Assembly: GCA_018466975.1 (NCBI GenBank)
Contig: JAENRS010000022.1
Coordinates: 124,001 to 188,000, forward strand
Reading direction: 5' to 3'
Origin: Sparassis latifolia
Lineage: Eukaryota > Basidiomycota > Agaricomycetes > Polyporales > Sparassidaceae
DNA length: 64,000 nt
Shown here: positions 1 to 64,000 of the stretch, in pieces
Position numbering within the stretch: position 1 is the first letter of the stretch
Layout: every line of letters begins with the position of its first letter
The notes under the pieces: generated by a model
Database searches by the model: none
What the model saw: only the letters and a program-made list of their open reading frames with translations
Told to the model about the DNA's origin: nothing
Program-made: the position numbers and the translations under genes

Positions 1-3000
1 ACTCCTGCTTCTTATGAGTCAGATACTGGCGGGCTGTAGCGTGCTACGCTATACGTACATCACGTCACTTGTGCTTCGAATTGCAGTATACCCTAGCTCG
101 TTCATACTCGACGCGATGGATAGAAAGTAAGCTGATACTGAGGTAAGACGACGAGGAGGAAGATCCTCTGCAAGGGTGGTTTCGTACTAGGCTCCTCCCG
201 CGTCCACACCACCGTGAGGTGCTAACGGTGTACCATTCGAGGGCTTTCGTACGCAGGGTTTTCTATCGCAAGTTTTGAGAGTGGAGCCTATACAACGTCA
301 GCGTGATGTATTACGGAGCCAATGAAGGGGAGAAGTCGAGGAATCGGTACTGCCAGTGAGGCTGGCAGCAGACCCAACAGTCGAAGAACAAACAGTGCAG
401 GAAGCAGGGAAAGTAAAGGCCCACCTGGTCGAAAGCACAACATTATGGCTGCAACTCTCCGTCGAGACCGACAAAAATCCGAACCACCAACGGTCAACGT
501 TACACAGATTCGATGTGTGCTGCCCATCTGACCGTACCACTACATTTTATTTCACGTTGAACAGATAGAGAGGACCACGCCTCGAAATTCTCCGATTGTT
601 TCAACCGCGTCCTCCCGCGCGGCCACCATCTGCGTGTAAGGATATGTCGTCAAAGGGAAACTCACCTCTCGCAAAGTCGGGACTGGAGGCGATGCACCGA
701 CACTCGCAATTGATATGAACCGCAGTCCTTCAGGCCGTAGTTGCTGTGGAAGAGACACGCAACGCTGAACGCAACCCTTGTCCAGCACACGCAAAGGCGA
801 GACTAAATTCGGTGACTTTCATAAATCAATATTAGTTTCGCAAGCCATAAGACAGTGCACAATGGAAGATCAACTATGGATACAAATGAATGAGGTAACC
901 CAAAAAAACCATCGCAGCCCCTTGAAGGCCTTCTGATAAGCGAGTAATATATGCTCATGCGAGCGACTGTGTCTTAGAAGGCAACCAGGCCTGCACGGAG
1001 CGCAGCCTCTGGCACTTGCGCCATACAACGAGCACCGTCTAATTGCAAGATTCATGAAGCAGACCAAGTAGCACAATAGGGCGTCAGCACTTACGGTAAG
1101 CCACTGCTTCACAACCCGCAGTTTTTCCTGTTTTCGTCCAGCGTCAGGTTCATCGTGTTGATAAACACGATCATCGAGCTCGAGTGTTGACACGTCATCG
1201 TTTGAAGTAGCGCCAAACACGTTCGAGGGCAACTGTGGAGGCAGACAGAAAAAAGTAACACTGTCAGTTACTGCGTACATGTAATATCGTCCATTCGTAC
1301 CAGAGAGATCGGCGGCGGCGAGTCCAGTATCGTGTCCTCGGTGTCATCCCCATACTCGGCACCCTGAACAACATGTACGAACGTGTACCTGTTTTGAGGA
1401 AATCGTAAAGTCGTATACGACGCACCACGACACGTTCCAGTCGGTCATAGCGCCGCCCAGTTCTCGGGTATGGATGATACCTGAAACAACTTCGAGAGCT
1501 ATACGGGGGAAGTCTAGGATAATGGTCCATGAAGACACAGAAAACGAGCGGGCAAGCGTAAAAATATCCAGAGTATCCAATGCTGTATCCAATTACCAGA
1601 CTCGAGATGCCGCGATGCTCGATGGCGGGAGCAACGACACCAGAGGTGGACGGCAAATGCAGAGGAAAGGGCCAGGGCAGACGTCTTAGGATTGAAGGTG
1701 ATAGTTTGAAAGAGAGAGCACAACCCTGGCGACGCTCATTAAATAGCTCGGCAAGGTCATGGGAGAAGTAGCCATTTCGTAAAAATGGCGGCTTTCGAAG
1801 CTGATTTGGGTTAGCGGGCATGCTGTTACAGCGACGCGACATTCCTTGACATAACCGCCGTGCTCTCATTTCTGACTCCGCGCCTGTGCATATACCTCCG
1901 TGCTCGACGATCGGCCTCCGCGATCATGTCGAACAGCTCTTGGAGTGGAATATGGGCGATAGAGACGACCATACAGCTAAATTTATTCGAGAGTGCATGG
2001 ATTGACAGGTTCCCTGCCTCATGCAGGCAAGTGAAGACGGATTCCTAGAGACAACAGCTAACTTTCAGTGAATCTTTCTCGAGAGACTCTGTGCATCCCG
2101 ATGACTCAGATTTATTTCTTCCGTCTGTTCACAAAGGCACATTCGTCGCGATACGAGGGGTTGCTCGGTATCGCGAATTTCCACGCTACAGTGGGTGCCG
2201 CATCACCGAAGCCTGTGCACAGCAGACCACAGCTAGCAATTTCGACCTAAACACAGCTGAATATCCTTCTCGCAAATAACCAAAGTGAGCTATCCCCCAC
2301 GCTTGCCGCCTTTCGCAGTCTCACTGTCTCTGGCACTCATCGGTTCATTTCGCCTGCCGTGCACAATGCGTGACCCGACGTCACATCACGCATCACTCCT
2401 GCCCTTCGGCGTGGCGCGCAGGCGAGTCACTGTGTCATCCTCTCATGATCAACACCTTCTGAATATGTGTGATGTGTGATGCTGCAGGCCATTCCCAAGA
2501 CAGAATTGCAAGAATGATAAGACCATCAAGGGGAAAATGTACCAAACAAGCGATCCAGCCGACATGCTCGCCGCACAGCAAGGCATCAGGCAGACGAGTT
2601 CGCAATCCATACACGGAAGGAAAATGTTCCAAGGCCGCAATGCACAAGAACGTGACGGAATGTAAGGCAAGAACAACTGTGCAGACTCACATATTTCCCC
2701 AAATTGTGTCCGACAAGCACAATCCCAACCATGTATACACGGCAAAGACGAACCTCAAAAGGCCATCGAACGGTCGTCTCACTAAATGGTCGCCCCCAGT
2801 GTTCGCTTGACGGCTTGTGATGCTCCAGGAATCTGGCGAAGCAAAGGAGTTGTCGTCAACCGTGGAGCAAAACTCCAATCAGACCTCTAGCGAAAAGCCC
2901 AAGAGTCGTGAATATGTCGGCAGCACAAAGGCGAACAAATGCACAGATTTCTGCGAGAGCCACCAGAATGCAGGCAGAAATTTGCACCGCAGAATCGGGA

Positions 3001-4575
3001 GGGGAAGACCAGGCCTCGCTCAAAGTCAGTACCGCCAGAGTTGGTGTAGTTTAAATATCCGAAGATACCAATCCAAGTATCATCCACATACAAAGACATG
3101 TTTGCTGAGAAAAGTCGTCGTTGCGGTTGTGGAAATGCCCGCCGTGGCCGCAGCCAAACAAGTCACCGGCAGCCGCCACTTGCTCAATTATTCTTCCCGA
3201 GTCTCCCGACTCCTTTCGTTCGTGGACTCAGCTTTTTCCGTCTTTACGGACTGCTCTGATTTATTTGTTTCGTCACTTTTATTGCATACCTTCTGCAGCA
3301 GATGGAAGGCCGCGACCAGCTGCAGTCCCTCTTGCTCTGATCCCTATCTGCTTACTTGGCCATATACCGTTTTCTCTCGTGAGCTCATATCACCTTGCAC
3401 CTTCTGTGATATGTCCCCTGGTCGAAATATCACTCAAGGCCTTTGGAGGTATTACTGCACATTCAGGACACGCGCAAGATGAGGGAAATTTTCTCCGCTT
3501 GGGCATTCGATCCCCTGGAGTGGCTGATGACGGGGTTTATGTGGCTGCTAACGCAACTTAGGGCGGATTGACTTTCAGTGGATTCACTTCGAGGTGAGCG
3601 TTATGGAACAAATTGCGTAGGCTGAGTTGGTTGCCAGCGCCCTATAATCTCTCATAAATCACCTTCCCCAAGTACCCTTTACTTCGCCTGCAATTGTGCG
3701 TTGATTCTCAGGATTGTGCCTCCTGTGCTCCCCTTAGACTCGCCAGCAGACCTCTAAAATAAGGATCGGTATACTCCCACTCGCACTATCAGAGGTACTC
3801 ATACGCGAGCAGCGGTACATCCAGAGATGAAAAGCACACGACTCGTGGTCGGCGGTGTGGTTTGAGACTGTTGAACACAGCTGAGATTCTTCTTCGCGTT
3901 CCAAGTCTGGGCTCCAGTGCTGTGCACCTGAAAAGCAGTCCCGCGTCAGACGGTAATATTGGCACCTTTTCAGCGTACTCTGAGCTTGCTAGGTACTTGA
4001 AATTGGCATCAAATACGCGTCTACCTGCTCATAATTGCATGAGGGACTGGTTCGTGCCCTTTAGGGCAATCATCCACAACACATGCGGAGATGCGGAGAT
4101 GGCGGGCACAAAAAGTCGAGCTACGGCGTATGGTCTCACTCGACCCGTGCTAAGGCAGAGTCCCAGTCACCTGGTTGCTCGTGGTCTTCGAATCCTTGGC
4201 AGTTCAAGGTCCGTGGTAGTCTTCCCAGCGCGTCGTCAGATACTCGGGTGGTTTCGCAGGCGAGGCCTCTAGCACAGCGGACCAGGACTGCAGTGCCACG
4301 AATTCACAGCTCCCCAGATTGCGCAAGTGTATGTGGACTATAAGCATTGGACAGGACGTCGACGCTGAAGCAAGACACAGGTGCCTATACGGTCTTCGGG
4401 CAGGGTGAATGAAATTTTTTAACCATTTCACGAAGTACATGGTGTGGTTCACCTCGACGAAGTAGTACGCGGCTACTGGGTGCCGCGACGTTGTGGATCC
4501 GGTAGATATTCTGTGGAATGGCGGCTGAAGTAGAATACTGTCTACAATCTGCCTTCAGTGAGAGATTAGCTTTCC
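1..4575. other. No supportable gene; short spurious ORFs only
   Basis: Both strands were read. Open frames reach 221 codons (2817-3482, plus) and 201 codons (1264-1869, minus), but none shows a family motif, a coherent set of splice-linked exons or a paralog elsewhere in the window. The minus strand between about 550 and 1870 contains some plausible GT...AG introns, so a diverged or decayed multi-exon gene there is possible. I cannot identify one. Confidence 0.4.
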
Positions 4576-5200
4576 GCAGATAGTATGTATAGCAGGTACC
4601 GGATCAACGCAAGATTGGTTCTCGGTGAATTAAAAACTCACTGATCAAATTTTCACACCAAGTCTGGCCATGACCCTCACTGGCACTGGATATACAACGG
4701 GCGACATCTAATGGTCTTAATATGTATAGAACTAACTGATCGCTTGTGAAGCACAGAAACGGACTTCTAGTAAGGAGAAAACACACCCGTCCTAGCATTT
4801 CCATGACTGGAACCCCGTCTCCAGGACAGAGTAGACAAAGTGCGAGGGTGCCCTTGTGTCCCGCAACTGCATAGAAATTGATCGGTCATGGTGCATATCT
4901 CCATCGAAGGAGTCAATAGTATACCAGTGCTCTCCTCAAAACCCTCTAGCGAGTTATATGGAACTGATCACCACTCGCGGTTTGAGCAAGTGCATCCGAG
5001 TCGGGACTATTGACGTAAGAAAATAGGACGTGGATGAAAAGTAATCTACGTGAGAGTCTTTCGACATCTAAATATAAGCGAGAGCCCTAAACAACGCAAT
5101 TAATGGTAAGACGCAAGAGGCGTCGTCACAGAAAACTTGCCATTTCCGGCGGATATCGCAAGTCACGTGAAGGTGTAAGTGGTGCTCAGCAGTACAGTGT
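4576..5200 (-). pseudogene. Broken duplicate of the 5' half of the purine nucleoside phosphorylase gene (copy A)
   Basis: This stretch matches the promoter, first exons and first introns of the intact phosphorylase gene at about 10247-10890, on the same strand, including intron sequence and the 5' flank (for example 'cgcaattaatggtaag' and 'gcggatatcgcaagtcacg'). The part corresponding to the N-terminal exon carries deletions and substitutions, the upstream start region is disrupted, and everything encoding the C-terminal half (purine- and phosphate-site motifs) is absent. It therefore cannot encode an enzyme. It shares derived differences with copy B at 16263-16640, such as 'gtcaatagtataccag' where the intact gene reads differently. 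That suggests A and B descend from one earlier duplicate rather than each directly from the functional gene. Confidence 0.8.
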
Positions 5201-5374
5201 ACACCGACTGCCTTCACACACAACACGGCTGATTTCTGTACTCTTGCCGCAGTGCGCAATGGGCGGATTCTGAGATCTTCATATTATTTAGGCTCGACAA
5301 TTGTATATGAGCAGAGCTGAAGATATCATCGGTAAGGTACCCAGGAGGCGCTCAGACCGAGCTTAGCATCGGGA

Positions 5375-6329
5375 TCAGACTCTTATGACCACATCCTTCC
5401 TGTAGCTCTCGATAGCCGTGCCGAGTTTCTCCTTCACCATGTCTCTGACCATCTTATACCTCTCCTCGTTCAACACCATGGTCTGTGTGGCTTCACGATC
5501 GCGATCTGTCAGGTCAACGATCGTGCACGAAAGATTTGGCAACATACCATACGTGAACTTCACGGCACGGTGGCCAAACTTGAAGAAGAGTACGTTGCCG
5601 GCGACGCCTTCAGCCGTGTAGTCGAAGCATCCAATATGCAGCTGGACGTTATCGCCGTCAGCTGCTCTGGAGAGAAGATATTTGACGTGAACAATGGCTC
5701 GATCGTCTGAGATGCGAACGCGGTACGCACGAGGCCACGCTAACCTGGAAGTTAGCAGTCTGCCCATCCCAGGCATTTTCCTGGAAGATGGCATTAGCGC
5801 TGGCATTCACCCGACGTCTCATGGCATCAATGGTGGCCTTCACAACTTTGCCGGCTTCAGGGGAGAGACGAGGATCCAACATGGCAATCACGACCTTGTC
5901 GACTGAGCCATAAGTATTGACATTATCGATTTCGGCGAACCTGCATGCAAGGAGTCAAAGCCAAACCCACCGCAGCAGAGCAGAGAGTATCGTGTTCGTA
6001 CGAGAAACTCTGGACAACCCATCCGACGTTTTCGAGGACCTCCTTGAATTTCTTGTACCATTTATCCTTGTCGTCTCCCCCAGCCTGGTTAGCAGCTAGT
6101 TGGGCAAGGAGGGTGGAGTTCAAGACGTCATCCTGTCACAATAGACGATGAGAACGAATAATCACGTCAACCTGCGAGAGTTCACCTTATGGACGGGGTC
6201 TAAATTTCCAACGGATGACTGCAACAACCGACCATTGACGGCAGCAAGCTTCCATGCAAGACAGGTCTCGAAAGGAGGAATATCCAGGCCCTCGATGAAG
6301 CTTAGGCGTGCTTCAATAGAAAGAGACAT
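5375..6329 (-). CDS. Hypothetical protein of an unrecognised fungal family, paralog of 8101-9061
   Basis: I do not recognise a functional family. The gene is spliced. Exon 1 runs from the ATG at 6329 and opens MSLSIEARLSFIEGLDI. Later exons encode the conserved block NSTLLAQLAAN, then KWYKKFKEVLENVGWVVQS, an ATIDAM-like segment, GNVLFFKFG, and a C-terminal ATQTMVLNEERY block ending in VVIRV. The same blocks occur in the same order in the gene at 8101-9061, and intron positions match, including a shared GTGCGTA donor after the NFQVSVA segment. The product is about 260-270 residues, with no signal peptide or membrane helix visible, so it is probably cytosolic. A TATA box lies 81 bases upstream of the ATG (6404-6410). 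The start is supported by this promoter and by alignment with the paralog's first exon. Exon boundaries are inferred by eye. Confidence 0.75.
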
Positions 6330-6403
6330 GACCACGAGACGTGAACGAAGATGTTAGCAATGCGTGATGGGGGATAAAGAGCCCGCATCGCTCGGTCGCA
6401 TTG

Positions 6404-6410
6404 TTTTATA
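6404..6410 (-). promoter_or_regulatory. TATA box of the 5375-6329 gene
   Basis: TATAAAA on the minus strand, 81 bases upstream of the ATG, followed by CAATGC exactly as in the promoter of the paralog at 8101. The shared TATAAAACAATGC core at the same distance marks it as the core promoter. Confidence 0.7.
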
Positions 6411-8018
6411 TGCGCCGTGACAGAGAAGTGAAAATTCCCGTGTGCGAAGTTCCTCGACGTAATGGAGTAAATAATTAATAAAGCCTATGTACCATGGCCA
6501 ATTCGACCTGAAACGTACTGTGGTGGACAAGTGAAGAATTGAGGTCGCGTGTGCATGTCCTCCGTGGTGGAATGGAACTAGGCGTGTCGGAAACAAACTT
6601 TGTATGACAAGACTGCTCACGTTAGGTGGATGAACGAATCGAGGACGTTCAAGATGACAATTGGCAGCGTAGGGCGCATTTTTACCGCGGAATACCTGGG
6701 TTGGAATAATATATGACTGGGCACATAGACAAATGGGCAACTCTCTTGTTCGTGGATCAAAAATGGTCTCCGTATCATATGGACGAACTCACTAGTCTCG
6801 ATTCCATCTTGACAGGCAGTTCACTCCTATCGCTCCTAGCCCAATACCGACGCGGCTGAATACGCCACATGGAGACTCCCGTGCCTTACTCCTTGACATG
6901 GACGCCGACTTCACACGTCCTGATAGCCTCGGGAGGGCCACATTTCCGCTCGGGCGTCTCCATGTCAAGGCAAATCCGAAGTCCACTTCCTGTCACGTGC
7001 AGAATTCATCGTCGCTCGTGCCTGTGGAGTCCCGGAGAAATAGGCCCCCCGGCATATGTTCCATTATGTCCGATCCGGAGGCGAGTAGAAGCGCAAATCC
7101 GTGTGCCATAACTTGAACGTTGACGTTGAACGTTATGCTAGATTATGTATGTACGTCAAGCAAACCGTGGCTAGGTCACCTTCCACAGAGTGCCACGCGT
7201 GGATCCAAGGCCGTTGCCCCGCGTCCAGGGCCCAGGTACTGCGCCCACGTCCAACGTCCTCATCATGCGCTGAACACGCTCCACGTCGGCTTTGCCATGG
7301 TGTCTGACCGTCGAACGTGTTTGTCCTGGCACACACTGTGTCTTTTCTCAGTGCGATTCTTGCTTTTATCCCGAACTCAACCCCCTTTGTGCAGAGCCGC
7401 TTAGTTTCATAGCATTACTCGGAGGCATGGTACCAAACCCGCCGACGCGTCTAAAGTGGCATGCCTGAGACTGGCGGGATGTCGTCCTCCGAGCCGCGAA
7501 GGACGTAAATATATGTGAAGCTCGCCCCCATTTCAAAATGCGGCATTACAGGTCGGTATGAATTCCTGGTTGGTATCAGGATGTGAGCGAACTGCGAATC
7601 GATTTATCTTCGTATACACGCCAATTAGACGTGGAAACTACTCCGATTTCATTGGGGAGGTGGCTGTGAACATACTGTTTCAAAATGCCAATATTAATTA
7701 GTCTCTGTATACAGTGGTATATTGTTCGGCAACTCGACCATTGTATTCCGGTGAGCACTTGCCCTCTGTGACTGATTCTCATCTTGGATTACCATCGACG
7801 ATTTTTTTCCCGTCCAGGACGCCACAGGATCATGCTGTCTTACCTACAGAGCCTTGTCTCGATGACACCTACTTCCATTCCGTCGGGGACACACCTCTTG
7901 TACCATCCGTTGTCCTGTGACCCTGTTTCGGTAGAACGACCAGGTGATTTATTAATTATTTTCTGACATCGGAGAATGCTCCAGACGGAACTTTGCGCTT
8001 CGCGGTCATGGCTCCAGG
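6411..8018. other. Spacer between the inverted paralogs; no gene seen
   Basis: This is the shared 5' region between two divergently oriented paralogs. Open frames here (for example 6354-6740 minus) overlap the promoter and have no recognisable content. It presumably holds the upstream regulatory sequences of both genes. I see no repeat or mobile element. Confidence 0.4.
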
Positions 8019-8025
8019 TATAAAA
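8019..8025 (+). promoter_or_regulatory. TATA box of the 8101-9061 gene
   Basis: TATAAAA followed by CAATGCC, 82 bases before the ATG at 8101. Sequence and spacing are the same as in the paralog's promoter at 6404-6410. Confidence 0.75.
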
Positions 8026-8100
8026 CAATGCCAATGAGCAAAGTGCCTCCTTCATTCCCCTATCAACTACTGCCAACGCTTTCGTCTACATCTTGCTGTC

Positions 8101-9061
8101 ATGTCTCATTCTATTGAAGCCCGCCTTCGCTTCATCGAGCACTTGCATATTCCTGCTGACCGTCATGGTCGCAAGGGGTCACCCGAGGGGTCCGGTGCTG
8201 TCAATGCCGGCTCGACCCAGTCGTTTGTTGGAAATCTGTCTCAGCTTAACAAGGTCGGTACTTCTGAAACTGACGAAACCCATCTTCCTCACCACCTACT
8301 ATCACAGGAGGATGTCTTGAACTCCACACTGCTTGCCCAGCTTGCCGCTAACACGGCGAGCCCGGATGACAAGACTAAATGGTACAAGAAGTACAAAGAG
8401 GTCCTCGAAAATCTCGGATGGGTCGTCTCAGACATCACGTACGCGCACATTTGCACTACTTACTTTCATCCCATTATCTTGTACCTGACGTCTTGGATGC
8501 AGGTTCAAAGAGCTTGACAATGCCAACTCTTATGGCTCTGTCGATCAAGCCATCCTTGCCATTCTCAAGGGTTATCTTGACGGTAACGCGTTGGAGGTTT
8601 TCAAGGCCACGATTGACGCCATGAAAAATCCCGTCAACAGCGGCGCTAACAACTTGTTCCAAACGAATGCTTGGAAGGGGCAAAGTGCTGATTTCCTGGT
8701 TGGTGTGGCCATGTGCGTACAGTGTTTGCGGCTCAGCCAACCGTTCGCTCATGTACACTCATCAAATTTATATCGCAGTGAATCTAACAACGATATCCAG
8801 TTCCGTATCGGAACCTACACTTATCAGGCTCAGGGGTCCCGCGGCAACGTCCTCTTCTTCAAGTTTGGTAGCGAACGTGTCAAGTTCATGTACTGTATGT
8901 TGTGTGGTGCCTCTTGCATGATCATTGACCTCATGGATTGTGCAGCCACACAGAACATGGTGTTGAACGAGCTGATATATTCGAAGGTCAGGGCGGCGGT
9001 GATCAATAAGCTGGGCGGCCACATCGAGGATTACATTGACGACCTGGATATCGGACTTTGA
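8101..9061 (+). CDS. Hypothetical protein of an unrecognised fungal family, paralog of 5375-6329
   Basis: Five or more exons. The first opens MSHSIEARLRFIEHLHI and runs to about 8252. After an intron ending 'ctatcacag' the next exon encodes DVLNSTLLAQLAAN and KWYKKYKEVLENLGWVV. A third exon carries YGSVDQAILAIL and VFKATIDAM. A fourth holds FRIGTYTYQAQ and GNVLFFKFG. The last carries ATQNMVLNELIY and ends DLDIGL. About 270 residues; no signal peptide or transmembrane segment is obvious. Intron positions and the GTGCGT donor after VGVA match the paralog, so the two arose by an inverted duplication of a whole gene with its promoter. No catalytic motif is recognisable and I assign no function. 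Intact reading through all inferred junctions argues that it is functional. Confidence 0.8.
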
Positions 9062-9557
9062 TTCCGATACTCCGTCTGGAGTTCTCGGTGTTTTTCAATC
9101 TTCACAACTCCTCAAGCAGGAGAAGTTTCTTGGAATGAGCGCGCGTATTTCTTGAAGAGGCGTCGTTGTACTATTAGCGGCGCAATTGATGTATATGGTT
9201 GTTTCACGCATGACGCCTTGCCTTTATGTCACTTGCGAGGTGAAAATGTGCTTGATTGATAGTACGGTAAGCCGATGAAGGGGAGACGAAACTCACTTCC
9301 CTGTCATGGCAAGATTTCCCCCGATTAGTCCCTCTATCGACAATAGCATGGGATCATTGTTTCCAGCATACACCACAGAAACAGTTTTGTTCTATAACGC
9401 CGACAGGGAGGGAAGTGCGCCTCGTAGCATTCTCATACAAGCCATCTAAACTAGCCAAATCGCCGCGAGCGACATTCGCATGCGCAACGTGTCGAGATGT
9501 AAATCAAACACGTGTGTTACATGTTCCTGCAGGAGCATCTGGCACGTGCATGGTATT
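9062..9557. other. Spacer; part of it is duplicated at about 16710-16890
   Basis: No gene is seen. Roughly 9165-9345 is clearly related to 16710-16890 in the same orientation (shared 'gcgtcgttgtac', 'attgatgtata', 'gattgtttcacgc', 'gacgccttgc'). It is therefore one of the donors of the mosaic block near 16 kb. Confidence 0.65.
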
Positions 9558-10767
9558 TCAATCCGAGGGTATGAGCTCGATCACTCGCGCGACGAGGCTC
9601 TTCATGACCTCCGCCTTCTGCCTGCCGACGGCGAGCACCTCCTCATGCGATGCGACCTCTGATTCCGGCATCTCGATACGCCTCCCCTCGAGCTGTATGA
9701 CGGGTCAGAGCGCGACATGTACGCACACGGCGGCGGGACGCACCTCGGCACGTACCTCCTCCTTGATACTGCGATAGCGGTCCGGGATCACGACGGCGTT
9801 GGTGACAAGGCTGAGAACGAGCACCTCTACGCCCTCCTCGCGCGCGGCGAGGACCTCAGGGACAGTGCTCATACCGACGACGTCCGCGCCCGCGGCGCGT
9901 AGGAAGCGGCCCTCCGCGGGCGTCTCGTAAGTCGGCCCGGAGACCCACGCGTACGTGCCCTCCGTGAGCGCGCTCTCTGGGAGGCGCAGAGAATGCGCGG
10001 CGAGGAAGGCAAGGCGTCGCAGCGCCGGGGAGTACGCGTCGGAGAGCGGGAGGAAGCGCGGATGATCCGGTGAGATCAGGGGCCCGAAAAGCGCGTTGAG
10101 TGGGCCAGTCATGTTCGCGATCGCGAGGTGGTCGTGAACGACAACGACTATCGACCAGAGAGCGTCAGTGAGGATGTGAGGAGGCGAAAGTAGACATACT
10201 GGTCCCGACGGGAATGTCATGGTTCAATGCCCCGGCCGCGTTAGTTACTGCAGATAGCAGATCAACGCACGATTGGTTCTCGGTGAATTTAGAAAACTCA
10301 CTGATCAAATTCCTCACACCAAGTCTGGCCATGATCCTCACTGGATATACAACGGTCGACACCTTATGGCCCTCGTACGTATGGAACTAACTGATCGCTT
10401 GTGAAGCAGAGAAACGGGCTTCTGGTAAGGAGAAAACACACCCGTCCTAGCATTGCCACAACTGGAACCCCGTTTCCAGGACCGAGCAGACCAAATGCGA
10501 GGGCGCTCTTGTGTCCCGCAACTACACAGATATTGATCAACCACGATGCATGTGTCTATCGAAGGAGTCAAGCCTACCAGTGCTCTCCCCAAAACCCTCT
10601 AGTGAGTTGTACGGAACTTCTACGACTTCACGAAGGTTGGATGCGAGCGTACTGAGTCCCGATCCGCAGATGATCCCCACCCGTGGTTTGAGCAGGTGCT
10701 CCGGCACAACCGATGCAAGAACATCGAGCGTTGAAGAAAAATAATCTACGTAAGATTCGTTCGCCAT
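9558..10767 (-). CDS. PNP1: Purine nucleoside phosphorylase (inosine/guanosine phosphorylase), intact copy
   Basis: Catalyses phosphorolysis of inosine and guanosine to base plus ribose-1-phosphate in cytosolic purine salvage. Six exons can be followed. Exon 1 from the ATG at 10767 opens MANESYVDYFSSTLDVL and carries the phosphate-loop motif ICGSGLSTLA and LEGFGEST. Exon 2 has AGHKSALAFGLLGPG and VPVVAMLGR. Exon 3 opens FHTYEGHKV, keeping the His, Tyr and Glu of the usual HPYEGH although the Pro is Thr. The large exon carries GPTYETPAE (purine-site Glu), GMSTVPEV and LSLVTNAVV (base-contacting Asn). A short last exon encodes SHEEVLAVGRQKAEVMKSL and ends IPSD. Length and motif order fit the trimeric PNP family of about 300 residues. 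Two partial copies of its 5' half lie at 4576-5200 and 16263-16640. Confidence 0.9.
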
Positions 10768-11505
10768 CTAAGGAAAAAGCGGGAGCCCTAAACAACCGAC
10801 AACGCAATTAATGGTAAGGTGCAGATGCAGCTGGTAAACTTGCTATTTCCAGCGGATATCGCAAGTCACGTGAAGGTGTAAGTAGCACCGGAACACTGGA
10901 ACAAGCGGCCCTATGAGAGTCCTTCCTTTGCACTGCCGATGTTGATTACCCTATCGCGCGAAGGTATTCTGTTTAGTTCAGCTGCCGATCATATCTACCT
11001 CAAGCAGCTTGAATTCGCAGTTCGAGCACTGATATCAGGCTCTATGAGCGTCGAGCTTCTCGTGTGTTTCGCAACGTGCGTTATACAGAGCTGAGTTGGC
11101 ATTATGGCATAGCTTCCAGTCGATGTCATTGTGCACCATCGATGCGGCTAGAACTGGAACGATGGAATAGCCTACACTTCGCGATGATGAGCAATCCATA
11201 GGTCCGAAGCCGGAGGGACACGCAAGCTTTCTCTCGAAAAGCACAGGTTATATCTGTGAATCAGTGCTGATTGCTGCTAGATTGTCGTGGCTGACTGTTA
11301 GATTCACTGTTATCGGCTACCTTGCGGTGCTCATCTCCACCTACTCAGCGGTGCGTCCTGCCCGTTGCAAGTGTCATCCGGGGTGCAGCATGCACTTCGC
11401 GACGTAGTGCTCAGTCAGCATGCCAATTAGTAAAGCGGCCATGAACTTGTCTGGAGCGACCGACTCCTATCATACGTCAACTCGCCGTCTGTGATCATCT
11501 ATGCG
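10768..11505. other. Spacer between the divergent phosphorylase and reductase genes; no gene seen
   Basis: Holds the 5' flank of the phosphorylase gene (the segment to about 10890 is also present in copy A near 5.1 kb) and the upstream region of the aldo-keto reductase at 11578. No open frame has recognisable content. Confidence 0.45.
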
Positions 11506-11512
11506 TATAAAG
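11506..11512 (+). promoter_or_regulatory. TATA box of aldo-keto reductase copy 1
   Basis: TATAAAG 72 bases upstream of the ATG at 11578. Copy 4 has the same TATAAAG at 73 bases from its ATG. Confidence 0.7.
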
Positions 11513-11577
11513 CTAGCGCTACACACTTGCATCTTCTCGTTGCCCTCTTGATTTCCTCACAGCACAACTACAGCACC

Positions 11578-13133
11578 ATGTCGGCATTGTGGGGCCCTCC
11601 TCCCGAGCCTAAGACCAAGCTCGGACGCCATCGCCAGCTTTCTCCCTTGGCAGGTGTGCATGTCTCCCCCATCTGCCTCGGTGCCATGAGCATTGGCGAC
11701 AAGTGGAACGCCTTTGGCATGGGCGAAATGAATAAGGAGCAGAGCTTCAAACTCCTGGACGCGTTCTATGAGGCAGGCGGGAACTTCATCGACACGTCGA
11801 ACAACTACCAGGACGAGACGTCCGAGCAGTTCATCGGCGAGTGGATGGAAAAGCGCGGGAACCGCGACCAGATGGTCATTGCAACGAAGGTGGGTGTGCT
11901 TTTAGCTCTTTGCTTTTGGAGCGCTGTCTCAGCGTCGTGTGGCGGATGCAGTATACCACCAATTACAAACGTGGAGCTACCGACATTCCGCTGAAGTCGA
12001 CCTATGTTGGCAACAACATGAAGTCGTTGCATCTATCTGTAGAAGCGTCGCTGAAAAAATTGCGCACGTCGTACATTGATGTTCTCTACGTGCACTGGGT
12101 GCGTCTTCTCTTTACTTATTCGTAGCGTTGTGCTGATCTGTCCTCCCTTCCAGTGGGACTTCAACACAAGCGTAGAAGAGGTGATGAACGGCTTGCATTC
12201 CCTTGTCCAACGCGGGCTGGTTCTGTACCTTGTAAATTGCCTCTTCTGCCTTACAATAATGCATGACCTACGTTGTTCGTTATAGGGCGTCTCGGACACT
12301 CCAGCTTGGGTCGTCACGAAGGCGAACACGTACGCACGACTCACGGGGAAGACCCCTTTCGTAGTCTACCAAGGCGCATGGAGCGTCCTTCAGCGCGATT
12401 TCGAGCGCGAAATCATACCTATGGCGCGTTCTGAGGGTATACGGTATTTTATCGTCGGAATCGTGTTATCACTTACCCGCGCTTGATAATGTAGGACTCG
12501 CGCTGGCCCCGTGGAATGTGCTTGCTTCCGGCAAAATTCGTACCGATGCTGAGGAGCAGAAAAGGCGCGAGACGGGCGAGAAAGGTGCACACATTTTGTT
12601 TATTCATTATCGCAAACGACTGAGCGAAGTTTGTGTGTTCAGGACGGCAAATAATGAATCGGGCCTGGGAACGTACGCCTGAAGAGCGGAAGATGTGCCT
12701 CGCCCTGGAAGAGGTCGCTGCTGAAGTGGGAACGAAGAGCATCACCGCAGGTTAGTCACTTACTGGCTCTTAAAGAGACCAAGCGCGCTGATAGGGAGGA
12801 ACAGTGGCCATCGCGTACGTGCTGCAGAAGACGCCGTATGTCTTCCCCATCATTGGTGGGCGTAAAGTCGAACACCTCATGGCGAACATCGAGGCGCTGA
12901 GCATCTCGCTCACGCCCGAGCAGATCACTCGTCTGGAGAACGTCCTTCCGTTTGACCAGGGCTTCCCGTCGAACTTCATCGTGCGTCTTCGATGCGTACA
13001 TGTGCAATGTTTTGATTGACTCGCCGTTTACTTTCCGCAGGGCAACGGAGAACAAAACAACATGATTTTCGGGTCTGCTGGGCACTTTGACAAGTGGCCT
13101 GTCCAGCAGGCAATCCGTCCGGGGGGGAACTAG
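11578..13133 (+). CDS. Aldo-keto reductase, aryl-alcohol dehydrogenase (AAD) type, copy 1
   Basis: NADPH-dependent reductase expected to interconvert aryl aldehydes and aryl alcohols (veratraldehyde-type substrates) in the cytosol. Eight exons join to about 384 residues, the usual AAD length. The AKR catalytic tetrad is complete: Asp72 and Tyr77 in FIDTSNNY, Lys104 in VIATK, His152 in YVHW. Later exons give the barrel strand [39 protein letters not shown] and the cofactor-binding [13 protein letters not shown]. The protein ends [16 protein letters not shown]. Every inferred junction keeps frame. The exon starting at about 12644 ([15 protein letters not shown]) differs from the TFAS/MLAS type of the other copies but has no stop. 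Introns occupy the same positions as in copies 2 and 4. The start is the first ATG downstream of the TATA box. Confidence 0.92.
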
Positions 13134-13631
13134 GAATGCGACGAAGGAATGCATATGTACTAGAGAAGTATCGAGATGGCAGGGCATTGTAATTGTAACT
13201 GTTAAGTCATCCAACAGTTGTTCGACAGTATTTGGAGGCGCCCTCCATCCGAAACGCATCTAGAAAGATGTAGGGATCTATGGAATTTAAGCCTCAGGCG
13301 TGCCTCAGTCCTCAGCACTCAGCTTCAGTTCAAACATCCTGCTTTGAAGTCTCGGCCGGTAATATTCGCGAGGTATATCCTTTCTGCTGGATGGTCCGCC
13401 CCTCGTGCTTTCTCATCGTCATCATTGTTTGGCCACAACACCCTCTACAACGCGCTGCGCTGTAGCCGCGGCGCGCAAGAGCGGGTCTGTCCTCAGTAGG
13501 GAGTATTCACGTCGCTTTGGTGCTGAGTGGTGTACCGCCTCAACGTCAGGAGACGATGCCCCACTCAGCACTGAAGTGACTCAACTACTGCGCTATCGGA
13601 GGATGGACCAACCCACTGTGCAGGTCACATA
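13134..13631. other. Spacer; no gene seen
   Basis: Short unlinked open frames only. It ends at the TA target of the inverted-repeat element beginning at 13632. Confidence 0.4.
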
Positions 13632-14117
13632 CTATGCCCTACCGTCCCATCGGCACCCCCCTACAAGTCGGCACCCCAGCATACCTCCCCCATTTCCGGT
13701 CCCCTTGCTTACCTTCTACATCTATGTTTATACTGGTATGTCTCAAACAATTGCGAACTTGAACGACGGCGGACGGTCTAGTATTGACCGAGTTCTGTTT
13801 TCGGCGAAAAATCATGTTTTATCACGCCGTGTCACGATGTTGTCACGCTGACGTGCGAAATCGGTGACTGATGGGTGACATAACGCGTTCATCAGCATTT
13901 GTCACCATTTTCTTACCTTACTTTCATGTCTTGATCACCCTTCATCAAGGGAATTTAAGGCAATCATGCCTCTTATTTCTCCTTGGCAACCTTGATCAAG
14001 GAAAAAAGGTAAATTAAGAGTAGAGATTGTCTTAATCAAGACACTAAGTAAAAGGTGACAAATGCTGATGTTACTGCCGACTTGAGGGGGGGTTGCCGAT
14101 GGGACGGTAGGGCATAG
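13632..14117. mobile_element. Tc1/mariner-type MITE (486 bp) with long terminal inverted repeats and TA target duplication
   Basis: The left end reads CTATGCCCTACCGTCCCATC and the right end is its reverse complement. The inverted match continues for about 45 bases with few mismatches (both arms go on through a C-rich tract into CAAGTCGGCA). Each end is flanked by the dinucleotide TA (13630-13631 and 14118-14119), as expected for Tc1/mariner insertion. The interior is AT-rich, has its own internal palindromic stretches (CTTGATCA...), and no transposase frame. It is therefore a non-autonomous element. Confidence 0.8.
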
Positions 14118-14194
14118 TAGTCGTCGGTGCATAAATGAAAGTGAGGTCTGACACTAACCATACGGGGCCAGTATCACGATCACGTGATTGTTGT

Positions 14195-14310
14195 TTTAAA
14201 GCCCGACGGACGAAGTCGTTGCCAGTTTTGATGACCTGGCTATGTAACTGAGCTGATTCGTTCATAGGGCTTTCGACGATGTTGAACAATTACATGTCAA
14301 GTGAATAGCT
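14195..14310 (+). pseudogene. Duplicated tail of the Crinkler-like gene (last codons and 3' flank)
   Basis: Matches about 20050-20190 (shared 'gttgccagttttgatgacct' and 'agcttgcgtcactttcctcc'), that is, the last 30 codons and 3' flank of the gene at 17699-20150. Small insertions and deletions break the frame. It is the left edge of the composite duplication that continues into the LDB17 fragment. Confidence 0.75.
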
Positions 14311-14949
14311 TGCGTCACTTTCCTCCAGATCGTGCCGTTCGAATACGACCTATGTAGGACACGTCGATGTCTGAGACCTGAACTTGTTTCGGTTTCCTGG
14401 AATTCTCTGCAGACTGTATAAGTAAAATCGTATGATACTTAAGTAGTACAAGTACAGACATAACCCAGGGCGACCTGGTCTCGGTAGTTAGCTATCTACT
14501 ACAATCATCAGGTTACTACACTCGAAGGGGACTTTGTTATCTCATAACGCTACTCATGATCACTGACAGCTGGCTCGCAGAGAACTTCGCCTCTCCCAGA
14601 TTATCATCAGCAACTCCCTGTCATGATCATATGCATCTGTTCCCACTCCTTCACCTGTAACGCAGTTCAAAATGCGAGGCTCCGATCCATGCCTGAATGT
14701 ATGTTACTCCGACCCAGTCTGGCACAGAAGCCTGACAACCAAAGAGAACCAAGAATATGTACCTATTGCGGAAGTCTGGGTGCGAGTGCGTATGATGCAG
14801 GGTGTCCACCAGTGCATATACAGAGAGGTTGAGAGAGATAGAATATCGAACACTACACCATCTTCGGTGCAGAAACAATACCGAAACGCGAAGACGAAAG
14901 GATCAAAAAGAATCAAGACAGTAAAGACGAGAACGCTACCAGCCCTGCT

Positions 14950-16262
14950 CTACCGACGAGTCAACAACGACGGCTGCGACGTCGACGCAGCGATCGTTGT
15001 GAACAGCGTACCGCCATTCGTCCGCGCGGGCACCGCAGGCGGTTTTCGCCGCTTCGGCGGTACTGGCGCGAGCCTGCGCGGCTGCGCGGTTCCCACCGGC
15101 TTATTGTGCGGAATTGGATGTACATGCCCGTGCGAATGCGCGAGAGAGTGTACCGCGGTCGATGACGAGTACGACAGCGTCGACATCGGTGAATCCGGCT
15201 CGGGAGGACTGGCGGGAGATATAATCTGGATCGCAGGATAGCCTTCCTCGTTCGGCTCCTGGGTTAGCATGGTGGCGTCCGTCATGATGTACGGCCGTCG
15301 GTCGTGCACAGGGTCCACCTCGACAGAGCCCGCACGGTCTCGTCGTCGCGTGGAGTTCGGTGGACTTGCAGTTGCCACCCGGGGGTAGCTCATCGAGCTG
15401 TCGTTGCTCGTATGTCGCACAGCCTCCAAGTGCAAACCGCGCGCGGGCGGTTTCGCCGGCGCCGGCGCCCTCGCCTGAGCATTCCCTGATTGTTCAGGTG
15501 CTCCGCACTGCGGCTCGCCTTCAGGTTGCGCCCTCTAATCGATCCCGTCCGCTCTCTCGACAACGCCGGCGGATCCGTGAACGCGCTGCTGCTATGCGGA
15601 GCAGAGAGCGTGGTATAGGTCGGGCTGGCGGCGGGCCGGTGTAGGCCCTCCTCGGACGTGCTGTCCCGGCGCGCCTCCGCGCACGCCTTGCGGAACTGGA
15701 CGCACCACTCGCCCGAGAGGCAGCGCGCGACGAGGCGCTTCGTCGTGGGATCGACGTCGCGGATGGACTCGTGCGCGGTGAGCGACTCGAGCGTGCGCAC
15801 GATCTGTGCGCGCTTGTACGGCATCGTGCGCAGCTGCGTCTTCGTGAGCAGCGGGTGCAGCACGCGGAGGTACGTGTGCCGCAGCTGCCCGGGGATCGCG
15901 AGCGTCAGCGAACAGAGGCTGCACCGCCGGGACGCGAGGAGACGCACCGACTCGTTGTCCTCGTCGATGTTGCCGATCTCGCGGAGGAAGACGTCCACGA
16001 GCACGCACAGGTCGTTCGTGTAAAAATACTCCGCCATGCCCTTCGTCGTGAACAGGAGGTACAGGATCTTGAGCACTAGCAGCTGCATGCACAAGTCCTC
16101 TGGCGTCCTATCTGCGAAAAGGCTAAGCATGAGGGACGACCGATGACAAGGGCGGCTGCTTACCTGCGCGATTTAGCATGAAGATCATGTTTTCACCGAA
16201 CGTCATGCTCGAGCCCTGCCGCGACATCAGCGTCCGCAGCACGCAATTTCTCGCCCTCGAGC
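14950..16262 (-). pseudogene. Truncated, frameshifted duplicate of LDB17 (C-terminal half)
   Basis: Nearly identical to 20703-22012. It covers the end of the leucine-rich SPIN90/Ldb17 domain (LYLLFTTKGMAEYFYTNDLC, YLRVLHPLLTKTQLR) and the low-complexity tail with PPKRRKPPAVP. The N-terminal exons are missing: homology stops abruptly at 'cgccctcgagct' (16262), where phosphorylase-derived sequence starts. Relative to the intact copy one C is missing near 15484 (ATTCCCTG against ATTCCCCTG), which shifts the frame after NNQG. With neither a start nor a continuous frame it is a pseudogene. The high identity implies a recent duplication. Confidence 0.88.
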
Positions 16263-16640
16263 TGTGCTAATTACTGCAGATACCAGATCAATGCACGAAT
16301 GGTTCTCGGTGAATTAAAAAAGCTCACTGATCAAATTCACACCAAGTCTGGCCATGATCACTGGCACTGGATATACAATGGGCGACATATAATGGCCTTC
16401 GTATGTATGGAACTAACTGATCGCTTGCGAAGCACATAAATGGAATTCTGGTAGGGAGAAAACACACCCGTCCTCGCATTGCCACGACTGGAACCTCGTT
16501 TCCAGGACCGAGTAGACTAAATGCGAGGGCGCACTTGTGTCCCGCAGCTACATAGAAATTGATCAGCCATGGTGCATGTCTCCATCGAAGGAGTCAATAG
16601 TATACCAGTGCTCTCCCCAAAACCCTCTAACGAGTTACAG
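16263..16640 (-). pseudogene. Broken duplicate of the 5' part of the phosphorylase gene (copy B)
   Basis: Matches the early exons and introns of the intact gene around 10247-10620 on the same strand (shared 'ggttctcggtgaatt', 'ccaagtctggccatgat', 'aaccctcta'). It joins directly to the LDB17 fragment at 16262 and lacks the start exon and all C-terminal exons. It shares derived substitutions with copy A at 4.6-5.2 kb, such as 'catcgaaggagtcaatagta'. Confidence 0.8.
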
Positions 16641-17222
16641 TACTGCCAGGAAATGTTAATGAATTATAAGCGGCGTGCAAGATGGGGAAATCCTTGTTTG
16701 CGTGTTCGGATTACGCGTCGTTGTACTTTTAGCCGCGAAATTGATGTATACGATTGTTTCACGCTGACGCCTTGCTTTTGCGTCAGTTGCGGGGTGAAAA
16801 TGCAGAGTAAGCCAGTGAGGGAGACGCACCTCCCTTCTGTATCGTCACAAGATTTCCCACGAGTCATGACTCGGTTAGTCCCGAAAGGCGCATGGCCGCC
16901 TCGTAAGGATGAGGTCTCTATATCCCCTACTACATCATGTCATGGATGAGAGCCAAGCACTTTGCATTAGCGTGGCTGCCTGTGTTAGCACGCAGAAGGC
17001 TCCCAGTGGTAGGGGTGCTCCCCGGACAATGCCACGGGATCAAACTCGGCAGTTTGTGGATATCTCCTAGAGAAGAAGTGGCTCCACGCGGACTTCCTGT
17101 AGTGCATTTCTCTACGGTTGGTCCTTACGAAGCCGAGGAGAAGGCATTAGGTGGTAAGGGACATGCTCTGGTCTAGAGAAGGCATTTTCTGATCCTAATC
17201 AGCAGGAAGACCTGCTCCAGGT
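16641..17222. other. Duplicated spacer piece (16710-16890), then sequence without a clear gene
   Basis: 16710-16890 is related to 9165-9345 in the same orientation and forms the right end of the mosaic block. From about 16940 to 17222 there is an open frame without recognisable content. Confidence 0.55.
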
Positions 17223-17681
17223 AGTCAGGCCCACATTAAGGCATTACTTGCAGAGCTGGAGATTGTTGATGATCCTTTCACAACGGAACAGCATGCATTG
17301 TGGAATGCTGACATTATGACACTTATCAGATTGGAGAATATGGACCTATCTGGATCGAAATTTGATGTCTTGAATGCATTTTTCATACTGTGTGGCATCA
17401 TCAAACCCATTGTAGAATATGTCAAAGCCCCTCTTCAACAGATGGGACCCAAACTCCGCTTGGTAATTATCGAACATGAAAGGTTACTGCTGCCTGCTTT
17501 GAAAGAAGCCATCATGGCAGAAGATTTCACTGATTTTCGATCCTTAGGTGAGCCTCCTGTTGGCACAGTCTGTTATGAGGATTCAAAAAGTCTTCCAGCT
17601 ATATTTCGTCAGCAGCCAACCCCAGTATTCTCCAGCACTAGTGTGGTTCAGGGATTACACAGTCAGTGCATGCTTCAATGA
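17223..17681 (+). CDS. Possible hypothetical coding segment upstream of the Crinkler-like gene
   Basis: An open frame without a convincing ATG start reads like coding sequence (VLNAFFILCGIIKPIVEYV, RLVIIEHERLLLPALKEAI) and has the same moderate base composition as the gene 18 bases downstream. I do not recognise a domain. It could be the end of a separate decayed gene, or a 5' exon of the Crinkler-like gene joined by an intron I cannot place. It ends at a stop at 17679-17681. Confidence is low because no homologous copy exists in the window to compare. Confidence 0.3.
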   Translation, partial: SQAHIKALLAELEIVDDPFTTEQHALWNADIMTLIRLENMDLSGSKFDVLNAFFILCGIIKPIVEYVKAPLQQMGPKLRLVIIEHERLLLPALKEAIMAEDFTDFRSLGEPPVGTVCYEDSKSLPAIFRQQPTPVFSSTSVVQGLHSQCMLQ

Positions 17682-17698
17682 TCTCTTGCTAATCAATA

Positions 17699-20150
17699 AT
17701 GGCAGCTTCTGTGACTTCAGCAGCACCTTCTTCGTGGGCACCCCCAATGTCTTCTGCAGAACTGGATAATGCCATCAGCACATTCTCACAGGAGATTGAA
17801 CCTGACCTGCGACAATACATTGCAAGCAATTGCCAGGATTTCTCATTTCCATCTTTACCGGCGAGTACGCTGTTTATCGACGGCATGGGAGGGATGTATG
17901 CGAAGGATGCAGCACTTCGGAAGAGAGTTGATGCCCTCTTTGCTCCCAGAAATCTCAAGTGTGTAGGCATTCTACCATCTCTCTGATCTTTTGCTGATTC
18001 TTTCCAGGCTCTTGTTCAACACGTCGGGTTCTGGCAAAACTGCCTTGCTTATTGAGGGCTTGTGTCACCACTGGGGCCTGTACATCACGTCATTTGTTGA
18101 TGAAAGAACTCCTCTTGGATCTGTTGATGCTGAGGCAGCATGGTTACATATCTTGGGCAATGCTGCTTTTGACAAAAGCGTAAACCTCACTGCAAGGAAT
18201 AACAAGCTGAAAACCAATATCGAGATCATACAAGGAGAATATTCCCTGATGTTATTGGCTCGTCTATCCATTTTCCAGCTCTTCCTCCATTGCACTCCAG
18301 CTGACCATGATGAGGGAGACTTGCGGCATCTGTGGCTTTACCTTCAACTTTGCCCCTCTGCCCTGCGTACCGATGCACCAGATGATGACATATTTTACAG
18401 GCTGTATGAGAGAATACGGCCTGCAGAAAACTATGAACCTCTAGGCGGCAGAATCATTCGTCTACTGATGAAGATTCGCGAAGACACTCATATTCGACTC
18501 AAACCCATTTTTCTCACTCTGGATGAGGCTCAGCTTGTATCTCAGAGAGTGAAACAGGCCTTCTATTCATCTCGACCAGGTGCTAACCAACAAAGTGTCT
18601 TGCGTGAGATACACGATACTTGGGCTAACCTCAGGATCAACATGATCTTTGCTGGAACAGGCCTTCCATTGGATCCCATCCTCCTATCTAGTGTGACGAA
18701 GGACTCGTTAGGACTGGCGCTTTTTTCAGACACTGGATCATTCGATGATAAGGAATCGCAGCGAAGTTATATCATGGAGAGGGTTCAACCAAATCACATT
18801 GATGAGCGAACTCTGGAGCGTGCTTGGCACTGGCTTCGTGGGAGGTGCGTGTATGTTTGTGTGTAATTGACACTATGTTCATTCACAAGTGTACTGTGCA
18901 GACACCGATTCACCGCGACATACACATTGCTCCTGCAGAAGATGGGTGTTGCTTCTGCGAACAAAATATTGAATGCTTTTATCGAACATATTACGGGAGG
19001 TTTTGAACCAACAGACGGAAGAGACATCGTGAAAAACGAGCCCGACATTGATACAGGTCCGGTTTACAATTATACGCCTGTCGATTTCTCCAAATTGGGT
19101 GAAAAGAGGCATCGCAGGATGGTGCAAACCATCTTTCAAGCTACTGTTGGTATGATCCTACGAAATCGACCGTACGTGTTCTTCGAGACGGATTTTGAAG
19201 CCATAACACTTGGTTTTGCCCGTGTTATGCCAGAGACGAAGAGCCTGGATCTTCTTGGTATCCGTGGGCAACTCGAGATGCTACCTCAAGTCATAGATGA
19301 ACCACTAATGGTGGCCGCTGCACTCCATTATTTCGAAACCCTTTCCGTAGTGTCGATCAGAACCTATGCCACGGAATCGTTACGTCGTCTTGAACCACCC
19401 TCCACCCGCGGCTTCGCTATGGAGAACGTCACAATGGTCGCTTTCTTGAACATCTTTGATGATATCAAGTCGCTGGCCGACGTCTTCACTGTGCATAATG
19501 ACGAAGGGCAGTCCTGGCTGAAAAAGCCTGCGCGTTTGGTTTCAATCACAAGACGGAAGAGGAATGGTGATTTTCAGGTTGCAGCTACTAGGATTCGCCA
19601 GGGAGCGACGCCGTTGCTCAGTTGCGAGGCATCCAAGCTGGAGGACTTCGAACTGTGGCTCGAGGGTATGAAGGGTGTCTTCTGCTTCCTCGACAACAAC
19701 ATGGGACCCGATATCATATTCCTCGTCCAATGCGGTACTCGACTTGTTTGGGTGATGGTTCAAGTGAAGTGTCTTTCATCTCAAGGGCCCACTCCTAGGA
19801 AGACCATGGGTGCGCAGCACACTCTTGAACCTACTGCTTTATATCTTGGAAAAGTGAGACTTAATCCAACGTGAGTTATAAGACTGCTAACATGCATATA
19901 TTCTCAGGACGGCCAGAAATACTCTGCAAAGTGTCGCCCAAACTTTCCTGAGGAGACTCTACGGCGCATGAACATCCCCAATATTCCGGTGGTGCGTTTA
20001 ATCGTGTCGTTTCCCGCCCAGTCGAAAGAGGAGATTCTGGAGGAGGAAGGCTCGACGAACGAAGTTGTTGCCAGTTTTGATGACCTGGCTCAGGCTGAGT
20101 CGTTCGAAGGGCTTTCAGCAATGTTGAGCAACTACCTGTCAAGTGCATAG
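17699..20150 (+). CDS. Crinkler/RHS-type protein: P-loop NTPase fused to a restriction-endonuclease-fold nuclease
   Basis: Four exons (about 17699-17958, 18008-18844, 18903-19854, 19910-20150) give about 760 residues. Exon 2 opens with a Walker A motif, NTSGSGKTALLIEGL, and carries a Walker B motif, FLTLDEAQ, about 160 residues later, followed by NMIFAGTGLP. The C-terminal part has GPDII...VMVQVKC, which fits the PD-(D/E)xK core of restriction-endonuclease-fold nucleases. NTPase plus nuclease is the architecture of the Crinkler-RHS family, which is common in agaricomycetes and proposed to act in conflict or genome targeting. No signal peptide and no membrane segment are visible, so the site of action is probably nuclear or cytosolic. 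No ubiquitin-like Crinkler header was recognised; the N-terminal 86 residues are unassigned. The frame is intact across junctions. Its last codons are duplicated near 14.2 kb. Confidence 0.8.
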
Positions 20151-20702
20151 CTTGCGTCACTTTCCTCCAGACCGCGCCGTTCGAATATGGCCTGTGCAGG
20201 ACATGCCGTTTCCAGGTAGCTAGCTACATGTATGCGCATCAGATTAGGGCGATCCGAACAGGACTTTGTATCTCATAACGCCACTTGATGAGACTGATGA
20301 TCACTGCAGCCAACTCACGCAGAACTTTAGCCACTGGTCGTCTTCACTTCAGCTTTCCCAGATTGTTGACAGCGACTTCCTGTCATGCATCTGTTCCCGC
20401 TCCTTCACCTGTATAATGCAGTTCATAATGCGAGGCTCCGATCCATGCCTGAATGTATATTACTCCGACCCAGTCTGGCACAGAAGCCTGACAGCCAAGA
20501 GAGAACCAAGAATATGTACCTATTGCCGAAGTCTGGGTGCGAGTGCGTATGATGCAAGCTGTCCACCAGTGCGTATACAGAGAGAGGTAGGGAGAATATC
20601 GAACACTACACCATCTTCGGTGTAGAAACAATACCGAAACGCGAAGACCAAAGGATCGAAAAGAACCAAGATAGCAAAGGCGAGAACGCTACCAGCCCTG
20701 CT
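20151..20702. other. Convergent 3' spacer between the Crinkler-like gene and LDB17; duplicated at about 14.3-14.95 kb
   Basis: Contains the two 3' flanks. Most of it is present, slightly diverged, in the duplicated block ('gcgaggctccgatccatgcc' in both). No separate gene is seen. Confidence 0.6.
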
Positions 20703-23062
20703 CTACCGACGAGTCAACAACGACGGCTGCGACGTCGACGCCGCGATCGTCGTAAACAGCGTACCGCCATTCGTCCGCGCGGGCACCGCAGGTGGCTTCC
20801 GCCGCTTCGGCGGTGCTGGCGCGAGCCTGCGCGGCTGCGCAGTTCCCGCCGCCTTATTGTGCGGAATTGGATGTACATGCCCGTGCGAATGCGCGAGAGA
20901 GTGTACCGCGGTCGATGACGAGTACGACAGCGTCGACATCGGTGAATCCGGCTCGGGGGGACTGCCGGGAGATATAATCTGGATCGCAGGATAGCCTTCC
21001 TCGTTCGGCTCCTGGGTTAGCATGGTGGCGTCCGTCATGATGTACGGCCGTCGGTCGTGCGCAGGGTCCACCTCGACAGAGCCCGCACGGTCTCGTCGTC
21101 GCGTGGAGTTCGGTGGACTTGCAGTTGCCACCCGGGGGTAGCTCATCGAGCTGTCGTTGCTCGTATGTCGCACAGCCTCCAAGTGCAAACCGCGCGCGGG
21201 CGGTTTCGCCGGCGCCGGCGCCCTCGCCTGAGCATTCCCCTGATTGTTCAGGTGCTCCGCACTGCGGCTCGCCTTCAGGTTGCGCCCTCTAATCGATCCC
21301 GTCCGCTCTCTCGACAACGCCGGCGGATCCGTGAACGCGCTGCTGCTATGCGGGGCAGAGAGCGTGGTATAGGTCGGACTGGCGGCGGGCCGGTGTAGGC
21401 CCTCCTCGGACGCGCTGTCCCGGCGCGCCTCCGCGCACGCCTTGCGGAACTGGACGCACCACTCGCCCGAGAGGCAGCGCGCGACAAGGCGCTTGGTCGT
21501 GGGGTCCACGTCACGGATGGACTCGTGCGCGGTGAGCGACTCGAGCGTGCGCACGATCTGCGCGCGCTTGTACGGCATCGTGCGCAGCTGCGTCTTCGTG
21601 AGCAGCGGGTGCAGCACGCGGAGGTACGTGTGCCGCAGCTGCCCGGGGATCGCGAGCGTCAGCGAACAGAGGCTGCACCGCCGGGACGCGAGGAGACGCA
21701 CCGACTCGTTGTCCTCGTCGATGTTGCCGATCTCGCGGAGGAAGACGTCCACGAGCACGCACAGGTCGTTCGTGTAGAAATACTCTGCCATGCCTTTCGT
21801 CGTGAACAGGAGGTACAAGATCTTGAGCACGAGCAGCTGCATGCACAAGTCCTCTGGCGTCCTATCTGCGAAAAGGCTAAGCGTGTGGTACGATCGATGA
21901 CAAGGGCGACTGCTTACCTGCGCGATTTAGCATGAAGATCATGTTTTCGCCGAACGTCATGCTCGAGCCTTGCCGCGACATCAGCGTCCGCAGCACGCGA
22001 TTCTCGCCCTCGAGCTTCCGCTTGCCCTCCTGCGGCTTGGTATCCGACGATGCAGATTGTGGATGTAGCGACGCCACCATGAACTGCTCATTGAGCGCGA
22101 CCTGTGCAATGTTAGCCACACAGACCCACGAAGGGGAGGGTGAGAGCAGGGTGAACTCACGATGAGCTTGATGACAGAGTAATTAAACGTGTCATCATGG
22201 TTCCCGCGCGTCTGCTCCACGAGCTCAAACAAATAGTCAATGAACGAGTCGTCGAATATTCCTGCATATCCCAAACGTGAGCGTGTGTCGACCATCACCA
22301 CCTGGGCCGCACTCACGCAGTTCCTGCAGCGACAACCGCTGCACCCGGCACACCTCGTACAGGAGCCGCACAGAGAGCGAGCGTAGCTTCGCCTCAATCG
22401 GCACCGCGAGGGCACGCGAGGCGCCCGAGCTCGTGCCCAACGTGGAGCCCGTGAACGAGTCGTCCACGTCTGGATCCATGTCCACCCGCACGTTGTCCAT
22501 TAGGAGCGGGAGCAGCGGCTGCCACCGCTTCTGCGACCGCAAAAAAACTGGCTTCTTCCCGCCGTAGGAGAGCAGGATGTTGTACAGGATCAGCTGACAG
22601 TGCGGGTCCGTGCTCTGCAGAGAACTAAGCGAGAGCGCTGCACAGAGGGAGGTACGCACGCACCGACTGGGCATCGTCTACTAGAAGCTCGCACATCCGC
22701 TCGGAATGGAACGTGAGCAGCTCCGACGCCAAAAGTAGATCGCACGCGTGTTCTAGCTGCAGCGGGCTCTGCAGGTATTGCTCTGCAACCCAGCTCAGCA
22801 GGCAGCCTTACTGCAGGGGAAAAAAATCGCTCACCGTGGTACGCGGCGCAAAAAGAGACGAACCGTCTCATGGTGGCGTCCAGCTGCGACAGGGTCGTGC
22901 CATCCGGGATGTGCAGAATGTCCTCCAGTTCTGCAGAAATGCGGTCAGAGGTGACGTCGGGCACGGTGAGGCAGAGTGCGCACCGGACCAAAATTGCTGT
23001 GCATTCTCGATGATGTACACGATCCCGAACACGTCCATCGGAGGAGTCGGCAGGGCACGCAT
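20703..23062 (-). CDS. LDB17: SPIN90/Ldb17 family protein, actin-linked endocytosis factor
   Basis: Yeast Ldb17 sits at cortical actin patches and regulates Arp2/3-dependent endocytosis; the animal relative is SPIN90/DIP. Exon 1 starts at the ATG at 23062 (MRALPTPPMDVFGIVYIIEN) and is followed by spliced exons for EDILHIPDGTTLSQLDATMR, FHSERMCELLVDDAQS, DPHCQLILYNILLSYGGKK and DDSFIDYLFELVEQTRGNHD. The hallmark leucine-rich block follows: FGENMIFMLNRA, LYLLFTTKGMAEYFYTNDLC, RHTYLRVLHPLLTKTQLR. The last large exon ends in a disordered Ser/Pro/Arg-rich tail with PPKRRKPPAVP, a likely SH3-binding site, and stops after SLLTRR. About 690 residues over roughly eight exons. All junctions stay in frame. 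A frameshifted copy of its C-terminal half lies at 14950-16262. Confidence 0.9.
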
Positions 23063-24931
23063 GGAGAGCTACCGAAAGCTGAGACGTATCCTTCTGTACG
23101 AGTGGTCAACCACGGTGGCAGAGGGATCCGCTGAGCGTAGCACTATGTGCTGCAGAACGGCGTAAAGGCAGGTGTTTGGACTGGCTATGTGGTGTCAGCG
23201 GCCGAATCAGGGAGTAAAGAACCGAGGTATTTTCGCACCACGTCAATCAGATGTATGTAATAGGTCCCAGATCAATGAAATGACGTCCGTTTTTGTCCTC
23301 GATTGCAGTGTCCTAGTGCGCCTTCGAAACTGTAAATCAAGACTCACAGTTAGTCGTATTCAAAATGCTCCACAACCCTCTGCTTTGCAGCACATCGCCC
23401 CAGTTGAAGTCAGGTCACCCGGCGCTTTAAGCCCTGCACGCTCAGAACGATGATAGAGTTCGTCTCCGGGAACATCTATGGCTTGTCGAGGGACGTCTGC
23501 TCGGTAGATCCTCCCGCAGAGAATACGCCTCCTTGCCAGATGACCTCCCTCCGGCATCCAACTCCGAACGAGCAAGCTTGACAGAAACGACCTGAATGCA
23601 GCTGGGCCGAGCGCGGCCATGGAAGTGCATACCACAATCATGAAGACTCACTGCAACAATCTCTAAATCCTCGCCGCACTATCCACTAATTGATCCCTGT
23701 TTATGTGATTCGCCCCGCAGGCTATTGAGAGGTTCGTGCAGAGATGACGATGTGAGGTGCGAAGTGGGTAGGGTATCTGCTTTAAAAATCCCGAGGACCA
23801 CCGGGACGAGGCTAGACGATGAGGACCAAGATACTGACAACTGAGAGAGCTTTGCGTTATGCCGCCTATGCTGCTGAGCACAGACCGTATGTTCCAACGA
23901 GGAGGAGAGATGTGAGGGAGTTCAGGAGAGAGACGGGGAGAAATTGGAGCTCTGTGTAGAAAGGCTGCACGTGCCACTGTGCTGCATTTGGCAACCGACG
24001 GCGGCCCGTCGCCCGAGTACACTGTGTTTGTTGCTACTGCTTGCACAGCTGCCTGAGGGCAGCGCACTGCACGTCGTGATATCTGCGTACGTATCTGTGA
24101 CGATCTCCCGTGTTGTCCACTCCATGGGCATTGCTATAACATCCAAGAAACTCCGACTCGGGCTCCATGAGGGTTTCTTCCGTGCTAGAGACGTGCGTCC
24201 AGTACTAGCACTCGACAGTGAGTGGAATATCTAGCCCGTCTAAGTTTATCGCTAGCGCTCCCTGTGATATCGCTGCGTCCCACGGTCTGACGAAACAAGA
24301 GGATTCATCATCCAAATGTTAAAACGTTAATTTGCGACGCTATCATCAACGTCATCCGCGCCTCTGAAAGTTGCACCTAACTTGGTGTCTCCCTGGTTCA
24401 CTGGTGTATATCACGCACTGCTGCGGTTGTCATCGCCCACTCTTTATCCCGATGCGAAACGGTGCATACCATGCTCTACAAGCTTCTGATCTATTACTCC
24501 CTGCAGGGACTCGGGCTATCTATCAGATCATCTCCAAGAATCACCTATAACTATAAGAAGACAACGGAGGAAGCTGTCTGGCCTTTGTTTCTCTTCGACG
24601 AAGGAGCTCTTTACTCGACCCCGCGACCTTCGTGCAGCAACGTGTTTTCTAGTCATGTTTTCTAGTCAAGAAGAGAGAGAATCTCTTCTCTCTCTTACTC
24701 TTTCTTCCTATCCACTCCAGCGGTGCTGGGCAGCCTCGAGCTGTTCTCGGTGAAGTTGTCCCGCGTATTCCCGAGCCAGAGGACACGACCTCGTCGCGGG
24801 AGGACATCTGTAGGCGATAGCGTTTGACGTCGAGAAGTCGGTCGGAAATAGCAGATGGCCCCCAGCGCAGCGTTCGCTTACTCCGGTCTCCTGGGCCCTT
24901 CAAGATGCTAATTATCCTTCTCATCGTAAGC
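23063..24931. other. Spacer of about 1.9 kb; no gene seen
   Basis: Short overlapping ORFs only (longest 134 codons, 23663-24067 minus), with no motif and no splice-linked continuation. Around 24650-24710 there is a short direct repeat (TTTTCTAGTCA twice) next to a CT-rich tract, probably the upstream region of reductase copy 2. Confidence 0.4.
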
Positions 24932-24938
24932 TATAAAA
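24932..24938 (+). promoter_or_regulatory. TATA box of aldo-keto reductase copy 2; decides the start codon
   Basis: TATAAAA lies only 19 bases before the upstream ATG at 24951 but 97 bases before the ATG at 25029. In copies 1 and 4 the TATA-to-ATG distance is 72-73 bases. Transcription from this box should begin near or after 24951, which favours 25029 as the main start. Confidence 0.65.
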
Positions 24939-25028
24939 CCTGCCACCGCCATGTCCCGTCTCATACCCCGCTCTCTCTCCAGTCTCTCCACCAAGTCCCG
25001 TACCCTCAGCACCACACGCGCACGCACC

Positions 25029-26670
25029 ATGGCCTCCTCCACCCGCTCCAGCATCTGGGTCCCCCCACCAGAGCCCAAGACCAAGCTCGGTCGCCACCGC
25101 CAGCTCTCCCCTCTCGCGGGCGTGCACGTCTCCCCCATCTGCCTCGGCGCCATGAGCATTGGTGACCAGTGGGCAAAATTCGGCATGGGCGCCATGGACA
25201 AGGAGAGCAGCTTCAAGCTCCTCGACGCCTTCTACGACGCCGGCGGCAACTTCATCGACACCGCCAGCAACTACCAGGACGAGTCCTCAGAAAAGTTCAT
25301 CGGCGAGTGGATGGAGCAGCGCGGCATTCGCGACCAGATGGTCATTGCCACCAAGGTAAGCGCCCGTCAGGTCGCTGCGTTGCCCGGGCGCTATTCGGGG
25401 ACGTCTTTGAGTGCGTGTACTGACTCCCCTCTCAGTACACCACGAACTTCAAGCGCGCGGATGACATCCCCCAGAAGACCTCGTACGTGGGCAACAACAT
25501 GAAGTCTCTGCACATCTCCATCGAGGCCTCCCTCAAGAAGCTGCGAACCTCCTACATCGACATCCTCTACGTGCACTGGGTCCGTTTTCTACCCCTGGGC
25601 CACGCGTTATCCCTGACTGACGCTCTGTGCACACCAGTGGGACTTCAACACGAGCGTTGAGGAGGTCATGAACGGCCTGCACAACCTCGTCGCCCGCGGG
25701 ATCGTGCTCTATCTCGTAAGCACCCTTCCCCCGGCTCGTCCATACACCGCCGAGGCTGAATCGCGACCAAACGCCAGGGCATCTCCGACACCCCCGCGTG
25801 GGTCGTCTCCAAGGCCAACCTATACGCGCGCATGACGGGCAAGACCCCGTTCTCGATCTACCAGGGCGCATGGAGCATCCTCCAGCGCGACTTTGAGCGC
25901 GAGATCATCCCCATGGCGCGCTACGAGGGTGCGCCGCCCGCTCCCCTCTCAATCCCCGCATCATCGTCGTCGGTTTGCTAATCTCCAGCCTGGCGGCGGC
26001 GTTGGCAGGTCTCGCGCTCGCCCCGTGGAACGTCCTCGGTTCCGGCAAGATCCGCACGGACGCGGAGGAGGAGCGGCGGCGCCAGACCGGCGAGAAGGGT
26101 GCGTACGCAACACGCGCGGTCCCGCTCTTCGATTGGATTCACTGACCGGGTCTTGGGCGACAGGCCGCATGCTCGCGAGCACCGCATGGGAGCGCACGCC
26201 CGAGCAGCGCAAGGTGTGTCTCGCGCTCGAGGAAGTCGCCGCGCAGGTCGGCGCGAAGAGCATCACATCCGGTACGCCCCCTTCCCTTCCCCTCATCCTT
26301 CTTCGTTCCCTTGTCCCCGAGGCTGAGACCCGCTGCGCTCGGCAGTGGCGATCGCGTACGTGATGCAGAAGACGCCGTACGTGTTCCCGATCGTCGGCGG
26401 GCGCAAGGTCGAGCACCTCATGGACAACATCGAGGCGCTCAGCATCGCGCTCTCCCCCGAGCAGATCGCGCACCTCGAGGGCGTGCTCCCCTTCGAGGTC
26501 GGGTTCCCGCACACCATGAGCGTGAGTCGCCTCCCACGTTGTGTGCGATCGTGTTGTGCTGATTGGGGTGTGTGCGACAGGGTAACGGGACGTCCAATAA
26601 CTACCTGTTCAGCGCCGCCGGCCACTTCGACAAGTGGCCTGTCCAGCAGGCGATCCGGCCCAGCGACTAA
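25029..26670 (+). CDS. Aldo-keto reductase, aryl-alcohol dehydrogenase type, copy 2
   Basis: Same eight-exon structure and predicted activity as copy 1 (NADPH-dependent aryl aldehyde/alcohol interconversion). Catalytic residues are present: Asp and Tyr in FIDTASNY, Lys in VIATK, His in LYVHW. Later blocks are [69 protein letters not shown] and [13 protein letters not shown]; the protein ends [17 protein letters not shown] is clearly higher than in the other copies, with mostly C or G at third positions. An in-frame upstream ATG at 24951 would add 26 residues (MSRLIPRSLSSLS...) rich in Arg and Ser and lacking acidic residues, which resembles a mitochondrial presequence. The TATA position favours 25029, so I annotate that start and leave 24951 as an alternative. 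Confidence 0.9.
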
Positions 26671-27605
26671 TTGATCGCTTCCAAATGCCGGGAACGCGAT
26701 GCTTGGTATTGTGCGAGCCGCCGTTAGAACTCCGTCCAGTTGGACTGCAGCGCGGTGTGGGTGGACGGGGATGTAGTATGATAATATCTTGAGCGTTCAG
26801 GAGAAGTGAATAGCATGTATTCTTCGCTGTGTTTGTCTGCTGGCTCAACGTGATTGAGGGAGCACTGTCCATAATTCGACCGTGGCTGCTGCGAACTTCA
26901 GAGAACTTGCAGAGCTCCACCTTCCGATAGAAACTGAGATGCCAAAAAAATATCAATATCGGACTTTAGCTTGAAGTTGTACGATGGTACTTCAAGCATT
27001 CGTACACTGGAGGTCTTCCGAGTCTGTCTCAAAGATGGGCTCTTCATAAAGCTCTGGTCCCGTCCAACCTAGCTACATACTCTGAGAAGGTCCCCCGGAG
27101 TGTACGTCTAAGGGATAGGCGGCGCTAAAGAGAGCTGGTTTTATATTACCCGTTCCGTGATACTTTGTGGTCATCTCCTCGACTCGTCACCATCCTGTAG
27201 AGTAGATCTTTCTGGGCGGTTAGTCAGTCAGCGGGCGAAGGCGGCGGGGAGGCGTCGAGCGGTGCAGTGACGGCAGCGGAGAAGGTGTAGAGCCATAACG
27301 TAGGCCCAGAAGGGCAAGTTTCAGTATACATTCTGCTCCCACTGGCACTCACATCGGTCTATTCCGAGGCCTCATCGTGTTCTCTTGATCTATCGACCAC
27401 CGCCTATAATATTTCGACGCGCGACCGTCGACAGACTAAAGTTCGCACATTATATTGCACCGTCGCATTGATGGCGGTACTCCAGGTGAAGCCACGAGAC
27501 GCAGATGTGTCCGCATTTGGGGCGACACATGCCATATCGAGAAGGAGAGGATGAATGGCCGCAGCTTGCTCAACCAGCCTCGGAGACACTCTGGCGAACT
27601 CTTAA
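26671..27605. other. Spacer; no gene seen
   Basis: 3' flank of reductase copy 2 and unassigned sequence. No open frame with recognisable content. Confidence 0.4.
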
Positions 27606-27735
27606 GGCCCGTTTGGTTTCTCGGTGAGGGCAAACTGGGCTCGGTAAATTTGTGCTAGGTAGGCTTGGGTCTCGGAACCCGACTCAAAACCGGGTCTCGC
27701 GTTTTGGCAGGCAAACCGAAACGGAAACCGGGCCC
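27606..27735. mobile_element. Short PIF/Harbinger-type MITE (130 bp)
   Basis: The left end GGCCCGTTTGGTTTC and the right end (reverse complement GGGCCCGGTTTCCGTTTC) form imperfect terminal inverted repeats. Both sides are flanked by TAA (27603-27605 and 27736-27738), matching the 3-bp TWA target duplication of PIF/Harbinger elements. There is no coding capacity. Confidence 0.6.
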
Positions 27736-28292
27736 TAAGCTGGTAATGGCTCAAACGATAATTGTGCTTGAATAACAGTTATTAGTATACAGTTTGAGTA
27801 CGGATATCGGGCGGCTTACTCGGTGCATTCGGCGTGCCAGAGTACCAGTCTCCCAACCTTGCCACCTTCGTTGTAGGCAAAAGGTGCGCCGTCGCACGAG
27901 CACAGACCGACAGGACGGTCGAATGCTTCGTTACCGCTGTCCTCGCTGGCGCCGACGGCGGTGGAGTGCGCATGGAGAGTGGCCTGATAAATGCTGACGA
28001 ATGGAGCTGTGGGGCATGTTCCGTGCATTATTGTCTGAGCGGTGAGCGGCCGCCGTTGGGTGACTGTCTTACCTAGCTCAAGACGAAGGTAACACCAACA
28101 CACGATATCTTGAGCATAACATGGTCAGCGAGCATGCCGTGAATCATAGTCCCCTCATACACGAAGTGAATTCACGAACAAGCCGCTGCATTCCCGAGCC
28201 AGAAGAAATGCTGGATCACAACGTCATTACTCCGGTCTGAGATAGCACAAGTGAACTCCAGGCGGCGCCGCTGACGTATGGCCCGGTGACAG
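27736..28292. other. Sequence replacing the 5' half of reductase copy 3; no gene seen
   Basis: The position is where exons 1-3 of an AAD gene should lie, but no similarity to those exons is visible. Short ORFs on both strands have no recognised content. Confidence 0.4.
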
Positions 28293-29143
28293 GGTATCTG
28301 GAATGCGCCCGCGTGGGTAGTCGTTAAGGCGAACGCGTACGCGCGTACGGCGGGCAAGACGCCGTTCGCAATATACCAGGGCGGGTGGAGCGTCCTCCAG
28401 CGCGACCTTGAGCGCGAGATTATACCTATGGCGCGTTCAGAAGGTGCACCTTATTACTAGTCAATTCCAAGCCGTGCATCTAAAAATAGCCACTGAAGGG
28501 CTCGCGCTGGTGCCATTCCATGTGCTGGGTGCCGGGAAGATACGCACGGATGCCGAGGAGTAGAAGCGGCGCGAGAGCGGGGAAAAAGGTGAGTTTTGTC
28601 AAATTGACCATGTTCACCTTGACACTGGTAGAACTTAATAATTGCATGACTCCATACTAACAGGCCGCACGATCGTGAGTGAGCAATGGGAGCGTACACC
28701 GGAGCAACGCAAGATGTGTCAGGCACTCGAGGAAGTCGCCGCCCAGGTCGGCACGAAAAGTATCACTTCGGGTAAGGCCCATCCGTCCCGCGCAGATGAA
28801 CTTGATCCAGACCATCGATGAGCTGCAGTCGCAATTGCGTACGCGATGCAGAAAGTACCTTATGTCTTCCCGATCGTCGGCGGACGCAAGGTCGAGCACC
28901 TAATGGAAAACATCGAAGCCTTGAGCATCTCGCTCTCGCCTGAGCAAATCGCATACCTGGAAGGCATCCTCCCCTTCGAGCCCGGATTTCCATATACCAC
29001 GATCGTGAGCACATCATTTGCTCGTCCCTTCGTGCGTTAACTGGCCTGGGCAGGGCGACGGGACTGGGTACGGCAACCTCTTCAGCTGGGCCGGCCACTT
29101 CGACCCATGGCCCGTCCAACAAGCTATCCGGCCAGCCAATTAA
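28293..29143 (+). pseudogene. Aldo-keto reductase (AAD type) copy 3, 5'-truncated with an in-frame stop
   Basis: Similarity to the other copies begins exactly at the exon boundary that codes for GISDTPAW (here GIWNAPAW) and continues to the normal C-terminus ([15 protein letters not shown]). The exons carrying the catalytic Asp, Tyr, Lys and His are absent. The segment corresponding to DAEEQKRRE has a TAG at 28561-28563 in place of the Gln codon. The remaining exons are well conserved, including the [13 protein letters not shown] cofactor-site block and a long ORF at 28846-29040, so decay is fairly recent. Confidence 0.88.
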
Positions 29144-30259
29144 CCACTTAGGGACCAGAAGATCCAGATATACCCCATCGCAAACGGGTTTGTTGCAAGC
29201 CCAAGGAAGAGCTGAACATCACGACGTTCACGTAAATAGATGTCGAGACGCTTTGCAAATTGTATGTTCCACGCTAGCGATGATGGTTCAGGACACGACA
29301 AGGTGCCTTAGACTGAACGCAGCAGTGTGAAGTCGGCTAGAACGCTTCAGTCCTCACAGCGGTAGGTGGAGGCTCAGTAGTAGCTGCCGTGATAGTGTGA
29401 TCGCCGCAGGTGAGTAAGAGCTCGTTGAATCATGTCAGTGAGAATATCTGTTGGCGGGAGCTATGAGCGTGACCGTTCGAGCACCGAGCTGAGGGATTTG
29501 GAGAGATTCGGACGCAGTAGACAAAACAGAGGTTGAGGGAGGTCAACAATCCGAAAGTCCGCCTACGTAGTACGGGCCATGACCATACCCTCGAGGAGGC
29601 CGTGAAACGAACGAACGGCGACGAAGAGGGGGTAACCGCGCGCAAAGAGGACGGACAACAGGCGTGGTGTCACCTGGTAGCCTCCGTGACAGAGAACCCA
29701 AAGCTTGTGCGTCGAATACAAGTACTCGGGTCTGGCTTCTGATCTTGAGGCTGCTTCCAGGTGCCCAAAATGGCTATGCCACATCCGTGCACACCGTCGC
29801 GGCGACGGCATTAAGGTATCTTACAAGGGTCATTGTCGCAGCCAAAGAGTCCTGTACCGGAGAAAGCCGAGACCGGAGGATGCCCCCGAGGTCGTTAATT
29901 GGGCTTCGGAGCAACGATGCGGACGTTTGGGACAGAGAGGCTCGATCTTCAAACTCAAAGTGAAGGCCTCTTGCTTTGCCTGGTCATGCATTGACAAGTA
30001 CCGACCAAAAATCCCTGGTCTGACCCGCGTCAAAGTTTAATCTACCATTGCCCGGGGATACAGCGACCTCGTTTGACTCGGGTCATGACCAGGTCCGACC
30101 AAGGGCAGAACGTCATTGCGCTCATGGCTATTAACTGGGTAAGTCGACCTGCGGTAATGAAATGGGTTCCCGCCACTCTCTAGGTTGCAGCATTATTTAC
30201 GCGGGTCTTGGTCGTCGTCCAAGGCAAAATGAATGATGTCAGTTCAAAGATCGACGAGC
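29144..30259. other. Spacer upstream of reductase copy 4; no gene seen
   Basis: Only overlapping short ORFs. Near the right end is a pair of inverted repeats (30017-30034 and 30072-30090), listed separately. Confidence 0.4.
30017..30090. repeat. Imperfect inverted repeat (18-bp arms, 37-base loop)
   Basis: GGTCTGACCCGCGTCAAA (30017-30034) and TTTGACTCGGGTCATGACC (30072-30090) are near reverse complements. It could form a hairpin, be the end of a small decayed element, or be a dyad regulatory site about 250 bases before the copy 4 start. Confidence 0.55.
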
Positions 30260-30266
30260 TATAAAG
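30260..30266 (+). promoter_or_regulatory. TATA box of aldo-keto reductase copy 4
   Basis: TATAAAG 73 bases upstream of the ATG at 30333, the same sequence and spacing as in copy 1. Confidence 0.7.
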
Positions 30267-30332
30267 CGTGCCTATATCTGGTCACGTCTCTGCAGAGTCC
30301 TCTGTTATACCAAGTATTGACTCACCAGTATC

Positions 30333-31943
30333 ATGGCCAACTTCTGGGCCCCTCCTTCCGAGCCGCCAACCAGGCTTGGCCGCCATCGTCAGCTCTCCCC
30401 ACTAGCGGGTGTCCATGTGTCTCCGTTCTGCCTCGGCGGCCTGACCATTGGAGACCAGTGGGGACAATTTGGCATGGGCGAAACGTCCAAAGAAGGCAGC
30501 TTCAAGCTCCTCGACGCGTTCTACGAGGCTGGCGGGAACTTCATCGACACTGGGAACAGCTACCAGGATGAGACGTCGGAGAAGTTCATCGGGGAGTGGA
30601 TGGAGAAGCGAGGGAACCGTGACCAAATGGTCATTGCCACCAAGGTGCGTCATTTCAGAGATGTCTGTCATCTGTGATTTTGCCTTCCCGCGACGCGTTG
30701 TCCCTGGCGCTACTCAAGAATATCATTCTCTGGAGTTCGTGATAACTTCAACTAACATATCACACAGTACACCACCAATTTCAAGCGCGCCGAAAACTTA
30801 CCCCAGAAGACGTCGTATTTGGGCAACAACGTGAAGTCGATGCACATCTCGGTGGAAGCGTCCTTGAAGAAACTGCGCACGTCGTACATCGACATTCTGT
30901 ACGTGCATTGGGTGCGTGAATCTTAGCGTTCCGCTTGGAGTCGGCGTTGATCGGACGTGCGTTCTGTGCTGTGCATGACAGTGGGACTTCAACACAAGCG
31001 TAGAGGAAGTCATGAACGGCCTGCATTACCTTGTCGTGCGAGGGCTCGTGCTATACCTCGTGAGTACACCTGTTCCTATCCAGCACTCACGCGATTCATG
31101 TGCCGTCCTTGCTAGGGTATCTCGGACACACCGGCGTGGGTCGTCGCCAAGGCGAACACGTATGCACGCACGTCAGGCAAGACGCCATTCGTGATCTACC
31201 AGGGCGGATGGAGCATTCTGCAGCGCGACTTCGAGCGCGAGATCATCCCCATGGCGCGTTCTGAGGGTGAGTTGAAATGACGTCTGGTTACGTACTACTG
31301 TTGAACAGCGACGACGGCAGGTCTTGCGCTGGCACCGTTCGGTGTGATGGGTGCGGGGAGGATCCGTACGGATGTTGAGGAACAGAAGCGGCGTGAAACT
31401 GGGGAAAACGGTGCGTCATAAGTAATCTTTCCTTGCAACCCTCGAAAGAGACGATTGTATGCTATAGGGCGCACGTTCGCGAGCAACGAATGGGAGCGGA
31501 CACCCGAGCAGCGCAAGGTTTGCCAAGCGCTGGAGGAAGTTGCCAGCCAGGTCGGCGCAAAGAGCATCACTTCAGGTATGCCCTGCGCTGGCTGAAACGC
31601 TGCACTCATAACAACCGAACATAGTGGCGATCGCATATGTGATGCAGAAGGCGCCATACGTATTCCCGCTCATCGGCGCGCGCAAGGTTGAGCAACTGAA
31701 GGAAAACATCGAGGCACTGAGCATCGCACTCTCGGCAGAGCAAATCGTGTACCTCGAAAGTATCATTCCCTTCCAGGCTGGCTTCCCACACGGTATGGTA
31801 GTAAGTTTCCACCCCCGCTCTATATCAACGCGTGGCTAAAAGGAGGTGGGCAGGGCGATGGGACAAAGAATAGCAACGTCTTCAACATGGCGGGTCACTT
31901 CGATAGAGTTCCTGTCCAACAGGCCATCCGACCGACCAAGTGA
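30333..31943 (+). CDS. Aldo-keto reductase, aryl-alcohol dehydrogenase type, copy 4
   Basis: Eight exons with introns at the same positions as copies 1 and 2. The protein opens [20 protein letters not shown]. The tetrad is complete: Asp and Tyr in FIDTGNSY, Lys in VIATK, His in LYVHW. Downstream blocks are [71 protein letters not shown] and [13 protein letters not shown]. It ends [15 protein letters not shown]. Several otherwise constant positions differ: LGGLTIGD where the others have [17 protein letters not shown] for [13 protein letters not shown] for FDKWP. It is the most diverged intact copy and may have shifted substrate range (inference). No stops or frame breaks at the inferred junctions. 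Confidence 0.9.
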
Positions 31944-32764
31944 AAGGACGCAGGTTGCAATCTTGGCACAGTAGTTATAATGGGGAAAGGGATAAGACAG
32001 ATGGCCTCCGTGTACGTACCATATCGATAACAATGACTGAGTAGAGGAAAATCAATGTCTTGTGTAATGTGGTAATGTTCCTGCGTTGCGGGTGGAACAC
32101 ACTATTCAAGACGACGAAATCGTGACTGAGGTTCAGGCTGAGCGCTGAGCGCGCAGAAGGTAACTTAAGAGGAGAGGAACACGCAGCTGCAGACAGGGCA
32201 AGGTCGTGGATGAGTCGTGGTCAGACCGAGAGCGCTCACTTGGCCGCAAGTATGCTGACGGCCGCTGTCACAGACTTGCTGCATTAGGTCCGACACATAC
32301 CATATCAGGTAATTTTACTCAGGCTGCTGGACAGCATCTGTCTTTTTTGGAGCTCCTTTGCCCAGGTACTGACTATCTACACTGTATATAATAAGTACGC
32401 ATGAGATACAACGTAGCGTGCCAGAGAAGAAGGTATAACTGCAAGTTACAGGGTAAGAATATGACATGCCGTGCCACGAAACGAGTCCACAAGAACGCAG
32501 AATCGAGGAAGAAGTTAGATAAATGTACAAAGAATCTCATAGAGTCATCTGAATAACCGATAAAAACGTGTCTTTAGTGTAAAACGTATAACCAATCACG
32601 TTCAAAAGTGAATGTGTAGCCGACCAAACTCCCAACGACATCTCAAGGACGGGGACTCCGTGGCGAGGCGGCGTCAGAGAACGTACGAGACCGTACTGAC
32701 TCCGCCAGTCTCGTAACAAGATCTATTCACACAACGATTAGTCGCCGTATGTGAATACAAAAGT
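31944..32764. other. Spacer; no gene seen
   Basis: 3' flank of reductase copy 4 and of the minus-strand gene ending at 32765. Nothing recognisable on either strand. Confidence 0.4.
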
Positions 32765-34005
32765 TCACTCACTAGTAGTGGTATCGAATACGATGTTTAG
32801 GCCGAGCTTGGACTTGGAACGATGTTTCTGGGACAGAGGAGGGTTCTGAGTATTCGTGTCTTCATCCACTGTAGATGGACCAGGACTCGGAGCACTGTGC
32901 ACTCGTTCTATGTCAGGCTGCGGGGAAGAAGTATCACGATCAGCGATCGATGCCTGTGCAGCAGTGTCCTCCTGAGTCACTTCAAGAGATGGATGAATAG
33001 AGTTAGGCAGAGGAGTTACGGGAGGTGATTCGATAGAGTCCAGGATACTTGGCGGGAGCTGTGGAGGAGGACTGCTGATTCGCCTCTCGGGACTAGGACT
33101 AAACTTCCTCCTTGACGATGAGTGTCTCTTCAGCCTTGTATACGGTCCGGACTGAAGGAAGTCACGCCGTCCCACCAGCCTGAACAACGGGTAATTGCGT
33201 GTTTGCGAATCCTTTGTAAAGCCCTGCTGGAGGAACTCGCCTTCCCCCACATTTGCAGTTGTCCGCCACTCCAGGTCGTCCTTTGCAAAAGCAGAGTCGG
33301 TGCTTTCGGATGAATAGAGGCCAAGATTGAAGGGTCTTTCCTGCTTGGAGACGCAGAGGCGCGCAAACGACGGGCAGATGTACGATTCGGTTACAACCAC
33401 TCGATCCTTCCAAGTGGGCTCATTATAGAGGAGGTAGGACAGCTGTTGGATGGAAGAGAGACGATGGATCTCAGGCTTCACCATTGCTAGGAGGGCGCCA
33501 CGACTTCCGGAAACCTTGAAACATTTTTTCAGGCCATCGAAGTCATCAGGGATTCTGAGCGATTAATAACAACAGGTGAACAACACTTGAGGGACACGAC
33601 AATACGGCGCGTATTACACACCCTGGAGTCTTGCTCCTGCCATCTTGCTTTTCAGACAAAGTATGCGACTTAATGAACATCACCCCTGCATCGGCACTCT
33701 GGCGCAACGTGATGCCGAGTGCTTGAGCGAGCCCATCCTCAAAAATGTTCCCCTCTCTAGTGAACTGGTCGTCGTTCAACTTGCCGTAGTCACCGAGCTG
33801 AAGCGAGGTGAAGATTCCAGTCAGGTCTCGACAGGAAGACATGGCATAACAGCACAGATGCCCAGTGAAGACTCACTTCAATCACATTGCGAGGGTCCCA
33901 GCTTGCAAAGAGATTGCATGAATCGAACATCATGGCCACATACCCACGCTCCCCGCTTGGGAGCGAGCGGCTCATCATAGACGATATGAATGAGGTTGGA
34001 TCCAT
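32765..34005 (-). CDS. Hypothetical protein, basidiomycete-type family of unknown function
   Basis: Three exons (34005-33877, 33797-33622, 33554-32765) join in frame to 364 residues, starting MDPTSFISSMMSRSLPSGER. Blocks that look conserved are GYVAMMFDSCNLFASWDPRN, LGDYGKLNDD, REGNIFEDGLAQALGI, SGSRGALLAMVKPEI and VVVTESYICPSFARLCVSKQ. A Pro/Ser-rich, probably disordered tail of about 120 residues (SPSPERRISSPPPQLPPS) follows. The general pattern (short beta-rich N-terminal part, 'GALLAM' segment, variable tail) resembles multicopy agaricomycete proteins of unknown function, but I cannot name the family. A donor-like GTGAGT overlaps the stop region, so a further 3' exon is possible. A hydrophobic ORF at 34171-34383 (VYVVFISSDLIVLILTSAS) could belong to a longer 5' gene model. 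Confidence 0.6.
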
Positions 34006-35879
34006 GGTGAAATTCAAGGATTATGAGCGCAGGAGTACTGTTATCGATATGGATGGGAGGAAGAAAAGAAGAAGTCTGAGTGGCGCCAAGCATGCGCCTG
34101 CAGCACTATAGTACTGTATAGCCACGTGGCTTGCCCATGCACTTCGGCTGCGCTTTCCGATGCGGCACTGTTAGAGGCGTCGACTCACCGCTTTGTGGAT
34201 AATTTCCTTGGCTTTAACCTTGGTGTAGCAAATCCGGCCAGCTATACCGCAACAGGTGCTCGGCAAATAGTGGGGACCAGCACGCTTAAGCACCAGAATG
34301 CTCGCAGAAGTCAGGATCAGGACGATCAAATCGGACGAAATGAAGACTACATAGACAGGTTTTCTTCCTCGGAGAGCAAGCACGCATCTTCTGCAGTCCG
34401 TCCTGCACGGATATTTATGGTTGTTTGTTCCTGTTGGTAACTGTTATCTCTCCCTCCAAGTTGAACATTTGTTGATTGCACTTGGGTTTTGCACGCTCGG
34501 TCTGGTTTCTGAAAGACCATGGTACATTCCAGCACATTCAGTGATGGTTCGAGTTGCCAGACCACCCAAAAAATCATACCCATGCCCACAGGAATCATAG
34601 CTGGTGACCACTCTCTTCAATCACGTGCACAGCTGACCCACATTGACGACTGTTTTGCAACAGATGGGAGGTTTCCATAACATATCAGACCCCTCAGGAT
34701 GTATTCTCTATGTGTGTAGATATATCTTCCAATGTAAAAACTTACCCAGCCCTGACAACTTTTGCACGAATTGTATCCGGCAACCACTGTGTTCAGTCAT
34801 GCAGCTCAGCTCAGGTCCTCACAGTGCATGATTCACGCACTCTGCCACCTTCCAGTGTGCGAGTGCCAAGATCTCTGCGATGATCAGTATGGCCTCATCT
34901 GGGCAGCCCGTCACCACTTTCATGTGCTGATGAGTGCACATCTGACACAAACACCTAAACCCAACTAAAGTAAGGGAGATTCGTGTGTGAGAGAGAAGGG
35001 CGATGCAAGTTGGACTCCCTACACTGCCAGACACTGGATCTGTAGTTTTTGAGAGGAAATTGAGAACTGCGAATTTTCAGTGGAAAATACCAGAGGTTAT
35101 CCGGAGGTCAACAAGACTTTTATTAACAATTATAATTCGAAATGTTGAAATCCTCCATCAGGTCTGCCGCGGCCTAGGGCAGATCACATGATGTAGAGAC
35201 TTAGGACTTTTGAGACAGTATGTGATATCAAAAGTATTGTTGTACAAGGGAGCTACTATCATGTGGGGAAAGTTGTGAAATTCAAAAAATCAGCAACACT
35301 GTTGTCACTGCTTCCACACTCAATAAGTAAATCAGATAAAATTGTAGGATGCTACTACACCAGTAGATGTGTTCCACCAAGCCAGGGGTTCAGGTGTTGT
35401 GAGATTGCTGAATGAGACATCAAATACCACTTTTGCAACCACTGTATGTGTACTGACATCAAAGATCTCTCTTGATAATGAGAATGACTGACCCAAGTGA
35501 TGTTTGGGTCATAGCAATATGCCCTACAGCACTGTGTTCCACGATTCTAATAAGTGTTTTGGACAATCAGGCATGCTTCAGCCTGCATTTTGTAACACTC
35601 CTGATGAAAAGTGTGATGATGTATAGCCCGATATGGCAGCGGCATGAGCGCTTCATCTGCAAGATGAGCGTGACATCTGTGTGACAAAATAAGCAACACC
35701 ACCCCCCATCAATACTCACCACCAGCATCTTGCTGTCTCTCCCTTCTCATCATGAGAACATGTAAAAAAAATTGCAAACTGTAATGTGGAAGTGCATGCA
35801 TTGGCCCATGTAAAAATGAAAACAAAGCATTCAGGAATATGGAAGAGGAAGCCCGAGCACTTAAAGATCGGTAACTCCC
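34006..35879. other. AT-richer region; no complete gene; one repeat-derived segment
   Basis: Marks the transition to the transposon-rich block. Open frames are short. 34819-35034 (minus) encodes GFRCLCQMCTHQ and is related to plus-strand sequence at 41250-41410, so part of this region is old repeat. Confidence 0.45.
34900..35000 (-). repeat. Diverged repeat, inverted relative to 41250-41420
   Basis: The minus strand reads TTTAGTTGGGTTTAGGTGTT followed by TGTGTCA and a GTGCACTCATCA stretch. The same string is on the plus strand at about 41358-41395, with related flanks (CTTGCATC, CTCTCACACA). Confidence 0.6.
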
Positions 35880-36058
35880 TGTAACGGGTCAGTTCTGATG
35901 ACCGTTACTTATTATGGACTGCTTACTACTTACATAAGCAAGTTGCTTTTAATCCTTTACACTCACCATCCAGCTGTTCTTACTCAGTCTTAGCTTACTC
36001 TGGCTATATATTGAGTCCACTATATCCCTGGTGAGCCTAAGGATCTAGGCTGCTTACA
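35880..36058 (-). mobile_element. LTR of a copia-like element with adjacent polypurine tract (solo or remnant)
   Basis: A 179-bp segment begins TGTAACGGGTC and ends GGCTGCTTACA, giving the short inverted TGTAA/TTACA termini of an LTR. Immediately to the right is TTCCCCCCTCATG, which on the minus strand is an AGGGGGGAA polypurine tract abutting the LTR. This is the arrangement at the 3' LTR of a minus-oriented element. No partner LTR or clear pol sequence was found in the window, so it is a remnant. Confidence 0.5.
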
Positions 36059-37617
36059 TTCCCCCCTCATGATAGTATGGCATTAAGAAACCCTCAGTGT
36101 ATGTGTGATGAAAATGACCAGCACTCAATTTTTACTGGCTAAATTTCCTTTCCAGTTCTGACAGACGAGGATGGTGTCTTGGATAAAACACAACCCAAAA
36201 CAAAATCCTCCTGAGGTCACTGGACTTGAACAAAGTCAGGAAATATTCCTCAGTGTATTCGATGTAGTTAATCACTTGGTTAACTGGTAGTAATCAAGTG
36301 TGAGAGAGTGTGTGTGAGTAAGAAGGAAAGACTGTCTTGTAATAAGACAGAGAGAATGACCGAGTAATAAGTGACCGAGTTAACGGATGACCGATTGACA
36401 AATGACCAAGTTATGACTTGCTTGATGCCTAGGATGCTATACCTGAATAACACTGTATTCAGGTAAGTAAGAGCTTGAGTATATACCAACTAGTGACTAC
36501 TGGGGTGAGAAGAATGCTCTGTAATGTAAGAGCAACAATTTTCCTCTGGAGGTGAGAAGAATGTCCTATACTTTTAGGACAACAGGTTTCCTCTGGAAGT
36601 CTAAGTGGGCTTCCAGGGTTTATATACTAAAGAAGGTGGGAAAATCTAAATAATAGAAAAGCGCCTTCAATAGAAATAACAATAGAAAATGTGATAATAG
36701 GAGTCTGAGTCATAACAATAAGAAATGACTCTGGATAAAACAAAAGAGAGTGGGGGATAGTAAAAACAATAAAGACAATAGAAACCTACCTCGCTATTGT
36801 CCTTCTAAGTGTCAGACATTAGTCAGCAAAAATGACCAAGCACTTCAGTGACTAAAACAGACAGTGCAAGCAAGCAGTGGTGAATACTTGAGCATAATAC
36901 ATGGACGTGCGTGAGTGGAGGGGTTGAGCAAGTGTGCTAGCAAGTACAAAGAAACTTCCTCATCAATTCTAGACCCGTGATGTTCCCTTCCCTCTGAATT
37001 CCTCAGCATTGACTTCTTCCTGATCTCCAGCGCATGTGAAGTCCAACTCATAAGCTTCACCATAAAGATGAGCTCTGGCACGTGCAGCCTTGGCAGCTTT
37101 GGCCTTGGCTTTCATCACCTTATTGTTGGCCTTGGCCTTGGATCGCTCCGCTTGCCAAGCTCAATATCTAGAGTATTGCGTTAGTTATGCGAGTTTTATA
37201 TTGAAACACATTACACGTCTGTCAGTTCCCTCACCAAAAGGCACCCCATTTTATTTTGCCACCCTCTTCTTATTATTGCACCATATTCTCTGATGTTCAT
37301 ACAGCTTTGATAGTTGTAGTATAAAGAGCCCCCACTTGTAGCGTAGAGGGCAGTGTTTTTTTGTTCAATTAATGAGCCTTTAAAACTGTGACATTATAGA
37401 ATGCTTCATGTGACTCCATGTCTTCCAAAAGGAGTAGCTGTCATCACATATTTTTCACAGCCCAGACTTCATTTGAAAACATTGCTTTGCTTTTATCTGC
37501 TGGTCTCTGTCTGGATTTCTTCTGATCTGATCACCCCAAACTTCTGACTCAATCATTATCTCACTCCCAGATAACCTCTCTTATCTGTACTTACTACTCG
37601 CTGCCATTGACATCTGA
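36059..37617. other. Decayed repeat sequence with short internal direct repeats; no gene
   Basis: AT-rich sequence next to the LTR. It contains imperfect direct repeats of the TGACCGAGT kind at about 36355-36415 and a 47-base direct repeat beginning GGTGAGAAGAATG at 36504 and 36551. No conserved reading frame. Confidence 0.45.
36355..36600. repeat. Imperfect short direct repeats (TGACCGAGT type and a 47-bp unit)
   Basis: Four variants of 'atgaccgagttaa' occur in 36355-36415. Two copies of 'ggtgagaagaatg...ttcctctgga' lie 47 bases apart at 36504-36600. Confidence 0.6.
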
Positions 37618-37843
37618 CAGCCATGTCTCACCATTACGACTTGTGCTCTCGCCCTGAGGCCCGTCAGTTGGTTTCTCCTCTCTGATTTCAGGTAAGTACC
37701 AAAATTCCCCTGAAGTTGAAATGTCAATGGCAGCCATGTCTCACCATTACAACTTGTGCTCTCGCCCTGAGGCGTGTCAGTTGGTTTCTCCTCTCTGATT
37801 CCAGGTAAGTACCAAAATTCCCCTAAAGTTGAGAGCATTGATG
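37618..37843. repeat. Tandem duplication, 113-bp unit, two copies
   Basis: 'cagccatgtctcaccattac' begins both at 37618 and at 37731. The two units continue nearly identical through 'ctcgccctgaggc', 'ggtttctcctctctgatt' and 'aggtaagtaccaaaattccc'. Only a handful of differences separate them. Confidence 0.85.
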
Positions 37844-38699
37844 CTGTACTTAGTGGAAGACCATCTCCGGGCACTGTGAGTGACTGCTCTGCATCTTCCA
37901 CTGTAAGGCCTGGTGTGTCATACAGCCAGGCCATGATGGTGATCTCCCTCCCCCTTAACAAGCTTGGGGGAGTTGTGTTACACTGGGGCATACCACTAAG
38001 TCCAAGGTTCATCGAGCACATACGAAGTCAATGACTAAGTACTGCGAGTCAAGAGCTGAGGCCATCACACCAGGACTGAGTGATAAGTCTGTGTATTGTG
38101 AGGTAAAGGTAACCAGATTAAGACTGGCATTCCAGTTGATGATCTCTGTCTTATATACTAGTAGCACATGATGAGTAAGACATATCAGTAATGGCTGAGT
38201 AAAGTAAGTACCCGCACAGTGAGGGATGAGTCAGTAAGTACCTAGACTATGATGTCATGGTCTAGTAATGTCCAGATTGAGTTGAGAGACGTCTGGACTC
38301 AGAGTCTCGAGATGGTATATGTAAAAGTACAATGCATTGTAACATAAGCCCCTTCCTATGCCGCCTTTACTCTCAAAGGTGAATTCTATAATTCTCTGAG
38401 CTCTGATGGTCCTGGGGTATCCATTGGGAAGTTCTCAGTATACAGAGAACCTGTCCGATTAAAGTTGTTGAAATGAGGATCTTGTTGAGGTCGAGATGGT
38501 ACACCAGGTCCTGAGGATTATAATGGGCATAGAAATCGTTATGCATGATACAAGATTCCAGGGAATGACCAGGTGCTTGCTTTCGACAGAAGTAGCAACA
38601 TACATTGCTTGTGAGGAGTGCTGGGCATGTGTTCAGGTCATGGGATGCAGGGATGATCAGCAATAAAAGCACATGGAGTGAGAGCATCAATACTTCAGA
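37844..38699. other. No gene seen; repeat-like sequence
   Basis: Short ORFs only (105 codons at 38373-38690 minus) without recognisable content. Leads into the repeat beginning near 38700. Confidence 0.4.
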
Positions 38700-40076
38700 T
38701 GGTCGTTGAAGGGACGTCTAGCGCGCTGAGGTGGGAACCATATCTGCGAAGTGGTCTCACATTTTGGAGATACCATGAGATGCTACACAACAGACCTTAC
38801 TCCGACACCAATTGGAAGCTGGTTATCGGAGGAGGGAATGCTACAAGCCCAAATGCTACTTTCAACTCCTCAACTATGATCCGCAACTGTCTCAAAGTAC
38901 CATCTGCCAACTCGCACCTACCGGTGATTCCGCGCATGCAGTCTGCAGGCCGCATCATGCAGCATCTCAAGGTGCAAGGTTCCTGATGGCGATAAAAACT
39001 AAGGAAGGTGATTTTAGGGAAATAGGGATAGGAAGACTGCGCATCAATGTCAGGGAGACCATCCAGTGGGTGACCCAAACCAAAGTCCTCACAGACAGTG
39101 GGGTCATCGTACAGAACATGGGCAGTCAAACCATGAGGAATGACAGCAAGAAGGTGGTTAGCAATCCGAGAGATCATCTGATGACTGCCTTCCATAGTGC
39201 GAGCCGTTGCAAGATGTATTTCCACTTGGGCGAGGACAGAAATATCGCGCAGAAGGGGTAGGATGATCTCCATGCTGACAGCCTCAGACTGGGCCTGGAC
39301 CATGAATACCTGAGGGATTTGTGACAATTGGGCAGCAAAGAAAAATATACTTGCAGGAGGATCACCAGCAGGATGTGCATCCAGACTGCCCATGCTTTCC
39401 ACAGGATTGGGTCGAAGGGCTCAGTAAAGACCTCAATGTGAAGAAAAGCTTCCACGAGGGTGTATTTGTGAAGGATGATGCTGGCATCCATGGATGGGAG
39501 ATTGAGTTCAGGATGGGAGATATGCCTCTGAGGCAGGCGGGTGCTTATTAGGCACTCGGGTGGGCCTGGTGATGGACTACCCCTCAGATTGAGTAGGAGC
39601 ATGAGCGGACAAGATTGCGAGATATGGCGTGATGGGCAGTGATTTAGCAGAGCGATTGTTAAGCAGATGCAGGCAGTATTGGGAGGGCAGCAAAGGTCAG
39701 GACCAGTTTAAGTACGATGGCAGGGGAGGAGGTCGGGGTAGAACCCACCGTCCTGGAAGGTACGCTTGTGAAAGCCTCATTCACATCCCCATCCCATCCA
39801 GTTAGTGCATCTTTGGGCAGTCTTGCATTTTGTGCGTTTCTGGGCAGTCTTGCATTTTCTGCATTTCAAAATTTTCCTTAAAGCAGTGCGATTTTACTTT
39901 GATGTGTTTCCAGCGATTATTGCGATTACAAAGATTTTCCTAGCTATGCTTTTGGGCTACCCACCTCATACCTCTGGAATAGACTCTTCTCCTGCATTGC
40001 ATCTCAGACCCCACACGGACTTGATTCTGCTCGTACTCCACCTTTCCGGCTTGCGACGGAACTACAATCTCATCAT
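38700..40076 (-). repeat. Unnamed interspersed repeat, copy 1 (uninterrupted)
   Basis: About 1.38 kb, homologous to 46090-47162 plus 57285-57548. On the minus strand it keeps an open frame of 201 codons (38797-39402; blocks LYDDPTVCEDFGLGHP, RGITGRCELADGTLRQL, FPPPITSFQLVSE). A second frame at 39174-39602 carries ECLISTRLPQRHISHPELNL. Amino-acid similarity to the other copy is retained in these frames, so the repeat probably derives from a protein-coding element. The family is not recognised. The TTTGG at 39812-39816 is the intact equivalent of the Ty3 insertion site in copy 2. Confidence 0.75.
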
Positions 40077-42007
40077 TGTACGCTGATATGCTTCCTGCAA
40101 CTCTGGCCTCTGAAAACACAATTTTCCAGTGATCTCTCAGACCTCACCACTCTATACTTTAGTCTCCGAGATACATCCGACTCTTTAGCAACATTCTGTG
40201 AACTTTTGCGACTTCGCACAACCTCTTGTTCGACTTCGCTTGACTCTTCGCAACCTCTCATCGAGATTTGACATTATTTCGTCACTCATACATCACTCTT
40301 GTGTCTCCTCGCTGTCGGATACCACTTACCCATTGCCCTTTGGTCTCATCCTATGTGCTCTGGTCGATTTTCTTTCAAGTCCGTACTTCCCAGACATCAC
40401 GCCGACTCGCTGATTCATCGCGCCGACTTATCGGTGTCACTCAACAGTTGTGCCCTCTTGTTTTGCAAATTCCATGCCCTTTATCATTCGCCCTTCCCCT
40501 TCAAGACTCCTACCTTCGTGCTGGACCGGAGATGCCATTTGAGTGTTCCATGTGGTTCAGGACAAGTAGCATATGTTTTCTGTCAATTTCCCTCTACTTT
40601 ACTGTTCTTCTCCATCGCTAACGTATGACATTCACCTCTCCACTCACTTTACCTACTTTTTCATTGGTCCTAGACCATTGCGACTCTTTCCGATGTCAGG
40701 ATCCATCATCCGACATTTTGTGACTTCCGCATTTTCTCTCCCCTTTTCCCCCTCTATAAATACCTGCTGTAAGTCGATTATCATTGAAGACCAGTAGGAG
40801 ACTTCCCCCTTCACTTCAGATCACCGAGAAACTGTGTTTACTGCGATAGCAACTTTGAACTGTGATATACTCCACTGCGTCATAGCGAGATAGTGACACT
40901 GTGACATAGCACGACTGCGATACTTCGAGACTGCGTACTGTGACTACGATAGTGAACTGCGATACTGCGATAGTGACATAGCAAGATAGTGTTATACCAC
41001 CTGCATTAGTCTTACTCTGACTTTTGTGTTAGACTGACTGCAACTTCGTCGAGATGGCAAATACTGCGTTTCCTTATAGCGTTCTACCTCCACAGATAGT
41101 TCCCTTCACCTTTGCGATTTAGTTCATCTTCACCTATGAGTTTGATGATCACATCGCAACTTTAGCTTCCCACTCTCTGGCTTTTGCTACTTTGTCGTAG
41201 ATTGTCGCTTGACTTCATGTTTACATTGCGAGTCCTCGTTCTTTTACAGGTTGCATCCCCCTTAGACTTTGGTCAAGGTTCTGGGACCCACTTGCATCAT
41301 TTTACAGTTGCATCACCCTTCCCTCTCACACAGGTCACCCTTCTTGTTTGTTTAGTTGGGTTTAGGTGTTTGTGTCAAGTGTGCACTCATCAATGCGCCA
41401 CAAAAATGACTTTTAGGGTGACAGCGAATGTGAGTGACGTATGCAGGAATAGTTTGTTGGGGTTTGATAAGAGCTGCAGAGTAAGCCAGTGCCAATCAGG
41501 CAGGGACACAGGTCTACCTTTGTAGTACAAAGGCCTGACCCTGACTATACATGCAGGTACATGGACCTGCATATAGTACAGGGCCATGAGGGTCACAGGT
41601 TTATGAAAGATGAACCTGTACTATGACCTGTACTCTTACTATGTATGTACCTATGCATAGTTTACTACACATCCTAGACATGTCTTCAAGTAAAGTAGTA
41701 CTTAAGAGCAAAGTTTAACATGCAAAGTTTAAGTTTAAGTAGCTCTCTTACAGAATATATGCACTTAACATTTGTGCTTCAATTTACATAGTTTAATTTA
41801 AGTCTCACCCATATGTTTATAAAAACTCTGCAGGTTTATATAGTTGGATCTCATGTACCTGTATTATGTGTACAGGTTTCACCGGTCCAACAAACTCATA
41901 CCTGGACTATAACCTTTACTATAACTATACTTGGACCTTCCTATAGTTTACTACACTACTATGTTCCTGCCTAGTGCCAATGAAACCTCTTCAGTTTCAT
42001 GTGAGAT
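40077..42007. other. Repeat-derived sequence; no gene
   Basis: A C/T-rich stretch (40100-40750) leads to a TATA-like CTCTATAAATACC at about 40752, then a region of quasi-repeats (40855-41000) and the repeat shared with 34.9 kb. From 41520 to 42000 there are many short palindromes (for example CATGCAGGTACATGGACCTG) and a direct repeat of TAGTTTACTACAC at about 41658 and 41945. Confidence 0.45.
40855..41000. repeat. Quasi-tandem repeat of ACTGCGATAGTGACATAGC-like units
   Basis: Variants of 'actgcgata' and 'agtgacatagc' recur about ten times in 145 bases with irregular spacing. Looks like a decayed minisatellite. Confidence 0.6.
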
Positions 42008-43328
42008 TAGTGCAGAGCAAGGGTATGGATAACCCTCAAGGGTCAAGGGTAACGGTATCAGAGGGTAAGGGTAGGGGTATGGATTTTCCAACCCTTGTAC
42101 CCTTGGAGGATATCACTACCTATAGTATATATGATGTAGATAGTAACTACAGGGTGAATATAGAGTATGTACAGTCTGAGTACAACTTAAATCATGTTTA
42201 CAGAAGCTTTTAAAATAAAAGAAGAGGGGTACAAACCTCAGACTTACATCAGGAAAACCCAACTTTTCCTTAGGGACTTATTTAGACTTTTGGGTCTGGC
42301 AACCCTTATTTAAGTCCATAAGTGTTCAAATAAGTCTTAATAAGTCGAATTTCAGACACTCAGGGAATATGCCTTAGGCCCTTTTTGTCCTTATGTCCTT
42401 AAATAAGGACTATAAGTCCATCTAATTGACACACACCTGATAAGAGACTCGAAAGATCTGCGCACTCTGTACTGGCCGTGTATAGCCAGAATGGCCGTCC
42501 TCGCGAATGAGGATAGGCCACCAAAATAATACATTCCTGCCGAGACATTGTGTAGGGCATTCAGCGCTGCTTTCCGCTGCATCGTGTATGGCAACTGGTA
42601 GTACAGTAGAAAACTGGTAGGTACAAGTAGAGTAGAGTGCAAGATACAAATACAGAGCTACAGGATGGTCGGAAATAGAAGATACAAATGGCAATAGTGA
42701 GATAGGAGAGTGAGTGAACAAGAAGCAAAGAGAGGGAGGGTAAGAGATGGGTGGGTGCTCGGAAAAGATGCTAGCAGGAGGAAGAGATGTCAGTAAGAGA
42801 TGAGGTGTGCTGCACATGAATAGACAGACCTAGCAGGAGGGAGATGCTGGAAGAGAGGAGGTAAAGCGACCCCCCTAACTCGCACTCCTACCTGAGCGAT
42901 GGGGGTTTCGACCCGAGAAGCACCCCCCACCACAACAGTGGAAATGCACTCGAGACCCCCGTCAGTCTGTGGAGCGTCCGCTGGACTCATCTCGCGCTGC
43001 GAGGAAAACCGGGGCACGCGAATGCCATTGGAAGATCCAGACGCTGTCCAGAAAAAGTCATGCCATGGCGCAGTGCCAATTAGACTCATTAAAAGTTCCT
43101 CTAAACCCGATTAAGTTATTTAAGTGTCCTCTTAAGGAAAAGTGAGGTTTTCCTGATATAATATATATAATGTCATTTTCTCAAATAAGAGCAAAGATTG
43201 AGGGGTATACCCTTAGGGTTTGGTACCCTTACCCATACCCTTACCCCTGGTCAAGGGTATGTACCCTTGGAGGGTAAGGGTAGGGGTATGCCTCAAAGTA
43301 CCCAGGGGTGTACCCCTGCTCTGCACTA
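42008..43328. mobile_element. hAT-like non-autonomous element (1321 bp) with 8-bp target duplication
   Basis: Left end TAGTGCAGAGCAAGGGTA; right end is the reverse complement of TAGTGCAGAGCAGGGGTA. Flanking octamers are TGTGAGAT (42000-42007) and CGTGAGAT (43329-43336), identical in 7 of 8 bases, the target length of hAT elements. Subterminal regions are rich in GGGTA/TACCC motifs in inverted order, and CTTTTCCTTA-type sequences occur near both ends. The interior (42430-43080) is GC-richer and has no transposase motif. A nested insertion in the interior is possible. Confidence 0.75.
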
Positions 43329-43336
43329 CGTGAGAT

Positions 43337-44259
43337 GAGTGTCTCGATGAGTGTCTGAATTGATCACTCAATGTGCTCAATTTTGTCCGTTTGCATGGAA
43401 ACCTCACATTCTTCGGGGGTTAACCCTTCTGCATGATGGTTTACTTCCCCAACATAGTCCAGGGGTAAGTCTGCTGCTAAGGGAGATGTAATGAGAAGGT
43501 TGTGATGAGTTTTGGGTGAGGGTGGTGGTGACGAGAGGTAATCAATGAGGTGTTGCGGGCGAGGTGGTATCAGGATAGGATTGCCATTGACAAGTTGGAT
43601 GGCATCTCTGTCAAGAAGGAGGGGAGGAACAGGTTGTCGGGCTCATTATCGTGTTCGATAAGCCTTCAATACACATTGGTCTGCATGAACAGAAGCATCA
43701 GGGCCTTTTTTTGTCTCTGCACCCTATCTCCTAAGCTTTGCGCTATTGCTTCCATCCTTTCCATGTAATGTCTCATGCCTGATATTATGTGTCTCATGGA
43801 GATCAGCTCTGATTTGGTTGCTTGCATAGAATGGATGATACATAGCAACCAGTGGGCGTGTGAGTCATCTAACACTGCCAGGACACAAAGATAAATTTCT
43901 TCATATTCCGCCAAAACCCAAATTCCATGTGATTCGTGCAGCTCACAGTTGGTCCAAGGCATCTCTGGTAGAGATAGCATGGTCAGTCTCATACTGATGA
44001 GGTTAAGCAAGTCGATGATGCAGATGTGAGCTGCTCATGCCAGTGGGAAGGTGTGTCAAAGAGGATTCTGCACATTGTGTGGGTCCTCACTCTGGAAGTC
44101 TCTGGGATGAGAGGATGACCGTGAGGATCTATCGTCTTCATAGTTGCAGTCATCATCGTCGAGTCTGTAGTCCAATGAAAACATGATGATGGGGTATCAA
44201 TGGCAAAGGGGTGTTAGACGAGCAATGTGGGCAATTGCTGAGAGTCAGTGAAGGTGTTG
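43337..44259. other. Decayed retroelement sequence; no intact gene
   Basis: The minus-strand frame 43666-44010 (KALMLLFMQTNVY at its end) lies downstream of the chromodomain relic and may belong to the same old element. No family motif is visible in it. Confidence 0.4.
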
Positions 44260-44526
44260 TCATCTTTTATATTCCTTCAGTAGTTCTTCGGCATTCATCA
44301 GATTTGCTTCAGGTTCCCATAAGTTCTCAGCTGAGGCTTATCCTTTCCACTTCACAAGGTACTGGGTTCTCCCATATCTTTGTCGGTAGTTTAGAATTGC
44401 TTCGACTTCATATTCCTCATGTTCTTCAATAAGGTCAGGGGGTGACCTCATATCATTCAGGCTGTGGATCTCTGTTTCCTTGTAGGAGAGAGAAGGCCTG
44501 CGTGGAAAACAGGGTGGATCTTCCAT
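44260..44526 (-). pseudogene. Chromodomain remnant of a second, older Ty3/gypsy chromovirus
   Basis: The minus strand encodes EYEVEAILNYRQRYGRTQYL and VKWKG, then a TAA stop (44338-44340), then ENLWEPEANLMNAEELLKEY. That is a typical integrase C-terminal chromodomain with its aromatic and WEP motifs. The in-frame stop and the lack of nearby integrase or reverse transcriptase make it a relic. It is unrelated at the sequence level to the chromodomain at 50.2 kb. Confidence 0.8.
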
Positions 44527-46089
44527 CCTTGTGGTAATGTCAGGCCCCCATTGATATGACAGGATGATATAAGAAAGCCGTCAAACTTGATCACCAAGCA
44601 GTGCATCAGTTCTTCTCATTCACAGCCGTCGACCGGGTTCCAACTGATGGCGCCTGCCTTTTCCCAGTCGAGCACGTTGAGCTTCACCATGTTTTTGGGT
44701 GAGGTCTTGAAGTCATAGAGGTCGGTGTTCGACCGGATGCATGTGGGCTGTGAAGACTTGGGGAGTGGGCTGAATCTTTGTGGCAAAGGGTACATCAAGA
44801 AAATATAGAGACTGCAGCAATAAAACTGTGGCATATCCATGCTGAGTTGTGTGCATTGCAGTAGTCCATGATCAGCTTCTGCTGGCAGAATGGGTGAAGG
44901 TGAGATTGAAGAGTGATTACTGTAGTATTAGAAGATGATGGAGGTGAAGAGGGATGAAGTCCATCATGCGTATCTTGCACCTATAACATCTTGTCTTTGC
45001 CGGCACATACCCACTGCAAAAGGTCAGTATGAGCCAAAGCTGAATTAGCAAGTTCACTTATGCTGACAAGTGAACAACCAGAACATTGAATACTGTAGCA
45101 TTTCAACCAACCCAGCCAGTCACAGGTCACAGGCACCTTGGCCGGTCGGTTTTTGACCTGGTGTCACTGGTCACAGCAATGCTGGCAGGGTGTGACTAAT
45201 GTTTACAAAAACCAATTTTTTGTGGCCTGCAGCGCCAGGGTGTCTGCAGGGTTATATCTTCAGTTTCCTGGTTCTACCTGAGGTCCAATTGACTGGTCAG
45301 CCGGTGGTGGTGGGTCATGGCTGCGAGATCACTTGGCCAGCTTGGCCGGTTTGTCCGTCCTGTCTGCTGTCACACCAAGGCTGGCCGCCTGGCTGGATCG
45401 AAACTTTGTGGTCACAGGTCACACCCCTGGCCGGGTTGGTCAAAATGCTACCATGAGACATACACAGCCAGATCTCTGCAGCACCAAAATGGGGCCGTGG
45501 AGTGGAGGCCCCATACCAGGCTGTGCCACAGCCCATTACTACCCTTTTCATCTAATGATTTTACAGTATTTTATAAAAACCCTTATATAATGCTTGTAAT
45601 TATTGTCAATTCAGCCACGTAGACAGGCCCGTGACAGCCTGTGTGCAGCCCCATTTCAGGGCTTATAGTCAGACACCAAAACAACTCTACACTGCCGTGC
45701 CATTATGGGACCGTAGCAGCTCAGAATATGGCTGAGGAAAGAACCAGTCAGATGCTTTGTCTGGGGCTCACAAATGACCAACCAGTTAAAAAATCTCATT
45801 TTCATACCAAAAAACTGTATACCGCAAAATCCTTGATTTTTTGTATGGACTTCGATACACGCTATGCTATGCTGCCCTACGAACTGTCCGCTACCAGAAA
45901 TTGGCCCCGCTCTGACTGGTAACCCTCCCGCCATGCCGTTCTAGTGTATGCCCTCCACCCTGCACCAATCACAAACAACCTGTAAGCTCAATGTCAGAGT
46001 TAGCAATGAATATTGAACGGAAGAAAATCATATTGACCTACCATGTGATGGAGCAACCAGCTCCTCTCAATGTGAATGTAGGTGGCATG
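44527..46089. other. Repeat-rich sequence; no gene seen
   Basis: 45110-45440 is dense in TGGCCGG and GGTCACAGG motifs. 45540-45580 ('ctacccttttc', 'tctaatgatttt') resembles 58060-58085, so the two probably belong to one repeat family. Minus-strand ORFs at 44616-44840 and 44795-44980 have no recognised motif. Confidence 0.45.
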
Positions 46090-47162
46090 TGACAGCGAAG
46101 GGATGCATAGCGCACTGACATAGGAATCACATCCGCGAAGCAGTCTTACATTTCGGAGATACCACAGGGTGCTACACAACAGACCCTAGTCCGACACCAA
46201 TTGGAAGCTGGTTATCAGAGGAGGGAACACTACGAGCCTGAACGCTACTTCTAACTCCTCAACTACGATCCGCAACCATCTCAAAGTACCATCCACCAAC
46301 TCGCATCTACCGGTGATTCCATGCATAACATCGTACAGTTCGCAGGCTGCATTGCTCAATGTCTCAACCTGAAGGTGCAAGGTTCCTGATGGCAATAAAA
46401 AGCTGAGGAATGCAATTCCAGGAAAATAGGGACAGGAAGACCACGCACCAATGTCAGGAAGTCCATCTGATGGGTGGCCCAAACCAAAGTCCTCGTGGAC
46501 GGCAGGGTCATCATACAGAATGCGGGCAGTCAAACCACTATAGTGTGAGCTGTCGCAAGGTGTATTTCCGCTTGGGCCAGGACAGGGATATTGCGCAGAA
46601 GGGGTAGGATGATTCCCACACTGGCCGCCTCAGACTGGGCTTGGACCATGAGGACCTGAAGGACATGTGAGGGTTGGACAGCAAAGGAACATATGCTCAC
46701 AGGAGCCTCACCAGCAGGACGTGCATCTGGACTGCCCATGCCTTCCACAGGATCAGATTGAAGGGCTTGGTAAAGATCTCAATGCGAAGAAGGACTTCCG
46801 CAAGGGTGTATATGTGAAGGATGACACTGGCGTCCATGGATGGGAGATTGAGTTCAGGGTGGGAGATATGCCTCCGAGGCAGGCGGGTGCTTATTAGGCA
46901 CTCGGGTGGGCCTGGTGATGGACTACCCCTCAGATTGAGTAGGAGCATGAGCGGACAGGATTGCGAGATATGGCGTGATGGGCAGTGATTCAGCAGAGCG
47001 ATTGTTAAGCAGATGCAGGCAGTATTGGGAGGGCAGCAAAGGTCAGGACCAGTTTAAGTATGATGGCAGGGGAGGAGGTGGGGGTAGAACCCACCGTCCT
47101 GGAAGGTACGCTTGTGAAAGCCTCATTTACATCCCCATCCCATCCAGTTAGTGCATCTTTGG
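46090..47162 (-). repeat. Unnamed interspersed repeat, copy 2, left part (split by the Ty3 insertion)
   Basis: Homologous to 38700-39816. The minus-strand frames are conserved (LYDDPAVHEDFGLGHPSDG, GITGRCELVDGTLRWL, LITSFQLVSD), but a deletion of about 60-80 bases relative to copy 1 around 46530 breaks the long frame in two. It ends at the TTTGG target site (47158-47162), immediately followed by the LTR. Confidence 0.8.
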
Positions 47163-47416
47163 TGTAATGGGGGGTGAGATCTTATCACATCGAACCTCAG
47201 ATACAGTGCACCAAGCTCTATTCTGGAGCGTCGTGTGTGTATCAAGGTCGTGGTGTGTTAAGTCTCTGACTTTAACACTCCAACGCGCGCTCGATACACA
47301 CAGAGTGTGTACAAACAGTATACAACAGTTACATAATACAAGATGAGATTAGATAAGATTAGGGCACAAGTACCGCTTGGTACTTGTGCCCCGCAATACA
47401 ACAGCGGCACGTTACA
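47163..47416 (-). repeat. 3' LTR of the Ty3 element
   Basis: Begins TGTAATGGGG and ends CGGCACGTTACA (plus-strand view), with TGTAA/TTACA inverted ends. It carries the internal palindrome GTACCGCTTGGTAC and pairs with 57033-57284. Confidence 0.93.
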
Positions 47417-47428
47417 CCCTCCCCCACT
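47417..47428 (-). other. Polypurine tract
   Basis: Minus strand AGTGGGGGAGGG directly next to the 3' LTR; the expected plus-strand primer site for reverse transcription. Confidence 0.8.
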
Positions 47429-47646
47429 GGACACGTTCCACGGGACCATAACACTGACTGCGCCATCGAGTGGATGACGCAGGCAGTGATACGAGGCGGG
47501 GCAGCAGGATGAGGCAAGACGACGGGCGAAGGCGATGACAGACACAGCCAGAACACACAGGCTGGTTGCGAGCACACAGAGGGTACGCATCACGTCCCCA
47601 GCCATGGCCCACAGTGGCACGTCAATGGGAGGCACACCAGCATGAG

Positions 47647-49886
47647 CTAGTGGCTGCCCATGTCATGGTCAGGGTCACCAGCCTCGGAGGTTACTTCAGG
47701 GTTGGGACCCAGCTGACTGCTGCCAGCAAGGGTGTTGCCAGTGCCGAGTGTGGGTGGTTCGGGGTCTGGCAGCTGCATCGCCATGTCCTCATTGATGAGT
47801 GATAACAACTCGTGGGTCGGGGGTACTGGCTGAGGGCGTCCATCACGAAGGTCCACCAGGAAGTGTCCCTCGAATGGGGTCACATCTTCGAGGACCCATC
47901 TGATGATGTAGTTGCGGTGTCGATGGTGGAACTCCTTGAGGAATTCAATCCGCATGGGATGGAATTCGTGGGCAGCATACCATCGCGCGACATCGTATAT
48001 GGACGAATTTTGGGCGGATGAGTGAGGGAATGGAGCTGGCTCATTGTTGTTTGCCATGGGGTAATGCCCAACCTGTACGATCTATGCATACAGTCCGGGG
48101 ATTGAGAACAGCTCTGCAGTGTGCTCAATGAACACATTGTGGGCCATTGCAGGTACGCCGAGTGGGATGATGGGGGCCATGCAGCGTGCAAGCCACATCG
48201 CCTCCAGGTCCTGGTGTAGTGGGGCCTCCGAGCAGTTATTGTTCAAGTGCCTGACAGCCCAGTGAACCTGGCTCAGGTTCTGTGCATACCACGCCACCCA
48301 CTTGTCGAATGTCGACGAGCTGGTGGGGTTGGTCATCCAGCTGGGAGGTGGAACCATCGGCGGGTATATCACTCCGGAGCTGCCGTGACGTCGCCATGAC
48401 ATGAGCAGGTTCATCATGCCATGGGACATGGTCAAGCATCCATCTTGCTGCATCTGCCAGATGAGGTCAGTCACCTGGGTGCACGCACCATCGTTGCCAC
48501 TGTGGGCCGCATTGATGATGCACTGCGAGTTGTGGACGTACCGGGGTACAAAGTTGTACCACTTGGTCGCCTTTCACGGCTGCGTATTGACCGGTAGGGG
48601 GAACGTATCAGGCCAGTTGTGCGGGGCCAGTGAGACATCATTATCGGTGTCTGATGGCCACGGCACTATCTTCCCCTTGTCGTCGCTCCTCGATGCTCCT
48701 TGCCTGGGCAAGTTCATCGGGCCACGGTTCCTCTGGTGCTGCTTGTTGAGTCACTGGACCTCGGCGTTGTCGGGCTCATTGTCGCCATCTGTTGTGAATG
48801 GCTCCGACTCCGACTCATCATTGTCGAGGTGCTCGTAGGCCCACTGCATGCGCAACTTTACAGGGGCAGGAGCGGGACCAACTGGAGGTCACGGAATGTA
48901 GCCAGCCAGTGCTCCTGAGGTAGGGCCAGTCGGCGATCCAGGGGCACCACTCCTTGGTGGTGGCCCTGGGGGCATGTGTCTTGATGGTGGGGGCATTCTT
49001 GGGGTATGGTGTGTGGCTGAGCTTGGCCTACTTGCCACGGCGTAGGGCGAGTGTCGCTGTGCTCCCCCGGTCGAGTATTGCGCCAGGGATCGACATCGCG
49101 ATCCGCTCGCGTTCGATGATGGTGAGTACTGGCGCGAGCTGCTGTTCATCGATGGGGGGGAATACCTTCACTCCCTCGGGGGAGGTAGGTATTCCAGTAG
49201 AGATGGTTGTCTACGTGGAGCCCCACTCAGTCGCCCTCGATAGTCCGAGGGCGATCGAGGTTAGGAACTCGATGTGATCTGCCTGAGGAGGTGTTCGCAC
49301 TCCCTTAGTAAGTCGTTGACTCATCGTTGCTGTGTGGTTGCTTCTGCTTCTGCCACATGGAGTTGTGCTTGCAGCTCCATGTTGCATTGCTGCGTGGGAG
49401 CATCACCACGACCTCCCCCTTCCGAGGCCGTGTAGGTCTGGAAGTGCTCCCAGAACAGGTGCTGCTTGGCATTGAGCACATCTGTGTGGGCTTCCTGGTA
49501 GGAAGCCGTGTTGTGTGCCATTGCGATATGTTGAAGATAGGCATAACACACGGCACACACCTCCATGTGGTACAGTGTGAACTGGTGAGTCCCAAATGAG
49601 ACCCACCTCTCCACCACTGTCGGGATCGGTGGTGGTGGCATCATTGTCAATGCGTTCCCAGCACCTGTTGATGCTGGGGTTATTGATGTCACTGTGATCG
49701 CTGGGGCCGCCATTGATCGTATTGCGATCGGTGGCAGTGTGGTTGCAGCTGGGCCTGTGGCATCACCATGGCTCCATATTGGAGCCACAGAGATGTCGAC
49801 CTTGGTCGATCTTGCTGTTGCACGGTGGGGCGGCTTGTTGTCACCTCGTCGTCATCGGTTTCCATTGGTAAGGTTGGTTGGGACAT
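47647..49886 (-). pseudogene. Extra 3' open reading frame region of the Ty3 element (beyond the chromodomain), function unknown
   Basis: About 2.2 kb between the integrase/chromodomain end and the 3' LTR is still largely open on the minus strand. The first ATG at 49886 opens MSQPTLPMETDDDEVTTSR. The frame then continues through 49321-49788 (VERWVSFGTHQFTLYHMEV), 48889-49149, 48082-48474 (WVAWYAQNLSQVHWAVRHLN) and 47647-48057 (YAAHEFHPMRIEFLKEFHHR, IIRWVLEDVTPFEGHFLVD). Several frame changes and stops divide it. Composition changes from Gln/Pro/Ser-rich to more globular, Trp-containing segments. I recognise no envelope signal peptide or membrane anchor and no known domain. It may be a third gene of this lineage. 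Confidence 0.6.
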
Positions 49887-50023
49887 GGTGGTAGGAGTGT
49901 GGGAGCGGTGGCCTTGCCACACATGTAGTTACATGGGCAAGTGCCGGCATTTCACGTGATCTGTCACGTGGACACAATGCGTACATCCTTTGATGTTATA
50001 CGTGTCTGATCCTCCACTTGTGG

Positions 50024-51835
50024 TTATTTTTTCTTGCATTTCACAGGTGGCGTGGTCTTGTGCAGCAGCGCTCTCCAGTCCTTCACACCCATTAGTGTGA
50101 AGTACTCATCGAGCGTGGCCAATTCATTGCGGTGGGCATATGGCTCCCATGTATGGTCACCTAGCATCCATCGCACATGGAATTCGATTCTATTGCCATC
50201 CCAGTGATGGCCTACAATTTCATCCACCAGCCATTCCATCTCTGCATCATCGCCAAAGTCATAGTACGACTTTGCCTCGTGGTGCAGAAACAACACATCA
50301 TCATTGGACTCATGTCATTGGAGTAGCAAAATGTGGAATGTAGGTAGGATACGCCGGTCCTTCGGTTCTTGCGTGTGTAGTTAGAGGTTGCCGCATGAAT
50401 GTCGGTGATTTCACATGGTCCAATAAATTTGGGCATCAGCTTCCTCACACGACCTTTAGGTAGTGTGAGGTTCTGCGTGGATAGATACACCTTTGATCCA
50501 GTCATAAACTCCGGCTCCTTCTGCTGTAGTTTATTGGCTTGGAACATTTGGTGTGTATGGCTCTCCATGATGGCGTTGTGTGCCACCTCGAGGTTGGCCA
50601 GTGCTCATTGGGCAAATTCCTGCATGCCCACAAATTTTGTGGTTCCGTGCAGGCCTCCAATCATTCGCGACAAGTATCCATAATTAAGTTCGAATGGGGC
50701 AAATTTCTGTGGTCGCGCTCATGGCTGAGTTCAGTGCGAACTCAACCATCAGGATCTTGTCTATCTAATCTAATTGATTGGGAGACACGATGGACCGTAG
50801 GATTTGGGATACTGATCGGATGGTCCACTCGGACAGCCTGTCAGTTTGCGGATGGAACAATGTCAACATGAGTAACTTCGCACCCAGGAGTCGATGTAGT
50901 TCATGCCAAAATTTTGACGTGAACTTTGAGTCCCGGTCCGAGATGATGGACTTGGGCATCCCATGCAGTCGCACAATTTCTCGGACATAGAGCTCAGCTA
51001 TGTCTGAGGCCATGCTCATCGTATTCATGGGGACCAGGTGTACCATTGATGTAAGGTGGCATATGACTACCCATAGGTAGTCATATCCCTTTGATCATGG
51101 AAACAGACCGACGAAGTCCATTGCTTTCGAATTCCACGGAAACCATGGAATCGGCAAGGAATGAAGTAGTCCCACTTGCAAGTGATTGCGTGGCTTTGCC
51201 ATTTGGCAGGCCTCGCACATCACACAGAATTTTTCAATGTCGCTTCCGATTCTAGGCCACCAGAACCACCATCGGATGTATTCCGACATCTTTTGTGGGC
51301 CATAGTGTTCTATGGTCGTGTGCCCTCTATCGATGATGATCTCAGTCATCATTCGATGACGATACAGGACCCTCAGGATGCAGATAACTTCTTCATCCTG
51401 GTGGTTCTTGGTATATATGGTCTTGTCCTGGATTACGAAGGCGCTGAATTCTGTTGGGGATTCAACGACCTTCCTAAATAACGGGTCCTCGCTGTAGCCC
51501 TTTTGGACTGTGGCCAGAAATGGGGTATCCTGTTCCAAACGGGCCTTCAGTGGAGGTCCATTGGTATGTGATTCTGCTATCGTCGGGTCCTTGTCCTTTG
51601 CACCTGGAGTTGGTGTCACTAGGGGCAGGTAGGAGGCCATCTCACTGGCCTCCTGATCCCTTGACTCCTGCACATCCTTGGGCAGCTGTGCTGAGCGCTG
51701 GATCATTCCGACGCGCAGCTCAGCAATATGGTTGGGGGGTAGGTCATCCCACTCAGGGTCTAGATGAATGTCTGCATTCGCATAGTCCTGGATGGGTGCG
51801 AATTTATCCGCATTGTCATTCTCGTAGTACCTCAA
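50024..51835 (-). pseudogene. Integrase with C-terminal chromodomain (Ty3 pol)
   Basis: Inserts retrotransposon cDNA into chromatin. The frame 51095-51835 contains the zinc-binding region (GHTTIEHYGPQ, CVMCEACQMAKP) and ends at a TGA (51095-51097) right after MDFVGLFP. The catalytic core continues with YLWVVICHLTSMVHLVP and IISDRDSKFTSKFWHELHRL (second Asp), then HPQTDRLSEW, where the usual Gly-Gln is changed. Downstream are KVYLSTQNLTLPKGRVRKL and the chromodomain EWLVDEIVGHHWDG...FHVRWMLGDHTWEPY (about 50140-50240). The chromodomain identifies a chromovirus, which normally targets H3K9-methylated heterochromatin. Confidence 0.9.
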
Positions 51836-51892
51836 TAGACAGTCCGCGACCTTATTGGTCGCACCTTCTACATACTAGATCTTGTATTGAAA

Positions 51893-53464
51893 TCAAGACA
51901 TGTACTCATTCCAACGAATCTGTCTATTCATTGGATTGGTTACGCCTTCGAAATACTTCAATGCCTGATGGTCGGTCGCGATCATTATCGGTTGACCAAG
52001 TAGTTTGTCCTCCCACTTGAGGAGAGCTTCCAGTATCACGAGTGCCTCGTGCTCATATGTTTTATAAGCACGTTGCACACTCATGAATTTCTTTGACAGG
52101 AAGCCAGCTGGGTGACAGGTTCGCCAGTCTGGTCCCTGTCCATACATCGCTCCAACACCATATAACGACACATCGGATATCACCCAGATGGGTTCTGGTT
52201 GACGTGGGTCAATTGGCTTCAGGATGGGTGCCTTGCACGCCAAAGCTTTGATCATTTCAAAGCATTTGGTGTGCATTGGGTGCCATATGAACACTCGGTC
52301 ATTGTGAGCCATGTCCGACAATGGTGAAGTGTACACCATTACATCGGGCATGAAGTGTCCTAGGTAGTTCACGAGCCCTAGGAATCGTTGTACTTCTTTG
52401 TAAGATCGAGGTATTCACCATTCGCGAATACGGCTCATCTTGTCTGAGTCTGCGTGGAGTCCTCGGTCATTAATTAGATGACCTAGGCAGTCCATGATCC
52501 GTGTGTATAGGTCACACTTCATTTCACTGAGGTAGAGCTTTGCCTCTCTCAGCTTACAAAATACGATTTCCAAATGACGTTCATGTTCTTCGATTGTGTC
52601 AGAGAACATGAATATGTCATCGAGGTATACGTGAACATATCGTCCGATACAGTCACAGAATATCAATGTTATGAGGCTTTGGAATGTTGCTGGGGCATTA
52701 CAATCACCTTGTTGCATGACATGACTTACGAATGTACCATACGGGGTGGAGAACACTGTTTTCCAGATGTCCTCCGCCGCCAAACATATTTGTTCATATG
52801 CGTCAGACAAGTTAATCTTCGACCGATATTTGGCATGAGACACGTCCATGCGTATCTGGTCCTGGTCCGGGAATGGAGTTACGTCCTTTACGGTGTTGTC
52901 GTTGTGTTTACGCGCATCGACAACTGTCCATAATTTTCCACTCTTCTTCATAATACATATCATGGGCGCTGCCTGGAGAGCCTGCTTGGACTCCCACCAG
53001 CCAGTGTCCTGGTATCATTGAATCTTGGTTAGGAGCAATGGCTTCATTGCATCGGCACATCTCGGTAATTGCTGTCGATACTGCTCATTGTTATTGATGA
53101 GCGGTATTCAATGGTTAATTTCATGGAACGGTGAAAGGATTAGGGGCGGGGGGCACATTATGTCCCTCATCTTCTCAATCCAGGCTTTTCGATGTTCTTG
53201 TAGTTTCTCCTCAGATGCTATTGTGTCTGAGGATTCTATGAATGTGGCGCGAATTTCTTCATCTTTACGATGTTCGTTCATTGAGTGTCTAGTTGGTGTG
53301 AACTTCTCCAAGATGTCAGGAAAATAGTCCTTTTTGGGCTGTTTCCTGTTTCTCATGGTTGATTTTTCTTTCGCCTTGACGTTTCCATCATTCCCCTCCC
53401 CTCTTAGGACTGTCCCCGGGTTCGCACCATGGGACTGGGGCGGCTTCGCGGCCATTGGTCTCAT
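51893..53464 (-). pseudogene. Reverse transcriptase and RNase H (Ty3 pol)
   Basis: Copies element RNA into DNA. Reverse transcriptase motifs appear in order: KLWTVVDARKHNDNT, KINLSDAYEQI, TPYGTFVSHVMQQGDCNAPA and the catalytic YLDD in HVYLDDIFMFSD. Thumb-region sequences and a TGA (52415-52417) follow. RNase H has ISDVSLYGVGAMYGQG, AGFLSKKF, YEHEALVILEAL and TDHQALKYF, then a TGA at 51893-51895. An N-terminal linker (53108-53464, EEKLQEHRKAWIEKM) precedes the polymerase with TGA codons at 53108-53110 and 53015-53017. The catalytic residues are retained but the frame is not. Confidence 0.92.
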
Positions 53465-53473
53465 TGCGGGGTC

Positions 53474-53977
53474 CTATTGCGGGTTGTCCAGGGTTATAAT
53501 GATAAGGGTACCGACGTTGTTGTGCATGCGGTAGTGTGAGTGCGACATATCCTTGTGATTCACAAGGATTATGGCCTCATCCACTTCCGCATAGGTTGGT
53601 ATCTTTTGTTGTTGGATCGATATGGTGCAGTTCTCGAAGTCGAGGACCATGCTATATTTATGCATGAACACTGTGCCTAGTATGGCATCATATCTATTGA
53701 TATCGACGACGTCTAGGTAGTGTTGTGCCTTTACTGGGCCTATGGAGATTGTGGGTAGTGCACCATAATTGATGCACGTCCTGCTTCCCTTGGTGCCCAG
53801 TTGGAGACCTATTTGGTCATCCAGGTCGATTCGGTCCACCTTCGAGATGTACACCATCTCCGGAGAAATGGAGTCCGTTGTACACCCCGAGTCAAATAGT
53901 GTATAGGTCTTGATCCCATTGATCAAGACCTCTGCACATAGTGTTCGTTGTGTCTGCGTGTTTCGCTGAGGCTGCAT
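53474..53977 (-). pseudogene. Aspartic protease domain (Ty3 pol)
   Basis: The retropepsin active site reads LFDSGCTTDSISPEM (DSG in place of the more usual DTG), preceded by AEVLINGIKTYT and followed by the flap/strand segments RYDAILGTVFMHKY and VLDFENCTISI. It would cleave Gag-Pol. This segment is itself uninterrupted for 167 codons. Confidence 0.85.
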
Positions 53978-53995
53978 GGCTGGATCAGTCAGGCA

Positions 53996-56843
53996 TCATA
54001 CGCGTGAGTTGTACAGCCATGCATTCCTCGAGGATCGTGCGTCTGTTGCGGGTTCACTAGCATGGAGGTGTACGGTCTGCGTACACTTTCCAGGCTTGTG
54101 TTGATGCATGGCGCTGAATCTCATCGATCCCAGGCAAACATCGTAGTCATCAGTCCAGCCATCGTCTCCAGATGGGGGTTCACACTCATCTGCTGATGAG
54201 TACTGTGATCCCTCTGGAGCCCAGTCCGACTCAGAATATGTTTGATATCCTGTGTCATTCTGGTATGGCCCTTCATTTCCGTCAGTTTCAGGAGTCATCT
54301 CCTGTGGAGCCAGCTCCTGAACTGCAGCCTCTGGTTCCGCCAATTCTTAGTTTGCCTGTTCCTCATCCTCGGAGCAGTTATCGACTACACGTTGTGCATG
54401 TAGTCGCGCCGGCTGAGGTTTACCATAGTTCGGGCATGTCGGGTCTGTCGAGAAGTGGCCCTTGCCACCACAAGAATAACAAGTGACATTTGCATTCGTT
54501 GCCTTATTATTCGCTGGTGGTCTCAATCCCGAGACTGCCGGGTTTGTAGTAGGACGACCACCCCCATGACGTTGTCCATCGCATGGGTTTATTGTTCTAC
54601 GGCCAGCATTATCAGCCTGCCATGCATGTCCTGGGTGTGCCCCTCCTCATCCTTGTCCTTGCGGGTGATAGGTAGGTCGTGTATCTCCCGTCAATGATAT
54701 CATCGGCGCGAGGAATGACACAGCCTTGCTTGATGTCCGGGTCCCCATATAGTCCTCGGTCTTCTGAGGCTGTTGGCGGTCCTTGTATGTACGGTATTGA
54801 TCCAGCCATCTGTTGCCCTGTTCGATCGCCAATGCCGATCAATACAGTGCATCGATGGTGTGTTTCTCAGGCAATAGTAGATGGGCTAGATGCATTACTT
54901 CTACCATCGGTAGTGGTAATGCGTCTATAAACCTTTTCCGGAATGCATATTCCGTTGGGTATTGCACCATGCGATCTGCATGGTGTAATAGCCTGTCGTA
55001 TAGCTTGCTCACACCACTGCGTGATAAGCTGTATGTCGCCTTGTCGTACTTCTCGGATGCTATTAGCTCCGAGTCCTTGTGTAGAAATCGTCAGTGGAGG
55101 TGTGTCATCGCATCCTCGAAGTACCATTGTCATACTTCGCGGTTCGGTGACTGCACATTCAGAAAGAACCAGTTGGCGGCATCATCTTTAAGACTTTGCC
55201 CCAATATTTGCAGGTGATCTGCATCCATGGCATCGCCAGTGATGCGGAGAGTCTTGAAGTATTCCAGCAACTTTTGTAGCCAGACCTCGAATGCATCAAG
55301 ATCGTCCTTCCCATTGTATTACGGCAATGGAGGCATCTTCGTGACTCTGAGGTATGCTGGTGGTTCGTCGATGGGATCTCTTGATACCATCTCGTCCACC
55401 ATTGTATGGATCCTCTTGATTGCGGGAGACGTATCTGGAGGTATCGCTCCTGGGCCATGTGATTATTGTACGGTCGCGTGGCCTGTATGCATACCTGGTG
55501 CGGCTGTTGTATTCATTCTCGGGAATTGAGGAGGTCAGTTCACTGCGGTAGTGACTGCTGGGTTTGGCTGGGTCACTCCTGATTGGAATGTTATGTTCCG
55601 AGCAACATTGGGCTGTTGCATAGCTGTCATTGCGTTCACTGCAGGACCTTGTGTCAGTCTTGTAGGTCATGTGTTCGTTCTCGCCATGAGCTGCCCTTGC
55701 AGCCCACAGGGGTATCCAGGTCCTGTAGGTCACATTGGCTGAGGAGGCAGTGGTGACGGAGTCGATCCATTGGATCGTGGTAGCCGTTGTCCTCCAGGTC
55801 GGTGTCCCTGGGGTGGTGTTGCGGGCCTTCGACCATTTCTTCTGAAATGGTCGAAATCGTTCTCGTCATCTCCGGGGTATGGACTGGAGTCGTCTGAATC
55901 ATCTCTTCTGGGGTCACCTTTAGGAGCTGCTACTGGAGCCGTTCCAGATTGGAGTGATCCCCACGTCGCACGAGGTGTCGATGATGCCGGCAGTTGTACT
56001 CCAAATGCCCTCAATGCCCTTTTGGACTCTGAGGCCATCCGGTCCAAGTATCTGGTGTATATTAGCACCCTTCAATTGTAATCCTCATCTGGCTCTCCCT
56101 CTTGCTGTGGTCGGGCCAACTGATGGTACGCGCTCTCAATAATTATATTGGGAGCACCTGCTGTCGGGTCCTCGACCTCTGAGGGGTATAATCCTCGCTC
56201 TACCGCTATCTCTTCGATGGAGTTCCTCATTCCCAAGGGGACGGGTTGATCCATTGGGTCAACTTCATCTCCTGAGGAATTCTCGAGTTCGTCCATTATA
56301 CTTTCAAACTGCTCGTTCTGCACTTGGCGGGTCCATTCGTGTGTCTCATGAATGGCCTGCATCTCGCGTTCTTGCTTCTCTTGCAGTGCGTCAAGTTTGC
56401 AGTTCACCTCTTCTCGAGCCCACTGAACTGCCTCTCGGGCTCTCTCTCTGCACACGCGTTCTGACGAGCTCGTGCTTGCAGTGCTTCCTGGGGCTCTATC
56501 CTTAGCGCGACGTATTTTGTCCGCTAGGGAAGATATCGGTTGTGCTGGCAGGGCCGGGGACGGAAATCTCTGCGAGTAATGCGAAGGATGCCATGGCGTC
56601 CTTCTCATTCTCATCATTTCCGTTTCTTCGCTGGCCTGGTGAGATCCAGTGGATCTCACTGGCATTCTGACATTACGGTCAGAGGCGGATTCTCGCCACT
56701 GCTCATCCGTTCGGCCTCCTCATGTTGAGCGTGGGGGTTCAACGTACGACAGTGTAGAGGATCGTGGGGCTGGTGATGCCAGTTCTTGCCCACGGTCCGT
56801 TATTTCTGGGGCTGGCATGCCAGTGTCCGCGTGCATGCCATTA
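53996..56843 (-). pseudogene. Gag polyprotein region (Ty3)
   Basis: Begins near 56843 and is broken by a TGA at 56720-56722. It continues as a charged, coiled-coil-like stretch (SSERVCRERAREAVQWAREE, KLDALQEKQEREMQAIHETH). A capsid-like retrotransposon gag domain follows (about 55400-54850: QYNGKDDLDAFEVWLQ, DDAANWFFLNV, YDRLLHHADRMVQYP), with another TGA at 54839-54841. Then comes a Cys/His knuckle, CYSCGGKGHFSTDPTC (54434-54481), whose last spacing is longer than the usual CX2CX4HX4C. A further acidic segment leads to the protease. Confidence 0.85.
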
Positions 56844-57032
56844 TAGGGTGCACTCTTGGCCACGTCTGCCAGAGCTGCGTGCTCTGCCTGTCTTCACTGA
56901 GAGCATGTTATCCGTGTGTTTTTGGGGCCTTGACTTGCCATTGGGTGGCAAGTTAAGGTTCTTGATTTCTTGATGAGGGTCTTCACTGTCGAATAGAATT
57001 TTTCGCAGGGCAAATTGGACTGTAAAAAAGTG

Positions 57033-57284
57033 TAATGGGGGGCGAGATCTTATCACACCGAACCTCAGATACAGTGCACCAAGCTCTATTCTGAAGTGTC
57101 GTGCGTGTATCAAGGTCGTGGTGTGTTAAGTCTCTGACTTCAACACACCGACGCGCGCTCGATACATGCAGAGCACGTACAAACAGTATACAACAGTTAT
57201 GTAATACAAGATGAGATTAGATAAGATTAGGGCACAAGTACTGCTTGGTACTTGTGCCCTGCAATACAACAGCGGCACGTTACA
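57033..57284 (-). repeat. 5' LTR of the Ty3 element
   Basis: Begins TGTAATGGGG and ends CGGCACGTTACA. About 94 percent identical to 47163-47416, with 15 of 16 differences being transitions. No tRNA-type primer binding site was recognised immediately inside it. Confidence 0.93.
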
Positions 57285-57548
57285 TTTGGGCAGTCTTGCA
57301 TTTGTGCGTTTTCTGGGCAGTCTTATGTTTCCGCATTTTAGCATTCTCCTTAGAGCAGTGCGATTTTACTCCAATGCATTCCCAGCGATTATTGCGACTA
57401 CAGAGATTTTCCTAGCTACGCTTTCGGGCTACCCACCTCATACCTCTGGAATAGACTCTTCTCCTTCATTGCATCTCAGACCCCACATGGACTTGATTCC
57501 ACTCGTACTCCACCTTTCTGGCTTGCGATGGAACTACAATCTCCTCAA
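57285..57548 (-). repeat. Unnamed interspersed repeat, copy 2, right part
   Basis: Starts with the second TTTGG target copy and matches 39812-40076 ('gggcagtcttgcattt', 'gggctacccacctcatacct'). It completes the repeat that was split by the Ty3 element. Confidence 0.85.
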
Positions 57549-58450
57549 TGGGAACATGTTGCCAAGCCTGGGATCAACTAGGAGAGGATTCGAGATGATA
57601 GCGGGAGCCGCAGGTTGTCACCAGATGATGGTGAGGACGAAAAGGGTGTGAGAGTACAAGCGCATGAAGCAGAGCACAGCAGAATCTTGACAAATCCCTT
57701 CAGAGTTTGTATCTACTTAGAGATTTTCTGAGTCACGGCTTGTACAAGTAATCCGCAGAGTTAGAAACAGGACTGAGATATGCTCTAGCAAGGGCCGGGG
57801 GTTGTATAAGCGTCATTTCGGTATCCCATGACCGGTGTCTAACTGGTGCTGCTGTCAAAGCAATGATATCAGGCTGTATGCAAACACCTCAGCCACCCTC
57901 TCACAGCCCAGGAATCGACCTGTTCAAAACCCCATTACAGCCTTGGAAATCCGGGGCCATTCGGACCACCCAAATCCGGTCCGATCTCAGGCCTCATAAA
58001 AATTCCTGAAGCGGCATCACACGAGGGCTGTATTTCGGTACGTATTTCCATCTTTTCTACCCTTTTCGTCTAATGATTTTCTGGTGCTTTACTGTTTTGG
58101 CCATGTAGCATAGTCATCCAACAGCAAGTACTGTCAACATTGGTCTGACTCATGAGCGATGACATCCACCATGTGACTGTGAGATGGGCTTCATGAAACG
58201 CCCAACTGCCGTGTGCGAAAAAAGGCCCACATGTATATGTAAAATAATAATTGTACACTTTGAACAGCATAGTCCTAGGTCCATTCCTGACCAGAAAAAA
58301 TGTCTCTGAAGTGAGAAAAGCTCTCAGAAATGTCTCCGGTCTCGGAATTCTCCAGCTGAGCCCTCTTGATCTCCACAAGTCTTGTTGACCTGTGGAAATC
58401 TTCTAAACTAGTCTCCAGATTTCCACAAGGCCATCAACCTGGGCAAATCT
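57549..58450. other. Spacer; no gene seen
   Basis: Mixed sequence with a short stretch resembling 45540-45580 at about 58060-58085. No conserved frame. 3' flank of the protease-like gene. Confidence 0.4.
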
Positions 58451-60256
58451 TCAGTCTTCCTGTCTAGCGGTGTAGTTGAAGACCAGGTAGAGGTTGGCAT
58501 TGAGGAACTTGGCCTTGATGATGAGCCAGAGCCAGAACATTGGTGTGGCATAAGTGATATCCGACGACTCCGTCTTGCCAGACCCGCCAGTAAGGAGGCC
58601 ACCGAATTCGCCAGTGCCGGAGGCAATCATCGATCCGGAGTCTCCGCTCCTGGAGAACGCGCCTGAGTCGTATGGGAGGATTGCCCATTCAATCGAGTCC
58701 CGGTGAGTCTGGTTGGCGAAGTACTCGCGCGCACAGGAGAAGAATCCAGTGGCACGACCAATCGTGGTGAGAGTGGTTAGGCCGCGCTTGATGACGTAGA
58801 GGCAGTTTTCGCCGTCGTGGTCCTTCGTGTCGGGATGCCGCATGCGATCCTCGGCGAGAATGCCCCTGAGCTCGAGGAGGCGTTCGGCTGGGTACTCGAA
58901 GCCGGACTGCGCGTCCGTGCGAGGATACATCTTGTTTACGAACTTGGCGGCCTCGATCTCCGTCCCTGAATATAAACAGTTAATTCAGACGCCTTTAGTG
59001 AAAAAGATCAGCATGCACCTAAGTCAATAACGCTCCCCTTAAAGTTAGGCAAAAACCTGGCCTTATCGAGCTTGACGACGCAAACGTCCTTGGTGAAGCC
59101 ATGCGGAGCGGTACCGATAGTGATAGCAGGCGACCAGACAACGTGACCGACCACACGCTGGCTCGGCTTACCGAAGTCCTTCTTCGTCTTCTCGTAGAGC
59201 TTCTGAAGCTCGTTGATCGCGTCGGTCGTCTCCTCCAGCAGCTCCCGAGTCTTCTCCAGCTCCTTCTTCGCCTTCTTAGCAGCAGGGGTATCGCCCTCCG
59301 CCCTCCCCTCCAACCTCCCGATCGACTCCCTGCGGATCTCCGTCGCAGTGCTAAGGTTTCCGATCTGGATCTGGACGGACTTGAGGTAGTCCTCCCACGC
59401 CTTGGTGCCCATGAGGAGGACTTTCTTACGAGGCCCGCTGGGGTTGTAGGTGTAGTCGGAATTGTCCTCATCTGCCGGGAAGAGAACGTGGCGAGCCGTA
59501 ACGCCGTAGAGGTCGTCGCCGTCATTGAAGTAGAAGCCCATAGTGCCCTGGAGGTGGGGCGTCTTCGCGGCAGCCATAGGAAGTCCAAGCGCAGTAGTGA
59601 GAGGATCAATGACGTGTCTGGTTGCATCCAGGTCCGAGGCAGGTTCGTAGAGCTCTGCACTAGCTGAACGCCTGAACACCGATTCCCGGAATTCGATGTC
59701 GACGGCTGTAATGTCCTCGTCCTCGAGGAGTGCGAGTATGGCGTTGGCTGAGTTGAACGCATCCTCACCGGCGGGACTATCGGGAAGAACGCCGACCCAG
59801 ATCACGACGGGACTGATAACAGCAGGCATTTGTTGGTTCGGGATCGGGACCGTGCGGAAACGGACGAGGTCGATGGTCGAAAAGCGGACCTGCTGCTTGT
59901 CGAGAAGGTCACGAACCTTGGGACGGACATCCTCCCACTTGTCGCCAAGCTTATGGTCGTAGACTGGATAGAGGTGCTTCAAGCGACGATACGCCTCTGG
60001 TCCCTTGGGCATGACGAAGGGATCCTTCGACGTGCGGTAGACCAGCTTGGGGGGGGGAACGGGAGATCCCCGCATAGTAGAGGGTGGCCTCGACCTTGGA
60101 GATAACGTGGGGAGGGGAGCCAGAAGAGACGCTCGAGGCGTATTCGTCATCGAGACTGAGGTCGGAGAAGTCCGTGTCGGTGGGGGAGCTGGTAGGGCCC
60201 TGGCTGTTCTGCCTGGCTAGGGTGATACACTCTTCGAGGAATGCCGAAGAAATCAC
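58451..60256 (-). CDS. Trypsin-fold serine-protease-like protein with coiled-coil insertion; apparent 1-nt frameshift
   Basis: About 585 residues in two main exons (60256 to about 59023, then about 58966 to 58451; junction IDLG/TEIEAAKF). Chymotrypsin-type motifs are in order: His in YGVTARHVLFP, a candidate Asp in DVCVVKLD, Ser in SGDSGSMIA (GDSGS for the usual GDSGG). Between His and Asp lies a charged coiled-coil-like insert of about 70 residues (AAKKAKKELEKTRELLEET). There is no signal peptide, so it is probably intracellular. The N-terminal frame (SSPTDTDFSDLSLDDEY ... TLYYAGISRSP) and the main frame (PPKLVYRTSKDPFVMPK) are out of phase and meet at a run of nine C (60049-60057 in plus view); eight would keep one frame. 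The start is uncertain: the upstream frame opens at GTG 60256, with no ATG at that point. Confidence 0.65.
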
Positions 60257-61010
60257 TAGACGAGTATACGAGCGGGTCAGTATAAAAGGATAGTAGTAAA
60301 ACGTTAAAGAACTCGCTTGTTCTAGTCGAATACAAAGCTGACATCAGGGGTCCTCAGGCTGTGGATTGCCACATCGTGATAAGCGCCTGACGGGCTTACC
60401 AAAAATGGTCATTGAACGAAAGTTTTGCGTCCTAATACTACCTCTCTCACGAATATGACAAATTCTGCCTGCAAATCAATGTCCGAAACGTGTTGGCCAA
60501 TCCGCAAGAAATGACGAAAGTCACGAGGAGATGGGTGTGGTCAAGCTCACAAATACAGTATTGCAGAGCACACAGCTTCCATTGATCGCTCTATCTGCGA
60601 GGTGCTGACGTAATAATTACGATCGATAGATCGCATGCCATGGCTTTGCTCAACTTGTGCTCCCCAAATTTTCTGAATCCTCATTCCACCAATAAATTTG
60701 ATCGGATTCATGTCCATTGTACATCCCAAGTACTGTCTTGTGGGCACCCGAAAATTGTATATTTTTAGCGGTTTTCCTGACTCTTGACCAACGCCCGGAT
60801 TATGCTGACAACTCGACGTTGCCGGAATGCGCTCACCCTTGCCGTATCAAAAGCGTCTGCGTCTACGAGCTTTATCTCAGACCTTCTCTTGACAGCACGT
60901 GGGCAATCCGTCAGGTCAGCCGGAAATGAGTCGCCGAAAGCTACGACACCCTGACTTGACCTTGACTGCTGAGCGCTGATTACTGAGGCCCTTCTCCCCC
61001 TTGCTCAGGA
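60257..61010. other. Divergent spacer; no gene seen
   Basis: Lies between two outward-transcribed genes and presumably contains both promoters. Short ORFs only. Confidence 0.4.
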
Positions 61011-63493
61011 ATGGCGAGAGTCATTCTGTCCAAGTCTCACGAGTATGCGGACGATGATCCTGGACTGTCTTTGGACTATTTCTGTCGAGATCTCGAGCTC
61101 TACTCCAGCCGCGGTAAACACAAACTCGTTCAAGTGGACCACTACAAGGAGAAAAGCAGATATAGTTAGCGATTGGCTCCTTCTGTCGTATACCTCTCAG
61201 GTGTGAATAGCGGTATTAACAATACTCCCCTCCAGATCACGAATTTCTCGTGTTCGAGATCACACACGGCAATTACAAGTCAGGTTCTGGAAAGGACAAT
61301 ATATATTTGCGCATGGAGCGACGCCCAAGCGGCCAAACCCCTCTACATACAGCAGGGAGCTTTCAGCGGGTAACAAACGATACCATCAAGCGTGTACGAC
61401 CCGATTTTGACTGGTCTCCATATTATCATCTCTTCACCGTCTCCCGCCATCCAGAGAAGGAGCTCTCGCTGTCAGACATCTGCAAGATGTACCAACCCAT
61501 CCGCATCATATCACCAACGTATGATCCAGTCTCGCACAACTGTTACTGGTTTTGCAACAAATTTCTGCAAAATCTCGCGGAGGAATTACAGGTCTCTGGA
61601 TGTCCAGGGAAAGATTACCGCTTGCGAAGCACCTTTGCTGTAGGATTTACTCGGGTGTACCCTAATCGGCTCGCTCGTTCAGCATTGTTTTCATTCGGCC
61701 CTGCTGAGGACGCGGGGGAGACATCTGGTGAATGCTGGTGTCTGCCGGTAATGATACCATGGCGGGCGAGTAAAGCAGTGAAACGTAAGGCAAGCGAAGG
61801 CGGAAGGTTCGTTTTCGCTTTCGCCTGCTATCCATCCACTGACATCCTATATATTCCAGTGCAGCACAAGTCGTCGAAAAGCCTTCTGATGGGCTTATTA
61901 GTAAACTTCCTGCTCAGAGCCTTCCCCGAATTGTAGCAGGGCCATCACAGGAGAAGTATCCGATAAACTACGACTCTGCTCCGGATATTACTGCCGAGAG
62001 AGAAAATGTGACTCCCAATCAGAGGACGGTCTGGGAACTAGACGAGACTCGTTTGATGACCCTCGAGGATGTCCTGCAGCAGAAAGTTTGTATTTGGTCT
62101 CATTAGTCGTATGTACTCCTGGTCCACTTACCAAATTGTGCAGATTTCTTGGCAACCTGAGGCTGTTGAAGCCGTCGCCCATGCAATCACAGTTTCAACA
62201 GCCAAAAAGAAGACGAACAGGCCCATAGCATCACTAATATTTGCTGGACCAGCAGGTCGTCAACAAAGGGATGTCGCTGAAGCAGTGAGTACTTATTTGG
62301 ACGTCATCTTTCAGCTTATTGATGTCATCTTGCAGCTTGCACAGGAACTCTTCGGTAATTGCTCCCTCATCATAGAAATCCTGAAGATCAAATCCTCATA
62401 CTTCGGCGACGAGGTGTGGTTTTCGGTCAGTTTAATCGCGCCAGAAGATCATTACTGGGTAAATTAGACTGAACGGCCATGTTCCACGTATCAGACTGGT
62501 TGTTACCCTCGCAGAGAAAGCCACTTCCACTATGATTCTTTCGGTGGGGAACAGCTCCTGCAGTTTGTCAACCAAAACCCCCGCTGCTGTATCCTGGTCA
62601 CAGAGAGGCGCGTTACAGTTCACACTTCTGGGCGCTCCGATAGCTGACATCTGCGTGTAGAATCGAAAACATCCCGCCCAAGATCTTGGAGGTATTTCTA
62701 CGAATCCTAGACCAGAGCCAAATTCATGATCAAGATAGAGTTGTGGATTTTCGGTACGCATTTTATGCTCCAGCTGTACACCATGCTATTCCCGCTGAAA
62801 CGATCGTTGGATGGTATCCATCGACGATGTTCCACCAGCGAAACAGTTTTGATCCTGAGCACCGGTGTGGCAGATCGATTTCTGGAGTCCCAAGTGGGTG
62901 AGATCCCGGAGGAGAAGCGTCGCAAAATTGACGAGACAATTCGATGCGAACTTGAGAAGATTATTCAGGCCAAGCTCGATGGATCTTCTCCCTCTTTCCT
63001 CGACTGGTTCAGTCGTTTCACAATTGCTCCATTCGTACGTATGGTGATAAGGGATACGATACCGCGGGCTGATGCGTCATGCATACAGCGCGCCTTATGG
63101 GATCCGGAAGCGAAGAAAGAAATAATCCAGAAGGAAGTGCAAGACCTGCAGCTCTGCACAGACGTCTCTATCCACGTCAACGTGAAGGCTGAGAAGTGGC
63201 TTATGAAGCGGGGGGTTGACTTCGAGCATGGCGCAAATCTAGCGTCCGAGCTGATGTCCCAGAGGCTACTACACCGCATAAATGAAGGGGACGTCAGGAG
63301 GGGAGACCGGGTCGAGTTCCGGATGAACGCAAGGTCAAACGCTCTCAGATGTGTTGTGCCGACTGACGATTTTTGGTCCCGCTTCCTTCCTACACTATCC
63401 CCCACTGACGACGCCAGAGAATTTAACTTTACATCTACTGCTGGTCCAGTTTTTCCCACGGAGGAGTATATGACGGAAATGGTTTCTGCGTAA
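61011..63493 (+). CDS. LRAT/NlpC-like domain fused to a degenerate Clp/Hsp100 AAA+ module
   Basis: Exons: 61011-61164, 61236-61784, 61865-62085, 62144-62284, 62345-62413 (possibly extending to about 62459), then about 62496-62600, 62659-62750 and a last exon from about 62838 to the stop at 63493. The N-terminal part has His in NHEFLVFEITHGNY and Cys in SHNCYWFCNKFLQNL, the order and NC-aromatic context of LRAT/permuted NlpC-P60 cysteine hydrolases. The C-terminal part aligns along the ClpB second AAA+ domain: WQPEAVEAVAHAI, NRPIASLIFAGPAGRQQRD (no GKT), GGEQLLQFVNQNPRCCILVT (Walker B without DE), FLRILDQSQIHDQDRVVDFR, TVLILSTGVADRF (sensor Asn lost), WLMKRGVDFEHGANL (sensor-2 Arg lost). It is probably a non-hydrolysing Clp-like scaffold. 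The function is unknown. Fusion in one frame is supported by phase-compatible junctions. Confidence 0.72.
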
Positions 63494-63769
63494 GAGCGTG
63501 ATTAGTGCCATTCGACCGTTTGCCATTGACATTCACGTAGGTGCTAGCAGGTAACTACATCCCCACGAGGTTGTCCTTAGTGTTATGACTAATTGTATTT
63601 CTAACTGGTGAGGGGGAAGAGAACACGGCTGCTCTTGGAACTACTCTGGCGTACTTGCACACCACCGAAGATAACACAACACCTCTGAACATTTTAAATC
63701 ATATTCCAGGATTGCATTTACGTAGTACACAGGGATGACGTTGGCTTTATACACAATCGCATACAAATC
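63494..63769. other. Convergent 3' spacer; no gene seen
   Basis: Fewer than 300 bases between two convergent genes. Confidence 0.5.
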
Positions 63770-64000
63770 TCAGAGCAACAACCGAAGCAGCTCCACCCAC
63801 TTCTTCACAAAGCCTTCCACATCACCCACTGGCATGGCATAGATGTTTGCATCAGCGCTCACCGTGATCTTGCCGCCCCAGGAGAACGACCGGAAGAACC
63901 TACTCGCAGGTCACGTCAACAATACTTGCTTACTAGAAGAACAAAAACGTACGGGCCGGGATCGGTCTTGTTCAGGGACACGAAGAAATCGTCGATCTTT
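63770..64000 (-). CDS. Hypothetical protein, 3' end only (runs off the right edge)
   Basis: Two exons are visible on the minus strand. The edge exon reads KIDDFFVSLNKTDPGP and ends at a GTACGT donor. After an intron of about 55 bases the last exon reads FFRSFSWGGKITVSADANIY, AMPVGDVEGFVKKW, then VELLRLLL and a TGA at 63770-63772. The two exons join in phase at P/F. No domain is recognised in the visible 58 residues. Confidence 0.6.

Follow-up and report, generated by a model that had tools for sequence, protein, structure and literature searches.

The locus and its gene model

The window, that is the whole stretch of DNA analyzed, comprises 64,000 nucleotides of the Sparassis latifolia genome (C14:124001-188000; contigs are designated C with a number, and positions followed by k are in thousands), and genome searches covered 41.4 Mb in 22 contigs. 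Toward the end of the window, a joined frame (61011-63493) is divided among nine exons that specify 653 residues in the spliced model (Table 1): an N-terminal domain with conserved His, Glu and Cys residues (the N-domain), a variable linker and a segment resembling the D2 module of ClpB/Hsp104.

Public S. latifolia proteins bear on this model. P0001 and P0002 are 99% identical to two window proteins over the aligned part (for P0001, the alignment spans 41% of the query). P0008 shares every splice site from that closing exon 3 onward, with 4 differences in the 355 residues compared and one additional residue at its end. It backs the introns at 62608-62660 (a GC-AG intron; the protein reads VTERIENIPP across the junction) and 63035-63088; a version of the model in which intron 5 had 81 bases and the last exon was unsplit was dropped in view of P0008.

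Table 1. Features of the joined frame and of the duplicated stretch around it (window coordinates)
Feature	Position	Strand	Remarks
Exon 1	61011..61164	+	Start codon 61011; N-domain begins; P0001 has the same start
Exon 2	61236..61784	+	N-domain core; paralogs, invariant columns, residue spacing
Exon 2 residues	H53 61238-61240, E79 61316-61318, Y147 61520-61522, C154 61541-61543	+	
Intron 2	61785..61864	+	Donor GTAAGG; branch-like CTGAC; a pair of acceptor AGs spaced by 5 nt
Exon 3	61865..62085	+	Variable linker; the final segment ELDETRLMTLEDVLQQK lines up with the ClpB/Hsp104 D2 start
Exon 4	62144..62284	+	Part of D2; GPAGRQQR (62246-62269) stands at the former Walker A
Exon 5	62336..62425	+	D2; boundary same as P0008
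Exon 6	62495..62607	+	Lost pore loop SHFHYD; former Walker B VTE 62597-62605; then GC-AG intron
Exon 7	62661..62753	+	D2
Exon 8	62839..63034	+	Former sensor 1 STG 62858-62866; arginine-finger segment FLDW
Exon 9	63089..63493	+	Region of the D2 small domain; GAN (63230-63238) at former sensor 2; C-terminal tail
Stop codon of joined frame	63491-63493	+	End of exon 9
Duplicated stretch	59876..64000	+	Copy on contig C15, reverse strand, 98.6% identical

The high identity of C14 and C15 holds over 4.1 kb inside the window; similarity continues beyond it, gapped and with one stretch at 84%, over 75.8 kb along C14, where the compared C15 stretch ends. The C15 copy may be an allele or a second locus. 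A neighboring upstream gene on the minus strand (59008-60216) has no Pfam family at cut-off but belongs to a large family, with 29 stretches across the genome matching it at E up to 0.001. On C15 this gene is split (query 1-58 at C15:311,248-311,421; query 54-343 at C15:325,706-326,575), as if about 14 kb had been inserted, and the split coincides with the break in window similarity at 59876. This gene was rejected as a third part of the system considered below: none of the 29 stretches is near the N-domain loci of C8 or C6, the nearest lying ~41 kb away at C8:2,677k.

The N-domain family

Apart from the copy on C15, four N-domain loci emerge from the genome search: that of the window and paralogs at C8:2,635k, C6:1,691k and C8:992k, which are 43, 39 and 32% identical to it, respectively. 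(The raw reading of the C6 paralog, in the region of C6:1,691,005, shifts frame near HEFL.) A protein search retains 7 relatives of 3413 candidates, two from S. latifolia, one from S. crispa, one from Imleria badia and three in clusters without an organism name; the S. crispa protein, P0003, is 90% identical to the C6 paralog over 180 residues. In an alignment of the window sequence with seven others, which share 25 to 32% identity with it, H53, E54, F55, L56, E79, R80, D100, C154, Y155, F157 and L181 are invariant (n=8). The initial annotation had singled out the segments NHEFLVFEI and SHNCYWFC, and both are present, the former containing H53 and the latter C154. The invariant Glu (E79) lies 19 to 26 residues past the His, the His and Cys are 90-104 residues apart, and a Tyr stands seven residues ahead of the Cys (Y147 in the window) in every member except P0003.

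Neither the N-domain nor its relatives nor a majority consensus could be placed in an accepted family by Pfam, NCBIfam and PADLOC scans, and weak matches to DUF5078, DUF4649, LanKC, Cas6, DpdF and PDC-S11 were judged to be chance. In particular, the LRAT profile (PF04970) has no match up to E 10 in the N-domain sequences, relatives included (a search in which HMMER filters drop most weak matches) and none in the S. latifolia genome itself, the NlpC profile has no match at cut-off in the N-domain scans, and Peptidase C97/PPPDE (PF05903) detects 1 of the 8 members at E 0.085 (13.1 bits, with a cut-off of 29.2). Three successive queries against PDB sequences (the N-domain profile, a motif piece of 54 residues and a motif profile of 57 columns) gave one unrelated weak match, then none. 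Pattern searches for the N-domain returned 69 stretches in bacterial and archaeal genomes and 91 in viral contigs, and a PPPDE query returned 7 in viral contigs, none of them confirmed; in a viral structure library nothing falls under E 0.05. The AlphaFold model of P0002 gives a weak fold match, its best structural neighbor being human CLN5 (PDB 6r99; 145 aligned residues), and that of P0004 is too poor for use (mean pLDDT 47). LRAT and PPPDE chains are missing from the VIA-align rows, which only re-rank Foldseek hits, so that their absence excludes nothing.

The nearest enzymes compared are PPPDE/DeSI (Peptidase C97), LRAT and the YaeF/YiiX type (3kw0). In permuted papain and NlpC/P60 enzymes the His precedes the Cys (the order given in PMC3142127), as H53 precedes C154 here; a Cys at a helix start is likewise common to permuted papain enzymes and the N-domain, and E79, on the strand after the His, may correspond to their polar third catalytic residue. 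The same source describes a permuted enzyme triad of His49, Glu64 and Cys154 with a signature tyrosine, which in BcPPNE is Tyr127, 27 residues before Cys154 and thus placed elsewhere than the N-domain Tyr, and a PPPDE1 without a polar third catalytic residue. In PPPDE sequences, by contrast, the Tyr is seven residues before the Cys (3 of 3 aligned), as in the N-domain, whose Tyr may be the catalytic one. The motif Y-x-L-x3-N-C-x2-F is common to the PPPDE-type protein of this genome, PDB 3ebq and PDB 2wp7; the N-domain family has Q in place of that N in 7 of 8 members, and the window has P in place of that L. The N-domain also differs from PPPDE in its His-Cys distance (68-70 residues in the two PPPDE sequences measured) and from all three kinds of enzyme in its own motifs HEFL and ERR. 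The designation of the N-domain as LRAT/NlpC-like in the initial annotation is supported in part, by the His-Glu-Cys order and one AlphaFold model and not by any LRAT, NlpC or C97 profile at cut-off; an unrelated fold, which would have counted against it, is not what is predicted, the model being compatible with the papain/NlpC group without proving membership.

A D2 module without its motor motifs

The Pfam AAA_2 profile (PF07724) matches the C-terminal part of the joined frame well above cut-off (E 9.2e-13; 49 bits, cut-off 27; 41.4 bits for P0008), and ClpB_D2-small (PF10431) matches below it (E 0.05; 14.1 bits, cut-off 21.9). There are 48 distinct PDB sequences at E up to 0.01, the best a ClpB chain at 8.4e-21, and in NCBIfam P0008 finds ClpA (2.6e-24) and ClpB (3.5e-24), both far under the whole-protein cut-offs. 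Motifs were compared in an alignment with four D2s, to which identity over shared columns is 36% (C8:995k), 31% (a bacterial ClpB), 29% (C5) and 22% (C8:2,630k), the C8 pieces being incomplete. Every residue change that had been named at the outset is found: Walker A GPTGVGKT is GPAGRQQR, which no longer fits GxxGxGK[ST], the DE of Walker B is TE (62600-62605), TSN of sensor 1 is STG and GAR of sensor 2 is GAN. The pore loop GYVGYD has become SHFHYD, and FLNR of the arginine-finger segment has become FLDW. With similarity far beyond chance, the loss of ATPase motifs from a recognizable ClpB D2 stands.

Similarity to ClpB/Hsp104 is collinear across the D2 large domain and extends, below cut-off, to the small domain; the window protein differs in its absent D1, its changed motifs and its C-terminal tail. 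The genome-wide D1 search finds C5, C11 and two C8 loci, with one further weak C5 place at E 0.34, and nothing on C14 or C15. Other AAA+ assemblies keep pseudo-ATPase subunits, which are likewise dead modules in an AAA+ context; immediate linkage or fusion with a cysteine-hydrolase-like domain, as in the window, did not turn up for them in the open-licence literature searched. A separate D2-tail remnant at C12:1,819,532-1,819,696 resembles window 62969-63183 (81% over 62 and 72% over 111 bases) and has stops in the surrounding frames.

N-domain genes near Clp genes

D1 and D2 searches of the genome find four genes with both rings: C5 and C11, which read by eye as Hsp104-like and Hsp78-like, respectively, C8:995-998k and C8:2,630-2,633k. 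Two of the three other N-domain genes lie near the latter two, which are atypical Clp paralogs. The N-domain gene of C8:2,635k, with its start at C8:2,634,954, and the Clp gene there are divergent. Between them lie 0.8 to 1.5 kb; the exact gap depends on where the Clp gene begins, either in the frame ending at C8:2,634,156, for which Pfam gives no match, or in the next frame, where Clp_N matches below threshold. The N-domain gene of C8:992k shares the strand of its Clp neighbor and begins 2.8 kb beyond that neighbor's end; frames that look protein-kinase-like by eye (C8:993,380-994,606) lie between the two on the opposite strand. The C6 N-domain gene has no Clp gene nearby. Under uniform placement, the probability that at least two of the three N-domain genes fall within 5 kb of a Clp gene is about 6e-6; since that distance was chosen after the loci had been seen and the two C8 pairs may share one origin, the figure tests linkage and not independent recurrence.

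The C8:995k Clp gene keeps its D2 motifs. That at C8:2,629,966-2,634,156 keeps Walker A in D1 (GDPGVGKT) and D2 (GPSGSGKT), and its D2 Walker B and sensor 1 read HIHE and ITTSIG; judged from these residues, it is perhaps an intermediate state of motor loss.

Changes between the two copies

The C15 copy is open across all 653 codons, with 12 residue differences from C14. Over the whole protein there are 12 nonsynonymous (N) and 13 synonymous (S) changes (P 0.0038), distributed as N 1, S 3 in residues 1-234 (P 0.051), N 5, S 2 in linker residues 235-298 (P 0.58), N 4, S 7 in D2 residues 299-638 (P 0.0084) and N 2, S 1 in residues 639-653 (P 0.55); neutrality would make N about 0.75 of all changes, and the comparison comprises one copy pair, few changes and segment limits chosen by the analyst. 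Nonsynonymous changes in D2 are fewer than the neutral expectation, which supports, without proving, constraint on the module. A homolog with intact motifs had been proposed as a sign that the window copy is merely decayed; C8:995k is such a homolog, and the selection signal argues against mere decay.

Alternative readings of the locus

Our best explanation of the locus, held tentatively and with somewhat less than even confidence, is that it combines a fungal permuted-papain-like cysteine hydrolase domain with a motorless ClpB/Hsp100 D2. Whether the two parts are joined turns on intron 2. The acceptor AG ending at 61859 leads into an N-domain-only frame with a stop at 61934-61936, and the AG ending at 61864 opens into D2. 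The public annotation has two gene models, P0001 for the N part (158 aa) and P0008 for the D2 part (356 aa), each recorded with a contig of 409,569 bases. In P0001 part of exon 2 is missing and the frame is lost ahead of the Cys motif; the relatives retain the missing part, so P0001 is probably mis-spliced. Two genes, or one two-cistron message, with the N-domain ending at 61936 and D2 starting at the ATG at 62056 (residue 299), would account for the separate public models and for the N-only frame that results if splicing uses the AG closest downstream of the branch-like CTGAC. Among the segments, the linker has diverged most at the residue level (5 N and 2 S over 64 codons), and multi-gene transcripts are reported for mushroom fungi in PMC4503453. 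Such neighbors would still be a linked pair, with no fusion protein. Yet the 119 bases from the stop to the P0008 ATG would offer little space for a terminator and a promoter, the P0001 intron deletes residues conserved in the family and shifts frame before the Cys motif, which makes that model doubtful, and D2 similarity starts 7 residues upstream of the annotated P0008 start. Separate products are a serious possibility that we nevertheless judge the less probable outcome, and we lean toward a fusion, perhaps with alternative splicing. Of the initial annotation's view of a single spliced protein, what holds is that the second acceptor opens into D2; its counter-case, two genes with a stop near 61.94 kb, exists at the level of gene models, as two public entries and the stop ending at 61936.

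The chemistry of the N-domain and the integrity of the gene admit other readings as well. The N-domain could be a non-enzymatic binding domain in which His, Glu and Cys are structural, the protein then being a non-catalytic scaffold at both ends. Rejection by all curated families, the weak fold match with failure of the second model, and the missing Tyr of P0003 fit such a domain; invariance of H, E and C in all eight members despite their divergence, and an H-E-C order that matches permuted papain enzymes, do not, and we consider it somewhat unlikely. Decay of a pseudogene, in which a duplicated piece of D2 would have shed its motifs for want of selection, appears very doubtful: motifs are gone while canonical paralogs exist, D1 is absent from C14 and C15, one intron is GC-AG and another D2-tail remnant exists on C12, but neither copy has a stop or frameshift, a third sequence, the public protein P0008, has the D2 part at full length, and residues 299-638, like the whole protein, deviate from neutrality (in one pair with few changes).

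A proposed role and its meaning

For the hydrolase-D2 combination that we favor, the following scheme can be suggested. Both parts would be made as one protein, spliced via the second acceptor of intron 2, and the N-domain would act as a thiol hydrolase through H53, E79 and C154, together with Y147. The motorless D2 could dock the hydrolase on an active Hsp100 ring or restrain it, the most likely partner being the C8:995k paralog, which it resembles most. At the C8 loci hydrolase and motor would remain separate genes; on C14 and C15 the D2, without the usual ATP-binding and hydrolyzing residues and the substrate-gripping loop, may have become a docking or inhibitory subunit. A hydrolase working with Hsp100 rings would cover fusion, closeness and motif loss in one account. 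The suggested role in allorecognition or defense is unsupported, the PADLOC scan having given weak, unrelated matches.

Hsp100 unfoldases feed serine proteases (ClpP) or work with Hsp70, and to our knowledge a cysteine hydrolase as the genetic partner of an Hsp100 in a eukaryote would be new; searches of the open-licence literature on fungal Hsp100 and pseudo-AAA proteins brought up no pairing of Clp/Hsp100 with a cysteine-hydrolase-like domain. More broadly, and as a distinctly unlikely extrapolation, mushroom-forming fungi might harbor an undescribed Hsp100-coupled cysteine-hydrolase system made up of a permuted-papain-like enzyme and atypical two-ring Clp unfoldases; in one branch the enzyme would be fused to a D2 that persists as a dead scaffold, and the hydrolase, docked on or regulated by an Hsp100 ring, would then play a ClpP-like role. 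The N-domain defines a small fungal family left unnamed by Pfam scans, and a D2 that is constrained after motor loss would be a clean test case for reuse of the AAA+ fold as a docking part.
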